A stretch of 64,000 bases of DNA. It comes from Synechococcus sp. 1G10 (GTDB lineage: Bacteria > Cyanobacteriota > Cyanobacteriia > PCC-6307 > Cyanobiaceae). Shown one piece after another: positions 1 through 64,000 of this stretch (positions within the stretch are counted from its first letter, which is position 1; each line of letters opens with the position of its first letter). Location of the stretch: the NCBI RefSeq assembly GCF_002252625.1, contig NZ_NQKW01000002.1, positions 186,001 through 250,000 of the forward strand, in the 5' to 3' direction. The position numbers and the translations under genes are program-made. The notes under the pieces are model-generated. The model searched no databases and was not told the origin of the DNA. It saw nothing but the letters and a program-made list of their open reading frames with translations.

Positions 1-1009
1 CTACAAGGGGGAGAAGGGCCTGGAAACCCAGGTGCAGCAGCGGGAGGACGACATCGACCCCACCGTCTCGCGCACAATCGAGCTGGAGGGACTCCCCTGC
101 GTGGTGCGGATCGGCCGTTTCGGCGCCTACCTCGAGGCCAAGCGGGTGGATGACGACGGCAACGAGGAGCTGATCAAGGCCACCCTTCCCCAGGAGATCA
201 CCCCGGGAGAACTCGATAGCGAGCAGGCCGAGCTGATCCTGCGCCAGAAGAGCGAAGGACCGGAATCCATCGGTGTCGATCCGGAATCCGGCGAAGCCAT
301 CTACTTGATATTCGGCCAGTACGGCCCCTACCTGCAGAGGGGGCAGGTGAGCGATGAGGTCCCCAAGCCGAAGCGAGCCTCCCTGCCCAAGGGCGTCAAA
401 CCCGAGGAACTCAGCCTTGAAGATGCCCTCGGCCTGCTGCGGCTGCCGCGCCAGCTCGGGGAGCACCCGGACGGCGGCAAGGTTCAGGCGGGTCTAGGCC
501 GCTTTGGCCCCTATGTGGTGCACGACAAGGGCAAAGGCGAAAAGGATTACCGTTCGCTCAAGGCCGAGGACGACGTGCTGGCAGTGGACCTGTCGCGGGC
601 CCTGGAGCTGCTGGCCATGCCCAAGCGCGGCCGGGGCGGGCGCACCGCCCTGCGCGATCTCGGCACTCCCGAAGGCGCGAGCGAAGCCATCCAGGTCTTC
701 GATGGCCCCTACGGCCTCTACGTAAAGCAGGGCAAGGTCAATGCCTCCCTGCCCGAGGGCACCGGCGCCGAGGCCGTCACTCTCGAGCAGGCCGTCGAGT
801 TGCTGGCGGCCAAGGCCACCAGCGGCAAGAGCAAGACCGGTAAAACCGGTGCGACGAAAGCAGCCGCCAGCAAGGCAGGCTCGTCAAAGGCCAAGCCCAA
901 AGCCCAGCCCAAGGCAGCCGCTGCCGGCAAGCCCAAGGTCCCCTCCACCACCAAGACGGGCCGCCCCAGGGCCAGCTCGGTGCGCATCATCCAGGCTGGC
1001 TCGGGCTGA
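1..1009 (+). CDS. topA: DNA topoisomerase I, C-terminal part (5' end outside window)
   Basis: The reading frame is open from base 2, so this is the 3' end of a gene that starts upstream; about 335 residues are visible. Four copies of the topoisomerase C-terminal repeat can be read, each with a G-x-(F/Y)-G-x-Y core (GRFGAYLE, GQYGPYLQ, GRFGPYVV, GPYGLYVK). These bind single-stranded DNA in type IA enzymes that relax negative supercoils. The catalytic Toprim and tyrosine domains are not in the window. The last 75 or so residues form a Lys/Ala/Pro-rich basic tail, probably a non-specific DNA contact. The stop overlaps the next start by one base (TGATG), so the lipoprotein gene is probably translationally coupled. 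Confidence 0.93.
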   Translation, partial: YKGEKGLETQVQQREDDIDPTVSRTIELEGLPCVVRIGRFGAYLEAKRVDDDGNEELIKATLPQEITPGELDSEQAELILRQKSEGPESIGVDPESGEAIYLIFGQYGPYLQRGQVSDEVPKPKRASLPKGVKPEELSLEDALGLLRLPRQLGEHPDGGKVQAGLGRFGPYVVHDKGKGEKDYRSLKAEDDVLAVDLSRALELLAMPKRGRGGRTALRDLGTPEGASEAIQVFDGPYGLYVKQGKVNASLPEGTGAEAVTLEQAVELLAAKATSGKSKTGKTGATKAAASKAGSSKAKPKAQPKAAAAGKPKVPSTTKTGRPRASSVRIIQAGSG

Positions 1010-1596
1010 TGGCCCGCCCCCTGATCCATGGCCTCAGCCTGGCGGGGTTGGCGGGCGTTCTGCTCGCTGCCCTGTCCGCCTGCAGCGGCACTCCTCTCGG
1101 TGATCGTCTCTCCGGCAGTTTCGGAGCACCGGCCACCCCTGCCGCTGCTCCGGGGAGTTCCACCGACACCAGATCAGAGGCCGGCGCCGGCAATGCCACT
1201 GGAGCGGCAGGGACCAGTCCTGCCGCCGGAAAAGCCGCCGCGCCGCCCCCGTCCCCTTCGCCCACCTCGCCGGCAGGCACGGCCGGGGCGAGCGGATCTG
1301 CCAAGCCTGGTGAGGCGGCTCCCACCAAGCCCGCCAAGCCAGTCGCCAGCCTCCAGGGGGCAGGGTCCGCCCCACGCTCCCCCGCCAGTTCTGCTGCTTA
1401 CCGAATCACCATCAAGCTGCCCGGGGCTGATCCCTCCGCCCCCGCCGAGCTGGTCACGGAGGCCCTGCGGGCAGCGGGGGTGAGTTTCGAAGTGGAGACG
1501 ATCGAGCGGATGCCATCAGAGGGCGGCCGTGCCACCGCTCCTGCGGGTGCCAATGCGGCCGCTCCGGCCTCCAGCCCTGCCCCGGCCCCCCGCTGA
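1009..1596 (+). CDS. Putative lipoprotein, Ala/Pro-rich
   Basis: A 195-residue protein with a short basic N-terminus, a hydrophobic segment and a lipobox-like LSAC at about residues 22-25, so it is probably lipidated and membrane-anchored. Most of the rest (about 30-125) is low-complexity Ala/Pro/Gly/Ser/Thr. A more ordered segment follows (YRITIKLPGADP onward, about 126-170) that looks like a small alpha/beta unit and may be the functional part. The ATG overlaps the topA stop by one base. I recognise no family. The position after topA and before a DUF2232 gene is typical of picocyanobacteria, as far as I recall, but gives no function. Confidence 0.8.
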   Translation: MARPLIHGLSLAGLAGVLLAALSACSGTPLGDRLSGSFGAPATPAAAPGSSTDTRSEAGAGNATGAAGTSPAAGKAAAPPPSPSPTSPAGTAGASGSAKPGEAAPTKPAKPVASLQGAGSAPRSPASSAAYRITIKLPGADPSAPAELVTEALRAAGVSFEVETIERMPSEGGRATAPAGANAAAPASSPAPAPR

Positions 1597-1606
1597 GCCT
1601 GCTGCG

Positions 1607-2269
1607 ATGCATCCCTCGTCTCCCCCCACCACCAGCCTCAGCCCCCGCCAGGCCCGCCAGTTGGTGGAAACTGCCTATCTGGCCTCAGCCACCGCCCTGC
1701 TCTGGGCGGGCCTCTACTACCTGCCCGTGGGGGGAGCCCTGTTTCGACTGGCCCTGCCCCTCCCCCTGGCCCTTCTGCAGGTGCGTCAGGGCTGGAGGTC
1801 CGGTTGGGAGGGGGCGGTGGTGGCGTCTCTGCTGCTGGTGGCGCTGATGGGCCCGATCCGTGGGCCCCTGGTGCTTTTCCCCTACGGACTGCTGGCCCTG
1901 TGGCTTGGTTGGGGCTGGGGTGCCCGGCGCAGCTGGTGGCTCACCTGGGGCGTGGGCCTGCTGATCGGCAGTGGTGGCTTTCTGGTGCGGGTGGCAGTTC
2001 TCTCGCTCCTGCTGGGGGAGAACCTCTGGGTATTGATCACCGCCGCTGCCGCCGGTTTGCTCGAGCGCCTCAGCTCGCTGCTCAACCTGGGGGTCGGCCC
2101 CGACCTGCTGCAGGTGCAGCTGATGGCCCTGGCTCTGGTGCTGGTGCAGAACCTGATCTACGTGCTGGCGCTCCATGCAGTGGCTTACTGGATCTTCCCC
2201 CGGTTGCAGGCCCCGATCACTGAGCCGCCACCCCAGTTGCGTTCCCTGGTGACGCTCGATCCCCTCTGA
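1607..2269 (+). CDS. DUF2232-type integral membrane protein
   Basis: A 220-residue, very hydrophobic protein with about six predicted membrane segments, resembling the DUF2232 (YybS-like) family. A longer frame reaches back to 1529, but the ATG at 1607 lies just after the lipoprotein stop and avoids a Pro-rich artefactual N-terminus, so I prefer it. DUF2232 proteins are thought to be membrane proteins related to S components of transporters, but the substrate is unknown. The family call is from hydropathy, length and gene order (topA - lipoprotein - this gene - CobT-like), not from a catalytic motif. Confidence 0.78.
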   Translation: MHPSSPPTTSLSPRQARQLVETAYLASATALLWAGLYYLPVGGALFRLALPLPLALLQVRQGWRSGWEGAVVASLLLVALMGPIRGPLVLFPYGLLALWLGWGWGARRSWWLTWGVGLLIGSGGFLVRVAVLSLLLGENLWVLITAAAAGLLERLSSLLNLGVGPDLLQVQLMALALVLVQNLIYVLALHAVAYWIFPRLQAPITEPPPQLRSLVTLDPL

Positions 2270-2275
2270 TTCCCC

Positions 2276-3451
2276 TTGATCAGCCTCTGCGGTGACCCTG
2301 ACCAGGCCCGTCGCTGGTGTGAGCACCTAGCCCGCGACTGGCCCGCCAGCAAGATCCTGTTACTTCTGGCTGGTACCGATACAGCGGCGGTGCCAGGCAT
2401 CTCCGCTGCCGGAGCCACCCCTGAGGTGCGTCTCCACACCGCCGCCGCCGACGCGGAGCTGCTCCTGCTCGGCCCGTCGGGGCAGCGGCCCCACGCCTTG
2501 CCACCTCTGCCCGCCGGGGTCAGCCCGGCCCTGATTTCCCATGTGGTCTGCCGGGAGCTGTCTCTGGTGCCGCTGGTGGCCGACCTGGGCTGCGCCGTGG
2601 CACCAGCGGTCTCCCACCTGCGCCTGGGCGGCACGCCGGCCCGTTGCCTCAGCAGCGGAGCCGCGATGCCGAGGCAACGGGTGGAGCGGCTGCTGCGCCT
2701 GGGCCAGCGCTGGGGAGCCCGCTGGTGTGCGGCTCACCATGACACCGCGACGGGCGAGCCGCCTCCGGTGTTGATTGCCGAATGCGTGCCGGGGGGCACC
2801 AGCACGGCTCAGGCGGTGCTCACTGGGCTGGGGGTGGAAGCTGCGGGTCTGGTGAGCGGCAGCCTGCGCCAGCCGGCCCATGGGCTCAAGAGCGAGCTCA
2901 CGGCTCGCGGGCTGGCGGCGGCGGGGCTGGGGTTGGGGCTTGCTGAGGCTCAGCCGGTTCCCGGAGCGCTGCCGGCGCTCGATCCCCTGGCGGTGCTCTC
3001 CGCCGTGGGCGATCCGATGCAGGCCCTTGCCGCGGGACTGTTGCTGGGGATCGCCGGCCGACGGGTACCGGTGCTGCTGGCCGGGGGCAGCCAGATGGCC
3101 GCCGTGCTGGCCCTGGCCCTGGCCCTGGCACCGGCCAGCCAGCGCACCTGCCTGGCAAACCATGGGGCCATCGCCACCACCGCCTGGGTGGCCCAGGAGC
3201 CCGGCAGCGACCTCAGCCTGTTGCTGGAGCGCCTCGGGGAGCGCTGGGGAGTCAGGCCGATGGCCTTTGCCAGTTCTCTGCGCTTTGGCGCCTGCCGCAG
3301 TGTTGCCCTGCGCGACTACGAGCGGGGGTACGTCAAGGAGGGGGTAGGGGCCGGCGGTCTCGCCCTGCTCTGGGAGCTGAGCGGCCGCTCCCCAGCTGCA
3401 CTGGCTGCCGCCTGCGATCAGGCGATGCAGGAGCTGCAGGACAGCATCTGA
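2276..3451 (+). CDS. CobT-like (TIGR00303-type) protein
   Basis: A 391-residue protein resembling the cyanobacterial/archaeal branch of nicotinate-nucleotide-dimethylbenzimidazole phosphoribosyltransferases. CobT activates the lower ligand base of cobalamin. Support is the overall pattern and a Gly-rich segment GGSQMAAVLALA near residue 270, which resembles the CobT active-site glycine region. The start is a TTG six bases after the previous stop; no better ATG is near. Picocyanobacteria make pseudocobalamin with adenine as lower base, so the real substrate may differ from dimethylbenzimidazole. A second cobalamin gene (cobM) lies 25 kb away in the window. Confidence 0.75.
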   Translation: MISLCGDPDQARRWCEHLARDWPASKILLLLAGTDTAAVPGISAAGATPEVRLHTAAADAELLLLGPSGQRPHALPPLPAGVSPALISHVVCRELSLVPLVADLGCAVAPAVSHLRLGGTPARCLSSGAAMPRQRVERLLRLGQRWGARWCAAHHDTATGEPPPVLIAECVPGGTSTAQAVLTGLGVEAAGLVSGSLRQPAHGLKSELTARGLAAAGLGLGLAEAQPVPGALPALDPLAVLSAVGDPMQALAAGLLLGIAGRRVPVLLAGGSQMAAVLALALALAPASQRTCLANHGAIATTAWVAQEPGSDLSLLLERLGERWGVRPMAFASSLRFGACRSVALRDYERGYVKEGVGAGGLALLWELSGRSPAALAAACDQAMQELQDSI

Positions 3452-3471
3452 TCGCCTCCTAGGGTCCAGCC

Positions 3472-4539
3472 ATGCAGGCCGATCCCCGTCCTCTCAGCTG
3501 CTCCATGAGCCGCCGCAGGCTGCTGCAGCTCTCTGCCGTTGCAGGCCTGGGCCTGGTGGGGGGCTGCGGTCGGGGCACCAGCGTGCAGCTGGTCTACGGG
3601 CGTGGCGAGCTGCCTGCTGTCTGGGCAAAACGACTGCCGGATCCCTGGCGGGCCCAGGCCGTGGAAGGCCCCGAAGCGGTGCTCTCCGCCCGCGCTGCCG
3701 CCCTGGTGCAGCTGGGGGACGGCTGGCTGGAGGCGACGGATGCCGATGCCTGGCAACCATTCGTGTCGGCGGGCTCCCCTGCCTCAGCTGAGCTCTGGGA
3801 GGGGCTGGCGCCCGAGGCCCAGCCACTCACCCGCCTGTTCCGCCCTGAACCGGCCCCGGCTCTGGCCTACCCCTGGTCCTTCGGGACCTGGTTGCTGGTG
3901 CTGCGCAACCGCCGCGACCTGGTGGACCGCGCAGCTGAGGGTTGGTCGCTGCTGCTGGACCCGAGCCTGCGAGGTCAGCTGCTGCTGCCCTCCTCGCCGC
4001 GGCTGGTGATCGATCTGGCCCTGCGTCAGCTGGGGTTGCCTCCAGACGCTCCGGCCAGTCTCAGCGACCCTCGCCTGGGTGATCAGCTCAGCCGGCTGCG
4101 CGGCCAGGCCGCTGCCTTCGATGATCGCGATGGCCTCAACCTGCTGCTCACAGGCGAAGTGGAGGCCGCCGTGCTGCCCAGCCAACGGGTGCTGCCGCTG
4201 CTGCGCAGCGATACCCGCCTGAGCGCCCTGCTGCCCGCCAGCGGTTCTGCCCTCTGGTGGAACCTGCTGCTGCGCCCGGCCCAGACCAGGGAGGTTCCGC
4301 CGCTGCGCTGGTTGCTGCAGGCCCGGGAAGCGCCCCTGCTCAGCCGTCTGCTGGCGGCAGGCTGGGTGCCGCCGCTGCGTCGGGACCTTCTGGCCGCTGC
4401 GCTCTCCAGCTGGCCGCCGGCGGTGGCGGCCCTCCTCTATCCGGCGCCGGCCGTGCTGGCGCGCTGCACCTCCCTGCCGCTGCTGGCGCAGGAGCAGCGC
4501 CGCGAGTTGCAATCGCTCTGGGACCGCAGCGGCTCCTAG
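3472..4539 (+). CDS. Solute-binding-protein-like lipoprotein with Tat-type signal
   Basis: A 355-residue protein. The N-terminus has SRRRLLQL followed by a hydrophobic stretch and VGGC, i.e. a twin-arginine-like signal with a lipobox, so it is probably exported and anchored at the membrane. The remainder resembles type 2 periplasmic binding proteins of the polyamine/iron class. A second ATG at 3505 (MSRRRLL) would give a cleaner signal and may be the true start. No permease or ATPase is adjacent, so a transport role is unproven. The stop shares a palindromic CTAG with the convergent aldo/keto reductase gene. Confidence 0.65.
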   Translation: MQADPRPLSCSMSRRRLLQLSAVAGLGLVGGCGRGTSVQLVYGRGELPAVWAKRLPDPWRAQAVEGPEAVLSARAAALVQLGDGWLEATDADAWQPFVSAGSPASAELWEGLAPEAQPLTRLFRPEPAPALAYPWSFGTWLLVLRNRRDLVDRAAEGWSLLLDPSLRGQLLLPSSPRLVIDLALRQLGLPPDAPASLSDPRLGDQLSRLRGQAAAFDDRDGLNLLLTGEVEAAVLPSQRVLPLLRSDTRLSALLPASGSALWWNLLLRPAQTREVPPLRWLLQAREAPLLSRLLAAGWVPPLRRDLLAAALSSWPPAVAALLYPAPAVLARCTSLPLLAQEQRRELQSLWDRSGS

Positions 4540-5714
4540 CCCCAGAGCCGGCGCCTAGGGGCAGCCGCCAGGCGCCGGTGGGTGTCGGCCAGAAGGGCGG
4601 GGATCTCCAGCCCATGGGGGCAGCGGGGCAGGCAGGCGCCGCAGCTGTGGCAGGCACTGGCATCGAGCGCTTCCCACCAGTGGCCGGCCCGGCCGATCAG
4701 GTTGTAGCGCTCGCTCGCGAAGGTCTCCATGCCATGGCCCAGGGCCAGATTGCGCAGGCGCAGCAGTTCAGGTATCGGGACACCGCTCGGGCAGGGCAGG
4801 CAGGCCCGGCATTGGCCGCAGCGCTCGGCACCGAGGCGGCTTTGGCCGCTGGCCTCCAGATGGCGGAGGGCATGGAGCTCCTGGTTGTCCAGGGGGCCGG
4901 CGGCGGACTTCAGTTGCCCGGCCAGCTCAAGATCCTGCCTTCGCTCGGCACCGAGGGTCAGGCTGCTGATCCCCTTGGCCAGCAGGTATCTGTAGGCCAG
5001 TCGCAGGGGCTCCAGGGGCGCGCAGTCGGCTATCAGCTCTGGGGGAGGGTCGTAGAGGCGTCCGCCCTTGTCGGCCGGAGAAATGGCCAGAACCCCAATG
5101 CCCCCGGCCAGGGCCCGCTGGGCCAGGGGCACCCGCTCCTGATCGAAGAGGTGCAGGTGCAGGCTGCAGAAGCTGAACCGCCCGCTGGCGAGGGCCTGCT
5201 CAATCAGGGGGGTGGAGCCATGGCTGCTGAACCCCAGCTGACCCACCAGCCCCTGCGCCAGGGCCCACTCCAGCAGCCGCGCCCCCTCCCCTTCCAGGGC
5301 CCACGCCAGGTGCTCGGGCCTGTTGAGCCCATGCACCGCGAGGTTGTCGAGGCGGTGGACCCCCAGCCTTTGCAGGCTGCCGAACAGCTGGGCCTGGCCG
5401 CTCTCGAGTGAGGCGCCGGGGAGGATCTTGCTGGTGAGCACAAGCTCGGCGCGGTCTCCTGGGCGGCTGGTGGCGATCCTGTCCAGGGCCTGGCCCAGAC
5501 AGGCCTCGGCCGGCCCGTAGGAAGGGGCTGTTTCGACGTGGTTGATGCCGGCGTCAAGGGCGGCCTCCAGCACCTCCAGCATCTGCTCGGGGCTGCCGGT
5601 GGCTCGCATCGTGCCGAGGGTGAACAGGGAAATCCCAGGACCGGAGCCCAACGGACGCCGCTCAGGTGGCACGCCGGCCTCAGGAGTTGCTGGAGGAGGG
5701 TGCTGGAGGTTCAT
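4536..5714 (-). CDS. Aldo/keto reductase with C-terminal 4Fe-4S ferredoxin-like domain
   Basis: A 392-residue protein. The first 270 or so residues form an aldo/keto reductase barrel (GTMRATGS near the start, then an ETAPSYG motif carrying the usual Asp/Tyr region). The C-terminus carries two Cys clusters: CGQCRACLPCP and CHSCGACLPRCP, the second a classical C-x2-C-x2-C-x3-CP iron-sulphur motif. This AKR-plus-ferredoxin form is found in cyanobacteria and anaerobes; the substrate is unknown. The frame extends to 5804 but the ATG at 5714 is preferred, because the extra 30 residues are low-complexity and overlap the DUF151 tail. Even so, this start lies within the upstream gene by about 35 bases. 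Confidence 0.85.
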   Translation of the reverse strand: MNLQHPPPATPEAGVPPERRPLGSGPGISLFTLGTMRATGSPEQMLEVLEAALDAGINHVETAPSYGPAEACLGQALDRIATSRPGDRAELVLTSKILPGASLESGQAQLFGSLQRLGVHRLDNLAVHGLNRPEHLAWALEGEGARLLEWALAQGLVGQLGFSSHGSTPLIEQALASGRFSFCSLHLHLFDQERVPLAQRALAGGIGVLAISPADKGGRLYDPPPELIADCAPLEPLRLAYRYLLAKGISSLTLGAERRQDLELAGQLKSAAGPLDNQELHALRHLEASGQSRLGAERCGQCRACLPCPSGVPIPELLRLRNLALGHGMETFASERYNLIGRAGHWWEALDASACHSCGACLPRCPHGLEIPALLADTHRRLAAAPRRRLWG

Positions 5715-6318
5715 CCATCGGACCATTGGTGGAACCGTTGTCCGCAGCACCTGGGCCCGGCTCGTCGTCACCACCGTCGTCGTCGCGACTTTCGGGGTTG
5801 TCACTGTCAGGGTTGTCCTGGCGCTGGGCCCGGCTGAGGTTGCGGATCAGCTCAGCGGGGCTCACCTGGTCGAGAAAGCGGCGGAAATCGGCCTTTTCCT
5901 CGGCATCGGCCTCGGAATCCACTGGGATCGAGGCGTCGGCCACCACCTCCTCCAGCATCCAGATCCCGCTGCCGGTGCGCAGGGCCAGGGCGATCGCGTC
6001 GCTGGGCCGGCAATCGAGTTCGCTGGCCTCGCCGTCGGAGTCGGTGAGCTTGAGCACGGCACGGAAGGTGGCGTCCTCGATCGAGTGGATGATCACCCGC
6101 TCCAGGCTGACCCCGCCCACGGCCATCAGGGAGGCCATCAGGTCGTGGCTGAGGGGACGGGGCGGAGTCGTTCCCCCCAGGCCCGCGAGGATGTTCTGGG
6201 CCTGGGCCTGGTCGATCCAGATCGGCACCTGCCGGCGGCCGGAGGGATCCCGCAACAGCACGATCGGGCTGCGGCTGGCCGCATCCAGGGCGATTCCGGC
6301 AACGCGCATCTCCACCAT
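5680..6318 (-). CDS. DUF151 / bifunctional nuclease family protein
   Basis: A 212-residue protein starting at MVEMRVAGIALD. The core (about residues 1-140) matches the DUF151 bifunctional-nuclease fold: an N-terminal strand pair, PIVLLRD, a VPIWIDQAQA segment, and CRPSDAIALALR, the most conserved family block. The last 60 residues are acidic and disordered (Asp/Asn/Ser/Pro-rich), a common cyanobacterial extension. Plant and archaeal homologues have nuclease activity; the bacterial role is not settled. A longer frame reaches 6381 but would run into the divergent ribE start. Transcribed ahead of the aldo/keto reductase. Confidence 0.85.
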   Translation of the reverse strand: MVEMRVAGIALDAASRSPIVLLRDPSGRRQVPIWIDQAQAQNILAGLGGTTPPRPLSHDLMASLMAVGGVSLERVIIHSIEDATFRAVLKLTDSDGEASELDCRPSDAIALALRTGSGIWMLEEVVADASIPVDSEADAEEKADFRRFLDQVSPAELIRNLSRAQRQDNPDSDNPESRDDDGGDDEPGPGAADNGSTNGPMDEPPAPSSSNS

Positions 6319-6373
6319 GGTCCTGCAGCGCTGGGCCTTTATCCGATTATGACCAGGAGCGCCGCAACCTCCC

Positions 6374-7024
6374 ATGTTCACCGGTCTGGTTCAGGCGGTT
6401 GGCCGCCTGCGGCGCCACCCCCATGGCGTGACCATCGAGGGTCTGAGCGGTCTCGATCCCCTTGCCCTTGGTGACAGCGTGGCGGTGGACGGGGTCTGCC
6501 TCACGGTCAGTGCCCTGATGGCGGATGCCTTCCTTGCCGATGTCAGTGAGGAGACGCTGCGGCGCAGCACCCTGGCCAACAAGGCCGAGGCCGGCGCGGC
6601 CGTGAATCTGGAGCCGGCGCTGCGTCTTTCGGATCGCCTGGGGGGGCACCTGGTCAGCGGCCATGTCGATGGCGTGGGCGAAGTGCTGGCGGTGTCACAG
6701 GAAGCAGGCTCCTGGCGTCTGGAGCTTGCCTGGGAGGATCCCGCCTATGGCCGCTATGTCTGCGACAAAGCCAGCGTGGCGGTCGACGGCATCAGCCTGA
6801 CGGTGGCGGGCAGCAGCCCGGCCGGGGAGCGCTTCTGGATCGCTGTGATCCCTCACACCTGGGGCAGCACCACGCTGATAGAGCGGCAGGTGGGCGACCG
6901 GGTCAACCTGGAGGCGGATCTGCTGGCGAAGTACACAGAACGCTTGCTGAAGCAGGAGTCGCACCCTCGGGCTTCGGCGCCGCCTCTGGACCGGTCCTGG
7001 CTGGCGGAGCATGGTTGGGGCTGA
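6374..7024 (+). CDS. ribE: Riboflavin synthase, alpha subunit
   Basis: A 216-residue protein starting MFTGLVQAVG, the signature start of riboflavin synthase. It shows the two lumazine-binding repeats: the first contains GDSVAVDGVCLTV (about 35-48), the second begins SDRLGGHLVSGHVDGVG (about 87) and repeats SVAVDGISLTV. The enzyme dismutates two 6,7-dimethyl-8-ribityllumazine molecules into riboflavin. The gene is divergent from DUF151, and its 3' end lies 50-80 bases before the next plus-strand gene. Confidence 0.97.
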   Translation: MFTGLVQAVGRLRRHPHGVTIEGLSGLDPLALGDSVAVDGVCLTVSALMADAFLADVSEETLRRSTLANKAEAGAAVNLEPALRLSDRLGGHLVSGHVDGVGEVLAVSQEAGSWRLELAWEDPAYGRYVCDKASVAVDGISLTVAGSSPAGERFWIAVIPHTWGSTTLIERQVGDRVNLEADLLAKYTERLLKQESHPRASAPPLDRSWLAEHGWG

Positions 7025-7100
7025 TCAGGAATGCCAGCCCCGGCCTGGGTCCCCGGAGACTCGCCGTAGCCTGATGAAAGTCGACGCTGACAGGGCCGCC

Positions 7101-7697
7101 ATGACCTCGCCGCTCCCGCCCCTGCGCCCGCTCGATCAGCGTCAGGTGGCCGCCCTGCGCACCTTCACCATCGCCGAAGGGGTGCTGATGCTGGTGCTGG
7201 GGGTGCTGGCGCTGGTGTTTCCGGTGGTGGCCTCCTTCTGGATCACGGCGATGGTGGCCCTGGCCTTCCTGGTGGGGGGTCTGGTGGGTTGGATCGACAA
7301 CCTGGTGAGGGGCCGTCAGCTCAGTCGCCGCCACACCTTCTGGCGGCTGGTGGTTTCGACCCTGTTCCTGGTGACCGGCGGCTGGATGATCTCCCAGTTC
7401 CGCGGAGGGCCACTGCAGATGGCCGATCAGGTGGCGGCCCTGTCCCTGGCCGTGGGCGTGGTCTTTCTGGTGGAAGGCCTGGTGGCGGTGCTGGTGGCGA
7501 TCAGCCACCGGGGTGCACCTGGATGGGTCTGGGGCCTGCTCAACGGCCTTGTCACCCTGGTGCTCGGTGCCTTGATCCTGTCGATGAAACTGGGTGGTCA
7601 GCTCTCGGTGCTGGGGATTCTGGTGGGGGTGAGCTTCCTGTTCAGCGGTATCGACCTGCTGGCCTTCGGCGCCGGATTCCATCCCGAAGAGGACTGA
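7101..7697 (+). CDS. HdeD-like / DUF308 membrane protein
   Basis: A hydrophobic protein of 198 residues with about six transmembrane segments in three pairs, the pattern of the DUF308/HdeD family (HdeD in enterobacteria is an acid-resistance membrane protein; the cyanobacterial role is unknown). The first segment begins about residue 21 (AEGVLMLVLGVLAL). Start choice is open: ATG at 7101 gives MTSPLPPLRP; ATG at 7074 adds nine residues; a frame from 7011 would overlap ribE. None has a strong ribosome-binding site. It follows ribE directly and is convergent with cyAbrB. Confidence 0.8.
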   Translation: MTSPLPPLRPLDQRQVAALRTFTIAEGVLMLVLGVLALVFPVVASFWITAMVALAFLVGGLVGWIDNLVRGRQLSRRHTFWRLVVSTLFLVTGGWMISQFRGGPLQMADQVAALSLAVGVVFLVEGLVAVLVAISHRGAPGWVWGLLNGLVTLVLGALILSMKLGGQLSVLGILVGVSFLFSGIDLLAFGAGFHPEED

Positions 7698-7724
7698 ATC
7701 GCCGCCTGATAACTGATCCGTTCT

Positions 7725-8150
7725 TCAGGGATGGGCCGGGGTGTTGGGGCCGGTTTCGGATTCTCCCCCGTCGCCATCAACGGAGAGCAGCCAGATCGCG
7801 CCGGTTTCGTGGTGGATCTGGATATGGAACTCCTGCCCGGGCTCCAGCCCCATGCGACGGGTGTAGGCATGGCCGATCAGCAGGTTGCCGTTGCCATGCA
7901 CGCGGGTGCGGAACTCGGCCTGGCGCCCCTTGCTAGCCCCTGAGCTGGCCGCACTTCCGCCCAGCCTGTAGCCCTTGGCTTCCACCAGAGCCCTGTAGAA
8001 ACTCTTCTTGAGGACCCGTCCCCCCGGGCTCACATAGCCGCAGCCCCGGGCGATTTCATCTTCCGAGCAGTTGCTCAGGGAGCGGGCCTTGTCGAGCAAC
8101 TCCTTGCCCTGGAGCATGGTTCTGCCGAGTGACGGCACGACATTCGACAT
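7725..8150 (-). CDS. cyAbrB-type transcriptional regulator
   Basis: A 141-residue protein of the cyanobacterial AbrB family. It has the typical N-terminal block LQGKELLDKARSL, the Arg/Lys-rich GGRVLKKSFYRAL, and a C-terminal AbrB-like DNA-binding fold (RTRVHGNGNLLIGHAYTRRM). In Synechocystis cyAbrB proteins act as global regulators of carbon/nitrogen balance and redox genes. An internal ATG at 8117 (MLQGKELL) would match the common start and remains possible. The gene is just downstream of ctaE on the same strand, 60 bases away, so it could be partly co-transcribed with the cytochrome oxidase genes. Confidence 0.88.
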   Translation of the reverse strand: MSNVVPSLGRTMLQGKELLDKARSLSNCSEDEIARGCGYVSPGGRVLKKSFYRALVEAKGYRLGGSAASSGASKGRQAEFRTRVHGNGNLLIGHAYTRRMGLEPGQEFHIQIHHETGAIWLLSVDGDGGESETGPNTPAHP

Positions 8151-8210
8151 GGTTTTAACAGTCCTGGCTCCGATTGTGGCCAGGGGGATGGAGATTCGGC
8201 AAGGGTCCCT

Positions 8211-8855
8211 TCAAAGTAGATAGAGAATGCCGTAAAGAACTAACCAGATTCCATCGACGAAGTGCCAGTAGAGCTCCGCGGCTTCCACTCCGAAGTGATG
8301 ATCGGCGGTGAATCGTCCGGGGATGCGGGCTTGCCACCAGACGATCAGGATCATCAGAGCCCCCAGCGATACGTGCAGACCGTGGAATCCAGTCAGGGCG
8401 TAGAAGGTGCTGGCATAGAGATTGTCGGTGAGCCCGAAGGGCAGGGAAAAGTACTCCACCATCTGGCCTCCGAGGAAAGCCAGGCCCAGCCCCGCTGTGA
8501 TCAGCAACCAGAGGCGGCACGCCCCGAGCTGATCGTGGCGCAGTTCCTTGGCGGCGCGGTGAAAGGTGAAGCTGCTTATCACCAGCAGAACGGTGTTGAT
8601 CGTTGGGAGGATCAGTTCAAGTTCGTAGACCGCTCCGGCTGGCAGGGGATTCACCGCCCGGAAGGTCAGGTAGGCGGCGAAGAAGCCGGCGAAGGTCATG
8701 CCGTCGGCCACCAGGAATGTGGCCAGGCCGAACATGCGGTGGTCGGGGTGGCCGTTCTCTGTCGCAACCTGGGCCAGGGCCGCCGATCCCTCAGGCAGTG
8801 GCGGGGCGAGGGTGTTGGACGGAGATTGATCCGAGCTGGGGGAGAAGGCTGTCAT
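8211..8855 (-). CDS. ctaE: Cytochrome c oxidase subunit III
   Basis: A 214-residue membrane protein of the haem-copper oxidase subunit III family with about five helices and a hydrophilic N-terminus. The blocks FFAAYLTFRAVNP, STFYALTGFHGLHVSLG and ELYWHFVDGIWLVLYGILY are characteristic. The 5-helix bacterial form lacks the first two helices of the seven-helix version. Third gene of a minus-strand ctaC-ctaD-ctaE set; 89 bases separate it from ctaD. Confidence 0.96.
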   Translation of the reverse strand: MTAFSPSSDQSPSNTLAPPLPEGSAALAQVATENGHPDHRMFGLATFLVADGMTFAGFFAAYLTFRAVNPLPAGAVYELELILPTINTVLLVISSFTFHRAAKELRHDQLGACRLWLLITAGLGLAFLGGQMVEYFSLPFGLTDNLYASTFYALTGFHGLHVSLGALMILIVWWQARIPGRFTADHHFGVEAAELYWHFVDGIWLVLYGILYLL

Positions 8856-8944
8856 GGGGGCTCCTGGCGATGAAGGAGGAAATCAGGGACGGCTGGACAT
8901 GAGGCTGGGCCCGAAGTCTTCTTGGCGACCAGGCCGAGAACTGA

Positions 8945-10615
8945 TCATTGGCCGCTGGACCAGATCTCGCGGCCGGTAGCGGCTCCGAGATCGATCTGGC
9001 CAGGTGCAACCCCATAGCCGTAGGGGTGCTGCACCAAAGGGGCTTCCCCTTTCCAGTTTTCAACCGGTGGCGGCGAGCTGGTGAGCCACTCAGGTGTGAG
9101 GGCGTTCCAGGGGTTGTCGCCGGCTACACGGCCGGAGAAGGCACTCCAGAACACGTTGATCAGAAAAGGCAGGGTGCTCACCGCCATCAGCAGGGCGCCG
9201 ACACTGCTGATCTGATTCATCAGTGTGAAATTAGGGTCATATTCGGCGACGCGGCGAGGCATGCCGTTGAGGCCTAACCAGTGCTGGGGAGCGAAGCAAA
9301 GGTTGAAGCCGATGAAGGTGATCAGAAAGTGGAACCGGCCGAGGTCTTCGTTCAGCATCCGGCCGGTGAATTTCGGGAACCAGTGGTAGATCGATCCGAA
9401 GATCACAAATACCGTTCCGCCGTACACCACATAGTGGAAATGACCCACGACGAAGTAAGTGTCGTGAACGTGGATGTCAAATGGCACCTGTGCCAGGGCC
9501 ACGCCTGTGATACCTCCGAAGACAAAGTGAACGATGAAGGCGCAAGAGAACAGCATCGCGCTGTTAAGGGCGATCTTGCCGCCCCAGAGGGTCGCCAGCC
9601 AGTTGAAGAATTTGATGCCGGTGGGCACGGCGATGAAGGCTGTGGCAATCGTGAAGAACAGGCGCATCCAGGGCGGTGTGGCGCTGGTGAACATGTGGTG
9701 GGCCCAGACGATCAGCCCAAGGAAAACGATGCCCAGAATTGAGTACACCATGGTGGTGTAACCGAACAGGGGTTTGCGGGAATGCACCGGCAGGATCTCA
9801 CTCACCAGACCGAAGGCCGGCAGCACCATGATGTACACGGCTGGGTGGGAGTAAAACCAGAAGAGGTGCTGATAAACCACCGCGTTGCCGCCCAGGGCAG
9901 GATTGAAGAAACCTGTGTGGGCGATGATGTCGAAGCTGAGCAGCACCAGAGTGCCTGCCAGCACTGGAGTGGAGAGCACAACAAGGATGCTGGTGCCGAG
10001 CATGGCCCAGCAGTACATCGGCAGCTGCATCATCTTCAGACCAGGCCTGCGCATCTTCAGGATCGTGGCGATGAAGTTGATGCCACCGAAGATGGAGCTG
10101 CCCCCCAGCAACAGCACGCTCAGAATCCAGACCACCTGACCGGCCGCGGGCGTGGTCAGGCTGAGGGGTGGATAGGCCGTCCAGCCTGACTGGGCCGCAC
10201 CGGCGATGAAGTAACTGGCGATCAGCAGGAAACCTGCCGGCGGGATCAGCCAGAAGGCCACGGCATTGAGCCGCGGGAAAGCCATGTCGCGGGCACCGAC
10301 ATAAAAGGGAATCAGATAGTTCCCGAAAGCACCGTTCACAACCGGCACAATCCAGAGAAAAATCATCACCGTGCCGTGGAGGGTCAGAACCTCGTTGTAG
10401 GTTTCCCTGCTCATGAAATCCGAGATCGGGCTCACCAGCTCAACCCGGATCATCCCGGCCAGTGCTCCGCCGACCAGATAGAAGAAGAAGCCTGCCACCA
10501 TGTATTGCAGGCCGATCACCTTGTGATCAAGGCTGAAGCTGAGATAACGCAGCCAACCCTCGGGCTGAAGCCCAGGCGGCGAAGAACTGGTCTGCGGCGG
10601 AAGAGCGATGGTCAT
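8945..10615 (-). CDS. ctaD: Cytochrome c oxidase subunit I (aa3 type)
   Basis: A 556-residue, 12-helix catalytic subunit. Visible ligands and channel motifs include the haem a His in LTLHGTVMIF, the CuB His-Tyr pair in WFYSHPAVYIM, the two CuB histidines in VWAHHMFTS, and the haem a/a3 histidines in HDTYFVVGHFHYV. It reduces O2 to water in the thylakoid and/or plasma membrane respiratory chain. Start MTIALPPQTS is followed by a short disordered segment, then the first helix. Position between ctaC and ctaE confirms the operon. Confidence 0.98.
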   Translation of the reverse strand: MTIALPPQTSSSPPGLQPEGWLRYLSFSLDHKVIGLQYMVAGFFFYLVGGALAGMIRVELVSPISDFMSRETYNEVLTLHGTVMIFLWIVPVVNGAFGNYLIPFYVGARDMAFPRLNAVAFWLIPPAGFLLIASYFIAGAAQSGWTAYPPLSLTTPAAGQVVWILSVLLLGGSSIFGGINFIATILKMRRPGLKMMQLPMYCWAMLGTSILVVLSTPVLAGTLVLLSFDIIAHTGFFNPALGGNAVVYQHLFWFYSHPAVYIMVLPAFGLVSEILPVHSRKPLFGYTTMVYSILGIVFLGLIVWAHHMFTSATPPWMRLFFTIATAFIAVPTGIKFFNWLATLWGGKIALNSAMLFSCAFIVHFVFGGITGVALAQVPFDIHVHDTYFVVGHFHYVVYGGTVFVIFGSIYHWFPKFTGRMLNEDLGRFHFLITFIGFNLCFAPQHWLGLNGMPRRVAEYDPNFTLMNQISSVGALLMAVSTLPFLINVFWSAFSGRVAGDNPWNALTPEWLTSSPPPVENWKGEAPLVQHPYGYGVAPGQIDLGAATGREIWSSGQ

Positions 10616-10665
10616 GGGGGCGAGCGGCGAAGCGGTGGGGAAAAACTGAGCTGCTGGATGGCCGA

Positions 10666-11574
10666 TCAGCCCGTGGAGCTGGTGCTGGGAGCGATGGCCA
10701 CGGTGGCGGTGTTGTTCTTCTCGAACCAGGTTGCGAACTCGTCTGGTTCATGCACCACCACGGTGGAGCGCATGCCGCCGTGGTACGGGCCGCAGAGCTC
10801 AGCACAGATGATCGGATAACTGCCGGCCTTGATCGGGGTGAAGGTCAGCAGGGTCGGCTGTCCGGGGATGATGTCCTGCTTGAGACGAAACTCGGGCACC
10901 CAGAAGGCATGGATGACATCGCGGGCCTCCATGCGTAACTCCACAGGCTGACCCTTCTGAACATGCAGCTCGCCGCTGGTGATGTCGCCCTGCGGGTAAT
11001 GGAACAGGAAGGCGAACTGGAGTGCGGTCACTTCGACTGGGAGAGCTGGCCCAGCCGAGATCTGGCCGGATCCGATACCACCCCAGATCCGTTTGGAAGG
11101 CTCAAGGGGAGTGCCGAGAACGGAGGCCTGGATCACGGCTCCGGCGCTGCCATCGCTCGCCTGCGGCGCCATTGCCGCGCCATGCATGGAGTGGGGATCA
11201 CTGAGGGGAACCATGCCACCCATGCGGTCGTAGATGTCGTAGCTGTAGATGCCAACGAACAGCACCACGATCGCTGGAATTGCGGTCCAGAAAATCTCCA
11301 GCTGGAGATTTCCCTCGACGGCTGCTCCATCTCCAGTCTCACCGTCGCGGCGGCGGAAACGGATCAAGCTGAACACCAGAAGCCCAAAAATTCCGATGAA
11401 CAGGATGCTGCCAATGCTGAAAAGCACCTTGAACAGCTGGTCGTAAATCGGCGCATTCAAGCTGGCTGCTACTGGCAGCAGTTCAACGTTCTGGCCAATC
11501 CAGAGGCCAGTGAGCACAAGGGCCATTCCCAGAACAAGGCTGAGAATGGCTGAGGGGATCGGCACGACTGGCAC
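10666..11574 (-). CDS. ctaC: Cytochrome c oxidase subunit II
   Basis: A 302-residue subunit with two N-terminal membrane helices and a C-terminal cupredoxin domain. The binuclear CuA motif C-x3-C-x3-H-x2-M is complete (CAELCGPYHGGM, about residues 255-266), so it should accept electrons from cytochrome c or plastocyanin. The start is GTG (MPVVPIPSA). A 191-base divergent spacer separates it from ctaA and presumably holds promoters for both sides. Confidence 0.96.
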   Translation of the reverse strand: MPVVPIPSAILSLVLGMALVLTGLWIGQNVELLPVAASLNAPIYDQLFKVLFSIGSILFIGIFGLLVFSLIRFRRRDGETGDGAAVEGNLQLEIFWTAIPAIVVLFVGIYSYDIYDRMGGMVPLSDPHSMHGAAMAPQASDGSAGAVIQASVLGTPLEPSKRIWGGIGSGQISAGPALPVEVTALQFAFLFHYPQGDITSGELHVQKGQPVELRMEARDVIHAFWVPEFRLKQDIIPGQPTLLTFTPIKAGSYPIICAELCGPYHGGMRSTVVVHEPDEFATWFEKNNTATVAIAPSTSSTG

Positions 11575-11745
11575 AAAGCTCGCTCCACCATATGGGGATC
11601 GTCGGCGCGGCGCTCGTGGCTGTCAGCAAGCCCTTCGTGTGCGTTGAAAGCCTGTGAGGAACTCAGCACATGATGGCGAGTCATTGCGGCTGGGACCTGC
11701 CCGAGCACGTGCGTGCTTCCCCACAACCGCACGGCTACACCAGCC

Positions 11746-11753
11746 GCGATCGC
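11746..11753. repeat. HIP1 octamer GCGATCGC in ctaC-ctaA spacer
   Basis: An exact copy of the cyanobacterial highly iterated palindrome, 13 bases before the ctaA start. Other exact copies noticed are at 5990-5997, 53827-53834 and 63863-63870. A few copies in 64 kb is far from the density of true HIP1-rich genomes, so I give it no function. Confidence 0.5.
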
Positions 11754-11765
11754 TAGCTTTCGCCC

Positions 11766-12761
11766 ATGCAATCCGCCCGTCTCACCACTCTCCTGACGTC
11801 CCATCTGGTGGTGGCGCTGATCGCCTTGGTGGGCATCGGTGGAGCCACCAGGGTTATGGAAGCCGGACTGGCCTGTCCGGACTGGCCACTTTGCTACGGC
11901 ACCTTCCTCCCCGGCCGCCAGATGAACCTTCAGGTCTTCCTGGAGTGGTTTCACCGGCTGGATGCCTTTCTTGTCGGGCTGGCTCTGGTGGCCCTCCAAG
12001 TGGTTGTGCTCAGGCGGCCCGCCGGCAGGCGTCCGGCCTGGCTGATCGCTGCCAGCGCAGCCGCTCTTGGCCTTGTGGCGGTTCAGGGGTTGCTCGGCGC
12101 GCTCACTGTCACCCAGCTTCTCCGTTTCGATGTGGTGACTGCCCACCTTTCCACAGCGCTCGTGCTTGTGGCCCTGGTGAGTGCCATCCACCAGGGACTG
12201 GCAGATCCTGACCTGCTGGCACTTTCGATGAATTCCCGCCCAGCCGCTGCCCGGGCCCTGGTTGCAGAGCCGATCGTTGCTTCGCCCCTGGCCTGGCTTG
12301 GGCGCAACGGTTGGTGGCTGGCCTCCGCCATCACCGCTCTGGCGGTTTTCATCCAGTCTGTCAGCGGTGCGCTGATGGCCACCCAATGGGCCTCTGGCAG
12401 CTGCCTCAAGTCAGGGGTCGCCTGCGGCTGGCTGGCCCTGCACCGTCAATTGGCTACCCCCGTGGCCGTCTCTGTCCTGGTGCTGGCGGCTGCCCATCTG
12501 CTGGTCAGCCGGAAACGGAGTCGACAAGGCCCCTATGCCCTCGCCGCGCTGCTGCTGGTTTGCCTGCAGATCGCCCTTGGAGTTCTCACGCTTCGCTTCT
12601 CCCTGGCGGTGCCGTTGGTAACGGTGGCCCACCAGCTCACCGCCGCCCTGCTGGTCGCGGTGCTCAGCGCTCTGGCGATGTCCCACCGGCCGATCACCTC
12701 CTCCGAGGCAATCACCTCCGTCCAGCCCCAGAACCCCCGTCTCGAGTCCTGCCATGGTTAG
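11766..12761 (+). CDS. ctaA: Haem A synthase (COX15/CtaA family)
   Basis: A 331-residue protein with about eight helices. The family blocks [21 protein letters not shown] and [12 protein letters not shown] are present; the His in EWFHR and another in [10 protein letters not shown] are expected haem ligands. CtaA oxidises the C8 methyl of haem O to give haem A. It is divergent from ctaC and overlaps ctaB by 8 bases, giving a haem A biosynthesis unit next to its client oxidase. Confidence 0.96.
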
Positions 12762-13752
12762 CGCCACCAGCCTCATCCCCCAGCTCAGCAGCCGCGACCA
12801 GGTGGTCCCTTCCCGCTCCAAGCTGCGCTTGCCACCCTGGCTCGAAATCGCCAAACCCAGACTGATTCCCCTGCTGCTGGCCACCACCCTGGGGGGAATG
12901 GCCCTTTCCGAGGGCTGGCCGATGACGGCACCGCGGCTGGCCTGCACCCTCGGCGGTGGCGCCCTGGCCTCTGCGGCCGCCGGAGTGCTCAATTGCCTCT
13001 GGGAGCAGGAGCTTGATGGGCGCATGCTGCGCACCAGCGGCCGTGCCCTGCCCTCCGGCCGGCTTTCGGCCGGCACCGCATTCGCCGTGGCCGTCTCGCT
13101 CACCTGCGCGGCTGCCCTGCTGCTGGTAAGCGGCGTGAATTGTCTGGCTGCGGGGCTTTCCCTGCTGGGCCTGTGCAGCTACGTGCTGCTCTACACCGCC
13201 CTGCTCAAGCCTCGCACCACCCAGAACATCGTCATCGGTGGGGTGGCCGGAGCGATCCCTCCCCTGGTGGGCGCTGCCGCGGCCACCGGCCATGTGGGCC
13301 TGGGCGGCTGGTGGCTGTTCGGCCTGGTGATGCTCTGGACCCCCGCCCATTTCTGGGCGTTGGCCCTCCTGCTCAAGGAGGACTACCGCTCGGTCGGGAT
13401 TCCCATGCTGCCGGTGGTCAAAGGCACCGAGGTGACCGCGGCGGCGATCGGCCATTACGCCCGCGCCACGGTGCTGGTGAGCCTGCTTGGGGTGCTCGCG
13501 CTCCCCACTGGCGGCTGGCTCTACGGCCTGCTGGTGATTCCCTTCAATGCCCGCTTGCTGCAGATGGCCCATACCCTGGGCCTCAATCCCGATGAGGTCG
13601 CCCCGGCCCGGGGACTGTTCCGCTGGTCGATCCTTTATCTATTCGGCATCTGCCTGCTGCTGCTGCTGGCCAGGCTGCCCGGAGCTGAAACCTTCAGCCT
13701 CCAGGCCGGAGAATTGCTGGCTGCTCTCAACCTCCCCTCCCCCGCTTTCTAG
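12754..13752 (+). CDS. ctaB: Protohaem IX farnesyltransferase (haem O synthase)
   Basis: A 332-residue UbiA-superfamily prenyltransferase. Key blocks are the prenyl-diphosphate loop around [19 protein letters not shown] with the following LPSGRLS, and [16 protein letters not shown], the second conserved loop. It adds a farnesyl group to haem b to give haem O for CtaA. Roughly nine helices. The start overlaps the ctaA 3' end by 8 bases; the ABC transporter genes follow in the same direction. Confidence 0.97.
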
Positions 13753-13804
13753 ATTGCAAGCTCCCATTGGCAGGGCCGGTGTGTCAGCAGTACAGCCAGA
13801 AGCC

Positions 13805-14812
13805 ATGATCCATCTGGATCAGATCAGCAAGGCGTACGGGCCGGTCGTGGCCCTTGATGGCCTCAGCCTTCATGTTCCCGCCGGCAGCCTCTATGGCCTG
13901 CTTGGACCAAACGGGGCCGGCAAGACCACCGCCCTGCGCATCCTCTGCACCCTGCTGGCCCCGGATGCCGGTGGGGTTCGCGTGGCTGGTATCGATGCAC
14001 TTCAGCAGCCGCGCCAGGTGCGCGAGCGCCTGGGGTACGTGGCCCAGGAAGTGGCCATCGACAAGATCCTCACCGGACGGGAGATGCTGCGTCTCCAAGG
14101 CGCCCTGTACCACCTGGCTGCGCCCCACCTGCGCCAGCGCATCGACGATCTGATCCAGCTTCTGGGTATGGGGGGGTGGATCGACCGTCGCTGCGGCACC
14201 TACTCCGGTGGCATGCGTCGCCGCCTTGATCTGGCCAGCGGCCTGCTGCATCAGCCCTCGGTGCTGGTGCTGGATGAACCCACCGTGGGACTGGATATCG
14301 AGAGCCGTGGGGTGATCTGGCAGGTGTTGCGGCAGCTGCGCGACGCCGGCACCACGGTTCTGCTCAGCAGCCATTACCTGGAGGAGATCGATGCCCTCGC
14401 CGATCGGCTGGCGATCCTTGACGGGGGCCGGGTGATTGCCGAGGGCAGCCCCAGCGAGCTCAAGCGCGCTCTTGGCGGTGATCGCGTCACCCTGCGGGTG
14501 CGCGAATTCAGTGATGAGTCGGAGTCGGCCCGGGTGCAGCAGGTGCTGCAGGGCTGCCCGGGCGTGCGCCAGGTGGTGGTCAACCGTGCCCAGGGACATT
14601 CCCTCAACCTGGTGGTGGATGGGGAGGCCGTGATCGAGCAACTGCGCCGCCAACTGAGTGAGGCCAAGCTTTCCGTGTTCTCACTCTCCCAGAGCCGTCC
14701 CAGCCTCGATGACGTCTACCTCCAGGCCACCGGCCGTACGTTGATGGATGCCGAACTGGAGGTGGTCGGCAACCGTGATCCCAAGGCCGAGCGCAAGCAG
14801 GCCATGCGCTGA
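13805..14812 (+). CDS. ABC-2 type transporter, ATP-binding subunit
   Basis: A 335-residue ATPase with all motor motifs: Walker A GPNGAGKTT (about 34-42), signature YSGGMRRRLDLA, Walker B VLVLDEPTVGLD and the switch histidine in LLSSHYLEEID. The extra 90-residue C-terminal domain is typical of the DrrA/daunorubicin-type exporters. I chose the ATG at 13805 (MIHLDQISKAYG); a GTG at 13781 is in frame. It follows ctaB by 52 bases and is paired with the permease below. The cargo is unknown. Confidence 0.93.
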   Translation: MIHLDQISKAYGPVVALDGLSLHVPAGSLYGLLGPNGAGKTTALRILCTLLAPDAGGVRVAGIDALQQPRQVRERLGYVAQEVAIDKILTGREMLRLQGALYHLAAPHLRQRIDDLIQLLGMGGWIDRRCGTYSGGMRRRLDLASGLLHQPSVLVLDEPTVGLDIESRGVIWQVLRQLRDAGTTVLLSSHYLEEIDALADRLAILDGGRVIAEGSPSELKRALGGDRVTLRVREFSDESESARVQQVLQGCPGVRQVVVNRAQGHSLNLVVDGEAVIEQLRRQLSEAKLSVFSLSQSRPSLDDVYLQATGRTLMDAELEVVGNRDPKAERKQAMR

Positions 14813-14872
14813 GTTACTTCCCACCATGTCCTGCCCGATCTCCCGACTGCCCGCTTCTTCCGTCCCCCGGCC

Positions 14873-15745
14873 ATGACCAGCGCTTCGCCCCTGACGCTCA
14901 ACGCCACCCTGCCCGATCAGGGTCCGGCCCAGCGTTCCGCCTTCGCTGACCTCAGCCAGGAGACCCTGGCCCTCACCCGCCGTTTGTTCCTGCAGCTGGC
15001 CCGACGTCCCTCCACCCTGGTGGCGGGGGTGCTGCAGCCCCTGATCTGGCTGGTGCTGTTCGGGGCGCTCTTCGCCAAGGCTCCGGAAGGTCTGCTGCCG
15101 GATGGCATGAGCTATGGCCGCTTCCTGGGGGCTGGGGTGATCGTCTTCACCGCCTTCAGTGCGGCCCTTAACGCCGGCCTGCCGGTGATGTTCGACCGGG
15201 AATTCGGCTTCCTGAACCGGCTTCTGGTGGCCCCGCTGCGCTCCCGCAGTTCGATCGTGTTGGCCTCGGTGCTGTACATCACCAGCCTCAGCCTGGTTCA
15301 GAGCCTGGCGATCATGGTCACAGCCTCCCTGCTGGGTTACGGCTGGCCGGGCGGCGCCGGCCTGCTGCTGGTGCTGGTGACCCTGCTGCTGCTGGTGTTT
15401 GCCGTGACGGCCCTCAGCCTGGGGCTGGCCTTCACCCTGCCGGGTCACATCGAATTGATCGCGGTGATCTTCGTGGCCAACTTGCCCCTGCTGTTCGCCA
15501 GCACCGCGCTGGCTCCGATTTCCTTCATGCCCACCTGGCTGGGCTGGCTTGCGGCCCTGAATCCACTTACCTTCGCAATTGAACCCATACGCGCTGCCTA
15601 CGCAGGCAGCTTTTCTCTTCAGGCGGTAGTCCTGGAAGCCCCCTACGGGGATCTCACAGGTCTCGCCTGTCTGGCCATACTCGCCGCTCTTGCCATCGGC
15701 CTCTTTCTCCTGATCCGTCCTGTTTTGGATCGCAAACTCAGTTGA
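14873..15745 (+). CDS. ABC-2 type transporter, permease subunit
   Basis: A 290-residue membrane protein with about six helices, matching the ABC-2 permease family (DrrB-like). Recognisable parts are the cytoplasmic N-terminus ending in the PSTLVAGVLQPLIWLVLFG region and the NPLTFAIEPIRAAY block near the C-terminus, a common signature of these exporters. It pairs with the ATPase just upstream (60 bases). Its 3' end overlaps the TTG that could start the next gene (TTGA). Confidence 0.93.
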   Translation: MTSASPLTLNATLPDQGPAQRSAFADLSQETLALTRRLFLQLARRPSTLVAGVLQPLIWLVLFGALFAKAPEGLLPDGMSYGRFLGAGVIVFTAFSAALNAGLPVMFDREFGFLNRLLVAPLRSRSSIVLASVLYITSLSLVQSLAIMVTASLLGYGWPGGAGLLLVLVTLLLLVFAVTALSLGLAFTLPGHIELIAVIFVANLPLLFASTALAPISFMPTWLGWLAALNPLTFAIEPIRAAYAGSFSLQAVVLEAPYGDLTGLACLAILAALAIGLFLLIRPVLDRKLS

Positions 15746-15789
15746 GTCAACCCGTGTCCACCACCGATTCCCTCCTTGACGCAGACGCC

Positions 15790-17085
15790 ATGTCCCAGGT
15801 CAGCACAAGGCTCTCTCCCAAGGACCTGCGCGAGGCTCTGGAGCAAAGAGACGGGGCCTTGCTCGCGGCCCACTCCCTGCGCTGGGCTCACCGCCATGGG
15901 ATCGAGGCGCTGGAGATTCTGATCCAGGACCAGGCGCTTGATGAAACTGCCCGACTCTGGTGGCGCGAACAACTGGTATGCCCAACCCCGGCTGCAGTTG
16001 TCACGGAGGCTTTCCATGGGTCCCAGCCAGTGGAGGCAGTCGCGATCTCCTCGGCGACGGAGCCGTTGCTTACCCTCCCTGTCGATCAGGACTCTGTCCC
16101 CCTGCCCGCGGAGTGGCTGGTGCCTGCTGCTGCAGCCATTGACGATGGCGAGGCAGTTCAGCCTGAAGTGATGCAACTGGACGTGGCGGTCGTTGAACCT
16201 GCTGCCATTGAGCCCGTCGCTGCTGAACTCGCTGGTCTTGAGCCGGCGGCCGCTTCGCTCCAAGAGCCTCTGCCATCTCTGGCCGAGGCCTTCGGCCCGA
16301 TTCCCGGACTCGAACCGCTGCCCAGCTTCAACGTCCAGGCGATCTTCGCGATGCAGTCGGAGTTGGCGGAAAGGCCCCTGGCCCCCCCGATCGTCCCGCC
16401 CGTGATGGCCGCCGCCCCGCCCGAGGAGCTGCAACTGGAGGCCTTCCCGCCGGTGGAGGCTCAGTTCCAGAGTGAAGTTCAGGCTGACTTCCAGGCTGAA
16501 CTCCAGGCTGAACCCCTGGTTTCACTCCAGGAGGAGCTTTCGGCAGAAGCCTTTCCCATCTCTGAGGCCTCTACGGCTCCCATCCCGACGGCTCCCACTC
16601 CGGCTGAGTCGGCTCCCGAGAAGCCTGCTGAAACACGTCGCAATCCCTTTTCCCGACTGCGTGGCTTGCTCAAGGACTGCGTCGAAGAGGTGGCAAGCAC
16701 CTTCGGCAACGACGATGAGGCGGCCTACAAGCCCGTGGAACCTGCGGCGGCATCGGCTGAGGCGCCGCTGATAGGCGAGCAACAGGCCGCTCCTGATGTC
16801 TCTGCTCCTCCCCATCCATTCCTCGACGCTTTCCCGGCCCAGCCGCCAGCTGCTCGTGGCCCGATCGCTCCGCCACCTTTCGCTCTGCAGCAGCCTCTTC
16901 AGCCCACCAGGCAGGAGCAGGGGCGGTGGCGTGCCGAACGCAACAGTTCCGCCAGCCGTGCTGCTCGGGCGAACCGGCCGGCCCCCGGATCTCCCGCACC
17001 CGCTCCCAGCCATCCTGCCCTCGACTCGCTGCGTTCGTGGCTGCCGGACGCTCTGGAGCAGGACGACGAACGTCAGGCTTCCTGA
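15790..17085 (+). CDS. Hypothetical Ala/Pro/Glu-rich protein
   Basis: About 431 residues from the ATG at 15790. The frame is open back to a TTG at 15742 that overlaps the permease stop, so a coupled, 16-residue-longer form is possible. The N-terminal 70 residues (SPKDLREALEQRDGALLAAHSLRWAHRHGIEALEILIQDQAL) are the only ordered-looking part and helical. The middle is acidic and Ala/Pro/Glu-rich with tandem (Q/L)-(A/S)-E-hydrophobic repeats near 235-260; another short ordered patch contains RNPFSRLRGLLKDCVEEV. No domain recognised. It is squeezed between a permease and nanE. Confidence 0.7.
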   Translation: MSQVSTRLSPKDLREALEQRDGALLAAHSLRWAHRHGIEALEILIQDQALDETARLWWREQLVCPTPAAVVTEAFHGSQPVEAVAISSATEPLLTLPVDQDSVPLPAEWLVPAAAAIDDGEAVQPEVMQLDVAVVEPAAIEPVAAELAGLEPAAASLQEPLPSLAEAFGPIPGLEPLPSFNVQAIFAMQSELAERPLAPPIVPPVMAAAPPEELQLEAFPPVEAQFQSEVQADFQAELQAEPLVSLQEELSAEAFPISEASTAPIPTAPTPAESAPEKPAETRRNPFSRLRGLLKDCVEEVASTFGNDDEAAYKPVEPAAASAEAPLIGEQQAAPDVSAPPHPFLDAFPAQPPAARGPIAPPPFALQQPLQPTRQEQGRWRAERNSSASRAARANRPAPGSPAPAPSHPALDSLRSWLPDALEQDDERQAS

Positions 17086-17090
17086 GGACT

Positions 17091-17798
17091 GTGGTCGTTG
17101 ATTCAAGGCTGCTTCGTGGAGCGCTGCAGGGCCGCCTGATCGTCTCGGTCCAGGCCCCCCAAGGGTCGCCGATGCGTGATCCCTCGGTGATCGCCGCGAT
17201 GGCGGAGGCCAGCCTGGTCAATGGAGCGCTCGGAGTGCGCCTCGAGAGCCCGGAGCACATCGGTGCTGTGAGACAGCGCTGCCCAGGTGCCCTGATCGTG
17301 GGTCTATGGAAGCGGGTCTACCCAGACAGCTCCGTGTACATCACGCCTGGATGGGAAGAGATGCGTGCCGTTTGGGCCGCGGGGGCAGACATCGTGGCCA
17401 TCGATGCCACCGCCAGGCACCGCCCGGCGGGGGAAGAACTGGCCTGCCTGATCGAGCGGGCCCAACGCGATCTCAAGGTCCCGCTGATGGCCGATGTCGA
17501 CAGCCTCGAGAACGGCCTGCGAGCTGCTGCTCTTGGCTGCCAGTGGGTGGGCACCACCCTGTTGGGCTATACAGAGGCCACAGCCGAACTTCGCCCCCCG
17601 GCCTGGGAATTGCTTCCGGTCTTTCGCGAGCAGTTGTCTCCTGAAACTGCGCTGATCTGCGAAGGGGGAATCGCTTCGGCAGATCAGGCTGTCATGGCGC
17701 TGGAAAAAGGAGCGGACGCCGTGGTCGTGGGCACCGCAATCACCGGGGTGGATCTGCAGGTGGCCGCCTACGTGGGGCGGATGGGCGCAGGCCGCTGA
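17091..17798 (+). CDS. nanE: N-acetylmannosamine-6-phosphate 2-epimerase family protein
   Basis: A 235-residue (beta/alpha)8 protein. Family blocks are LIVSVQAPQGSPM near the N-terminus, GLWKRVYPDSSVYITP (with the conserved Lys), VAIDATARHRP, LMADVDSLENGLRAAALG, VGTTLLGYT and the phosphate-binding end CEGGIAS...VVVGTAIT. NanE interconverts ManNAc-6-P and GlcNAc-6-P. The start is GTG at 17091 with a good Shine-Dalgarno (GAGG). The usual sialic-acid catabolism partners are not in the window, so the physiological role is unclear. Confidence 0.88.
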   Translation: MVVDSRLLRGALQGRLIVSVQAPQGSPMRDPSVIAAMAEASLVNGALGVRLESPEHIGAVRQRCPGALIVGLWKRVYPDSSVYITPGWEEMRAVWAAGADIVAIDATARHRPAGEELACLIERAQRDLKVPLMADVDSLENGLRAAALGCQWVGTTLLGYTEATAELRPPAWELLPVFREQLSPETALICEGGIASADQAVMALEKGADAVVVGTAITGVDLQVAAYVGRMGAGR

Positions 17799-17811
17799 TG
17801 CAGCGGCCTGC
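17787..17811. terminator. Perfect hairpin between convergent nanE and groL
   Basis: GCAGGCCGCT, 5-nt loop, then AGCGGCCTGC: a perfect 10-bp stem overlapping the nanE stop and placed just before the groL stop on the other strand. It has no clear U-tract on either side, so it may be a weak bidirectional terminator or an mRNA 3'-end stabiliser. Confidence 0.45.
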
Positions 17812-17819
17812 GAGCAGGG

Positions 17820-19938
<2,119 letters not shown>

Positions 19939-19945
19939 TCGGGCC

Positions 19946-20752
<807 letters not shown>

Positions 20753-21883
20753 TCAGTTGGTCATCGCTTCGACTCCCTCCACGGCGGGGCCAAGCAACTG
20801 GGCGAGGCGTTGCAGTTCCTCCTTGCTGCCCATCACCACCAGCAACTGGCCCGGCAGCAGCCTCACATCGCCATTGGGGTTTGTGATCAGTTTCGGGGGA
20901 AGGGGAGCACTGGTGATCCCGCGGTACACCGATGGGTTGTTCTCATTCATGGCGGGCATGCGCACGGCCAGCACCAGGGCACCGGTGCGCTTGCGCAGTT
21001 CCAGCTCGGCCAGGGTCCGTCCATTGAGATCCCCCAGCAGCTGGCCGTTGTTGCTGATCTGAAACTCGTCCACCTCGCACTCCGATCCCGCCAGCAGTTC
21101 CATGAACTGCACCGCCAGAGGACGCAGGGCTGTCGCTGCCATGCTGCGCCCGCCGGCCACGTAGGGACTCACGACCTGATCGGCGCCGGCCAGCCGCAGC
21201 TTGCGCGCGCCCTCCTCGCTGTCGGAGCGGGAGATCAGGCGGCAGCGGGGGGCGATGCCCCGGGCACTGAGCACCACATAGAGATTGGCTGCGTTGCTGG
21301 GCAGGGCGGCCACCAGGCTGCGGCATTGGTGAATCCCCGCTTCCAGCAGGGTTACATCGAGGGTGGCATCGGCCTGAAGCACCGGCAGGCCGCTCTCCTC
21401 GGCGGCCTCCTTGCGGCTCTGATCCATCTCGACCACCAGCAGCGGCACGCCCTCGGCGGTGATCTGGTCGGCGATCTCCCGGCCGATGCGGCCATAGCCG
21501 CAGAGAATCACGTGGTCATTCATGGTGAGAAGCCAGCGGCGGAAGCGGAGTTCGCGCATCCGGCGGAAGTAGCCGGAATCGGTGAGCCCAAGCAGGCCCT
21601 GGATGGTCATCTGCACCACCACCAACCCCCCGGCGATCGAAAGGGTGGTCACCACGCGGCCGGCCCCGGAGAGGGGCTGGGTGGTGCCGTCGCTCCAGCC
21701 CAGGGTGGTTAGCATCACCAGCACCATCCAGTAGCAGTCCCCCCAGTCCCAGCCTTCGGTGAAGCGGTAACCCGCCGCCGAGAAATTCACCAGGGCCACC
21801 AGGGCGATCAGGGTGGTTCGCCAGGGTTGTCGGATCCGGGGGGAGGGAGGCCTGGGGCGTCGGCGCCTGGACTTTGGAGGCAT
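20753..21883 (-). CDS. Potassium-channel-like protein with RCK domain and atypical filter
   Basis: A 376-residue protein of two-helix plus RCK architecture. After a basic N-terminus (about 1-20) come TM1 (about 22-40), a pore loop and TM2 (about 78-98), then a Rossmann RCK domain starting at HVILCGYGRIGRE (about 124) and a C-terminal TrkA-C-like region. The position of the selectivity filter reads T-T-L-G-W-S-D-G (59-66) rather than T-V-G-Y-G-D, so K+ selectivity is doubtful. The 3' end is 48 bases before the fabG start. Confidence 0.83.
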   Translation of the reverse strand: MPPKSRRRRPRPPSPRIRQPWRTTLIALVALVNFSAAGYRFTEGWDWGDCYWMVLVMLTTLGWSDGTTQPLSGAGRVVTTLSIAGGLVVVQMTIQGLLGLTDSGYFRRMRELRFRRWLLTMNDHVILCGYGRIGREIADQITAEGVPLLVVEMDQSRKEAAEESGLPVLQADATLDVTLLEAGIHQCRSLVAALPSNAANLYVVLSARGIAPRCRLISRSDSEEGARKLRLAGADQVVSPYVAGGRSMAATALRPLAVQFMELLAGSECEVDEFQISNNGQLLGDLNGRTLAELELRKRTGALVLAVRMPAMNENNPSVYRGITSAPLPPKLITNPNGDVRLLPGQLLVVMGSKEELQRLAQLLGPAVEGVEAMTN

Positions 21884-21912
21884 CCGAGGGGCCGGGGTTG
21901 AAGAGTGGACGC

Positions 21913-22761
21913 TTAGCCCAGACCAAGGGCCTGAAGGACGTCAGCAACATCGAGCTTGTCCAGAGACGATGCTAGGCCGAGACCTTGTACACCCGCTCTG
22001 ATGGGCAGGCTGTCGCCACTGCGCCCCAGGGCGACCAGGGGGGTGCCGCTGAGCAGAGCCAGTTCGGTGGTGATCGGGTCGCGGCTGAGCACCACGTCGG
22101 CGGCGGCCACCTGGGCGGCACGCTCAAGGGGACTGCCATCACGGCGGGCCTGCTGAATGCGCAGCTGGGGGAGCCGGGTCCGGATCGCCTCCGGCAGCTC
22201 CTGCCAGCGCTGGGCCGGCCAGTCGGGTTCCGCTGCCGTGGGCTGGGGGTCAGGGGCCAGCAGCAGCAGCGGGCCATCGCCTGCCGGCGCTGCGGCCACC
22301 GCCTTCTCCAGGGCGGCTTTGGGCAGGCTGAGGCGGTAGGCGCCCGCATCCAGGGGCACACCGATCGGCCGCAGCCAGGCCTCGAGCGTCTGGTTGGGCC
22401 AACCCGGCTGGCGACTGACGGTGGTGGTGGCTGAGAAGCCCCCGGTGGCGATCCGGGTGGGGATGTGGCCGAGGGACAGCATCAGATCGATCGCCCAGCC
22501 GCTGCCCAGATTCAGGCAGACCTGGAAATCGGGCTCGCGCGCACTCCCCAGCAGATTGGCCCAGTCGGCCAGGCTCACCCCCTGATCGAAGCCGTAACCA
22601 AGCACTTTCTCCACGGCCGGTACCAGCTTCCAGGCTGCAGCCACCCCAGCGGTGCAGACAACCTGCACCTGGGCATGGAGATGGCTGGCGACGGCGGCCA
22701 CCGCAGGAACGGCCTGCAGCTGGGTTGCCATGCCGCCCGGAATCAGTACAAGTACACGCAT
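21913..22761 (-). CDS. Glycosyltransferase family 9 (heptosyltransferase-like)
   Basis: A 282-residue protein starting MRVLVLIPGGMATQLQAVP, a GT9-type start that corresponds to the first Rossmann half. The second half has LLLLAPDPQPTAAEPDWPAQRW, then QVAAADVVLSRDPITTELALLSGTPLVALG, the nucleotide-sugar binding end of GT-B enzymes. GT9 members transfer heptose or related sugars to LPS core or other acceptors. The ATG at 22761 is chosen; the same frame runs on to 23553 but only as an antisense artefact over ispD. Confidence 0.82.
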   Translation of the reverse strand: MRVLVLIPGGMATQLQAVPAVAAVASHLHAQVQVVCTAGVAAAWKLVPAVEKVLGYGFDQGVSLADWANLLGSAREPDFQVCLNLGSGWAIDLMLSLGHIPTRIATGGFSATTTVSRQPGWPNQTLEAWLRPIGVPLDAGAYRLSLPKAALEKAVAAAPAGDGPLLLLAPDPQPTAAEPDWPAQRWQELPEAIRTRLPQLRIQQARRDGSPLERAAQVAAADVVLSRDPITTELALLSGTPLVALGRSGDSLPIRAGVQGLGLASSLDKLDVADVLQALGLG

Positions 22762-22839
22762 CGGAGCGGTGGCTGGAAGGCGGCGGGCGGGCTGATTGTA
22801 TGAATCTGGTCTGGTTTGTCCGCTGCGCGGGAGTCCCTT

Positions 22840-23529
22840 GTGCATTTGCTGATCGCCGCTGCAGGCAGTGGCCGCCGAATGGGCGCTGAGCGCAACAAGC
22901 TGCTGCTGCCTGTGGCAGGGCGCCCCGTCCTGGCCTGGACTCTGGAGGCGGCTCTGGCCACGCCGGACATCAGCTGGATCGGGGTGGTGGGCCAGAGCCG
23001 CGATCAGGCGGAGGTGGAGGCCCTGGTGGCGGCTGCGGCGCCTGAGCGCCCCGTGCACTGGATCGAGGGCGGGGACACCCGCCAGGAGTCGGTGCGCCTC
23101 GGCCTGGCGGCTCTGCCTCCAGACGCTGAAGCGGTGTTGATCCACGATGGCGCCCGCTGCCTGGTTGAGCCGGAGCTGATCAGCCGCTGCGCCGCCGCGG
23201 CCGCCCGAGGGGAGGCCGTGATCGCCGCGGTGCCGGTGTCGGACACGATCAAACGGGTGGCGGCCGACGGCACCATCGAGGACACTCCCGATCGCCAGGG
23301 GCTCTGGGCGGCCCAGACCCCCCAGGGCTTCCCCCTGGCCCAGTTGCTCCTCGGCCATGCCACTGCAGCGGCCGAGGGCTGGAGCGTCACCGACGACGCC
23401 TCCTTGTTCGAGCGCCTGGGCTGGCCGGTGCGGGTGATCGAGTCCTCGGCCTCGAACATCAAACTCACCACCCCCTTTGATCTCGCCATCGCCGGGGCGG
23501 TGTTGGCTGCCCGCAGCGACAGGGCCTAG
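22840..23529 (+). CDS. ispD: 2-C-methyl-D-erythritol 4-phosphate cytidylyltransferase
   Basis: A 229-residue cytidylyltransferase of the MEP isoprenoid pathway. The CTP-binding block [21 protein letters not shown] is at the N-terminus, and [13 protein letters not shown] and [12 protein letters not shown] follow. GTG at 22840 ([11 protein letters not shown]) has a GGAG upstream and is preferred; a TTG at 22816 adds eight residues. The gene makes precursors of carotenoids, phytol and quinone side chains. The 3' end shares a CTAG with the convergent ldcA stop. Confidence 0.95.
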
Positions 23530-24437
23530 AGCAGCAGGCTCAGCTCCCCGCACTCCCCATCCAGGCGGCAGGGAACCCCCAGGGGCAGGGCGCCGTTGCC
23601 GGGCTCATGGCCCACGGGCAGCCCCGCGAGCACGGGGATGCCGAGATCCGCGGTGCGTTCGCGCAGCACCTGCTCGAGGCTGAACCGTTCTCCGGCCGAT
23701 ATCCCCTCCCCGTCGGGCTCCTCACAGCCCTGAAAGCTGCCGAAGCCGATCCCCGCCAGCTGCTGCAGAGCGCCGCAGAGACGCCAGTGGGTGAGCATGC
23801 GCTCAATCCGGTAGGGGGCCTCCCCCACGTCTTCCAGGATCAGCACCGCCCCCCTGAGGTCGGGCAGGTACTGCGTGCCCAGGAGATGGGTAGCCACAGT
23901 GAGGTTCGCCACCAGCAGGGGTCCTTCGGCCCGCCCGCCCCGCCATGGGGTTCCCTGCAACGCTCCCGGCGCTTCCCCGAACAGCAGCCGGCGCAGGCGA
24001 TCCTGGCTCCAGGACGGCTCGTCCGCCAGGGTGGTGACCATGGGGCCATGGACCGCGCCGCGGAGGCCCCTGGCCTGCTGGGCCAGCAGCAGGGAGGTCA
24101 CATCAGAGAAACCCAGCAGCCAGCCCTCAGGCAGGGGCGGCGACTGCTCCAGCAGGCGTGCCGCTCCCCAGCCGCCCCGCACACAGGCCAGCAGGGCGGC
24201 CGCTTCGCCAGTGGTGGCAGAACCAGCCGGCAGCAGGTCGGAGAGGCGTTCATGGTCCCTGCCGGCCAGGTACCCCCAACGCCGCTCCGGGGCGAAGGGG
24301 AGCTCCACCTTCAGTCCCCAGCTTTCGATCACGGCGATGCCTGCTTCCAGCCGCTGGCGTTCCGCCAGGGCAGAGCTGGCCGCCACCAGCCTCACCCGGT
24401 CCCCCGGCCGCAGGGGGGGTGGCAACCAGTCGCTCAT
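23526..24437 (-). CDS. ldcA: LD-carboxypeptidase (muramoyltetrapeptide carboxypeptidase)
   Basis: A 303-residue S66-family serine peptidase. The nucleophile region [11 protein letters not shown], preceding [11 protein letters not shown], and the C-terminal [19 protein letters not shown] are family blocks. LdcA trims the terminal D-Ala of cytosolic muropeptides during peptidoglycan recycling. The ATG at 24437 overlaps ubiA by 4 bases (ATGA), so coupling with ubiA is likely. Its stop codon shares a CTAG with ispD on the other strand. Confidence 0.92.
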
Positions 24438-25315
24438 GCCCCGCGCCCCAGCACCAGGGCCAGCAGCAGCAGGGCGCCGAGTTGCACCTGGCGGCTGAAG
24501 TGCTCCCCGTAGCGGGAGCGCGGTGGCTGCCCCCGCAGGCGCTGGGCTTCCCGCTGCATGCCCGCGGCGGCGAGGGTCCACAGGGGCCAGAAGATCCAGA
24601 TCACTCCGGCGTTGGTGGCTGCCACCGCCAGCAGCAGGGCGGCCGCTCCATAACTGAGGGCCACCGCAGTGGGGGCGCCCTCCCCCAGGCTGAGGGCACT
24701 GCTGCGGACCCCCAGGGCGGCGTCATCCGCCCGGTCGGCCATGGCGTAGACGGTGTCGAAGCCGAAGGTCCACAGCAGGGTGGCCAGCCAGGCGAGCGGC
24801 AGGGTCCAGCCTCCCCCCAGAGCGGCCGTGGCTGCGGCCCAGGGAATCAGCACCGCGAACCCCCAGCAGAAGGCCAGCACCAGCTGGGGATAGGCAAACC
24901 AGCGCTTGGCCGAGGGATAGAGCAGCACCGGCGGCAGGGTGGCCACCGCCAGGGTCAGGCACAGGCCGCGGCTGGGCGCCGGCAGAGCCAGCACCACCGT
25001 CAGCGCGACCAGCAGACAGGCCAGCAGCAGCAGCACCGCCTCGACCATGCCCACCCGGCCACTGGCCAGGGGGCGCGTGCGGGTGCGCTCCACCAGCGGA
25101 TCGATGCGCCGGTCCCAGAGGTCATTGGCCACGCAGCCGGCGCCGCTCACGGCCAGCCCGCCGGCCACGATCAGGCCCACCAGGCTGGGAGCTGGCGGGG
25201 TTTGGGGGGTGAGCCAGAGGGCCCAGCCGGCCGGGATCAGCAGGATCAGACGTCCGCTGGGCTTGTGCCAGCGCAGCAGCTCGAACCAACCCCGCAGGGA
25301 GGCGCTGATGTTCAT
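24434..25315 (-). CDS. ubiA: 4-hydroxybenzoate polyprenyltransferase (plastoquinone pathway)
   Basis: A 293-residue, roughly nine-helix UbiA-family enzyme. The first prenyl-diphosphate motif N-D-x2-D-x3-D is present in NDLWDRRIDPLVERT, and the second in YAMADRADDAALGVRS. In cyanobacteria UbiA prenylates 4-hydroxybenzoate with solanesyl diphosphate for plastoquinone. Start MNISASLRGWFEL is strong. ppx is divergent upstream, with about 126 bases between. Confidence 0.93.
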   Translation of the reverse strand: MNISASLRGWFELLRWHKPSGRLILLIPAGWALWLTPQTPPAPSLVGLIVAGGLAVSGAGCVANDLWDRRIDPLVERTRTRPLASGRVGMVEAVLLLLACLLVALTVVLALPAPSRGLCLTLAVATLPPVLLYPSAKRWFAYPQLVLAFCWGFAVLIPWAAATAALGGGWTLPLAWLATLLWTFGFDTVYAMADRADDAALGVRSSALSLGEGAPTAVALSYGAAALLLAVAATNAGVIWIFWPLWTLAAAGMQREAQRLRGQPPRSRYGEHFSRQVQLGALLLLALVLGRGA

Positions 25316-25441
25316 CGGCGCAGGTTATACGGCGCTTCGGGGCTGGGGATGCCTTGGGCAGCGATATGGGGCCGTGACATGGGGCGACTGGTTGCGGTCT
25401 GCGGTGGCAAAGTGGCGCGGTCAGTGCCGGCTGGTCGCCCG

Positions 25442-27070
25442 ATGGTCTCTCCCGACCCCGCCGTCACGGTGGTCGCTCCCGTCAGCCAGGGCTCAGGCAC
25501 CGGGCTGCGGCATGTGGCAGCCATCGACATCGGCTCCAACTCCATCCACCTGTTGATCGCGGCGGTGGACCCGGAGTTGCGCAGCTTCTCTCTGGTGCTG
25601 GCTGAGAAGTCGTCCACCCGACTGGGAGAGCGGGATCCCGAAACGGGGGACCTCACCCCCGAGGCGATCGAGCGCGCCTTCATCGCCCTGCGTCACTGCC
25701 GTCAGCTGGCCGAGAGCCACGGAGTTGAGCAGATCCTCACTGCCGCCACCAGTGCAGTGCGGGAGGCGCCCAACGGCCGACTGTTCCTGCAGGCGGTCCA
25801 GGAGCAACTGGGTCTGGAGGTGGATCTGGTCAGCGGCCAGGAGGAGGCTCGCCTCATCTATCTCGGGGTGCTCTCGGGCATGGCCTTCGGTGACACCCCC
25901 CACCTGATCCTCGACATCGGCGGCGGCTCCACCGAGCTGATCCTGGCTGACGGGGCTGATGCCCGTGAACTCACCAGTACCCGCATCGGCGCAGTGCGAC
26001 TGCAGCGTGACTTCATCCGCGAGGACCCGATGCCGGCAGCCCGGCTCAACTTCCTGCGGGCGTTCATCCAGGGTTCTCTGGAGCCGGCTGTGGAGCGCGT
26101 GAAGCGTCAGCTGCGGCCTGGGGAGGTGCCAGTGATGGTGGGCACCAGCGGCACCGCAACGGCACTGGCAGCCCTGGTGGCCTCCGAACAGGAGCGCACT
26201 CCCCTGCGGCTGCAGGGATTCCGCATGAGCCGGGAGCAAGTCAATCAGCAGGTCAACCGGCTGACAACCCTGACGCCGGAGCAGCGGCGCTCCTTGCCCG
26301 CCATCAATGAACGCCGCGCTGAGATCATCGTGCCGGGGACGCTGGTGCTGCAGCAGGCGATGGCGATGCTGCAGGCCGAGGAGATGGTGATCAGCGAGCG
26401 GGCCCTGCGTGAAGGACTGATCGTCGACTGGATGCTCCGCCACGACCTGATCGTGGATCGCTTCGCCTACCAGAGCAGCATCCGCCGTCGCACGGTGCTG
26501 CAGCTGGCCCAGCGCTACGGCGTCGTCCAGGCGCGCGCGGATCGGGTGGCCCAGCATGCCCTCAGCCTCTACGACCGCGCTCGCGGGGTGCTGCACCACG
26601 ACGAAGGTGAGGGGCGACAACTGCTCTGGGCCGCGGCGATGCTGCATGCCTCGGGCCAGCACATCAACATCGGCGCCTACCACAAGCACAGCTGGTATCT
26701 GATCCGCCATGGCGACCTGCTCGGCTACTCAGAAACCGAGCAGCTGATGGTGGCGGCGATTGCCCGCTATCACCGCCGCAGCCTTCCCAAGAAGCGCCAC
26801 GAGGCCTGGCTTCTGCTCCCGGGCCGTGAGCAGAGGCGCACCGTCAGTGCGATGGCGATGCTTCTGCGGCTGGCCGCTTCCCTCGATCGCCGTCCCACGC
26901 CGGCGGTGGCGGGCCTGCGGATCGCCTGCAGCACCAGTGAGCTGAGCATCGGGCTCGAGCCGGCCTCACCCCTGGATCTGAGCCTGGAGCGTTGGAGCCT
27001 GCAGGCGTGCGCCGAGCCCCTGGCGGAGGCCACAGGGGTGCGATTGCTGGTGGAATCCGACAGCCGGTAG
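25442..27070 (+). CDS. ppx: Exopolyphosphatase (Ppx/GppA family)
   Basis: A 542-residue ASKHA-fold phosphatase. The P-loop-like AIDIGSNSIHLLIA comes at about residue 24 and LILDIGGGSTELI near 155. The C-terminal half is the HD-like domain (AAMLHASGQHINIGAYHKHSWYLIRHGDLLG) common in long Ppx enzymes. It removes terminal phosphate from polyP. Earlier in-frame starts at 25366, 25379 and far upstream exist, but the preceding residues look untranslated, so ATG 25442 is taken. Confidence 0.93.
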   Translation: MVSPDPAVTVVAPVSQGSGTGLRHVAAIDIGSNSIHLLIAAVDPELRSFSLVLAEKSSTRLGERDPETGDLTPEAIERAFIALRHCRQLAESHGVEQILTAATSAVREAPNGRLFLQAVQEQLGLEVDLVSGQEEARLIYLGVLSGMAFGDTPHLILDIGGGSTELILADGADARELTSTRIGAVRLQRDFIREDPMPAARLNFLRAFIQGSLEPAVERVKRQLRPGEVPVMVGTSGTATALAALVASEQERTPLRLQGFRMSREQVNQQVNRLTTLTPEQRRSLPAINERRAEIIVPGTLVLQQAMAMLQAEEMVISERALREGLIVDWMLRHDLIVDRFAYQSSIRRRTVLQLAQRYGVVQARADRVAQHALSLYDRARGVLHHDEGEGRQLLWAAAMLHASGQHINIGAYHKHSWYLIRHGDLLGYSETEQLMVAAIARYHRRSLPKKRHEAWLLLPGREQRRTVSAMAMLLRLAASLDRRPTPAVAGLRIACSTSELSIGLEPASPLDLSLERWSLQACAEPLAEATGVRLLVESDSR

Positions 27071-27138
27071 CGAAGACGACCGCAGGAGCGGCCCTGCTTT
27101 CGCCATGACAGACAAACGAATCTCCTGCCGCCAGTTCC

Positions 27139-27558
27139 ATGGACTCTCCGACCGCCTTCGTGGCCGTGGCCCTCGCCGCGGTGTCATGGGATGGGTCGCT
27201 CACCCGCGCTGGTTCCAGGGCCCTGCGCCACTCCCTCGACTACCGCGTGCCCTTCAATCAGATGGGAGATGCGGTGATGATTCAGCTGTTCGACCAGTTG
27301 CTCGCTGATCTGCGCCGCGATGGTGCACCGATCCTGATGGCCCGCGCGGCTCTGCAACTGGATCCCCATGAGCGCCGCACGGCCTTTGCGGTGGCGGCTG
27401 AAATAATGCGATCTGACGGGCCGTTGGTGCCCGAGGAACAACAGATCCTCTCCGATCTAGCTGCTCAGCTGGAGATTGCTGAGAGCGAATCAGCCAAGAT
27501 TCTTGAGGTGATGGACATCCTGCATGCCGAACTCATATGCAGTCCGGTGGCGGCCTGA
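27139..27558 (+). CDS. TerB-like / conserved hypothetical protein
   Basis: A 139-residue, mainly helical protein. The pattern MARAALQLDPHERRTAFAVAAEIMRSDGPLVPEEQQILSDLAAQLEI is typical of TerB-fold proteins, including a conserved Asp-Gly in an acidic turn that can bind metal. The function of such stand-alone TerB proteins is not known in cyanobacteria. It starts 69 bases after ppx and may be in the same transcript. Confidence 0.72.
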   Translation: MDSPTAFVAVALAAVSWDGSLTRAGSRALRHSLDYRVPFNQMGDAVMIQLFDQLLADLRRDGAPILMARAALQLDPHERRTAFAVAAEIMRSDGPLVPEEQQILSDLAAQLEIAESESAKILEVMDILHAELICSPVAA

Positions 27559-27598
27559 TCCTGAAAGAAGGGCCTCTGACCAGGCCTGAACTGAACAA

Positions 27599-27670
<72 letters not shown>

Positions 27671-27698
27671 CGACCCCTGGATCCTAAAACACCGCGGC

Positions 27699-28544
27699 TC
27701 AGCCCCCAGAGCCTCCAGCTTGAACCGTCGCTGCGCTCTTGGTCGAGCCTGGAGTGATTGCTGCCCTGAACAGGTGATCATGGCTGGCGGAATACAGGCG
27801 AGAGCGAGCCTGCTCAGGGGCTGCCAGTGCTGGGCTCACCACATAGAGGGTGGTGCGGATCAGCTGTCGCTCACGGCTCACAGCCGCCATCCGCTCCAGC
27901 GGCACAACCTGCAGCCACTGATCCGGCCAGCTGACCCGGTAGCCGATAGCCACAGGGGTGTCGGCGGGGTAGTGCTGCAGTAACTCCTGCTGCACTGACT
28001 CCACATGGCGGGCGCTCAGGTACAGGCAGAGGGAGGCTCGCAGGGAAGCCAGGTGTGCCAGCGATTCCCGCTCCGGCACCCCCGTGCGCCCACCGGCACG
28101 GCTGAGCACGATGGTCTGGACCAGCCCCGGAATGGTGAGCTCGGCCTTGAGAGCAGCGGCGGTGGCCTGGTACGCGCTCAGGCCAGGTACCACCTCCACC
28201 TCGAGTCCTGATTCGCTGAGGCGGCAGATCTGCTCCGCCAGGGCTCCGTAGAGGCAGGGATCGCCATCGTGCAGGCGCACCACCCGCAAGCCGGCCCGCG
28301 CCCGCTCCACCACCAGATCGATCACCTCTTCCAGGGTGAGTGTGCTGGTGCGGATCCGTTCGCAGTGCGCAGGGGCCAGCGCGGCGATCTGCGGCGAAAC
28401 CAGGGAATCAGTCCACACCAGGACATCAGCGGCTTCAACGGCACGGGTGGCCCGCACGGTCATCAGATCAACGGCGCCGGGGCCTGCACCCACGATCAGC
28501 ACCGGGCTTGTGGAACCTGGCGCTGGGGTCGACGATTCGTTCAA
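27699..28544 (-). CDS. cobM: Precorrin-4 C11-methyltransferase
   Basis: A 281-residue SAM-dependent tetrapyrrole methylase. It shows [17 protein letters not shown] (N-terminal P-loop-like motif), [13 protein letters not shown] (the conserved GDP region), [11 protein letters not shown] and TLYVVSPAL. CobM methylates C11 in the corrin pathway. The start overlaps lgt by 4 bases, so it is at the end of the petC-petA-lgt-cobM series. It is a second cobalamin-type gene in this window besides the CobT-like gene. Confidence 0.93.
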
Positions 28545-29443
28545 GAGGGGTTCCGGGGCAGAAGGGGAGCACCGCCTGGATCGGGCAGGGGGCGGTCCTG
28601 GCCGTAGATCCGCCAGAGGCCGAAGCTGCCGAGCGCGATCAGCAGCAGGCTCATGAGCTGGGCCATGCGCAGGCCTCCCTCACAGAAGGGCGGCGTGGAG
28701 AACAGACAGAGCGGGTCGGTGCGCAGCCCTTCAATCCAGACTCTGCCGAGGCTGTAGCTCACCAGATAGACGCAGCTCAGCGCGCCGGGGGGCAAGGGGA
28801 TGCGTCCTTTGAGCCCGGCGCGGAACAGCACCAGCAGCAAGGCCACCACAGCGAGGTTCCAGATGGATTCGTAGAGGAAGGTGGGATGGAAATACTGCTG
28901 ATCGAGGAACTGTGCAGGCCTGTTGAGGGCGGGGATGTAGAGCTTCCAGGGCAGGTCGGTTGGAAGGCCGAAGGCCTCTGAATTGAAGAAATTGCCCCAG
29001 CGCCCGATCGCCTGGCCGAGGGCAACGGAGGGCACCAGCACATCGAGCAGGTTCCAGAAAGCGATTTTGCGCCAGCGGCAATAGGCGACTACCGCCAGGG
29101 TGCCGGCGATCAGAGCCCCGTGGATTGCGATGCCGCCTCGCCAGATGGCCAGCGCCTCCAGCCAGTTGAGCTGATACTGCCGCCACTCCAGCAACACGTA
29201 ATAGAGCCGGGCGCCCAGCACAGCGGCCAGCACCAGCAATGGCAGCAGATCAGCGATCAGGGCGGGGTCGATGCCCCGGGCCTTGCCCAGCCGGGTGGCC
29301 AGCAACAGACCCACCAGCACTGCCAAGGCGATCAGCAGGCCATACCAGCGCAGAGACAAGGGACCCAGCTGAACAATCAGGGGGCCCGGTGAAGTGAACA
29401 CAGCCAGGGCCGTGGCCGGGGAGAGAAACTCCAACGAATGCAC
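28541..29443 (-). CDS. lgt: Prolipoprotein diacylglyceryl transferase
   Basis: A 300-residue, seven-helix enzyme with the Lgt signature [13 protein letters not shown]. It transfers diacylglycerol from phosphatidylglycerol to the lipobox Cys of preprolipoproteins. Several lipobox proteins in this window (the topA-linked lipoprotein and the two binding proteins) are likely clients. It overlaps cobM by 4 bases and lies 27 bases after petA. Confidence 0.95.
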
Positions 29444-29470
29444 TCAGGCGAACGGCATGGTGAACAAGGC

Positions 29471-30403
29471 TCAGACGCCCTCAGCGGCCTGTACTTTCTC
29501 CACCTGCTTCTTCTTCAGCACCAGCATGATCTGAGCCAGAGCCACCGCTGCGAAGAAGGCGAGCATTCCGTAGAGACGGACAGGATTCTGGAGGACGATC
29601 TCAGCATCCAGCTGACCGAAGCCACCCACGTTGGGGTCATCGGAGAGGGGGGCACCTGCACTGACGCTGTCACCCACCGCCACGGTGAGGGTTGGGCCGG
29701 CGGGAATGGTGTCGCTCACGCTCTGACCATCGGCGGTGCTGATCTCCACCACGGAAGCGCCGTTTTCACCAGGAGTGATGGCGGCCACGGTGCCGTCCAC
29801 GGAAGCGTTGAAGACCCCGTTGTTGCTCTTCTCACCGGTGGGATACACCTGGCCACGGCCCCGGTTGCCTCCAACGTGGATCGAATACTTGCCGAAGTGA
29901 ATGGAGCTGTCGCTGCCCGGATCAGGCGAGAGGATCGGGAAGACGATCTCCTGGTGCTGGTCGCCAGGCAGGGGGCCCACCAGCAGGATGTTGGGATCGT
30001 TCTCGCTGTACTGGGTGAAGTAGACCCCAGCGGTTTCTTCCTTCAGTTCCTCGCTCAGTCGCTCAGGAGGAGCAAGCTTGAAGCCATCGGGGAGCATCAC
30101 CACCGCCCCGACATTCAGACCGGAACGGCTGCCGTCGGCCCCCACCTGCTGCACAGCGGTGTCGTAGGGAATTTTGACTACCGCCTTGAAGACGGTGTCC
30201 GGCATCACGGCCTGGGGCACCTCCACCTGGGTGGCCTTCTTGGCCAGGTGGCAGTTTGCGCAGACAATCTTGCCGGTGGCTTCACGGGGGCTGGCGTAAT
30301 TCTGCTGGGCCCAGAACGGATAGGCCCAGCTGGCCTGGGGAGCGCCCAGGAGGGCAGCAGCGACGAGCAGGGAGCTCAGCAGCAGGGAGAGGGAACGACG
30401 CAT
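29471..30403 (-). CDS. petA: Cytochrome f (apocytochrome, b6f complex)
   Basis: A 310-residue precursor. The signal peptide ends ASWA at residue 27, and the mature protein begins with Tyr28, the haem axial ligand through its amino group. The haem-binding C-A-N-C-H is at 48-52. The extrinsic domain has a typical Lys-rich docking region ([10 protein letters not shown] area) and a C-terminal membrane anchor followed by KKKQVEKVQ. It follows petC by 46 bases on the same strand. Confidence 0.98.
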
Positions 30404-30449
30404 GGTGGGTGGGCGAACGGGCGACGAAGGGAAGGGAGAACGGGGTGGA

Positions 30450-30986
30450 TCAGGCCCACCAGGGCTTGTCGCCGGTCCGGAAGTCGGTGTCGCTCCACTG
30501 GCTCAGGAACACGGTGTCGTTCTCGACCGTGACGTTGGCCAGAGCCAGGGAGAGGGGTGCAGGACCGCGCACCACCTTGCCGGTGGCGTCGTACTGGCTG
30601 CCGTGACAGGGGCACATGAACTTGTTGGCACCGCTGTTCCAGGGGACAACACAGCCCAGATGGGTGCAGATGGCGTTGATGCCGTAGCTGCCGATCGCCT
30701 CGGGACCTTCCACCAACAGGTAAGTGGGATCACCCTTGAGCCCCTGCACCAGGCTGCGGTCGCCTTCCTTATGGGTGGAGAGCCAGCCGGTGGCCGTGAC
30801 GGTGTTGCCCAGCTCATCCTTGGCTGTGGTGCCGCCGCCACCGCCTGCGGCCCTCGGGGGGATGAAGTAGTTGACCACCGGGTAGAGAGCGCCAAGGGCA
30901 ACCCCTGTGACCGTGCCGAAGGTGAGCAGATTCATGAACTGCCGACGACCCATTCCGGGCACATCGCTCACAGGGATCTGGGTCAT
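30450..30986 (-). CDS. petC: Rieske 2Fe-2S protein of cytochrome b6f
   Basis: A 178-residue protein. An N-terminal [14 protein letters not shown] (twin Arg at 14-15) leads into the single membrane helix; the cluster motifs are C107-T-H-L-G-C112 and C125-P-C127-H128. It passes electrons from plastoquinol to cytochrome f. The twin-arginine N-terminus implies Tat export, and tatC is close by. Start is the ATG at 30986; a longer frame to 31088 is rejected because it reads through the likely promoter. Confidence 0.97.
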
Positions 30987-31023
30987 ACGAGGCGTTCCTT
31001 GGTGCCGAAGCGACGTGCCGACC

Positions 31024-31029
31024 ATTATG
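31024..31029 (-). promoter_or_regulatory. Possible -10 element upstream of petC
   Basis: The minus strand reads CATAAT, matching TATAAT at five of six positions, about 37 bases before the petC start in the 148-base divergent spacer. No good -35 element at the right distance, so the call is weak. Confidence 0.3.
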
Positions 31030-31134
31030 ACCGTTGCACCTCCTGCCCCAGGGGGCCAGACAGGGGGTCTGATCAGCTGCCGCAACATGCTGTTGTGACT
31101 TCCACCGCTGCGCTCTTCATCGCCGTCCTCGCCG

Positions 31135-31485
31135 TTGTCCGATCCAGCCGCTCCCTTCGCCCCGGCGCCTCTTCGTTATGAGGAGGTGATCACGTTGCTG
31201 CGCTCCCGCTGGCAGGCCTCCTACGACCTGCAGCTGGTCCAGCGCCGCGGGCGGTTGTACCTGCAGGTGATGTGGGCTTATCTCGAGCAGCAGTCTTTCC
31301 CGCTCGATGCTGCCGGCTACGAAGCCCGTCTGCGGGAGCTGGTGGAGGTGCTCAACAATCTCCAGGTGGCGGAGCAGGTGAGGGGGTGGCTGAGCACCAC
31401 GAAAGATCGGCCGCGGCTTGGCAAGGCGATGAGCCTGGCTCTGGAGCCGGCAGCGGATGGTCGCAGCAGTGAATTCCTGCTCTGA
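31135..31485 (+). CDS. DUF3067 family protein
   Basis: A 116-residue small helical/beta protein matching the DUF3067 pattern, with [23 protein letters not shown] near the N-terminus and the block [23 protein letters not shown] in the middle. DUF3067 proteins are cyanobacteria/plastid specific; function is unknown. The start is taken as TTG at 31135 (no ATG is available), so the N-terminal residues are uncertain. It sits between petC and tatC, an order I believe is common in cyanobacteria. Confidence 0.85.
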
Positions 31486-31497
31486 CTTAAGGGCAGT

Positions 31498-32313
31498 TCA
31501 GGCGGGCTCGGGCCTCACCTGCTCGACCAGCGCCACCAGTGCCACCCCGATCAGGAACAGGGCCGTGATCGCTCCGGTGAGCAGCAACATCGTCACCGGA
31601 TCGGTGGAGGGGGTGAGCACGGCGCCGGCCAGGGCCGAGCCCAGCACCACCCAGCGCCAGGCCCCCAGCATCGTGCGGGATCCCACCAGCCCGAAGGCCC
31701 CGAGCAGCAGCTGCAGCACCGGCAGCTCGAAGGCCAGTCCGGTGGCCACCATCAGCAGCAGCACGAAGTCGAGGTAGCGCTCGATCGACCAGATCGGTTC
31801 AACCACATCGGCCCCGTAGTTCACTAGGAAGCGCAGAGCTGCCGGCACCAGCGCCCACCAGGCGAAGGCCAGGCCGGCGATGAACAGCACAGCTGATGCC
31901 GCAACCGCGGGGGCCACCAGTCGCCGCTCGCGCCGGGTGAGCCCAGGCAGCACGAAGGAAAGCAGCTCATAGAGGATGTAGGGGAGCACCAGGGTGAGTC
32001 CGGCGTAGCCGGCCACCTTCAGGGAGACGAACAGGAATTCGCCAGGTGCCAGTTGCAGAAAGCGCATGCCTACTGCCGGCACCTGCAGCACACGCACCAG
32101 GGGGCGCACCAGCACCAGACAGACGGCCGCCGAAACCACCAGGGCCAGCAGGCTGCGCAGCACGCGACGCCGCAGCTCCTCCAGGTGTTCCACCAGGGTC
32201 ATCTCCACTTCTGCGGGGAACTCATCCGGGCGGCTCACGCGGATGGGTGCCGGCGCGGGCAGGGCGGTTCCGGTGGCTCCGCCGCTGGCTGTGGATGGGG
32301 TTGGTTCGCTCAT
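31498..32313 (-). CDS. tatC: Sec-independent translocase subunit TatC
   Basis: A 271-residue, six-helix protein. The TatC N-terminal block MTLVEHLEELRRR is present after a disordered Pro/Ala-rich segment. TatC recognises twin-arginine signals, such as the one on the Rieske protein encoded nearby. The start overlaps rqcH by 4 bases. It is convergent with DUF3067, 12 bases apart. Confidence 0.96.
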   Translation of the reverse strand: MSEPTPSTASGGATGTALPAPAPIRVSRPDEFPAEVEMTLVEHLEELRRRVLRSLLALVVSAAVCLVLVRPLVRVLQVPAVGMRFLQLAPGEFLFVSLKVAGYAGLTLVLPYILYELLSFVLPGLTRRERRLVAPAVAASAVLFIAGLAFAWWALVPAALRFLVNYGADVVEPIWSIERYLDFVLLLMVATGLAFELPVLQLLLGAFGLVGSRTMLGAWRWVVLGSALAGAVLTPSTDPVTMLLLTGAITALFLIGVALVALVEQVRPEPA

Positions 32314-34109
32314 GGCCCTGGCTCCGCTGGGACCTTAGGCACAGATTCCGCCGTCGCGAGCCAGTGGGCGGCCCGCTCGGGCGATGCCCAGACCACCTCC
32401 CCTCCCTTGTGGGTCACGGTGCCGGCGGCAGCCCCGGCAAGTCGTTGCAGCTGATCGCAGGGCACCTTCAACACCGGCACCCTCACATTTTGACGAGCTC
32501 GGCTGAAGTGGGCGGCCAGATCAGCGGCCAGCTGGAGGTCGGCGTCGGCTGCCACAGAAGCTGAGGCCTTGAGCATCACATGACTGCCAGGGCATTCCTG
32601 GGCGTGGAACCAGAGATCACCTCGGCGGGCCTGGCGGATGCTGATCCACTCGTTCTGGCGGTGGTTGCGGCCCACCTGCACCCGCAGGCCGCCGGGCGTC
32701 AGCAGCTCCAGGGGGGAAGGGATGCTGGCCGGGCCTGGGCGGGGCGGACCGCGGCGGCCGGAGCGGCGCCCTTCGGTGCCCCCCCTGGCCAGCAGCTCCT
32801 CGCTCTCCTGCTCAAGGGCCTCCAGCTGGCTGAGGGCTTCCTCCAGGTCTCCGTACGGGTGGCCGCGGCCGGGGCTGATCTCAGGGCTGTGCAGGGCGAG
32901 GAAGGCCAGGCTGGCGTCGATCCGCTCCAGCTGGCGCTGATGGAGCTCCAGCCGTGGGGTGATCGAGACCACCGAGCGCCGCAGCCGCCGGGCACGTCGG
33001 TAGAGGGCCTGGGCCTCGGCCACCTGCTCGCGGCTGGGGGCCCCCAGACAGAGCAGCGCGTCGGCTTGGCGTCGCAGATCATCCCCGCTCTCCACCTGAT
33101 CGAGCAGGGCTTGCTGCTGCTGCCGCTGGCGTTCTTCCCGCTCCCGGGCCGCCAGCAGTTTCAGCTCCAGGCTCGCCCGGCGTCGCTGCAGTTCCCCCTG
33201 GCCGAGCCGCTGCCGGTAGTAGGCCGCCAGGGGGGCGTTCACGGGGCCTTGGCTGGCGGTGCCCCAGCAGCGGTAGTGGCTGGAGCCGCCAGAGCCAGTC
33301 GTGGAGTCACAGTCTTCCCAGCCGAAGCGCTCCTGCTCCAGGTCCTGCAGCCAGCGCTGCCAGTTCGCCCAGAGGTGATCCCAGTCCTCCTGCCTGAGTT
33401 CGCCCACCGGTTGGGCCAGCAACTCCACCGCCGGCACCGGCGCCCCATCGGCCAGCTGCAGCGCCAGGGCTGGACTGATCCCCTGGTAAGTCTGTTGCAG
33501 GGCCTGACGCAAGGACACCGGCACCAGCTGCAGCCGCCGCAGCCAGCGTTCCTGGGGCTCCTTGAGGCTGGGTGGATCCGACTGCAGGGCCGGTGGGCGT
33601 ACGTAGCTGGAGCCACTGGCGATCGGCCGCAGCCGTGACTGCTGCTCCCGTACCTGGCGGGCCAGGCTCACCACCCGCCCCTGGGCATCGAGCAGGAACA
33701 CGTTGCTGTGGCGGCCCATCAGTTCCACCACCAGACGGCGGCCACTGGGTTCCCCGGGCCGGGGCGCGAAATGCAGATCCACCACCCGCTCGAAGCCCTC
33801 CTGCTCGATCGCCACCAAGGCCAGCCCAGACAGGCCGTGATGGAGAACGCGGGCCAGGGTGCTGCCGTCCCCCTGCTTCGGCGGCGGATCGATCGCCAGC
33901 AATCGTGGGGCTGCTGCCAGCCAGCTGATCTCCAGCCAGCGCATCCCGCTCAGACCGCGCAGCCCCAGCTGCAGGGTGTGGGGATTGGGCTGCTGAGCCT
34001 TCTCGAAGCGTGCCGGCACCAGCAGGGGACGCAGCTCCGCCAGCACCGCCCGCAGGGTGGTGAGATCCATGGCCTGGATGGCCGGGCTTGGCTGGGTCTG
34101 GGGCGCCAT
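32310..34109 (-). CDS. Rqc2/RqcH-family (NFACT) protein
   Basis: A roughly 599-residue NFACT protein. The N-terminal NFACT-N domain starts at [16 protein letters not shown], a central HhH and coiled-coil region follows (long Arg/Leu/Glu/Gln runs, about 310-440), and the NFACT-R domain carries [14 protein letters not shown] and [17 protein letters not shown]. In bacteria RqcH binds obstructed 50S subunits and recruits tRNA-Ala for alanine tailing. Start uncertain: GTG at 34124, ATG at 34109 (with GGAG upstream) or ATG at 34070. Confidence 0.9.
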
Positions 34110-34176
34110 GGGCTGCCGCTCCACGCCGGAGCGTGCGGTGGGACCCCTCTACTCTGCTGGCCAGCCGAAGACCCCC

Positions 34177-34761
34177 ATGGGATCGCCTTCAACGCCAGGA
34201 CGGCTCACCGTGATCAGCGGCCCCAGTGGTGTGGGCAAGGGCACGCTCGTGGCGGCTCTTCTGCAGCGCCATCCCGATCTCTGGCTGTCGGTGTCGGCCA
34301 CCACCCGTGCGCCCAGGCCTGGTGAGATCGATGGAGCCAACTATCACTTTTTCGATCGCGAGCGCTTTGAGTACCAGGTGCAGGCAGGTGGCTTTCTGGA
34401 ATGGGCCGAGTTTGCCGGCAACCTCTACGGCACACCGCGGCCGCCTGTGGAGCAGCATCTGGCCCAGGGACGGCCAGTGTTGCTGGAGATCGAGCTTGAG
34501 GGGGCCCGTCAGGTGCGGCGCAGCTTCCCGGCTGGGTTTCAGGTGTTCATCAAGCCCCCCAGTTTCGAGGAGCTGGAGCGGCGCATCCGTGGAAGGGGCA
34601 CCGACGACGAGGAGGCCATCAAGCGGCGGCTGGCGCGCGCACGCCAGGAACTGATGGCCGAGGCTGAGTTCGACGCTGTGCTGGTGAACGCCGACCTTGG
34701 CGTGGCCCTGGAGGAGCTGGAGCTGCTGCTGGGGTTCGGTGATGCCTGCCATGTCCAATAG
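34177..34761 (+). CDS. gmk: Guanylate kinase
   Basis: A 194-residue kinase with Walker [10 protein letters not shown] (15-23), the GMP-binding [20 protein letters not shown], and [18 protein letters not shown], the lid-side Arg-rich block. It phosphorylates GMP to GDP with ATP. The frame is open further back to 34057, but ATG 34177 is right before the expected start. It is divergent from rqcH and its 3' end is 103 bases from psaJ. Confidence 0.96.
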
Positions 34762-34807
34762 ACGAGACATGCGACGACTGGAACCCAAGGAGGGAGGAGC
34801 AGACATG

Positions 34808-34836
34808 AAAAAAGCGGCCTGTTGAAGGGCCGCTTT
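34808..34836 (-). terminator. Rho-independent terminator of psaF-psaJ
   Basis: Minus-strand hairpin AAAGCGGCC / GGCCGCTTT with 9 perfect pairs, followed by a run of six T. It lies 28 bases after the psaJ stop. On the plus strand there is only a three-T run after the stem, so it mainly serves psaFJ, with a possible weak role for gmk. Confidence 0.85.
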
Positions 34837-34864
34837 GAACGATCAATGAGGCCTGATGCAGGCT

Positions 34865-34981
34865 TCAGAGGGGGTGGATGATCAGATCCGGGAAGAAGCG
34901 GAAAATCTCGATGGTGATACCGGCCGTGAGCGTGAACCAGACGGCGGCAACAACGGGGGCGGTGGTGAGGAATTTCTTCAT
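34865..34981 (-). CDS. psaJ: Photosystem I subunit PsaJ (subunit IX)
   Basis: A 38-residue single-span membrane peptide starting [15 protein letters not shown] and ending [10 protein letters not shown]. The sequence pattern, with an N-terminal K-K-F-L and the aromatic C-terminal FRFFPDL, is PsaJ. It stabilises PsaF and helps bind chlorophyll at the rim of PSI. It lies 11 bases after psaF and before the strong terminator. Confidence 0.96.
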
Positions 34982-34992
34982 GGGTCCAGGAA

Positions 34993-35472
34993 TCAGCGGG
35001 GGGAAACGGTCACTTTGGCGTCGGCTTCCACCATTTTTCCGCTGGCGAACTCACTGAAGGCTGCCAGGGGCCAGACGGCTGCGGACAGGGTGGATTTGAA
35101 CGCCAGGGGCAGATCGATCTGAATTTCACGCATGGTGGCGTCCTTGCTGCCGCGGATGGCAATCAGGTAGCTACGGCCGGCCCAGCCGATCGTGCCAGCG
35201 ATGTAGAGGAAGAGGAGGCCCGGGATGAGGAAATCAGCGGCATGGCTGAAGCGGCCATCAACGATCAGACGGGGCAGTCCATCGGTGCCACAGAGGGCCT
35301 GGCTGTAATTCGCGAACCGGGCCTTGGCCTGGTCGGTGGTGGCTTGGCTCGCCCGCTGCTGGAAACGGGTGCTCTCAGCACAGGGGGTCAGCCCAGCCAG
35401 ATCGGCGTGCGCCATGGGGGCGAAGCCGAAGATCAGGAAGGCTGAAATCAGAACAGCAAAGAGACGGCGCAT
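34993..35472 (-). CDS. psaF: Photosystem I subunit PsaF (subunit III)
   Basis: A 159-residue precursor with a signal peptide ending AHA at about residue 23, giving a mature start DLAGLTPC. The lumenal part has the [11 protein letters not shown]...[14 protein letters not shown] block with two Cys, then a transmembrane segment and a C-terminal membrane-associated end. PsaF docks plastocyanin or cytochrome c6 in PSI. A hairpin-rich leader precedes the start; psaJ follows after 11 bases. Confidence 0.98.
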
Positions 35473-35474
35473 CG

Positions 35475-35527
35475 TGTCCGGTGCTGGGATTAAGACCTGC
35501 CGGAAGGCAGGATGTCACAGCCGGACA
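35475..35527 (-). promoter_or_regulatory. Nested inverted repeats in psaF leader / psaF-tsaD spacer
   Basis: Outer arms TGTCCGG (35475-35481) and CCGGACA (35521-35527) are perfect complements, and inside them CCTGCC-GGAA-GGCAGG (35496-35511) forms a 6-bp hairpin with a 4-nt loop. It fills most of the 77-base divergent spacer. It may be a structured psaF leader or an operator; role is inferred. Confidence 0.4.
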
Positions 35528-35549
35528 GTAGGGGACTTCCCTGGAGCCC

Positions 35550-36614
35550 ATGCCCACCGTTCTGGCCGTCGAAACAAGTTGTGACGAGTCCGCCGCCGCC
35601 GTCGTGCGTGATCGTGACGTGCTCGCCAGCGCTGTGGCCTCCCAGGTGGAGGAGCACGCCCGCTGGGGAGGTGTGGTGCCGGAAATCGCCTCCCGGCGCC
35701 ATGTGGAGGCCCTGCCCCAGCTTGTGGAGCGGGTGATGGCGGAGTCGGGGCTGAACTACGACGATCTTGACGGAATCGCGGCCACGGTGGCGCCAGGGTT
35801 GGTGGGAGCCCTGCTGGTGGGATCGATCACTGGTCGCACCCTTGCCCGCCTGCACGGTCTGCCCTTTCTGGGGGTGCATCACCTGGAGGGGCACCTCTGC
35901 TCGGTACAGCTGGGGGAGCCCCTGCCACCAGGCCCGTACCTGGTGCTGCTGGTCAGCGGCGGCCACACGGAGCTGGTGCGAGTCGAGGGGGTCGGCTCCT
36001 ACCAGCGGCTCGGACGCAGCCATGACGATGCGGCCGGGGAGGCCTTCGACAAGGTCGCGCGGCTGCTGGGACTGGGCTACCCCGGCGGCCCCGCCATCCA
36101 GGCGGCCGCGGCCGCCGGCGATTCGAAGCGCTTCCCCTTGCCCAAGGGCCGGGTGTCCAGGCCAGAGGGTGGGTTCCATCCCTACGACTTCAGCTTCAGT
36201 GGTCTCAAGACCGCAGTGCTGCGGCTGGTGCAGCGCCTCGCGCAGGAGCCTCAGGAGCTTCCTGTGGCCGACATCGCCGCCAGTTTCGAGCGGGTGGTGG
36301 CTGAGGTGCTGGTGGAGCGCAGCTGCCGCTGCGCTCTGGATGAGGGGCTGGACACGGTGGTGCTGGTGGGCGGCGTGGCGGCCAACCGCCGCCTGCGCCA
36401 GACCATGGAGGAGCGCTGCGCCGCCCTTGGCCTGCAGTGGCGCGTCGCTCCCCTGGCCTACTGCACTGACAACGCCGCCATGATCGGCGTGGCAGCCGCG
36501 GCTCGCCTGGCCTGCGGGGCCCGTAGTGGCTGCGATCTGGGGGTGATGGCACGCCTTCCGCTCGAGCAGGCAGGCAGCCTTTACGAAATGCAGTCCGGTT
36601 GTAAGTCCCCTTAG
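35550..36614 (+). CDS. tsaD: tRNA N6-adenosine threonylcarbamoyltransferase
   Basis: A 354-residue ASKHA-family enzyme that makes the t6A37 modification on ANN-decoding tRNAs with TsaB/E. Start [19 protein letters not shown]; the metal-binding H-x3-H is His111/His115 (VHHLEGH). Further blocks are [10 protein letters not shown], the [11 protein letters not shown] region and [11 protein letters not shown]. It is divergent from psaF, and hli follows 33 bases downstream. Confidence 0.97.
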
Positions 36615-36647
36615 AGTATTGACAACTCTGTCTTGGGACGAGGACAA

Positions 36648-36830
36648 ATGGCCCCTGCCGAGATCAGCGAGAACCTGCTTGAGCCAGTCGATGTCGACCC
36701 ACAGGAACTCAACGCCTGGCGCCGTGGTTTCACTCCCCAGGCTGAGATCTGGAACGGGCGCCTGGCCATGCTTGGCCTGTCTCTGGGATTGGCGACTCTG
36801 CTGCTGATCCGTCTGGTCACCCGCTCCTGA
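36648..36830 (+). CDS. High-Light-Inducible-type (HLIP) chlorophyll-binding protein
   Basis: A 60-residue protein with one helix. The chlorophyll-binding motif E-I-W-N-G-R-L-A-M-L-G matches ExxNGRxAMxG. A good Shine-Dalgarno-like GGGACGAGG is 6-14 bases before the ATG. The N-terminus (MAPAEISENLLEPVD) is soluble. HLIPs bind chlorophyll and carotenoid and protect against excess light. The gene follows tsaD by 33 bases and is convergent with pilT. Confidence 0.9.
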   Translation: MAPAEISENLLEPVDVDPQELNAWRRGFTPQAEIWNGRLAMLGLSLGLATLLLIRLVTRS

Positions 36831-36845
36831 GCGGCGTCGGCACCC

Positions 36846-38054
36846 TCAGCTGATCCTGCCGCGCAGGGTCTGGGCCAGCTCGTTCGGTTTGAGACTGTGG
36901 GAGAGCGCTTCGCGGGGATCCACCTGACCCTCTTCCACAAGTGCGGCCAGTGATTGATTGATGGTCTGCATTCCGTCAAAGGCGCTGCGGGCCATGATCT
37001 GCTCCACCTCGTCGAGATCCCCGCGCTGGATGTAGTCGCGGCAGGCTTCCGTATTGACCAGCAGATCGTGATAGGCCCTGCGCCGCCCGTCCACGGTGCG
37101 GATCAACCCCTGGGAGATCACCGCCAGCAGGGATTCCGCCAGCTCGCGGCGCATCTGTTCCTTACTGGCCGGATCGAACAGTCCCATGACCCGGTCCACC
37201 GTGCGAACGGCTGAATTGGTGTGGAGGGTTCCGAAGACCAGGTGGCCGGTCTGGGCGGCTTCAAGGGCGGTGGTGAGGGTGTCGCGGTCGCGGATTTCAC
37301 CGATCAGGATCACATCGGGATCCTCCCTAAGCGCCGCTCTCAGGGCGGTGTGGAAGTGCTTGGTGTGATGCCCCACCTCCCGCTGTCGAATCAGGCAGGT
37401 GCGGCTGGTGTGCACGAATTCCACCGGATCTTCGATCGTGATGACGTGCTTGGCTGCGGTTCGGTTGATCCAGTCGATCATCGCGGCCAGGGTGGTGCTC
37501 TTGCCGCAGCCCGTGGGGCCGGTCATCAGCACCAGCCCCTTCGGATAGTTGGCCAGCTGCTTCATCACCGGCGGCATCGCCAGTTGATCCAGGCTTGGCA
37601 CCTCTAACGGGATGAGCCGCAGCACCATCGCAGGGCCGCGCACGCTCTCCAGCAGGTTGATGCGGACGCGCGCGAAGGGGAATGCGTAAGCCCCGTCGAA
37701 GTCCAGGTCGCGACGGAAACGATCCAGGTCGGCGGGCTCGACGATCTCCTCCAGCCAGCGCCGGAATTGCTCCCGGTCGGTGGTGGGCCAGCCCGTGTTC
37801 ACCATCACCCCCTGGTCGCGATAGCGGGGCGTTTCGCCCACGCTGATGTGCACGTCGGAGAAGTCCCTGGCTTCGGCGATTGCCACGATCGCTTCAAGGC
37901 TGGGAGGCAGATCGCCGAAGGTCGGGCGCACGGATTCCGGCGTTGGATGGACCGAATCCACAGGGGCCGGAGCCGGCGGAGGTGGGGGCGGCAGCCTGAT
38001 TGCTGCGCCATCGACCAGGGCCTGGGGAGCGTTGCTGCTCTCGAGCGGGTTCAC
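36846..38054 (-). CDS. pilT: PilT-like twitching-motility ATPase
   Basis: A 402-residue secretion/retraction ATPase. Motifs are Walker A GPTGCGKST, the Asp box with TIEDPVEFVH, Walker B DVILIGEIRD and the His box (FGTLHTNSAV). A Pro-rich N-terminal tail precedes the ordered N-terminal domain at about residue 50. PilT retracts type IV pili. Start taken as GTG at 38054, as no ATG is near; the frame runs on to 38381 but has no typical domain. Convergent with hli. Confidence 0.93.
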   Translation of the reverse strand: MNPLESSNAPQALVDGAAIRLPPPPPPAPAPVDSVHPTPESVRPTFGDLPPSLEAIVAIAEARDFSDVHISVGETPRYRDQGVMVNTGWPTTDREQFRRWLEEIVEPADLDRFRRDLDFDGAYAFPFARVRINLLESVRGPAMVLRLIPLEVPSLDQLAMPPVMKQLANYPKGLVLMTGPTGCGKSTTLAAMIDWINRTAAKHVITIEDPVEFVHTSRTCLIRQREVGHHTKHFHTALRAALREDPDVILIGEIRDRDTLTTALEAAQTGHLVFGTLHTNSAVRTVDRVMGLFDPASKEQMRRELAESLLAVISQGLIRTVDGRRRAYHDLLVNTEACRDYIQRGDLDEVEQIMARSAFDGMQTINQSLAALVEEGQVDPREALSHSLKPNELAQTLRGRIS

Positions 38055-38159
38055 AGGTTGGCTGCGGCCAGTGCAAGCAGCATTGCTCGAAACTGAGCCC
38101 CTGTCACGGAAGAGCCTGCGGGCCCCCTTCCCTAGGATCCGAGCCACTGCCTCGCCCCC

Positions 38160-39284
38160 TTGTCCGCCACCGCACCGCTCGTGAGCATCGTGCTGGGCAC
38201 CCGGCCAGAAGCGATCAAGCTGGCGCCGGTGATCCTGGCTTTTCAGCGCGATCCAGGCTTCCGCACCCGGGTGGTGCTCACGGGTCAGCACCGGGAGATG
38301 GTGGCCCAGGTGATGGATCTGTTCGGGCTCACCCCTGACCGCGACCTGGCCCTGATGGCCCCGAAGCAAACCCTCACCCATGTCACCTGCGCGGCACTGC
38401 AGGGACTACGCGAGGAGTTCCTGGAGCATCGACCCGAGCTGGTGCTGGTGCAGGGCGACACCACCACCGCCTTCGCTTCGGCCCTGGCGGCCTTCTACGA
38501 GCAGATCCCCGTGGGCCACGTGGAGGCCGGGCTGCGTACCGACAACCTGCTCGATCCCTTCCCGGAGGAGGCGAACCGGCGCCTGATCTCCCAGGTGGCC
38601 CAGCTGCACTTCGCCCCCACCAGTGTCTCCGAGGCGAACCTGAAGGCGTCAGGCGTGGTGGGGCAGATCCTGGTCACGGGCAACACGGTGATCGATGCGC
38701 TGCTGCTGATGGCCGCCTCGGCACCCCTGCCCCAGGTCCCAGGTCTCGACTGGGAGCGGCAGCGGGTGATTCTGGCCACTGTCCACCGCCGAGAGAACTG
38801 GGGGGAGCGTCTCACCAGCATCGGAGAGGGATTCCGCCAGCTGCTGGACCGCCACCCTGACACAGCCCTGCTGTTGCCCTTGCACCGCAACCCCACGGTG
38901 CGGGAGCCCCTGCAGGAGCTGCTGGGCGACCATCCCCGCGCTCACCTGTGCGAACCGCTCGACTACGACGAGCTGGTGGGGGCGATCCGGGGCTGCACCC
39001 TGCTGCTCTCAGATTCCGGCGGTCTGCAGGAGGAGGCGCCGGCCCTGGGCAAGCCGGTGCTGGTGCTGCGGAGAACCACGGAACGGCCAGAAGCGGTGAC
39101 GGCCGGAACGGCACGCCTGATCGGCACCGACAGGGAGTCGATCGTGGACGAGGCCAGCCGGCTGCTGGACGATCCCCAGGCCTATGCCGCCATGGCCCAG
39201 GCCCGAAACCCCTTCGGCGATGGCCAGGCCAGTGGACGGATTCTCGAGGCCAGCAGGCGCTTCCTGAGGGGAGCTCCGAACTGA
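38160..39284 (+). CDS. wecB: UDP-N-acetylglucosamine 2-epimerase (non-hydrolysing)
   Basis: A 374-residue GT-B-fold enzyme. It begins VLGTRPEAIKLAPVI, the hallmark, and has VQGDTTTAFASALAAFY, GHVEAGLRT, HRRENWGERL, and SDSGGLQEEAPALGKPVLVLR. It converts UDP-GlcNAc into UDP-ManNAc for polysaccharide or teichuronic-type glycans. The start is TTG 38160 (MSATAPLVS); GTG at 38181 is an alternative. No glycan cluster is adjacent, except GT9 15 kb away. Confidence 0.94.
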   Translation: MSATAPLVSIVLGTRPEAIKLAPVILAFQRDPGFRTRVVLTGQHREMVAQVMDLFGLTPDRDLALMAPKQTLTHVTCAALQGLREEFLEHRPELVLVQGDTTTAFASALAAFYEQIPVGHVEAGLRTDNLLDPFPEEANRRLISQVAQLHFAPTSVSEANLKASGVVGQILVTGNTVIDALLLMAASAPLPQVPGLDWERQRVILATVHRRENWGERLTSIGEGFRQLLDRHPDTALLLPLHRNPTVREPLQELLGDHPRAHLCEPLDYDELVGAIRGCTLLLSDSGGLQEEAPALGKPVLVLRRTTERPEAVTAGTARLIGTDRESIVDEASRLLDDPQAYAAMAQARNPFGDGQASGRILEASRRFLRGAPN

Positions 39285-39302
39285 TCGGTTCTCTGGTCCC
39301 CG

Positions 39303-40499
39303 TCAGGAATCTCGCTTCTTCGCCCAGGGGGGCAGGTCGATGAACACCCTGGTGCCTTCCTTGAGACCTGTGATGATCTGTGTGTTGCGACCACTGCTCG
39401 AGCCCAGGGTCACCGGCTGAAAGCGGGGCTGATTGTCCTTGCCCACCAGCAGCACTCCCGGCCGTCCTTCCTCAGTCACCACCGCCACGGTGGGTATCAG
39501 GGTCTGTGGGGGAAGGCTGCCGGTCTGAAAGTCGATGTCGGCGGTCATGCCGATGCGCAGCAGGTTGTTGGGATCGCTGAGCGAGAGCTTCACCTCGAAC
39601 GACGTGACGTTGTTGTTTTTCACCGCCCGCGGTGCCACCTGGATCACCCGTGCTGCGAATCTCTTGTCGGGGAAGGCATCGACTCGCACGCTGGCGCTCT
39701 GGCCGATGCTGATCCGGCCGATGTCGTTCTCGGGAACCTTGGCGACCACCTCCAGTCCCTGGGCCAGCTCCACCACCGATGAGCTGGAGGCGCCGGCGTT
39801 GGCCGAGGCGGAGGTGGTGGGCGTCACGAAAGCGCCGGGATCGGCGAAGCGCTGGGTGATCACCCCACCGAAGGGGGCCCGGATCGTGAGCTCAGCGCGT
39901 TCCACCGTGCGCTGGTTGAAGCGCTTGCGAGCAACGTCGAGTGAGGCCCGGGCTGTGAGGGCACGGGTGCGGAAGGACACGATGTCGTCTTCGCTGATGG
40001 CCCCCTGCTCAAACAGCTTGAGGCGGCGTTCGTAGTCGGAGCGGGCGCGGCTCTCTTCCGCTTCCGCCAGGCGCACCTGAGCCTCGAGTTCCAGCTCCCG
40101 TTGGCGCAGGTCACCGCTGTCCATCAGGGCGATCGGCTGGCCCCTGCTGACCCGGTCGCCTTCATCGACGAACAGCGACTCGAGCACCCCGCCGCGCTTG
40201 GGGCTCACGTTGACGCTGCGGCCTGCCTCCAGCTCGCCACTGGCGCTCACCACACCCGGCAGGGTGCCGCGCTGGGCCACGACGGTGAAATCGGCCAGGT
40301 TGCTGCGCTTGGCGGCCTGGCGCTGGCGCTGCCAGACGGTCACACCGCCCACGACCACAAGCAAGGCCACGGCCCCGGCCGCCACTCGCCACCAGCGGCG
40401 TCGCGGAGCCGGGGCTACCGGCCCGGCTCCAGTTGTTGCGGATACGCCGGGGGTCAGCGGAGCCTGGGGCGGCTTCGGGGCTGGGGGTTGTTCGAGCAT
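39303..40499 (-). CDS. Membrane-fusion/HlyD-type efflux adaptor
   Basis: A 398-residue RND/ABC-type periplasmic adaptor. The first membrane segment lies at about 38-55; the barrel-sandwich (lipoyl-like) half reads GVVSASGELEAGRSVNVSP and the second half RAPFGGVITQRFADPG. A coiled coil spans about 130-210 (Arg/Glu/Ala/Leu-rich). The C-terminal beta barrel ends in a Gly-Leu-Lys-Glu-Gly turn. No pump or outer-membrane partner is adjacent. It ends 19 bases from wecB, convergent. Confidence 0.87.
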   Translation of the reverse strand: MLEQPPAPKPPQAPLTPGVSATTGAGPVAPAPRRRWWRVAAGAVALLVVVGGVTVWQRQRQAAKRSNLADFTVVAQRGTLPGVVSASGELEAGRSVNVSPKRGGVLESLFVDEGDRVSRGQPIALMDSGDLRQRELELEAQVRLAEAEESRARSDYERRLKLFEQGAISEDDIVSFRTRALTARASLDVARKRFNQRTVERAELTIRAPFGGVITQRFADPGAFVTPTTSASANAGASSSSVVELAQGLEVVAKVPENDIGRISIGQSASVRVDAFPDKRFAARVIQVAPRAVKNNNVTSFEVKLSLSDPNNLLRIGMTADIDFQTGSLPPQTLIPTVAVVTEEGRPGVLLVGKDNQPRFQPVTLGSSSGRNTQIITGLKEGTRVFIDLPPWAKKRDS

Positions 40500-40602
40500 C
40501 CGCGTGGCGATGGCCGTGCTCCATTCACTGCGACCAGTCTTCCTGGTGTTGCTCCCAGCTGTGGCCCTGTCCCCGGATGAGCCCCCGTCTAGATTTCGCC
40601 CC

Positions 40603-41694
40603 ATGCTCAAAGCTGGAATCGTGGGGCTGCCCAACGTGGGCAAATCCACCCTGTTCAACGCCCTGGTGGCCAACGCCCAGGCCCAGGCGGCCAATTTCCC
40701 CTTCTGCACGATCGAGCCGAATGTGGGCGTTGTGGCAGTGCCTGACGGCCGGCTGCAGAGGCTCTCGGATCTCTCCAGCTCTCGTGAGATCGTCCCCACT
40801 CGGGTGGAGTTCGTCGACATCGCCGGTCTGGTGAAGGGAGCCAGTCAGGGGGAGGGCCTGGGTAACAAGTTCCTTGCCAACATCCGCGAGGTTGACGCGA
40901 TCGTGCACGTGGTCCGCTGCTTCGAGGACGACGACGTCATCCACGTGTCTGGTGAGGTGGATCCGGTGCGCGACGCCGAAGTGATCAATCTGGAGCTGGG
41001 TCTGGCGGATCTGGGCCAGATCGAGAAGCGCCGCGAGCGGCTGAAGAAGCAGGCGCGCACCAGTAAGGAGGCCCAGGCCGAGGATGCCGCCCTGGCGCGG
41101 ATCCAGGCGGAGCTCGAGCAGGGAGGTGCCGCCCGCAACGTGGAGCTGGGGGAGGAGGAGGTGCCCATGCTCAAGCCCCTCGGGCTGCTCACCGCCAAGC
41201 CGATCATCTACGCCACCAACGTCTCGGAAGACGATCTGGCCGAGGGCAATGCCCACAGCCGCTCCGTGGAGGAGCTGGCTTTGAAGGAAGGTGCCGAGGC
41301 CGTGCGCATCTCGGCCCAGGTGGAGGCGGAGCTGATTGAGCTGGGCGAGGCTGAGCGCGCTGACTATCTGGAGGGCCTGGGGGTCAGCGAGGGTGGGCTG
41401 CAGAGCCTGATCCACGCCACCTACCGCCTGCTGGGCCTGCGCACTTACTTCACCACCGGCGAGAAGGAAACCCGCGCCTGGACGATCACCGCCGGTATGA
41501 CCGCCCCCCAGGCCGCCGGGGTGATCCACACCGACTTCGAGCGGGGCTTCATCCGTGCCCAGACCGTGGCCTATGCCCAGCTCGTGGAGGCCGGCTCCCT
41601 GCCGGAAGCCCGCAACCGCGGCTGGCTGCGCAGTGAGGGTAAGGAGTACGTGGTCCAGGAAGGAGACGTGATGGAGTTTCTGTTCAACGTCTGA
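40603..41694 (+). CDS. ychF: Redox-regulated ATPase YchF
   Basis: A 363-residue Obg-family P-loop protein with G1 GLPNVGKST (8-16), [16 protein letters not shown], and NxxE in place of NKxD (ATNVSEDD), the feature that makes YchF prefer ATP. A TGS-like C-terminal domain follows. It binds ribosomes and responds to oxidative stress. Start ATG 40603; a longer frame from 40198 is rejected. Divergent from the adaptor gene by about 103 bases. Confidence 0.97.
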
Positions 41695-41719
41695 GCAGAT
41701 CGGCTCTCCCAGGCTCAGG

Positions 41720-42520
41720 TCAGGGCTCTGGATAGTTGAAGACCATCCCCTGCGGCACCCACTCGTGGTGGATGCTTGCGTCATAGACATACCAGGGGTC
41801 GGTGCGGGCGTAATCCTCCGGAAGGGTGTCCAGCAGTACCCAGGCGATGAATGCCACGGCCAGTTCCGTGGGGATCAAGTTGGGCTGGTTCATGCGGAAA
41901 AAGGCCGCCATCTCGAAGTCGGCCGGATCGGGAGTGCGCAGATCCGCCTGCATGTCCGTATCCACTTCCCCGGGGATCAGCTCGGCCACCGCCATGGTGG
42001 CCGAGCACTCCAGCTGCAGGGAGCGGCTCACGGAATGCAGGGCATGTTTGCTCATGCAGTAGAGGGAGAGCCCTGGGAAGGTTTCGTGGGCTGAGCGGGT
42101 GGAGAGATTCAGCACCCGGACTGCGGGCAGCATGCGCTGCGCCAAGGCCACACTCAGCCGCGCGGGGGCAATGGCCATGAGCGTCAGAGCCGCCGTCATG
42201 GCGTTGCTGGAGTGAGCCACCAGCGGACCGACCGGCGTGACCGCCCCGGCTCCATTCACCAGGGCTGCGATGCTCCGGGCGCCCAGGGCAAGCTCGATGC
42301 CCTCGATGGCAGCCTCGATTCCGGCGGGGGTGGAAAGATCAGCTTCCACCAGTTGCAGATCGTCGTCGTCGGCTGGCAGGGTGCAGCTCTCAATCCTGCG
42401 CACCACAGCAATCACGGGACGCCCGCGCTGGCGGAGCTGATTCACAAGCTCGCGGCCCAGGCCGCGACTGGCACCGGTGACCACGACGACGCCCGCTGGC
42501 AGTTGGTCAATCTGTGACAT
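41720..42520 (-). CDS. Short-chain dehydrogenase/reductase
   Basis: A 266-residue SDR. NAD(P)-binding TGASRGLG (15-22), NGAG (89-92), and the catalytic Ser140, Tyr154 and Lys158 (Y-C-M-S-K) are visible. The C-terminal end (WYVYDASIHHEWVPQG) is unusual for FabG and points to a different substrate, which I cannot name. It borders the methyltransferase relic with 48 bases between, on the same strand. Confidence 0.9.
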   Translation of the reverse strand: MSQIDQLPAGVVVVTGASRGLGRELVNQLRQRGRPVIAVVRRIESCTLPADDDDLQLVEADLSTPAGIEAAIEGIELALGARSIAALVNGAGAVTPVGPLVAHSSNAMTAALTLMAIAPARLSVALAQRMLPAVRVLNLSTRSAHETFPGLSLYCMSKHALHSVSRSLQLECSATMAVAELIPGEVDTDMQADLRTPDPADFEMAAFFRMNQPNLIPTELAVAFIAWVLLDTLPEDYARTDPWYVYDASIHHEWVPQGMVFNYPEP

Positions 42521-42568
42521 CGTAAAAACAATGGACGGTTAAAACCAATGGCTGGAACTCTGATGGGG

Positions 42569-42875
42569 TCAGGCTCCGCTTGGTGCATCAGTCTGCAGCC
42601 AGATCGAGGTTGAACCAGACTCGCTGGCGGGATTGGGATACTTGATCGCGATCACCATCGAGTCGGGCCCGAAGGGATGCTCCATCAGCGTTGTCGAGAA
42701 TCCGGCCTCCTTCATCCAGCCGGTGTAGTCGGCGCAGTCGGCGCCTGTGTCATCGAAGCCGCCTGGTGTTTCGAGGAGCATGTTCATACTTATCAGCAGT
42801 CCAAAAGAATTCTGGAATCGATCGTCGTCTGAGGTACACGGCCATACCGGTCTGCAGGATTTTTTCAGGATTCAC
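42569..42875 (-). pseudogene. Remnant of an O-methyltransferase gene, internally deleted
   Basis: The minus strand from GTG at 42875 reads [15 protein letters not shown], which looks like the N-terminus of a SAM-dependent O-methyltransferase of the dimerisation-plus-Rossmann type (these often begin NPExILQ-x-GM). A different frame then reads [16 protein letters not shown] (about 42829-42782) and continues [16 protein letters not shown]...[11 protein letters not shown]...[12 protein letters not shown], the C-terminal end of the same family. The middle (roughly 250-300 residues) is missing and the two parts are out of frame, with the join at about 42829-42842. A 72-residue frame from 42787 is all that stays open. 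I infer a dead gene; a tiny expressed peptide cannot be excluded. Confidence 0.75.
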
Positions 42876-42927
42876 GGCTGCTGCATGGATGTCTGCTTGC
42901 CTGACTCGGTCACTCTGAATACAGGGC

Positions 42928-43659
42928 TCAAGACCAGTCCAGAGCCGGAAGCCCGCGGAAGGCGTGGCGTACGCCGGTGCTCCAGCCGGTGCTCAGGGCT
43001 GAGAAGTAGGGGTCGCCATCGAGGAAGCGGCGTCTGTGGCGAATGGCCAGGCTGTCGCGCTCGTACCAGATCAGGTCGATCGGCATGCCCACCGACAGAT
43101 TGCTGCGCATGGTGGAATCGAAGGACACCAGTACGCATTTGGTGGCATCAGCCAATGTCGTGGCCGGGGTGATCACACGGTCGATGATCGGCTTGCCGTA
43201 TTTCGCTTCGCCGGTCTGCAGGAAGGGTGTGTCTTCGCCAGCTTCGATGAAGTTGCCTTCGGCGTAGATGCGAAACAGCCGCGGGGCTTCCCCCCTGATC
43301 TGGCCGCCCAGAATGAATGAGGCGTTGAATTTCAGTGCACTGCCCTCCATGAAGGGGGCATCGCGATGCTCGATGTCGCGCATCGCATCCGATACCAGCA
43401 TGGCCACATCGAACAGGGTCTGGGCGTTCCACAGGGTGGAGGTGCCATCGTTGCGACTGGCCCGCTGTTGCAGCAGGCTCACCACCGCCTGGGTGCCGGC
43501 CAGGCTGCCCGAACTGAGCAGAACGATCACCCGATCACCGGGCCGCTCAAAGGTGGTCATCTTGCAGAACCTGGCGAAATCATCGACGCCGGCATTGGTG
43601 CGCGAATCGGAGGCCATCACCAGACCCTCCTGCAGCAGCATGCCCACGCAATACGTCAC
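42928..43659 (-). CDS. Anbu (ancestral beta-type) proteasome-like peptidase
   Basis: A 243-residue protein starting MTYCVGMLLQEG, as in Anbu proteins: Thr2 becomes the N-terminal nucleophile after Met removal. The ASDSRTNAG block follows at about 16-24, and VLLSSGSLAGTQAVV is the Ntn-hydrolase core. The length agrees with the family (about 245). Anbu forms ring- or spiral-like assemblies; its substrates are not well defined. Elsewhere Anbu is encoded with an alpha-E protein, a circularly permuted ATP-grasp and a transglutaminase-like gene; none is here. Confidence 0.88.
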   Translation of the reverse strand: MTYCVGMLLQEGLVMASDSRTNAGVDDFARFCKMTTFERPGDRVIVLLSSGSLAGTQAVVSLLQQRASRNDGTSTLWNAQTLFDVAMLVSDAMRDIEHRDAPFMEGSALKFNASFILGGQIRGEAPRLFRIYAEGNFIEAGEDTPFLQTGEAKYGKPIIDRVITPATTLADATKCVLVSFDSTMRSNLSVGMPIDLIWYERDSLAIRHRRRFLDGDPYFSALSTGWSTGVRHAFRGLPALDWS

Positions 43660-43769
43660 AGTCTGATTTTCGCTTTGGCGGCTCCATTTTTACGGTGGAC
43701 CCGCTCCAGCGTCTGTCCCGGCGGCGCCCCACTGAGGGGGGACAATGGGAGCAGCTGCAGTGGCCGGTG

Positions 43770-44000
43770 ATGCCCACATCCCAGACGTCTCCCGCCAACG
43801 ATCCGGAAGCGCCAATCAATCCGGCCGCTCCCGCCGATCACCCCCACAACTTCGAGGTTCAGAAGGAACTGCACCAGCGGATCCGCAACGACCCCGACTA
43901 CGACGACTGGGAATACGGCACCGAGCCGCTCCCCCATGAGTCGGAAGCCTGGATCCGTGCCCAGAAGGCCAACGCCAACACCCAGGTCGAGGGCACCTGA
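43770..44000 (+). CDS. Small hypothetical protein
   Basis: A 76-residue protein from ATG 43770 (MPTSQTSPANDPEAP). It is acidic and Pro/Asn/Asp-rich, with a short ordered part HNFEVQKELHQRIRNDPDYDDWEYGTEPLPHE. A longer frame to 43695 has an unrelated basic N-terminus and is less likely. No family recognised. It is divergent from the Anbu gene and ends 15 bases from the convergent MFS gene. Confidence 0.6.
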   Translation: MPTSQTSPANDPEAPINPAAPADHPHNFEVQKELHQRIRNDPDYDDWEYGTEPLPHESEAWIRAQKANANTQVEGT

Positions 44001-44015
44001 GGGGCGCGCCATTGC

Positions 44016-45266
44016 TCAGGGGCCCGCCTGGATCCGCCGCTGACCGGGGTGGGGATGGAAGCGGTTCAGCTCCCCCACCAGCAGCAGCCCCAGCAGGCTC
44101 AGCATTGTCATCAAGAGCCAGAGGCCGGCTCCGTGCCGTTGGTTTTCCAGCAGCCAGCCCCCCACCAGAGGAGCCACAAACGAGCTGATCGCGAAGCACT
44201 GGGAGAACAGGGCCAGAGCCATCCCCTGGTGCGTTGCCGGAGTGATTTCGATCACCGCTTCACTGGCGGTTGGGAGGAAGGCCGCCGCCGCTGCCGCCAG
44301 GGGTACCTGGGCCAGCACCAGCAGGGGCAGGCTCTGCCAGCCCAGGGCTGAGAGGGCCAGCAGCAGGCTGCCGAGCGCAAAGCCAAGCAGGCTCCAGCCC
44401 AACCCAAAGGCCACCGGCCGCTCCGACAGCCAGCGCCCCAGAGGCCACTGGAACAGCAGCAGCAAGCTGAGCTGCAGGCCCAGCAGCAGGGCCCCGAGAC
44501 TCTCGGGCAGCGGTGCCCGCTCCAGCCCACCGCGCACCAGATCCAGCGGCAAGGCGCTCTGCAGGAGCGACACCATGGCCGTGGCCAGCAGCGTCACCCC
44601 CAGCAGGGGGAGCAGGGGCTTCACCCACTGGCGCCAGGGCAGCCGGCGATCCCCGTCGCTGCTGGCGGCCGCCACGGGCAGAGGCGAGCGCAGCAGCAGG
44701 GTGATCACCACCACCATGCAGGCGATGTCGACCAGATAGATGCCGCGCAGGTGTCGGCTGCCCGCCAGCAGGGCTCCCAGCAGCACCCCCAGGGCCACGC
44801 CCAGGGCATCACCGGTTCTGACCAGCGCGTAGGCACGGCTGGTGGGCAGGGGCGGCGCACTCAGGGGAACCGCCAGCTCGATCGCCGGCCAGTAGATCCC
44901 CATCGCCGTGCCCAGCAGCACCTGCCCCAGCACGAAGGCGACGAAGGTTTCCGCCCTGAACAGCTGGCTGTCGGCCAGCACTGAGATCAGTGCCGCCAGC
45001 AGCACCGGCCGGGTGGTGCTGAGGCCATGGTCGAGCCACCAGCCGCTCAGCAGCCGCCCCAGGGTGCCGGCCAGTGCCGCGGCGGCCAGGCCCTGACCCA
45101 CCTCCAGGGCCGAGAACTGCGCCTGGTGAAACACCACCGGGGTGAGATAGAGGATCCCCCCAGCCCCGAAGCTGCCCACCAGCCGGATCACGGTCAGTTC
45201 GCGCAGCGGCGCGGGAAACTGGAGCCACCAGATCGGTTGGCTTGCTCCTGCCTGCGGCTCAGTCAC
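44016..45266 (-). CDS. MFS transporter
   Basis: A 416-residue protein with about 12 helices, in the MFS pattern of two six-helix halves separated by a cytoplasmic loop (near SSDGDRRLPWRQWVK). The first half has LAGTLGRLLSGWWLDHGLS, resembling the conserved loop 2-3 motif G-x3-D-R. I use GTG at 45266 (MTEPQAGASQ). The frame goes on to 45515, but that N-terminus is Arg/Pro-rich and overlaps the divergent hydrolase. Substrate unknown. Confidence 0.85.
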   Translation of the reverse strand: MTEPQAGASQPIWWLQFPAPLRELTVIRLVGSFGAGGILYLTPVVFHQAQFSALEVGQGLAAAALAGTLGRLLSGWWLDHGLSTTRPVLLAALISVLADSQLFRAETFVAFVLGQVLLGTAMGIYWPAIELAVPLSAPPLPTSRAYALVRTGDALGVALGVLLGALLAGSRHLRGIYLVDIACMVVVITLLLRSPLPVAAASSDGDRRLPWRQWVKPLLPLLGVTLLATAMVSLLQSALPLDLVRGGLERAPLPESLGALLLGLQLSLLLLFQWPLGRWLSERPVAFGLGWSLLGFALGSLLLALSALGWQSLPLLVLAQVPLAAAAAAFLPTASEAVIEITPATHQGMALALFSQCFAISSFVAPLVGGWLLENQRHGAGLWLLMTMLSLLGLLLVGELNRFHPHPGQRRIQAGP

Positions 45267-46840
45267 AACACGTTCGCCGGGGGCTGGCACTCCTGACCAG
45301 TCTGCTGGTGGGCTCGGCGACGCCGCTGCTGGCAGTTTCAGCTCGGGCCGCCGACCGGCTGGATGTGCAGCTCGATGGCCTCTCGCTGCCCCTCGATCTG
45401 CACCAGCTCGATGCCTGGAGCCGGGACCCGAAGGGCAGCCGCAGTGAACTGGCCATCTGGTTCGAGCTGCTCGATGAGCGCAGTCGCGACGATCTGGTGT
45501 CCTTGCTGCGGGCACCCCTGCTGCGTGACCGCGGCTTCGCTCTGCAGTTGCTGCAGAGCTGGGCTGGCCGCCAGGTGCTGCAGGAGGTGGGCGAACTGTT
45601 CGCTGGAGGGAAACCCGGCAGCGGCGTGCTGCTGCTCACCACCCTGCGGGAGCGGCTGCAGCGGCCCGAGCCGATTCGGTTCGTGGAACTGTTGCTGGCG
45701 GTGCCCACTCCCCAGCTCACCCTCGATCTCGATGGGCTGCTGCAGCTCGCGGGCCTCTGGCGGCAGCAGCTGGACGAGCAGGCTCTTGCGCTGAAGAGAT
45801 TACGGGACCTGCCGCTGCGCATCCGGAAGGATTCAGCGACCAGGGAACGGCTCTCGGCGATTCAGCCTGAGCTCAGTCCCAGATCCATTGCCCTGACGGT
45901 GGCCCACCGGTCAGCCCCGCTGGAGCTTGAACTCTGGCCGGCCGCGACGCCCCGCCAGGGTTCATGGGTGGTGCTGATGCCGGGACTGGGGGGCAGCAGT
46001 GCCCAGCTCGGCTGGATGGCCCAGGGCCTGGCGGCCAGGGGCTGGCCGGTGGTTCTGATCGAGCACCCCGGCAGCAACGAGACGGCGGTGCGCCAGATGC
46101 TCGATGGCCAGCGCCCTCCGCCCGGGGCTGAAACCTTGCCCGATCGTCTGGCGGATGTGGAGGCGGTCCTGGCGGCGGAGGGGCAGGGGCAGATTCCCCG
46201 GCTTGGCCACTCGGTGGTGTTGATGGGCCACTCCCTGGGGGGGCTTTCGGCGCTGCTGGCGAGCGGTCTGCGCCCGGCCCCGGGCCTGGCCCGCCGCTGC
46301 GACCGGGCTCTGGATGTGATCCCCCTGATCAACATCTCCAGATTGCTGCAATGTCAGCTTCAGGAGGTGGCCCTGCCGGAGCCGGCCAGCGGCCAGCCGA
46401 GAACCCTGGCTGCCGTGGTGAGCCTGAACGGCTTCGGCAGCCTGCTCTGGCCTGGCCGTGGTCTGGAGCGGCTCAAGGCCCCGCTGCTGATCACAGGCGG
46501 CGGGCTGGATCTGGTCACCCCGCCGGTGAGCGAGCAGCTGGCACTGTTCCTGCAGCACCCGGATCCACGCAGCCGTCTGGTGATGGTGGAGGGCGGCAGC
46601 CACTTCTCCGTGGTGCGCGTCAAGGAGCACGAGCAGGCGCTCTGGCGGCTCGGTGATGGCCTGGTGGGGGTGGAGCCGGTGCGGGTCCAGGAGCTGCTGC
46701 TCAGCCTCACCAGCGAGTTCCTGGCGTCAGTGGACACGGCCGCGCCGATGGCCCCTCAGCGCCGCAGCCGCGATGGCGTGACGGCCTATGTGCTTGACGG
46801 CCGCAATGCCCGGCGCTGGCGCAGCCGCATCGGCCGCTGA
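45242..46840 (+). CDS. DUF1400-type / alpha-beta hydrolase (exported)
   Basis: A 532-residue protein. The N-terminus is a signal-like hydrophobic stretch ending in SARAAD; a DUF1400-like region follows, then an alpha/beta hydrolase with the oxyanion block VVLMPGLGGSSAQLGW, nucleophile G-H-S-L-G-G, an acid in GGLDLVTPP and a His in EGGSHFSVV. It is probably a lipase/esterase-type enzyme outside the cytoplasm. The start TTG (45242) lies 25 bases inside the divergent MFS start. A later start would cut the signal peptide. Confidence 0.82.
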   Translation: MLLPAAQSQHVRRGLALLTSLLVGSATPLLAVSARAADRLDVQLDGLSLPLDLHQLDAWSRDPKGSRSELAIWFELLDERSRDDLVSLLRAPLLRDRGFALQLLQSWAGRQVLQEVGELFAGGKPGSGVLLLTTLRERLQRPEPIRFVELLLAVPTPQLTLDLDGLLQLAGLWRQQLDEQALALKRLRDLPLRIRKDSATRERLSAIQPELSPRSIALTVAHRSAPLELELWPAATPRQGSWVVLMPGLGGSSAQLGWMAQGLAARGWPVVLIEHPGSNETAVRQMLDGQRPPPGAETLPDRLADVEAVLAAEGQGQIPRLGHSVVLMGHSLGGLSALLASGLRPAPGLARRCDRALDVIPLINISRLLQCQLQEVALPEPASGQPRTLAAVVSLNGFGSLLWPGRGLERLKAPLLITGGGLDLVTPPVSEQLALFLQHPDPRSRLVMVEGGSHFSVVRVKEHEQALWRLGDGLVGVEPVRVQELLLSLTSEFLASVDTAAPMAPQRRSRDGVTAYVLDGRNARRWRSRIGR

Positions 46841-46849
46841 AGGCGTGGC

Positions 46850-47869
46850 TCAGAAGCGGATGCGTGGATCCAGCACCGCCACCAGCATGTCCACCGTCAC
46901 GCTCACCAGCACCACCAGGGCCGCCACCACCACCACAATCCCCTGCACCAGGGGGTAGTCGCGCTGGCCGATGGCCTCCTGCAGCCGGAAGGCGATGCCG
47001 GGCCAGGAGTAGGTGACCTCGATCAGCAGGGCGCCACCGATCAGAGACGCCACGGTGATACCTGTGATCGTGAGCACTGGCAGCAGCGCATTCGGCAGGG
47101 CATGGCGCAGCACCACCCGGGTTTCACTCAGGCCCCGGCTGCGGGCCGCTTCCACGTAGTCGGAGCGCAGCACCCTGCGGAGGTTGAGTCGCAGGGCGTT
47201 GGCGAAGATGCCGCTGAGCAGCAGGCCCAGGGTGCTGGCGGGCAGCACCAGGTGCCGCAGGCTGCCGGCCAGCTGCTGGGGATTGCCGGCGCGCAGGCTG
47301 TCGAGCAGATAGAAGCCGCTGCCGCTGGGAGGCATCAGGGTGGCGGGGAAGCGCCCTCCCACCGGCAGCCAGCCCAGCCAGACGGCGAAGATCAGCTGGA
47401 TCACCATTGCGGCCCAGAACGGCGGCAGGGCATAGGTGCCGATGCCATAGAGCCTGCCGGCCAGATCGAGCCTGCCCTCGGGGCGAGCGATGCCGCTGAA
47501 GCCCACCGCCAACCCGAGCACCGCGGCGATCAGCAGCGCACACAGTCCCAGTTCGAGGCTGGCCGGCAGGCTCTGGCGGATCACCTCCAGCACCGGTGTC
47601 TGGTTGGTGAGCGATTCCCCCAGATTCCCCTTGACCAGATCGGCCAGGAAGTGGCCGTATTGGGCCGGCAGGGGCTGGTCGAGCCCCAGCTGCTGGCGCA
47701 GGGCCTGACGCGCCGCCTCCGGCGCCCGTGTGCCCAGCAGGGCGTCGATGGGATCCCCGGGCGCCAGCCGCAGCAGCAGAAACACCAGAGTGGCGATCAG
47801 CCAGAGCATCACAGGAGCGAGCAGCAGCCGGCTGCCCAGGTAGCCCAGCAGCTGACGGCGGCGGCTCAT
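46850..47869 (-). CDS. Peptide-type ABC transporter permease (DppB-like)
   Basis: A 339-residue, six-helix permease. The DppB-type N-terminus (LVFLLLRLAPGDPIDALLG) and the conserved membrane loop LRSDYVEAARSRGLSETRVVLRHALPNALLPV (EAA loop) are clear. ATG 47869 overlaps the binding-protein gene by 4 bases. A second permease (DppC type) and ATPases are not present nearby, so it must work with partners elsewhere or be remnant-like. Confidence 0.93.
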   Translation of the reverse strand: MSRRRQLLGYLGSRLLLAPVMLWLIATLVFLLLRLAPGDPIDALLGTRAPEAARQALRQQLGLDQPLPAQYGHFLADLVKGNLGESLTNQTPVLEVIRQSLPASLELGLCALLIAAVLGLAVGFSGIARPEGRLDLAGRLYGIGTYALPPFWAAMVIQLIFAVWLGWLPVGGRFPATLMPPSGSGFYLLDSLRAGNPQQLAGSLRHLVLPASTLGLLLSGIFANALRLNLRRVLRSDYVEAARSRGLSETRVVLRHALPNALLPVLTITGITVASLIGGALLIEVTYSWPGIAFRLQEAIGQRDYPLVQGIVVVVAALVVLVSVTVDMLVAVLDPRIRF

Positions 47870-49461
47870 GGCGCAGGCCTCGAAGCGGCAGGCCGCTGCT
47901 GAAGCTGGCTGAGCACCACGCGGCCGGAACCATCGAACACGGGAGTGCTCAGGCTGGCCTGGGCCCAGGCCCGTGGCGCCACCAGCCAGACCGGGATGTA
48001 GGGGGCGGCGGCGGCGGTGTCCCGCTGCAGACGCCTCAGCAGCTCGATCCGCTCGCTTCCCTCCAGGCTCTGGCTGAGGAGCAGCTCCTCGTTCAGGCCC
48101 GGGCGGGTCCAGAAGCTGCCGCTGGCGGCACTGGGCCCTTCCAGGCAGCGATAGCCCACGGCCTTGTTGCAGCCCAGCAGCGGCTGCAGGTAGTTGTCGG
48201 CGTCGGGATAGTCGCCCATCCACTCCAGCAGGATCGAGGCGAAGGCCCCCTCGCCGAGCTGACGGTAGGCGGTGGTGGATTCCATGCCGCTCACCTCCAG
48301 AACGATGCAGTCACCCAGATCCCGGCGCAGCTGTTCCTTCCAGATCAGGGCGAAGAGTTTGTCGGCGGGGATGTTGGAGCGGAAGGTGAAGGGCAGGTTC
48401 AGCGTGCGGCCCCGGCAGTAGCCGGCCTGCTCGAACAGCCGCCGCGCCTGCGCCGGGTCGTAGGCCGGCCAGGCCGTCGGTTCGGAGCCGCTCAGGCTGG
48501 GGGGCACCAGATCTCGCAGCGGCGGCCGCAGGCCATGGGTCACCCGCTGGCTGATCAGTTCGTGGTCAAGGCTGTGGGCAATGGCACGGCGTACCAGCGG
48601 GTTCTTCAGGGGCGGCTGGTCGCTGAGCAGGGTCAGGTACCCGATCTCCAGCGCCGGACCAACCCCTTCCAGCAACCGTCCCCGTTGGGCGTCCTGGTGC
48701 AGGGAGAGCTGCTGGTCGCCCTCCAGGCTCGTGGAGAGCAGCACATCCACCTCGCCGCTGCGCATGGCCCCGTAGAGAGCCGTGGAGTTGCTGAGGTTGA
48801 CCAGGTCAAGCCCCTTGTTGGCTGGACGCTCCCCCCAGTAGTCGTTGAAGGGCTCCAGCCGCTGCTGCTGGTCGGCGAAGAAGGTGAGCTTGTAAGGGCC
48901 AGTGCCCACGAAGCGGTCGTTGAGGAAGCGCTTGTCGTGGCTTCGGTAGGCAGTGGGGGAAAGGGGCGTGAGACTGACGGCGCTCAGCATCTGGGGCAGG
49001 GCGGTGAAGGGGCGCCGCAGCTTCAGTTCCAGCTCATGGCTGCCACTGGCCCGCACTGAAACGATTCGATCCCCCAGCAGATAACTGAGCTTGCCGATGG
49101 CCAGAAACCGCTCCAGGGTGAACACCATGGCGGCGGCATCGAAGCGGGTGCCGTCGTGGAAGCGGACTCCCTGCCGCAGCGGCACCCAGGCGGTGAGCCG
49201 ATCCGGACTCAGCCTCGGCAGGGCCGTGGCCAGCCGTGGCTCCAGCTGACCCTTGGCATCGATCACGTAGAGCGGATCGCCGATGGCGCTGATCAGCTGG
49301 AGAGCCCCGAAGCTGTAGGTGGCGGCCGGGTCCACCGAATCGATCCTGGTGCGGCTGCCCACCACCAGCCGCCCCCCGGGCCCTTGGGGCTGACAACCCA
49401 GCAGCGCCCCCATCAGGATGGCCAGCAAGGACACCGTGCGCAGCCGCTTCAAGCCAGGCAA
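47866..49461 (-). CDS. Peptide/nickel-type ABC transporter substrate-binding lipoprotein
   Basis: A 531-residue family-5 extracellular solute-binding protein. The N-terminus has a signal with lipobox LLGC (about 20-23), then VVGSRTRIDSVDPAATYSFGALQLI, the start of the SBP_bac_5 fold. It should deliver peptides or similar cargo to the permease. Start MPGLKRLRTVSLLAILMG. Together with the permease it forms a two-gene unit. Confidence 0.93.
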   Translation of the reverse strand: MPGLKRLRTVSLLAILMGALLGCQPQGPGGRLVVGSRTRIDSVDPAATYSFGALQLISAIGDPLYVIDAKGQLEPRLATALPRLSPDRLTAWVPLRQGVRFHDGTRFDAAAMVFTLERFLAIGKLSYLLGDRIVSVRASGSHELELKLRRPFTALPQMLSAVSLTPLSPTAYRSHDKRFLNDRFVGTGPYKLTFFADQQQRLEPFNDYWGERPANKGLDLVNLSNSTALYGAMRSGEVDVLLSTSLEGDQQLSLHQDAQRGRLLEGVGPALEIGYLTLLSDQPPLKNPLVRRAIAHSLDHELISQRVTHGLRPPLRDLVPPSLSGSEPTAWPAYDPAQARRLFEQAGYCRGRTLNLPFTFRSNIPADKLFALIWKEQLRRDLGDCIVLEVSGMESTTAYRQLGEGAFASILLEWMGDYPDADNYLQPLLGCNKAVGYRCLEGPSAASGSFWTRPGLNEELLLSQSLEGSERIELLRRLQRDTAAAAPYIPVWLVAPRAWAQASLSTPVFDGSGRVVLSQLQQRPAASRPAP

Positions 49462-49502
49462 AGCGTTCAGGAGGCTCCTGGAGGATGGTCAGAGGCCCCC
49501 AT

Positions 49503-49733
49503 TCAAGACCGCGACGGGCAGCTCTGGGAATGGGGCAGGTGATGAAGTTCCACCTGGCGGATCGACACCTCGAACACCGGAGAGCCGTGCCGCGCCAGGG
49601 GCCAGCGGCGCACCCAGCAGCGGTCATGGGGTGCATCGACACCGATCACCTGATACAGGCCATCGCTCGTGGGTCCGGCGCTGAGCGCCATGTCGGCACT
49701 GAGGTGAACGCAGTCACCCTGATGGAGGGTCAT
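49503..49733 (-). CDS. Small hypothetical protein
   Basis: A 76-residue frame from ATG 49733 (MTLHQGDCVHLSADM). The N-terminal 60 residues (LYQVIGVDAPHDRCWVRRWPL, SPVFEVSIRQVELHH) look like a compact beta-rich SH3-like unit; the end is Ser/Pro-rich. I recognise no family. It lies 42 bases upstream of the solute-binding gene on the same strand. Confidence 0.6.
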   Translation of the reverse strand: MTLHQGDCVHLSADMALSAGPTSDGLYQVIGVDAPHDRCWVRRWPLARHGSPVFEVSIRQVELHHLPHSQSCPSRS

Positions 49734-50032
49734 GGCGGTCGCTGGGCTGTGGGGCGAACGGCAGCCCTGATCGGGGCTGGCAGGGACGGCGGACAGGGCT
49801 GGGTACCGGGAAGCGGAGGAGTGGGGAAAAGCCGTTGTCGGCTCAGGATTTCGCAGGGGTTGCTCAGGTGGCGTTCAACCTGGACAACATGCGGCGCCAG
49901 GTGAGCGGATGAGCATCCGAATACTGCTGACGGAATGTTTATATCTTGGCCCTGCACGGCCCCTGCCCGTCAAGCGCAGCGGCATGAGCACTCGTTTTGG
50001 CCACCAGCAGGTCTGCTGATGGCCTCAGGGCC
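49734..50032. other. Intergenic spacer of about 300 bases
   Basis: A stretch between the small hypothetical gene and hom. It holds a 75-residue minus-strand frame (49730-49957) with low-complexity Pro/Arg-rich sequence that I do not accept as a gene. The AT-rich patch near 49930 (TGTTTATATCTTGG) could include a -10-like TATAT. The 3' end has the hairpin described next. Nothing else is evident. Confidence 0.55.
49999..50024 (-). terminator. Hairpin after hom
   Basis: GGCCATCAGCA, 4-nt loop, TGCTGGTGGCC on the minus strand: 11 pairs, one of them G-U, nine bases after the hom stop. The minus-strand sequence after it is AAAACG rather than a U-tract, so it is a probable but non-canonical terminator. 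Confidence 0.5.
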
Positions 50033-51337
50033 TCAGAGGGTGCGCAGGCAGGCTGCCACGCTCTGGACCCCTGAGATGGCCTGGATCGCGGCCAGGGCCG
50101 CCTGGAACCGGGCCTCCTCCACCTCGTGGGTGATCACCACGATTTCAGCCTGTCCACCGCTGGCCTCCAGCTGCACGATCGACTGGATCGAGACGTCCTC
50201 GTGACCGAAGCAACTGCCGATGCGGCCGATCACTCCGGCCTGGTCGCTGGTCTGCAGGCGCACGTAATTCCGGTGGCTGGTGCGGGAACTCTCCACCAGG
50301 CTGCAGCTGCGCCAGCGGCTGGCCGCCAGCAGGGGATCCAGCCCTCCGCCGGTGCCGCCCATCTGGCGGATGCCGGCGATGTTGAGGATGTCGGCCACCA
50401 CGGCCGAAGCGGTGGGGCCTGCCCCTGCCCCAGGGCCGTAGAACATCACTTGTCCCACGGGATCTCCCTCCACCAGGATCGCGTTGTTGACCCCATTCAC
50501 CACCGCCAGTGGATGGTCAGAGGGGACGAGCGTCGGATGCACACGCACATCAAGGCATTCGCTGCCATCTGCCGCAGTGCCAAGGTGCTGGGCCACCGCC
50601 AGCAGTTTCACCCGGTAGCCCAGCTGGCTGGCGTAGCTCACATCCCTCGCCTGCAGGTCACTGATGCCGACGGTGGGAATCAAGGAACGCTCCACCGAGC
50701 CGCCGAAGGCCAGCCCGGCGAGGATCGCGATTTTGTCGGCCGCGTCATGGCCCTCAACATCGGCGGCGGGATCGGCTTCGGCGTAACCCAGCTTCTGGGC
50801 CTCCGCCAGGACCTCGGCGTAAGCAGCCCCCTCATCCGTCATGCGGCTGAGGATGTAATTGGTGGTGCCGTTGATGATGCCGCTCACCCGTTGGATGCGG
50901 TTGCCTCCAAGGGATTGCTTGAGGGGCTCGATGATGGGAATGCCTCCGCCCACCGCCGCTTCGATCAGCACATAAACCCCTTGGCGGGCTGCTGCATCGG
51001 CGATTTCCTCGCCATGGCGGGCGATCACGGCCTTGTTGGCCGTCACCACCGACTTGCCGGCGGCAATGGCCGCGAGGATCAGGCTGCGGGCCGGCTCCAG
51101 CCCACCCATCACCTCCACGACGATCTCCACCGAGGGATCGTTCACCACCTCCGCCGGGTCAGTGCTGAGCAGCTCGGGTGGCAGGGCCACGGGCCGGGGG
51201 CGGCTCGGATCGCGCACGGCGATGCGCCGCAGCTCCAGCTCCGCCACCAGTGGATGGCGCCCTTCTGGGGAGGTGAGGATCTCGGCGACACCGGCTCCCA
51301 CCGTGCCCAGACCGAGCAAGCCGATGCCGATGGTCAT
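50033..51337 (-). CDS. hom: Homoserine dehydrogenase
   Basis: A 434-residue enzyme with the N-terminal NAD(P)-binding GLLGLGTVGAGVAEIL, the catalytic region VIEAAVGGGIPIIEPLKQSL (with Glu/Lys residues), a dimerisation core with NYILSRMTDEGAAYAE, and a C-terminal ACT domain (DQAGVIGRIGSCFGHEDVSIQSIVQ). It reduces aspartate semialdehyde to homoserine. Start MTIGIGLLGLGT. The hairpin above is just downstream. Confidence 0.96.
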   Translation of the reverse strand: MTIGIGLLGLGTVGAGVAEILTSPEGRHPLVAELELRRIAVRDPSRPRPVALPPELLSTDPAEVVNDPSVEIVVEVMGGLEPARSLILAAIAAGKSVVTANKAVIARHGEEIADAAARQGVYVLIEAAVGGGIPIIEPLKQSLGGNRIQRVSGIINGTTNYILSRMTDEGAAYAEVLAEAQKLGYAEADPAADVEGHDAADKIAILAGLAFGGSVERSLIPTVGISDLQARDVSYASQLGYRVKLLAVAQHLGTAADGSECLDVRVHPTLVPSDHPLAVVNGVNNAILVEGDPVGQVMFYGPGAGAGPTASAVVADILNIAGIRQMGGTGGGLDPLLAASRWRSCSLVESSRTSHRNYVRLQTSDQAGVIGRIGSCFGHEDVSIQSIVQLEASGGQAEIVVITHEVEEARFQAALAAIQAISGVQSVAACLRTL

Positions 51338-51371
51338 ACCGATAACACCGCGAAACCGATGATCCTAGAAA

Positions 51372-51791
51372 TCATTCCGCCGCCAGGCTCCTGGCCTGGG
51401 CCTGCATCATCTTGAGAATGTTCAGGAATCCATTGGCTCGGGAGGGGGTGAGGCTGGCCTGAAGGCCTGTCTCGGCCAGAAAGCCAGGGTCCAGACCAGC
51501 GGCCTGGTTGGGCGCCAGACCCTCCAGACCGGCGATCAGCAGTGCCAGCAGCCCCTTGGTGATCTGGGCATCGGAATCCCCCTGCCAGTGGAGCTTGCCG
51601 TCGACCAGTTGCCCCACCACATACACCTGGGAGACACAGCCTTTCACCTTGAACACCTCCTGCCGGAATTCCTCGGGCAGGGGGGCGAGCTTCTTGGCCA
51701 GCCACAGCACGTACTCGTAGCGGCGCTTGGGGTCGCTGGTGCCCCGCAGCCGCTCCACGATCGCGTCAAGGCTGTCGCTGCCGGTGCTCAT
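51372..51791 (-). CDS. sufE: SufE family Fe-S assembly protein
   Basis: A 139-residue SufE-like sulphur acceptor. The key Cys is Cys52 (KVKGCVSQVY), the residue that takes persulphide sulphur from SufS. LWLAKKLAPLPEEFR precedes it, and DSDAQITKGLLALL follows. ATG 51791 (MSTGSDSLDAIVERL) is favoured; extending to 51902 adds an Arg/Ser-rich tail that is unlikely. It works in Fe-S cluster assembly. Confidence 0.93.
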   Translation of the reverse strand: MSTGSDSLDAIVERLRGTSDPKRRYEYVLWLAKKLAPLPEEFRQEVFKVKGCVSQVYVVGQLVDGKLHWQGDSDAQITKGLLALLIAGLEGLAPNQAAGLDPGFLAETGLQASLTPSRANGFLNILKMMQAQARSLAAE

Positions 51792-51834
51792 GGACTGGGT
51801 CAAAAGAGAAGTGACCCCAGTGTGGCGCTTGCTC

Positions 51835-52356
51835 TCAGCCGCGGCGGCGCTGCTGGATCGCCAGCCCACCCACCAGAGCGCCCAGCCCGGTGATCCCGCC
51901 AATCAGCAGCAGCGATCGATGTTCATGCACTGAGAACAGCGTGGGCTTCAGCTCCGGATCGGAACTGCTCACCCGATCGAGCTGGGCCTGGCCCGCCTGG
52001 GTTGGCACCTCAAGGAAATCCCGGTGTCCGGGACCTGCATCCACCTGTAACTCCCAGTTGCCGTCAGCCCCCTTGGGCATGTTGAAGCTGAGGCGCCCCT
52101 TGGCATCGATCTGACCCACCTCCACGGGCTGGCCCCCATCGGGGGGCACCAGCCTCACTGTGGCGCCCTTCACGGGTTCACCATTGGAGAAGTGGCTCTC
52201 GAGCATCAGCCCGTCGCGCAGGGATTCCAGCCGATCCAGACTGGATTCGATCGCGTGGGCCTCGACCCTGCCTGGAGCCGCGATCAAGCCAACCAATGCC
52301 GCCAGCGCCGCGAGGGTGAGCTGGCTGGAGAGCCCGGTGAAACGTGGAGTCGTCAT
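51835..52356 (-). CDS. Exported protein, CbiL/NikL-like
   Basis: A 173-residue protein with a signal peptide (hydrophobic run then APGRVEA-HAIES), a beta-sandwich-type domain with GEPVKGATVRLVPPDGGQPVEVGQIDAKGRLSF, and ELQVDAGPGHRDFLEV, and one C-terminal membrane helix (LLLIGGITGLGALVGGLAI) with a basic end. The 'DAGPGHR' block and His at the mature N-terminus resemble extra subunits of Co/Ni ECF transporters. No transporter genes are adjacent, so the assignment is tentative. Confidence 0.6.
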   Translation of the reverse strand: MTTPRFTGLSSQLTLAALAALVGLIAAPGRVEAHAIESSLDRLESLRDGLMLESHFSNGEPVKGATVRLVPPDGGQPVEVGQIDAKGRLSFNMPKGADGNWELQVDAGPGHRDFLEVPTQAGQAQLDRVSSSDPELKPTLFSVHEHRSLLLIGGITGLGALVGGLAIQQRRRG

Positions 52357-52407
52357 CGGCAGGGCGTGGTCGCGTCCGAGGGAAGTGGCTCTAAAACTAA
52401 GGCGACT

Positions 52408-52623
52408 TCAGGAGGCTGACCAGCGGCTGCCGGCAGCCTGACCCTTGCCGGCCTGGACCATGCGCACCATCGAGCTGACCATCATCGAGAGAGCTTCACT
52501 CGGCTGGGAGCGGTGGCCAAGCTCAGCGGCCATCACCCGCTCGGGCACCGTGCCGGCTCCGAATGCGGTGGCACCGACCCGACGGGCGGGAGAGGGGCGG
52601 GAGTGAACGAAGCTGAGGTCCAA
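52408..52623 (-). CDS. Very small uncertain reading frame
   Basis: A 71-residue frame starting TTG (MDLSFVHSRPSPARR). No domain, membrane segment or good ribosome site. The stretch GHRSQPSEALSMMVSSMVRMVQAGKG is weakly helical. It fills most of a 321-base interval between the NikL-like gene and 5-FCL. It could be a real small gene or chance; nothing else is seen in the interval. Confidence 0.3.
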   Translation of the reverse strand: MDLSFVHSRPSPARRVGATAFGAGTVPERVMAAELGHRSQPSEALSMMVSSMVRMVQAGKGQAAGSRWSAS

Positions 52624-52677
52624 GGAAGTTAGGGCTCGAACCCGGGGATCCTGGCAAAGGGATCGACGCTGGGACGA

Positions 52678-53283
52678 TCAAAGTCCGGACCTCTCAACAG
52701 GTTGCAACCATTCGATCCCCGCTTCGCTGAGCCAGCCATCGAAGGGAACATCCCACGGGTCCACCGGCAATTGCTCCACCGCGCAGGTGGCGGGGGCCAC
52801 GATCAGGGCCGGCACCGCGCGCCAGGAGGGATCGGCTCGCAGCCGATCGAACCAACCACCGCCGTAGCCCAGCCGGAAGCCGCGTCTGTCGAAGGCGAGG
52901 GCCGGCACCAGCAGCAGGCCAAGGGCCGTGGCTGGCAGCGGCCTGCCTGCAGGTGCCGGCGCCGGCACCCCCGCGGCATCGAGCCGGAGAGGATCCGCGC
53001 TCTTCCAGACCTCGTAGCCGAGCCTCCTGTTCTCTGCCAGAGCCCGGATGGCAGGCAGGGCCAGCCGGCCTGGAAGCGCCCGGGCCAGTTCACGCAGATC
53101 CGGCTCACCGGCCAGAGGCCAGTAAAGGCCAAGCCGCTGGTCTGGCCTGAGCAGGGGCGGCACCCCGCTCAGGGCCTGCTCCAGCAGCCGTTCCTGCTGC
53201 GCCTCCGGTTGATCAGCCCGCCGCTGGCGGAAGTGCCGGCGCCAGACGGGTTTGGGGTCGTCCAGCCCCGGTTCGCCCGCCAT
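52678..53283 (-). CDS. 5-formyltetrahydrofolate cyclo-ligase
   Basis: A 201-residue protein with the 5-FTHF cyclo-ligase pattern: a basic N-terminal helix (RRHFRQRRADQP), GLYWPLAGEPDLREL, PALAFDRRGFRLGYGGGWFDRL (the Gly-rich ATP/substrate block) and IVAPATCAVEQLPVDPWDVPFD near the end. It turns 5-formyl-THF into methenyl-THF. Its start overlaps the ruvC stop region by 1 base. Confidence 0.94.
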   Translation of the reverse strand: MAGEPGLDDPKPVWRRHFRQRRADQPEAQQERLLEQALSGVPPLLRPDQRLGLYWPLAGEPDLRELARALPGRLALPAIRALAENRRLGYEVWKSADPLRLDAAGVPAPAPAGRPLPATALGLLLVPALAFDRRGFRLGYGGGWFDRLRADPSWRAVPALIVAPATCAVEQLPVDPWDVPFDGWLSEAGIEWLQPVERSGL

Positions 53284-53744
53284 CAGCGCTGAAACCAGCC
53301 GGTGAGGGCCACGGCGAGGGCATCGGCGGCGTCATCGGGGCGGGGGGGATGCTCCAGCTCCAGTTCCCGCATGACGGCGTCGAGCACGTCATTTTTGTCG
53401 GCATGGCCTGAGCCCGTCAGGGCCAGCTTGATCTGCATCGGCGGGTATTCCACCACCGGCACCTTCAGCCGGGCCAGGGTCATCATCACCACGCCGCGGG
53501 CCTGCACAACCGAAATCGTGGTGCTGGAGCGGTAGAAGAAGAATTTCTCGACGGAGGCCAGGTCTGGGCTCCAGCGGCGGACCAGCCAGCGCAGGTCGCG
53601 GGCGATCTCCACCAGCCGCTCACCCTCCGGAGTGCCGGCCTCGGTGCGGATCATGCCGCAGTCCAGCAGTCGCTGCGGCGGGCCGGTCTCGATCAGGCCG
53701 TAGCCGACGCGGGCCAGGCCAGGATCGATGCCGAGGATGCGCAA
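53283..53744 (-). CDS. ruvC: Crossover junction endodeoxyribonuclease RuvC
   Basis: A 153-residue resolvase. Acidic catalytic residues are Asp7 ([14 protein letters not shown]), a Glu in VEKFFFYRS near residue 66, and a pair of Asp in [13 protein letters not shown] near 138-141. The middle [13 protein letters not shown] is also conserved. It cuts Holliday junctions with RuvAB. It follows chlI with only 4 bases between. Confidence 0.95.
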
Positions 53745-53748
53745 GGAC

Positions 53749-54834
53749 TCAGGCCGCCAGGGCCAGCTGGAAGGCGTCGCGGGCGGTGTCCGCCATCTCG
53801 AAGATCTTGCAGAACACCTTGATGACGCGATCGCCGGAGTCGATCTGCTCCAGCGGATCCTTGCGCAGCCTGTGGCGCAGGCAGCAGGCCACCACCCGGG
53901 CCACGTCGTCGTCGCTCACTTCGCTGCGGCCTTCGAAGGCGGCCAGGGCCCTTGCCGCCCGGTTGGTGACGATGTCGCCGCGCAGGCCGTCCACGTCCAG
54001 CTCACCGCACACCGCCGAGATGCGGATGCGCAGATCAGGGTCGATCAGCACCTGGGGGAGCCGCTGCTGGGCCTGCACCACGCGCTCCTGCAGCGCCTCC
54101 TGGGCACCTTGGTGATGGCTGTTGAAGCCGTCAGGATCGCTGTCATAGCCAGTGCGCTGATCCACCACCTGCACCCGCAGCTCCGGATTCCGCACCGTGC
54201 GCACCTCCACGCTCATGCCGAAGCGATCCAGGAGCTGGGGGCGCAGTTCCCCTTCCTCCGGGTTGCCCGAGCCGATCAGCACGAAGCGGGCCGGATGGCG
54301 CACCGAGATTCCTTCCCGCTCCACAGTGTTCCACCCGGACGCGGCCGAATCCAGAAGCACGTCCACCAGGTGGTCGTCGAGCAGGTTCACTTCATCGACG
54401 TACAGCAGGCCCCGGTTGGCCTTGGCCAGCAGGCCCGGCTCGAAGGCCCGCACCCCTTCGCTCAGGGCTTTCTCGATGTCGATCGTGCCGCAGAGACGGT
54501 CTTCGGTGGCGCCCAGGGGCAGATCCACCATCGGCACCTGGCGCCGCTCCAGCGGCAGCGTTTCGCCGTTCTCCGCCCGCTCGCGCACCTCGGCGCTCTG
54601 GAGGTCGGGGTCGCTGGGGGAGCTGTTGTAAGGGTCGCCGGCAACGACATCGATCTCCGGCAGCAGATCCGCGAGGGCGCGGATAGCGGTGGACTTGCCC
54701 GTGCCCCGGTCGCCCATGATCATCACCCCACCGATGCGTGGATCGATCACGTTCAACAGCAGGGCGAGCTTCATCTCCTCCTGGCCGACGATGGCGGTGA
54801 AGGGAAACGCCCTGCGTTTGCGGGTCTGACTCAC
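53749..54834 (-). CDS. chlI: Magnesium chelatase subunit ChlI
   Basis: A 361-residue AAA+ ATPase of the Mg-protoporphyrin chelatase. Walker A is GDRGTGKST (41-49), with [16 protein letters not shown] as Walker B, and [17 protein letters not shown] as the sensor/R-finger region. It powers Mg insertion into protoporphyrin IX, the first step toward chlorophyll. The start overlaps DUF3370 by 4 bases; ruvC follows closely. Confidence 0.97.
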
Positions 54835-56258
54835 GGACGGGGGGCCGGCACGGATTCGGATTGTTTCACAGCTGCCTGTGGGAGCGCGGGAGCGGGCAGC
54901 AGGCTCAGCGCCTGAGGGGGCGTGGCGTCGGCGGGGTAGATCAGTCGCACCCTCACCTGCCGCTGCTGTCCGGGGGCCAGGCTGATGCGTCCAAGGCTGG
55001 GGCCCTTCTCTCCCTGGCGCTGCACAAGATGGAACCAGCGCCGACCGGCGGGGCGGCCCGCCGGCCCATCGAGTCCACTCACTTCCACCGTGCCGCGGAA
55101 GACAACGGCCCGCGGCGGGTTGAGGTTGAAGCGCAGGCCACCTTCGGCCCTGTCGGTCTTGCGGGGGGATTCCAGGGCCAGATCGAGGGCCACTGGCCCC
55201 TTGCTGTCGTTCACAAGAGGGAGGATCAGGTCGTATTCCACGCCGTAGTTGCCGTGGGCGGCCCAGGCGGTTCCCGGGTAGAAGGCCTTTAGCTCAGCAG
55301 TCTGGACCTGACCGCTGCCCAGGCTGCCCCGCTCCAGCGAGGCGATCGGCCAGGACACCGGCGCACTGCGAACGGAGAGCAGCTTGCTGCCTGGATCGGT
55401 GAGTTGGGCACTCCAGCGGCTGCCGGTTTGCACCCCGCTCACCCTTGAGTAGATGATGCCTCCGGTTTGGCCCCTGGGCGTGGGCACATGCTCCTTGGCG
55501 CTGAGCCCGGCGCGCAGCAGGCCGCTCCAGACGTCCGGCCCCGGCGGCTGCTCGCCACCGAAGGCGGCCAGGGTGGCCAACTGCACGGGGCCGTCACTCT
55601 CCAGCCGCAGCTGCAGGTTGCGGCCATTGAGCAGGGGATCGAGCCCTTTCACGGGAATCGGCAGGGCCAGCATGGTGGTGAGCTGGCCCGGGGCCAGGGT
55701 CCATTCCTGGGGAATCCCTGCGCCTCGGCGGTTCTGGAGCAGTTCAGCCGCCACGCGTGAGCCGGGGCCGGCAAACACCGAACTGCCGTCGTGGGACATC
55801 AGCGCAGGCAGGGGCAGGAAGGGGGCCGCCGGTTGGCTTGGATCACTCGACTGGGAGAGGGCCGTGGATCCGCCCAGCACCCGCAGCCGCACCGGCTTGC
55901 TGTTCACCGGGGCCGCAACCACCCCCAGCCAGAGCACCGACTCGAGGGTTTCGGGGCGCCCGGCATAGACGTGGTGACTGAACAGGTCGAAGCGTCCTTG
56001 CAGGGGAACGTTCAGGTGCGCGTCGGGGCTCGAGAACGGCTGGCCGGCGAGGCTCCCGCGGCCGTTGAAGGTGGAGAGCAGGATGCCGGGCTTGATGATC
56101 AGCTCGGGGTTGTTGTCGTTGACGACAGGCACCCGGTCGAGCCCGCCGCTGAGTGGACGCACCTGCTGGGGTCTCAGCTCCGTGCTGGCGGGCGGTGCCG
56201 CTGCTGGAGCCGCGCCGGCCGAGAGCAGCAGCCCGGCGGCCATGGTCAGGAATGGCAT
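54831..56258 (-). CDS. DUF3370 family exported protein
   Basis: A 475-residue protein with a signal peptide (ending near APAAAPPAS). The DUF3370 core has [29 protein letters not shown] and a later [15 protein letters not shown] block, then Gly-rich beta repeats. DUF3370 proteins are cyanobacterial and believed extracytoplasmic; no function is known to me. Its last bases overlap chlI (4 bases), so it is the leading gene of a chlI-ruvC-5-FCL unit. Confidence 0.88.
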
Positions 56259-56264
56259 CAGGGC

Positions 56265-57353
56265 TCAGCGCGGTTGGGATGAGGGGTCGCTGCGACCCAC
56301 GAGGGTCTGGCTTACTGCGGCGGCCATGGCGCGGATCAGATCGGTGGAGCGAGGGTCGTTGAACGGGCCTTTGACCATGAACCCTGCCACGGCTCTCTTG
56401 CCGTTGGGGAGTTCGATCAGCCCGGCGTCGGCGTAGGCGATGCCGATGTCGCCGGTTTTGTTGAGCACGGTCAGTCCCCGGGCCATCAGCTCGCTGTCGG
56501 GGTCGCTGGAGGTGCCCCCCAGACCCTTGAGCAGACCTGCGGGCAGCAGGGTGTTGGTGCGGGAGGTGGCCATGATCGTGCGGAAATGGTCGCGGGCCCG
56601 GGGGCTGAGTTTCTCGCCGATGTCAACCAGGGCGATCGAGCGGGCCAGGTCACGGGGGCTGGTGGTGTTGGTGCCCTCGAGATCGGGCAGCCAGTTGTTG
56701 ATCACCGTGGATGGAAGGCCCAGGGCCTGGAAATGGGCATTGGTGGCGGCCTTGCCCCCGAGGCGCTTGATCAGCAGGTTGGTGGCGGTGTTGTCGCTCA
56801 CCCGGATCATCTCGGTGGCGGCCTCATAAAAGGGGAAGCGGGTGCCCAGCGGTCGGCTGGCCATCCAGCCGGCTCCCCCACCCATCACCTCCTTGGTGAG
56901 GGGCAGCGGCTCGTTCCAGCGCAGCTTGCCGGCGTCCAGGTCGTCGAGGGCCGCCAGCAGGATCGGGGTCTTGATCGAGCTGGCCGCTGGCAGGGGTATG
57001 TCGGGATTGAGCTGGGCGAAACGGCCGTCATCGAGAACCAGCAGGAAGCCGCCCACCTTCAGATCCTTGTGCTCGGCGGCCAGGGCCTTCCAGCTCTGGC
57101 TGAGCTTGGTGAGCTCCACCCTGGGCTCGAAGCGGCCCAGGGCCAGCCCGCCCCTGGGGGTGGGTACCGGTGAGCTGGCGCTGCTGGCCTTGGGGGCTTC
57201 CATCGCCCCCTGGGCCAGCTTCGGAGCCAGTTGTTTCAAGGCGGTGCCGGTGAGCACCCCGAGGCCGAGGCCCATCACCAGCAGGCGCAGGACAAGAGCC
57301 AGGGGTTGAAACCAGCCGGGGGATCCGGAACGGGGGGAGCGACCCGTACGCAC
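56265..57353 (-). CDS. Beta-lactamase-fold serine hydrolase (PF13354-type)
   Basis: A 362-residue protein with an N-terminal membrane anchor (about 18-35), then a class-A-like fold: S125-x-x-K128 (SSIK), SDN at 186-188 and K-T-G at 299-301. A Glu in the loop NWLPDLEGTNTTSPRDLARS corresponds to the class A Glu region. It is probably a periplasmic peptidoglycan or beta-lactam-related hydrolase; substrate unknown. It is six bases upstream of DUF3370. Confidence 0.88.
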   Translation of the reverse strand: MRTGRSPRSGSPGWFQPLALVLRLLVMGLGLGVLTGTALKQLAPKLAQGAMEAPKASSASSPVPTPRGGLALGRFEPRVELTKLSQSWKALAAEHKDLKVGGFLLVLDDGRFAQLNPDIPLPAASSIKTPILLAALDDLDAGKLRWNEPLPLTKEVMGGGAGWMASRPLGTRFPFYEAATEMIRVSDNTATNLLIKRLGGKAATNAHFQALGLPSTVINNWLPDLEGTNTTSPRDLARSIALVDIGEKLSPRARDHFRTIMATSRTNTLLPAGLLKGLGGTSSDPDSELMARGLTVLNKTGDIGIAYADAGLIELPNGKRAVAGFMVKGPFNDPRSTDLIRAMAAAVSQTLVGRSDPSSQPR

Positions 57354-57386
57354 GATGCAGCCAGGGGCGACGGAGATGGCAGGACC

Positions 57387-58175
57387 TTAGGGGGTTCCCC
57401 GCTGGCTGGCCCAGCGCAGCTGACGGACCATGCCCCGGACCAGGGCCACTTCCTCGGCGCTGATCTGGGCACGCTGCAGCAGCGCCCGCAGCTTGGCCAT
57501 CCGGGCATGGGCCGTGTGGGGGAGAACAAACCCCACTGCCAGCAGCAGTTCCTCGGCATCGACGAGGGCTGCTTCGAGCAGCTCCCGAGCAGCGGGTTCT
57601 GGCCCGATCAGCGGGGTCGGGCCGCCTGGTCGGGTTGCAGTTTCCCCCTGCTGGCAGCTGCGCAGTTCATGCAGGGTGATGGCCACCGCATGGGACAGGT
57701 TGAGGGAGGGGTAGCCTGCGTCGGTGCCGATCTGCAGGATGCGGCCCGCCTGGAGCAGTTCGTCGGTGCTCAGGCCCCGGTCTTCCCGCCCGAAAACCAG
57801 CGCCCCGGCACTGGTTCGTTGCGCTGGCCCAGGCCCGCTCGGGTGTCCAAGCAACCAGGGGATGGCCTGGGCGGGTCCTTCGATGGGCACCGCCTGCGAG
57901 TCCACCCGTCCGTTGGCAGCGACCACCCGGGTGCGGTCGGCGATGGCTGCCGCCAGATCCGGATAGACCTTGGCAGCTTCAAGCAGCGTCCCAGCGTGGA
58001 CAGCCATCCGCCGGGCTTCCTCGCCGAGGTGATCACAGCGGGGAGCCACCAGCCGCAGGTCGTGAACTGCGAAATTGGCGCAGAGCCTGGCCACGCTGCC
58101 CACATTCAAGGGACCGGCTGGCTCCACCAGCACCAAGGCCAGATCTGGGCAGTTGGGCGTCGAGCCGACCCTCAC
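57387..58175 (-). CDS. SPOUT-type RNA 2'-O-methyltransferase (TrmJ/TrmH-like)
   Basis: A 262-residue methyltransferase with a trefoil-knot fold. Motif 1 NVGSVARLCANF, motif 2 LVFGREDRGLSTDEL and motif 3 PSLNLSHAVAI are all present, followed by a short helical C-terminal extension. It methylates the ribose of a tRNA or rRNA nucleotide; TrmJ acts on position 32 of tRNAs. Start [13 protein letters not shown]. It overlaps cytM by 4 bases. Confidence 0.92.
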   Translation of the reverse strand: MRVGSTPNCPDLALVLVEPAGPLNVGSVARLCANFAVHDLRLVAPRCDHLGEEARRMAVHAGTLLEAAKVYPDLAAAIADRTRVVAANGRVDSQAVPIEGPAQAIPWLLGHPSGPGPAQRTSAGALVFGREDRGLSTDELLQAGRILQIGTDAGYPSLNLSHAVAITLHELRSCQQGETATRPGGPTPLIGPEPAARELLEAALVDAEELLLAVGFVLPHTAHARMAKLRALLQRAQISAEEVALVRGMVRQLRWASQRGTP

Positions 58176-58570
58176 TCCAGGCTGCGGAGATGGGCCAGCA
58201 GGTCGGCCATGGCCTGGGGTTCGGGCTGGAAGCGCGGCATCGGCGGAGTGCGGCCGCTCACCACCTGGCGGATCAGCTGGCGGTCGTTGCGGCGCCGGCT
58301 CACCCCATGCAGGCTGGGACCCACCAGTCCCTGGGCGGCGATGCCGTGGCAGCCGGCACAGTTCATCCGAAACAGCCGAGCCCCGGTTTCAGGGGAGCCC
58401 GAAAGCTCCAGGGTGCGGCGGGTGTACGGATCACTGCGGGCCGCCGGAAGGAGGAGCAAAAGCAGCAGGATGCATCCTGCTGCTGCCAGCAGCACCAGGG
58501 CGGTGATCAGGCCCTGACGCTGAGCCGGCGCCTGGGGGGCCTCCAGAATGGTGGAAGGATCGCCGGTCAC
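58172..58570 (-). CDS. Membrane-anchored cytochrome c (CytM-like)
   Basis: A 132-residue protein with an N-terminal helix anchor (about 20-41), a haem site C71-A-G-C74-H75 and a likely axial Met111 (PPMPRF). It matches small c-type cytochromes such as cytochrome cM. Electron partner is not known; the location opposite petG suggests a link to photosynthetic or respiratory electron flow. Its stop region overlaps trmJ by 4 bases. Confidence 0.88.
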
Positions 58571-58643
58571 GGATCACTCGGAAGACCCTCCCAGCCTGCC
58601 TTGGCCGTGGGAGAATTGCGGGAGGCAAATCTTCCGGCTCCCG

Positions 58644-58757
58644 ATGATTGAACCCCTCCTCTGCGGCATCGTTCTGGGTTTGATCCCGATCACCCTGGTG
58701 GGCCTGTTCGTGGCGGCCTGGAACCAGTACCGCCGTGGCAGTGCTCTGGGCGGCTGA
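58644..58757 (+). CDS. petG: Cytochrome b6f subunit PetG
   Basis: A 37-residue single-span subunit: [17 protein letters not shown] then [19 protein letters not shown]. The start at 58644 is the first Met of a hydrophobic helix; an in-frame extension to 58548 is out of family. It stabilises the b6f dimer. It is divergent from cytM (73 bases) and convergent with rsmD, one base from its stop. Confidence 0.97.
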
Positions 58758-58758
58758 G

Positions 58759-59334
58759 TCAGGCCGCAGGCACCAGAATCATCAGACCGCAACTTCCATA
58801 GCGCCGCTGGTCGCTGAGCTGCCAGCCGGAAGGAATCTCCGGGAAAATCTCGCTTGAGCATTCCCACAGCAGTCTTCCCCCTGCGGCCAGCCAGCCGGCC
58901 GCGGCCACCGCTTCGGCAATCGGGGCATGAAGACCTGATGCGTAGGGGGGATCGGCGTAGATCAGATCGAAGCCGCCCGCCGCTTCCTCCCCCAACTGTT
59001 GCTCTGGGCCAGGCATCAGCCACCGCGGCAGGTCTGCTCTGATCACCCGTAGGTCGCTGGCCGGATTCACACCAGCCTTGACGGCCTCCAGATTGCGACG
59101 GGCGATGTCGAGGGTGGTCCGGTTGTGATCCAGGGCTACAACCAGCTTGGCGCCTCTTTGCAGGGCCTCGCAGCCCATCACCCCGCTGCCGCAGCAGAGA
59201 TCGAGCCAGCGGCAACCACTCAGTTCACTCGCCAGCAGATTGAGCACCGCCAAGCGCACTCTTGAGGCGGTCGGGCGGGTGTGCTGCCCTGGCGGACTGA
59301 GCAGTTTCCGCCCGCCACTCAGCCGCAGGCTCAC
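58759..59334 (-). CDS. rsmD: 16S rRNA (guanine966-N2)-methyltransferase
   Basis: A 191-residue Rossmann methyltransferase. SAM site: LDLCCGSGVMGCEALQRGA. The catalytic DPPY (YADPPYASG) is present, placing it in the N6/N2 family. It methylates G966 of 16S rRNA. It overlaps hisH by 4 bases and is the last gene of a trxA-LOG-hisH-rsmD series. Confidence 0.93.
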   Translation of the reverse strand: MSLRLSGGRKLLSPPGQHTRPTASRVRLAVLNLLASELSGCRWLDLCCGSGVMGCEALQRGAKLVVALDHNRTTLDIARRNLEAVKAGVNPASDLRVIRADLPRWLMPGPEQQLGEEAAGGFDLIYADPPYASGLHAPIAEAVAAAGWLAAGGRLLWECSSEIFPEIPSGWQLSDQRRYGSCGLMILVPAA

Positions 59335-59963
59335 GTCCCGCCCTCTTCCACCCAGCCCAGCCAGCGCTCAAGCATGCGCTGCCCTTGGGGGCCAGACTTT
59401 TCCGGGTGAAACTGGCAGGCCGCCAGGGCTCCCTGCCACACCGCCGCGGTCACCGGCTGATCGGCGAAAAGCACCTCTGCCGTGGTGCAGGCCGGGTCAT
59501 CGGGAGCGGCGGCGTAGGAGTGCACGAAATAGACCCAGGCGGCCGAATGGCCCTCGGGGAGCAAGGGGCTCGGATTGGTGGAGATCAGGGGAGCCCAGCC
59601 CATGTGGGGAATCGGATGCCCCGGACTGGACGGCAGGGCCCGCACCCTGCCCTTGAGCAGCCCGAGGCCTGGCGCTTTTCCCTCGTCGCTCCCCTCGAAC
59701 AGCAACTGCAGCCCCAGGCAGATCCCCAGCAGGGGGCGTTCCCTGGCGCTCCACTCCCGCAGGGGATCCGCCAGACCGGCCAGGTGAAGACGCTCCATGG
59801 CCGGATCGAATGAACCCACCCCCGGCAGGATCAGGGCGGCGCACTCCTCCATCGCGGGGGCATCCAGTACGTGAATCAGCTCGGCGCCAAGACGCTCCAC
59901 GGCCCTGGCCACCGAATGCAGGTTGCCCATGCCGTAATCGATCAGGCCGATCCGCAGGCTCAT
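59331..59963 (-). CDS. hisH: Imidazole glycerol phosphate synthase subunit HisH
   Basis: A 210-residue class I glutamine amidotransferase. Nucleophile Cys82 (GICLGLQLLF), with His186 and Glu188 (FHPEK) completing the triad. It starts MSLRIGLIDYGMGNLHSV. It supplies ammonia to HisF, encoded elsewhere, in histidine synthesis. It overlaps the LOG gene by 4 bases and rsmD by 4 bases. Confidence 0.96.
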   Translation of the reverse strand: MSLRIGLIDYGMGNLHSVARAVERLGAELIHVLDAPAMEECAALILPGVGSFDPAMERLHLAGLADPLREWSARERPLLGICLGLQLLFEGSDEGKAPGLGLLKGRVRALPSSPGHPIPHMGWAPLISTNPSPLLPEGHSAAWVYFVHSYAAAPDDPACTTAEVLFADQPVTAAVWQGALAACQFHPEKSGPQGQRMLERWLGWVEEGGT

Positions 59964-61015
59964 GGCTGTGGTTCCAGACAGTTGCGTTGCTCCGGATGGA
60001 TCAGGTCATCGCAACGGGGCAGATCGAGGGCGTTGATGGTGGCGATGAGCTGGTAAAGGCGGCCGACGCAGCGTTGATCGAAGTCGAAGTGAAGGCAGGG
60101 GCGCAGGCGATCGTTGTCGTCGCAGCTTTCCCCCAGCTCGAAATCGCCGCTTCGCAGCAGATCCTGGAAGCCGGAGCGGATGGCCAGCAGATCAGCCTCC
60201 GCCAGCGGCACGTGCAGAAGCAGCTCCAGCCCATCGTCGGTGACTCGGGTGGTGTGGAACACCCGGTAGAAGTGCCGGATCAGCTCGATCGCCTCGCGGG
60301 CAGAGCTGGCGTGGCTGAGCAGGCCCCTGTCGTCTGGTCCGATCAATCCGTCGCTCTCGAGGCCGCTGAGGAGGTCCTGAGGCCAGTCCTGCCAGAGCTC
60401 ATGGCCCGGCGGCGCCAGCAGCACCACCGGAATCGGAGCGGTGCGTCCTGTCTGGATCAGGGTGAGTGCTTCGAACAGTTCATCGAGGGTGCCGAAGCCG
60501 CCAGGGAGTACCACCAGGGCATCGCTCTCACGCAGGAAGAAAAGTTTGCGTGTGAAAAAGTAACGAAAATGAACCAGGCGGTCGCCGGCTGCTGCGACAT
60601 AGGGGTTGGGTTCCTGCTCAAAGGGCAGCTGGATGTTGAGCCCGAAGCTGTGCTCCGCTCCCGCTCCCCGGTTCGCCGCTTCCATCACCCCGCCGCCAGC
60701 GCCGGTGATCACATCAAAGCCGCTGGCCATGGCCTCACGGCCGACCTCCTCGGCCAGCTGGTAGGTGGAGCTCTCCGGCAGGCTGCGGGCTGATCCGAAC
60801 ACCGCCACCTTGCGGGTGGTGCGGTGGGGATGGAAGGCAGCCAGGGCCTCATGCAGATCGCTGAGGGCACCGCAGATCAGCTGCCAGTCGTCGGTGTGAT
60901 CGGCAATGCTGGCCATCTCCAGGATCGAGTGAAGCGAGCGCTCGATCAGCAGGCGATGGGGGTTGTTGACCAGGGAATGGCCCAACCGCTCCAGTGAGGG
61001 AGAGGCTGGGGACAT
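59960..61015 (-). CDS. LOG-family (YgdH-like) nucleotide hydrolase
   Basis: A 351-residue protein with the LOG signatures GGVMEAANRGA and PGGFGTLDELFEAL, and AVFGSARSLPES before them. It is clearly longer than the 190-residue cytokinin-activating LOG proteins, with an N-terminal extension (about 90 residues) and a C-terminal one, and is closer to the Ppnn/YgdH-type long form that hydrolyses nucleotide monophosphates. Function here is unproven. It lies 36 bases from trxA and overlaps hisH by 4. Confidence 0.85.
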   Translation of the reverse strand: MSPASPSLERLGHSLVNNPHRLLIERSLHSILEMASIADHTDDWQLICGALSDLHEALAAFHPHRTTRKVAVFGSARSLPESSTYQLAEEVGREAMASGFDVITGAGGGVMEAANRGAGAEHSFGLNIQLPFEQEPNPYVAAAGDRLVHFRYFFTRKLFFLRESDALVVLPGGFGTLDELFEALTLIQTGRTAPIPVVLLAPPGHELWQDWPQDLLSGLESDGLIGPDDRGLLSHASSAREAIELIRHFYRVFHTTRVTDDGLELLLHVPLAEADLLAIRSGFQDLLRSGDFELGESCDDNDRLRPCLHFDFDQRCVGRLYQLIATINALDLPRCDDLIHPEQRNCLEPQP

Positions 61016-61050
61016 CAGTGAAGATGGGGCGAGGGAAGCTGGAGGAATGC

Positions 61051-61374
61051 TCAGAGGTATTTGGCGATCGTGCCGGAAAGGGTGTTCTTGGGAACCGCGC
61101 CCACAACAGTGTCAACTTTCTGGCCACCCTTGAAGATCATCAGGGTGGGGATGCTGCGGATGCCGTACTGGCTGGCGACGTTGGGGTTCTCGTCGGTGTT
61201 GAGTTTGTAGACCTTCAGCTTGCCCTCGAATTCCTTGGCGATTTCGTCGACGATCGGGGCCACCATGCGGCAGGGGCCGCACCAAGGGGCCCAGAAATCC
61301 ACCAGCACGGGCACGTCACTCTTGAGCACATCCAGCTCAAAGGAAGCATCGGTGACGGCAGTGGCGCTGGACAT
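61051..61374 (-). CDS. trxA: Thioredoxin
   Basis: A 107-residue thioredoxin with the active site W31-C32-G33-P34-C35 and a cis-Pro region (RSIPTLMIF). The start at 61374 ([11 protein letters not shown]) is supported by family length; a longer frame to 61443 runs into the spacer. It reduces target disulphides in the cytosol under light control via thioredoxin reductase. The Yfr1 sRNA gene is just upstream on the same strand. Confidence 0.97.
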
Positions 61375-61455
61375 CCGAGGGAGGAGACAAGGTGCCTGGA
61401 ATCTAGCAACGAGGATCCTGAATCCCCGATAACCGCGGGGCAACCGTAGGAAGAC

Positions 61456-61517
61456 AAAATGCCCGGGCGCGCCGGGCGGGTTGGTGTGAGGAGTGTGCGA
61501 GCCGGAGCCCCCACACC
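61456..61517 (-). ncRNA. yfr1: Yfr1 small regulatory RNA
   Basis: The guaB-trxA spacer holds the exact Yfr1 core ACTCCTCACAC on the minus strand (61494-61484), unpaired between two hairpins. 5' hairpin: GTGTG pairs with CACAC (or GTG with CAC, which frees the whole core), one mismatch, then GGGC pairs with GCTC (one G-U pair) around a C-UCCG-G tetraloop. 3' hairpin: GCCCGG pairs with CCGGGC around CGCGC (61461-61477), followed by ATTTT, a Rho-independent terminator. The total is about 62 nt. The gene position between guaB and trxA is the known one for picocyanobacteria. In Prochlorococcus Yfr1 base-pairs with porin (som) mRNAs. The exact 5' end is inferred. Confidence 0.93.
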
Positions 61518-61588
61518 TTGAGGTTAACGCCCATCTTCGCCGCGATTCTGTCGTTTCAGGCCGGAATCAACAGCCCAGGTGCGGGGGG

Positions 61589-62755
61589 TTACTTACCCAT
61601 GCCCAGCTGCTGGGCTTTCTGATACACCTTCCCCTCGGTGAGCAGGGATGGGGCCACCACCACCTCGACCTGTTGCATCTCCTTGATGGTGCGCGCACCA
61701 AGAGTGCCCATCGAAGTACGCAGGGCGCCGAGCAGGTTCTGGGTGCCGTCGTCGAGGCTGGCCGGCCCGCGCAGGATCTTCTCCAGACTGCCAGTGGTTC
61801 CCACGCTGATCCTGGTGCCCCTGGGCAGCACCGGACTGGGGGTGGCCATGCCCCAGTGGAAGCCTCGCCCGGGGGCTTCGCTGGCCCGCGCGATCGGCGA
61901 GCCGATCATCACCGCATCGGCGCCGCAGGCGATGCATTTGCAGATGTCACCACCGGTGACGATGCCGCCGTCGGCGACGATCGGCACGTAAACACCTGTC
62001 TCCCGCTCGTGATCGTCGCGGGCGGAGGCGCAATCGGCCACCGCCGTGGCCTGGGGGATGCCCACGCCCAGCACGCCCCTTGACGTGCAGGCGGCGCCGG
62101 GGCCGATACCCACCATCACGGCGGCCGCGCCCGCGCGCATCAGCTCGAGAGCCACGTCGTAGGTGACACAGTTGCCGATCACCACGGGAATGCCGAAATC
62201 ACGGCAGAGGGTGGCCAGATCGAGGGTCGCGCGTCCGGCCGGGCCGATGTGATCGGTGGAGACCACCGTGGCCTGGACGAAGAAGAGGTCAGCGCCAGCT
62301 TCTGCCACCGCCTGGCCGAAGCGCAGGGCCGCGGCTGGGGTGGCGCTGACGGCGGCGATGCCACCGGCGGTCTTGATCGCCGCAATGCGCTGGCGGATCA
62401 GGTCTTCGCGCACGGGCTGGGCGTAGAGCTCCTGCATCAGGGGCACGAAGGCCTCCTTGCCCACCGCAGCGATGCGATCCAGGATTGGATTCGGGTCGTC
62501 GTAGCGGCACTGGACCCCCTCCAGGTTCAACACCCCCAGGGCCCCGAGCCGGGAGAGTTCCACCGCCATCGATACATCCACCACACCGTCCATGGCGCTG
62601 GCGATGATCGGGATTTCCCTCTCGATGCCACCGATGGTCCAGCGGCTATCGGTCACCTCGGGATCCACGGTGCGACCGCCGGGTACCAGGGCGATCTCGT
62701 CGATCCCATAGGCGCGGCGGACGGTTCGGGATCGGCCTAACTGAATGGACACCAC
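61589..62755 (-). CDS. guaB3: IMP dehydrogenase-like protein, GuaB3 type
   Basis: A 388-residue (beta/alpha)8 protein starting [23 protein letters not shown], a hallmark of the cyanobacterial/actinobacterial GuaB3 branch that lacks CBS domains. The catalytic-Cys loop is [15 protein letters not shown], and the flap contains [18 protein letters not shown]. Typical IMPDH would oxidise IMP to XMP; GuaB3's exact role is debated. Two GTG starts (62755 and 62752) differ by one residue. The downstream spacer carries Yfr1. Confidence 0.93.
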
Positions 62756-62823
62756 TGGGGTTTCTGCAGTCGGGACAAGCTATCAACCGGTCTGGCCCGC
62801 TCCAGGCTGCAATGAACCTGGCC

Positions 62824-63462
62824 TCAGGGCTGGCCGCGGAACGACGCCCAGCGCTCCCGCCACGAGGCCAGCAGCTTCTGGCGGTCGCTGCTGCGCACCA
62901 GGCGCGTGACCCCGAAGCGGCTCAGCCAGAACACCCCGGCCAGCTCCAGCAGTCCGGGAACCAGGGGCAGGCTTTCAATCGCTCCCAGCAGGGCGGCGTA
63001 GATCCTGAGCAGCAGTAGCAGGACCACAAAGCCCGCCAGCAGCTTCAGGGGGCCGCTGTACTGCTTCAGCTGCTGCTGGAAGTCAGCGCGGCTGAAGAAG
63101 TCACGGACCTTGCCCGTGAGCAGCTCCCACTCTCCACCTCCCTCCCCGTCGATGCTTGCTTCGCTGGCCGGGATGTGCAGGGTTGTGGCCACGGCTGGAT
63201 CGGCCGAGGGCTCAACAAACGATGCGGGCGCAGGTTCAGGCTCAGCAGGCGGTGGAGTTTCAAGCTCCTCGATTGGTTGCGGATCGGGCTCCACGGTGGA
63301 GTCGGCACCAGCCCTCGGCTCGCCATCAGTGCTCACCTCTTCCTCGCTTGCTGATGGACCAGGGCCAGGCTCAGCGCTGAGATCAGCCTCGCTGAGTGGG
63401 GGCGTTGATGGCAGGTCCTGGCCCTCTTCGGGCTCATGGGACGCAGCAGAGGACTCGACCAC
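62824..63462 (-). CDS. CAAD/CURT1-like thylakoid protein
   Basis: A 212-residue protein. The first 110 residues are acidic, Pro/Glu/Ser-rich and disordered. A CAAD-type domain follows: an amphipathic segment (TGKVRDFFSRADFQQQLKQY), then two close membrane helices (LLAGFVVLLLLLRIYAALLGAI; VPGLLELAGVFWLSRFG) and a conserved VTRLVRSSDRQKLL end. CAAD is found as an insertion in cyanobacterial aminoacyl-tRNA synthetases and in CURT1 thylakoid-curvature proteins. Start is a GTG. The domain call rests on pattern, not on a search. Confidence 0.83.
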   Translation of the reverse strand: MVESSAASHEPEEGQDLPSTPPLSEADLSAEPGPGPSASEEEVSTDGEPRAGADSTVEPDPQPIEELETPPPAEPEPAPASFVEPSADPAVATTLHIPASEASIDGEGGGEWELLTGKVRDFFSRADFQQQLKQYSGPLKLLAGFVVLLLLLRIYAALLGAIESLPLVPGLLELAGVFWLSRFGVTRLVRSSDRQKLLASWRERWASFRGQP

Positions 63463-63543
63463 CGGTTGACGCGCGAAAACGCGGGTGGAGCTTACGCTGT
63501 TTCCTCCGGCTTGTCCCCGCCGCTGCCGCGGTTGCTGCGGCGC

Positions 63544-64000
63544 TCAGCCCTCGAGCGGAATCAGGCCCGGGCGGTCACTCAAGGGGAGCAGGGGAAGCCT
63601 CAGGGGAAATGAGCCATCGCGTAGGCGCTGGATCAGCCCGGAGCTGATCTCCTCAGCCAGGCGGGGGCTGTGGGCAGGTGCGCAGCGCAGGCGGCGGGCG
63701 TCCACCTGGATCTCGCCGGCGAGCAGGTGGCTGTAGGGAACGAAGCCGAAGCTCGGTCGGATGCGGCGGGGAATCGAGAAATCCAGCACGGGTGCCTCGA
63801 GCTGGTCGTCGCGGCAGGCCGCCTGGCGGGCCACGGCCAGGTTGATCAGGGGAACCGGTGCCGCGATCGCCACCAGCAGGGCACTGCCATGGCCTTCGAA
63901 GTGGCAGGGGCGGATCCACGCAGCCCTCAGCTCCGCCAGATCGACGCTCACCGCCGCCACGGCCCCCGGCCCGCGGGCATGGCCGCTCGGCAGCCGCCGG
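63544..64000 (-). CDS. HcyBio (DUF39)-type protein, C-terminal part (5' end outside window)
   Basis: The minus frame is open from the window edge (RRLPSGHARGPGAVAAVSVDL...), so the N-terminal part lies upstream. The visible 150 or so residues resemble the C-terminus of the homocysteine-biosynthesis (HcyBio/DUF39) family: HGSALLVAIAAPVPLINLAVARQAA, DDQLEAPVLDFSIPRRIRPSFGFVPYSHLLAGEI and AEEISSGLIQRLRDGSFPLRLP. In methanogens this family makes homocysteine from aspartate semialdehyde and sulphide. The role in cyanobacteria is unclear. Confidence 0.68.
   Translation of the reverse strand, partial: RRLPSGHARGPGAVAAVSVDLAELRAAWIRPCHFEGHGSALLVAIAAPVPLINLAVARQAACRDDQLEAPVLDFSIPRRIRPSFGFVPYSHLLAGEIQVDARRLRCAPAHSPRLAEEISSGLIQRLRDGSFPLRLPLLPLSDRPGLIPLEG

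Follow-up and report, generated by a model that had tools for sequence, protein, structure and literature searches.

The DNA analysed here, a window of 64,000 nucleotides from Synechococcus sp. 1G10, carries on its minus strand, at the customary site, a gene for Yfr1, a regulatory small RNA well known from cyanobacteria. We put at roughly 95% the probability that this is an ordinary Yfr1 orthologue, which would be transcribed from its own promoter as an RNA of about 57 nt, would direct its core against porin mRNAs and be titrated by Yfr2, and would need no structural switch to do so. The original prediction had recognised Yfr1 from the letters of this locus, and the search with the Rfam Yfr1 covariance model (RF01116) that it had proposed as a check gave a match above the gathering score (59.8 bits against 38) at 61514-61458 on the minus strand, in which all 59 model positions (1-59) are aligned, the invariant core is present and the E-values, 2.4e-9 for the window and 3.0e-11 for the genome, lie far beyond chance. 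The span initially proposed, 61456-61517, was the right locus but overshot the match by 2-3 nt on either side. The model finds a single Yfr1 copy in this genome, and finds the RNA in 9/9 genomes of the genus and in 248 of the 300 examined from the family. Its minus-strand position, with guaB3 on one side and trxA on the other, likewise read correctly at the outset, is secured by profile matches to both flanking genes (Table 1); all three genes run in the same direction, which is the usual, if not universal, setting of Yfr1, and the order guaB-yfr1-trxA has been described for most cyanobacteria (PMC2190773). The host is a freshwater picocyanobacterium closely related to Synechococcus sp. J7-Johnson, with 98% identity between their GuaB3 proteins, and a search of phage records for similar DNA found none. 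It is very improbable that the element is merely the terminator region of guaB3 or the leader of trxA and not a separate RNA: its neighbours on both sides do share one direction, and it does end in a terminator-like hairpin, but it matches the full Yfr1 model with its invariant core, and yfr1 has a start site of its own in MED4, MIT 9313 and WH 8102, strains in which trxA starts approximately 100 bp downstream of the yfr1 3′ end (PMC1242208). The locus thus adds a well-supported freshwater picocyanobacterial Yfr1 gene, for which the genome also offers porin and Yfr2 partners that can be tested.

Table 1. Features of the Yfr1 locus and its neighbours (window coordinates).
Feature	Position	Strand	Evidence
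Yfr1 small RNA, about 57 nt	61458..61514	-	RF01116, 59.8 bits; 5′ end (61514) inferred by homology to MIT 9313, where it is mapped
5′ hairpin, 3 bp + G.G mismatch + 4 bp, C(UCCG)G loop	61495..61514	-	covariance-model alignment, folding, comparison of 25 distinct hairpins
Invariant single-stranded core ACUCCUCACAC	61484..61494	-	sequence, retention in relatives, folding from 61514
3′ GC hairpin of Rho-independent terminator, then ATTTTGTCTT	61461..61477	-	terminator scan and Rfam alignment
Putative -10 element TAACCT, 6 nt ahead of 61514	61521..61526	-	inferred by alignment with the MIT 9313 region
guaB3, upstream neighbour (gene end 61589..61592)	61589-62755 (whole gene)	-	TIGR01304, 515 bits
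trxA, thioredoxin, downstream neighbour	61051..61374	-	TIGR01068, 137.6 bits

The arrangement noticed from the letters, a core between two hairpins followed by a T-run, was recovered in the sequence itself, in the Rfam alignment and in the terminator scan. The core, ACTCCTCACAC in DNA letters, is directly preceded by the hairpin arms GUGGGGGC and GCUCGCAC on either side of UCCG, and the terminator hairpin downstream is made up of six GC pairs ahead of its U tail. By homology, the RNA would be a stable transcript whose two hairpins hold the core open, and the 5′ hairpin, which lies flush with the 5′ end and bears a UNCG-class loop, probably shields it from decay. The stem of this hairpin consists of GUG/CAC, the G.G mismatch and GGGC/GCUC, with the UCCG loop on top. 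That the loop is of the UNCG class and closed by a C-G pair agrees with the initial reading; such loops (with U, A or C as N) occur in 13 of 25 distinct family hairpins and at 49/64 loci. As these hairpins, all flush with the core, were chosen by their GTG...CAC ends, the selection itself accounts for part of the conservation seen in the three outermost pairs. A mismatch at stem positions 4 and 17 (61498 and 61511 in the window) persists in 23/25 distinct hairpins, the exceptions being one C-G pair and one G-U, while its letters change among relatives (C.A, A.A, G.G, G.A, C.U). Our literature search for work joining Yfr1 with the term tetraloop found none; two terminal tetraloops in Yfr1 were already described by Axmann 2005 (PMC1242208), and Voss 2007 described the loops as unconserved, with one mismatch allowed in the 5′ helix. 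Given these descriptions and the 13 hairpins of the same class, the UNCG loop is a common trait and no peculiarity of the present copy.

It had also been proposed that a GTGTG/CACAC register, overlapping the first bases of the core, gives the RNA two alternative foldings and thereby tunes its pairing with targets. The register is present in the DNA, but it depends on 61516-61515, two bases that precede the start of the model match, and the alternative foldings would need the RNA to start at 61516 or earlier. The best guide to the start is MIT 9313, where yfr1 was mapped by RACE to 1220973..1221029 (Axmann 2005, PMC1242208); the model match in the genome that we take as MIT 9313 (G078) has exactly these coordinates, and its yfr1 begins with the G of GUGAGGG, the counterpart of 61514 in the alignment. 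Alignment likewise places a putative -10-like box 6 nt upstream in both, TAACCT here and TAGTAT in MIT 9313; a sigma-70 promoter scan returned no promoter, TAACCT at 61521..61526 included. Folding was carried out from six 5′ ends. A start at 61514 leaves the core 94-100% unpaired, whereas an RNA begun at 61516 has the first two core bases paired; with a start at 61517 a GGUGUG/CACACC fold competes, and the core as a whole is unpaired to only 31-68%. These folds speak for an RNA that starts within 61516-61519, and in which GUGUG/CACAC or GGUGUG/CACACC pairing hides part of the core and so tunes the choice of target, yet we consider it very unlikely, since the mapped 5′ end of the orthologue is the base homologous to 61514. 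Comparison of the two bases upstream of the stem tells against it as well: among 49 distinct sequences GT precedes the stem in 16, against 16.5 expected from the frequencies at the two positions (27/49 x 30/49), a count equal to chance and hence no sign of selection on the extra pairing, and within the genus GT is found in 6/9 genomes and CT in the other three. A pyrimidine directly precedes the stem in 46/49 distinct sequences, which fits a position immediately ahead of a start site. Moreover, the two core bases that could be hidden are used only in the Yfr2 duplex and not in the predicted porin duplexes. On the strength of the folding and of this comparison the switch was rejected. It probably does not exist, since the GU at 61516-61515 most likely precedes the RNA start; the original prediction had seen a genuine property of the DNA, but the bases required are most likely missing from the RNA. 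A real fold switch would matter for how a constitutive small RNA is tuned, and the evidence is against it.

For the ordinary Yfr1 orthologue favoured here, the guess that porin mRNAs are targets was borne out at the level of prediction. Two clustered SomB-type porin genes on contig C79, the first of them matching NF033921 with 294.7 bits, both carry GUGUGAGG ahead of the start codon, with GTGTGAGG just upstream of it, and the Yfr1 core is predicted to pair with GUGUGAGG at the ribosome-binding site and so block translation. The predicted duplexes between the open linker of Yfr1 and the two porin mRNAs have energies of -15.7 and -19.4 kcal/mol as compared to shuffle means near -8, energies that were matched by 5/500 and 0/500 shuffles, respectively. 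In other genera a start was identified for 34 porins, 29 of which have GTGTGAGG within 30 nt upstream; as GAGG is also a Shine-Dalgarno element, however, the evidence for Yfr1 pairing comes from the GUGU part alone. Across the genome there are 13 cases of GTGTGAGG within 14 nt of an ATG, as compared to 5 for the control, and only the two porins among these 13 looked like true gene starts; one further such site precedes a 359-aa frame (L137). The pattern TGTGAGGAG occurs 13 times in the genome as compared to 8 for the reversed pattern, and beyond the core-bearing elements none of these occurrences was a convincing start-codon site. A copy of the core 11-mer on contig C9 (L120) was rejected, as it folds into nothing stable. 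A third porin, of the OprB type on contig C13, has no GTGTGAGG site; inspection by eye showed an AT-rich palindrome-like AATCATAATGATAACCATT upstream of it (L128 3130-3170) and an adjoining histidine-rich GTPase-like gene, which suggests that this porin may be under metal-dependent control. In two genomes in which the model found no Yfr1 (L202 in G046, L207 in G016) the porins still have GTGTGAGG ahead of the start codon, and for that reason the motif may also serve Yfr10-like RNAs. The proposed antagonist, Yfr2 (Cyano-1, RF01701), is encoded by a single gene in the genome, on contig C58 (L121 1446-1515, 48.6 bits); near its 5′ end lies GUGUGAGGAGU, whose complementarity to the Yfr1 core is exact (11/11) in 9/9 genomes of the genus, and by which it would be expected to titrate Yfr1. 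Experiments for MED4 established that Yfr1 represses a porin leader and that Yfr2 relieves this repression (PMC6778093), while in Nostoc pairing through the core was shown with other envelope genes (PMC6974561).

A part of this work that merits a specialist's time lies outside the window. Between the two C79 porin genes, approximately 55 nt past the first stop codon, the core reappears in the 13-nt loop of a 13-bp hairpin (L122 1484-1526, -21.7 kcal/mol), with a terminator-like hairpin downstream. The hairpin is at the same place in 9/9 genomes of the genus (relatives L144 and L170-L177), with ACTCCTCACAC in the loop in six and TCTCCTCACAC in three, and the porin gene that follows it always has the complementary GGTGTGAGG ahead of its start codon. 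A search of the 291 other genomes of the family for the exact hairpin (25-mer, up to 3 mismatches) found none; looser searches matched other genera, and the idea that the motif is genus-specific was accordingly rejected. In those genera 14/58 distinct porin 3′UTRs (the first 150 nt past the stop codon) contain CCTCACAC, which is complementary to the porin ribosome-binding site; 100 dinucleotide shuffles gave 0.42 on average and at most 2. The 58 UTRs are related by descent, however, and the 14 are not independent events. The enrichment is confined to one strand, GTGTGAGG being found in none of the same 58 UTRs. In several UTRs (L178, L180, L183, L186, L221) CCTCACAC lies in a hairpin loop, and in others it adjoins a terminator; L258 is also among the UTRs with the motif. 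The Yfr1-type seed in these 3′UTRs, CCUCACAC, is thus often in a hairpin loop and is complementary to the ribosome-binding sites of the same and neighbouring porins. It is conceivable, and we offer it tentatively as somewhat less probable than its opposite, that the seed forms an arm of the Yfr1 circuit inside the porin mRNAs, where a Yfr10-like RNA or the mRNA region itself might repress porin translation or titrate Yfr2. A literature search of titles and abstracts found nothing on Yfr1-type seeds in porin 3′UTRs. If expressed and active, the motif would amount to a built-in porin feedback.

Among known systems, the closest counterpart is Yfr1 of Prochlorococcus MIT 9313, which has the same core, two-hairpin layout, length of 57 nt, location between guaB and trxA and UNCG-class loop. 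The two differ in the letters of the loop (UCCG here, UACG in MIT 9313) and of the stem mismatch (G.G here, A.A in MIT 9313), both of which vary freely across the family. Yfr1 RNAs are abundant and 54-69 nt long, and the RNA of about 57 nt predicted here by homology would fall within this range. The Yfr10 family has the 11-nt core in common with the present locus; however, in Yfr10, which adjoins Yfr2 in high-light Prochlorococcus, the core sits in a hairpin loop (PMC6778093), whereas here it lies between two hairpins, and the hairpin of this genome that does resemble Yfr10 is the one elsewhere, on contig C79. Yfr2 (RF01701), the partner of Yfr1, pairs with the core and carries its complement instead of the core itself; this complement is exact (11/11) in the present genus, in contrast to MED4, where it contains a bulge and a mismatch (PMC2518516).
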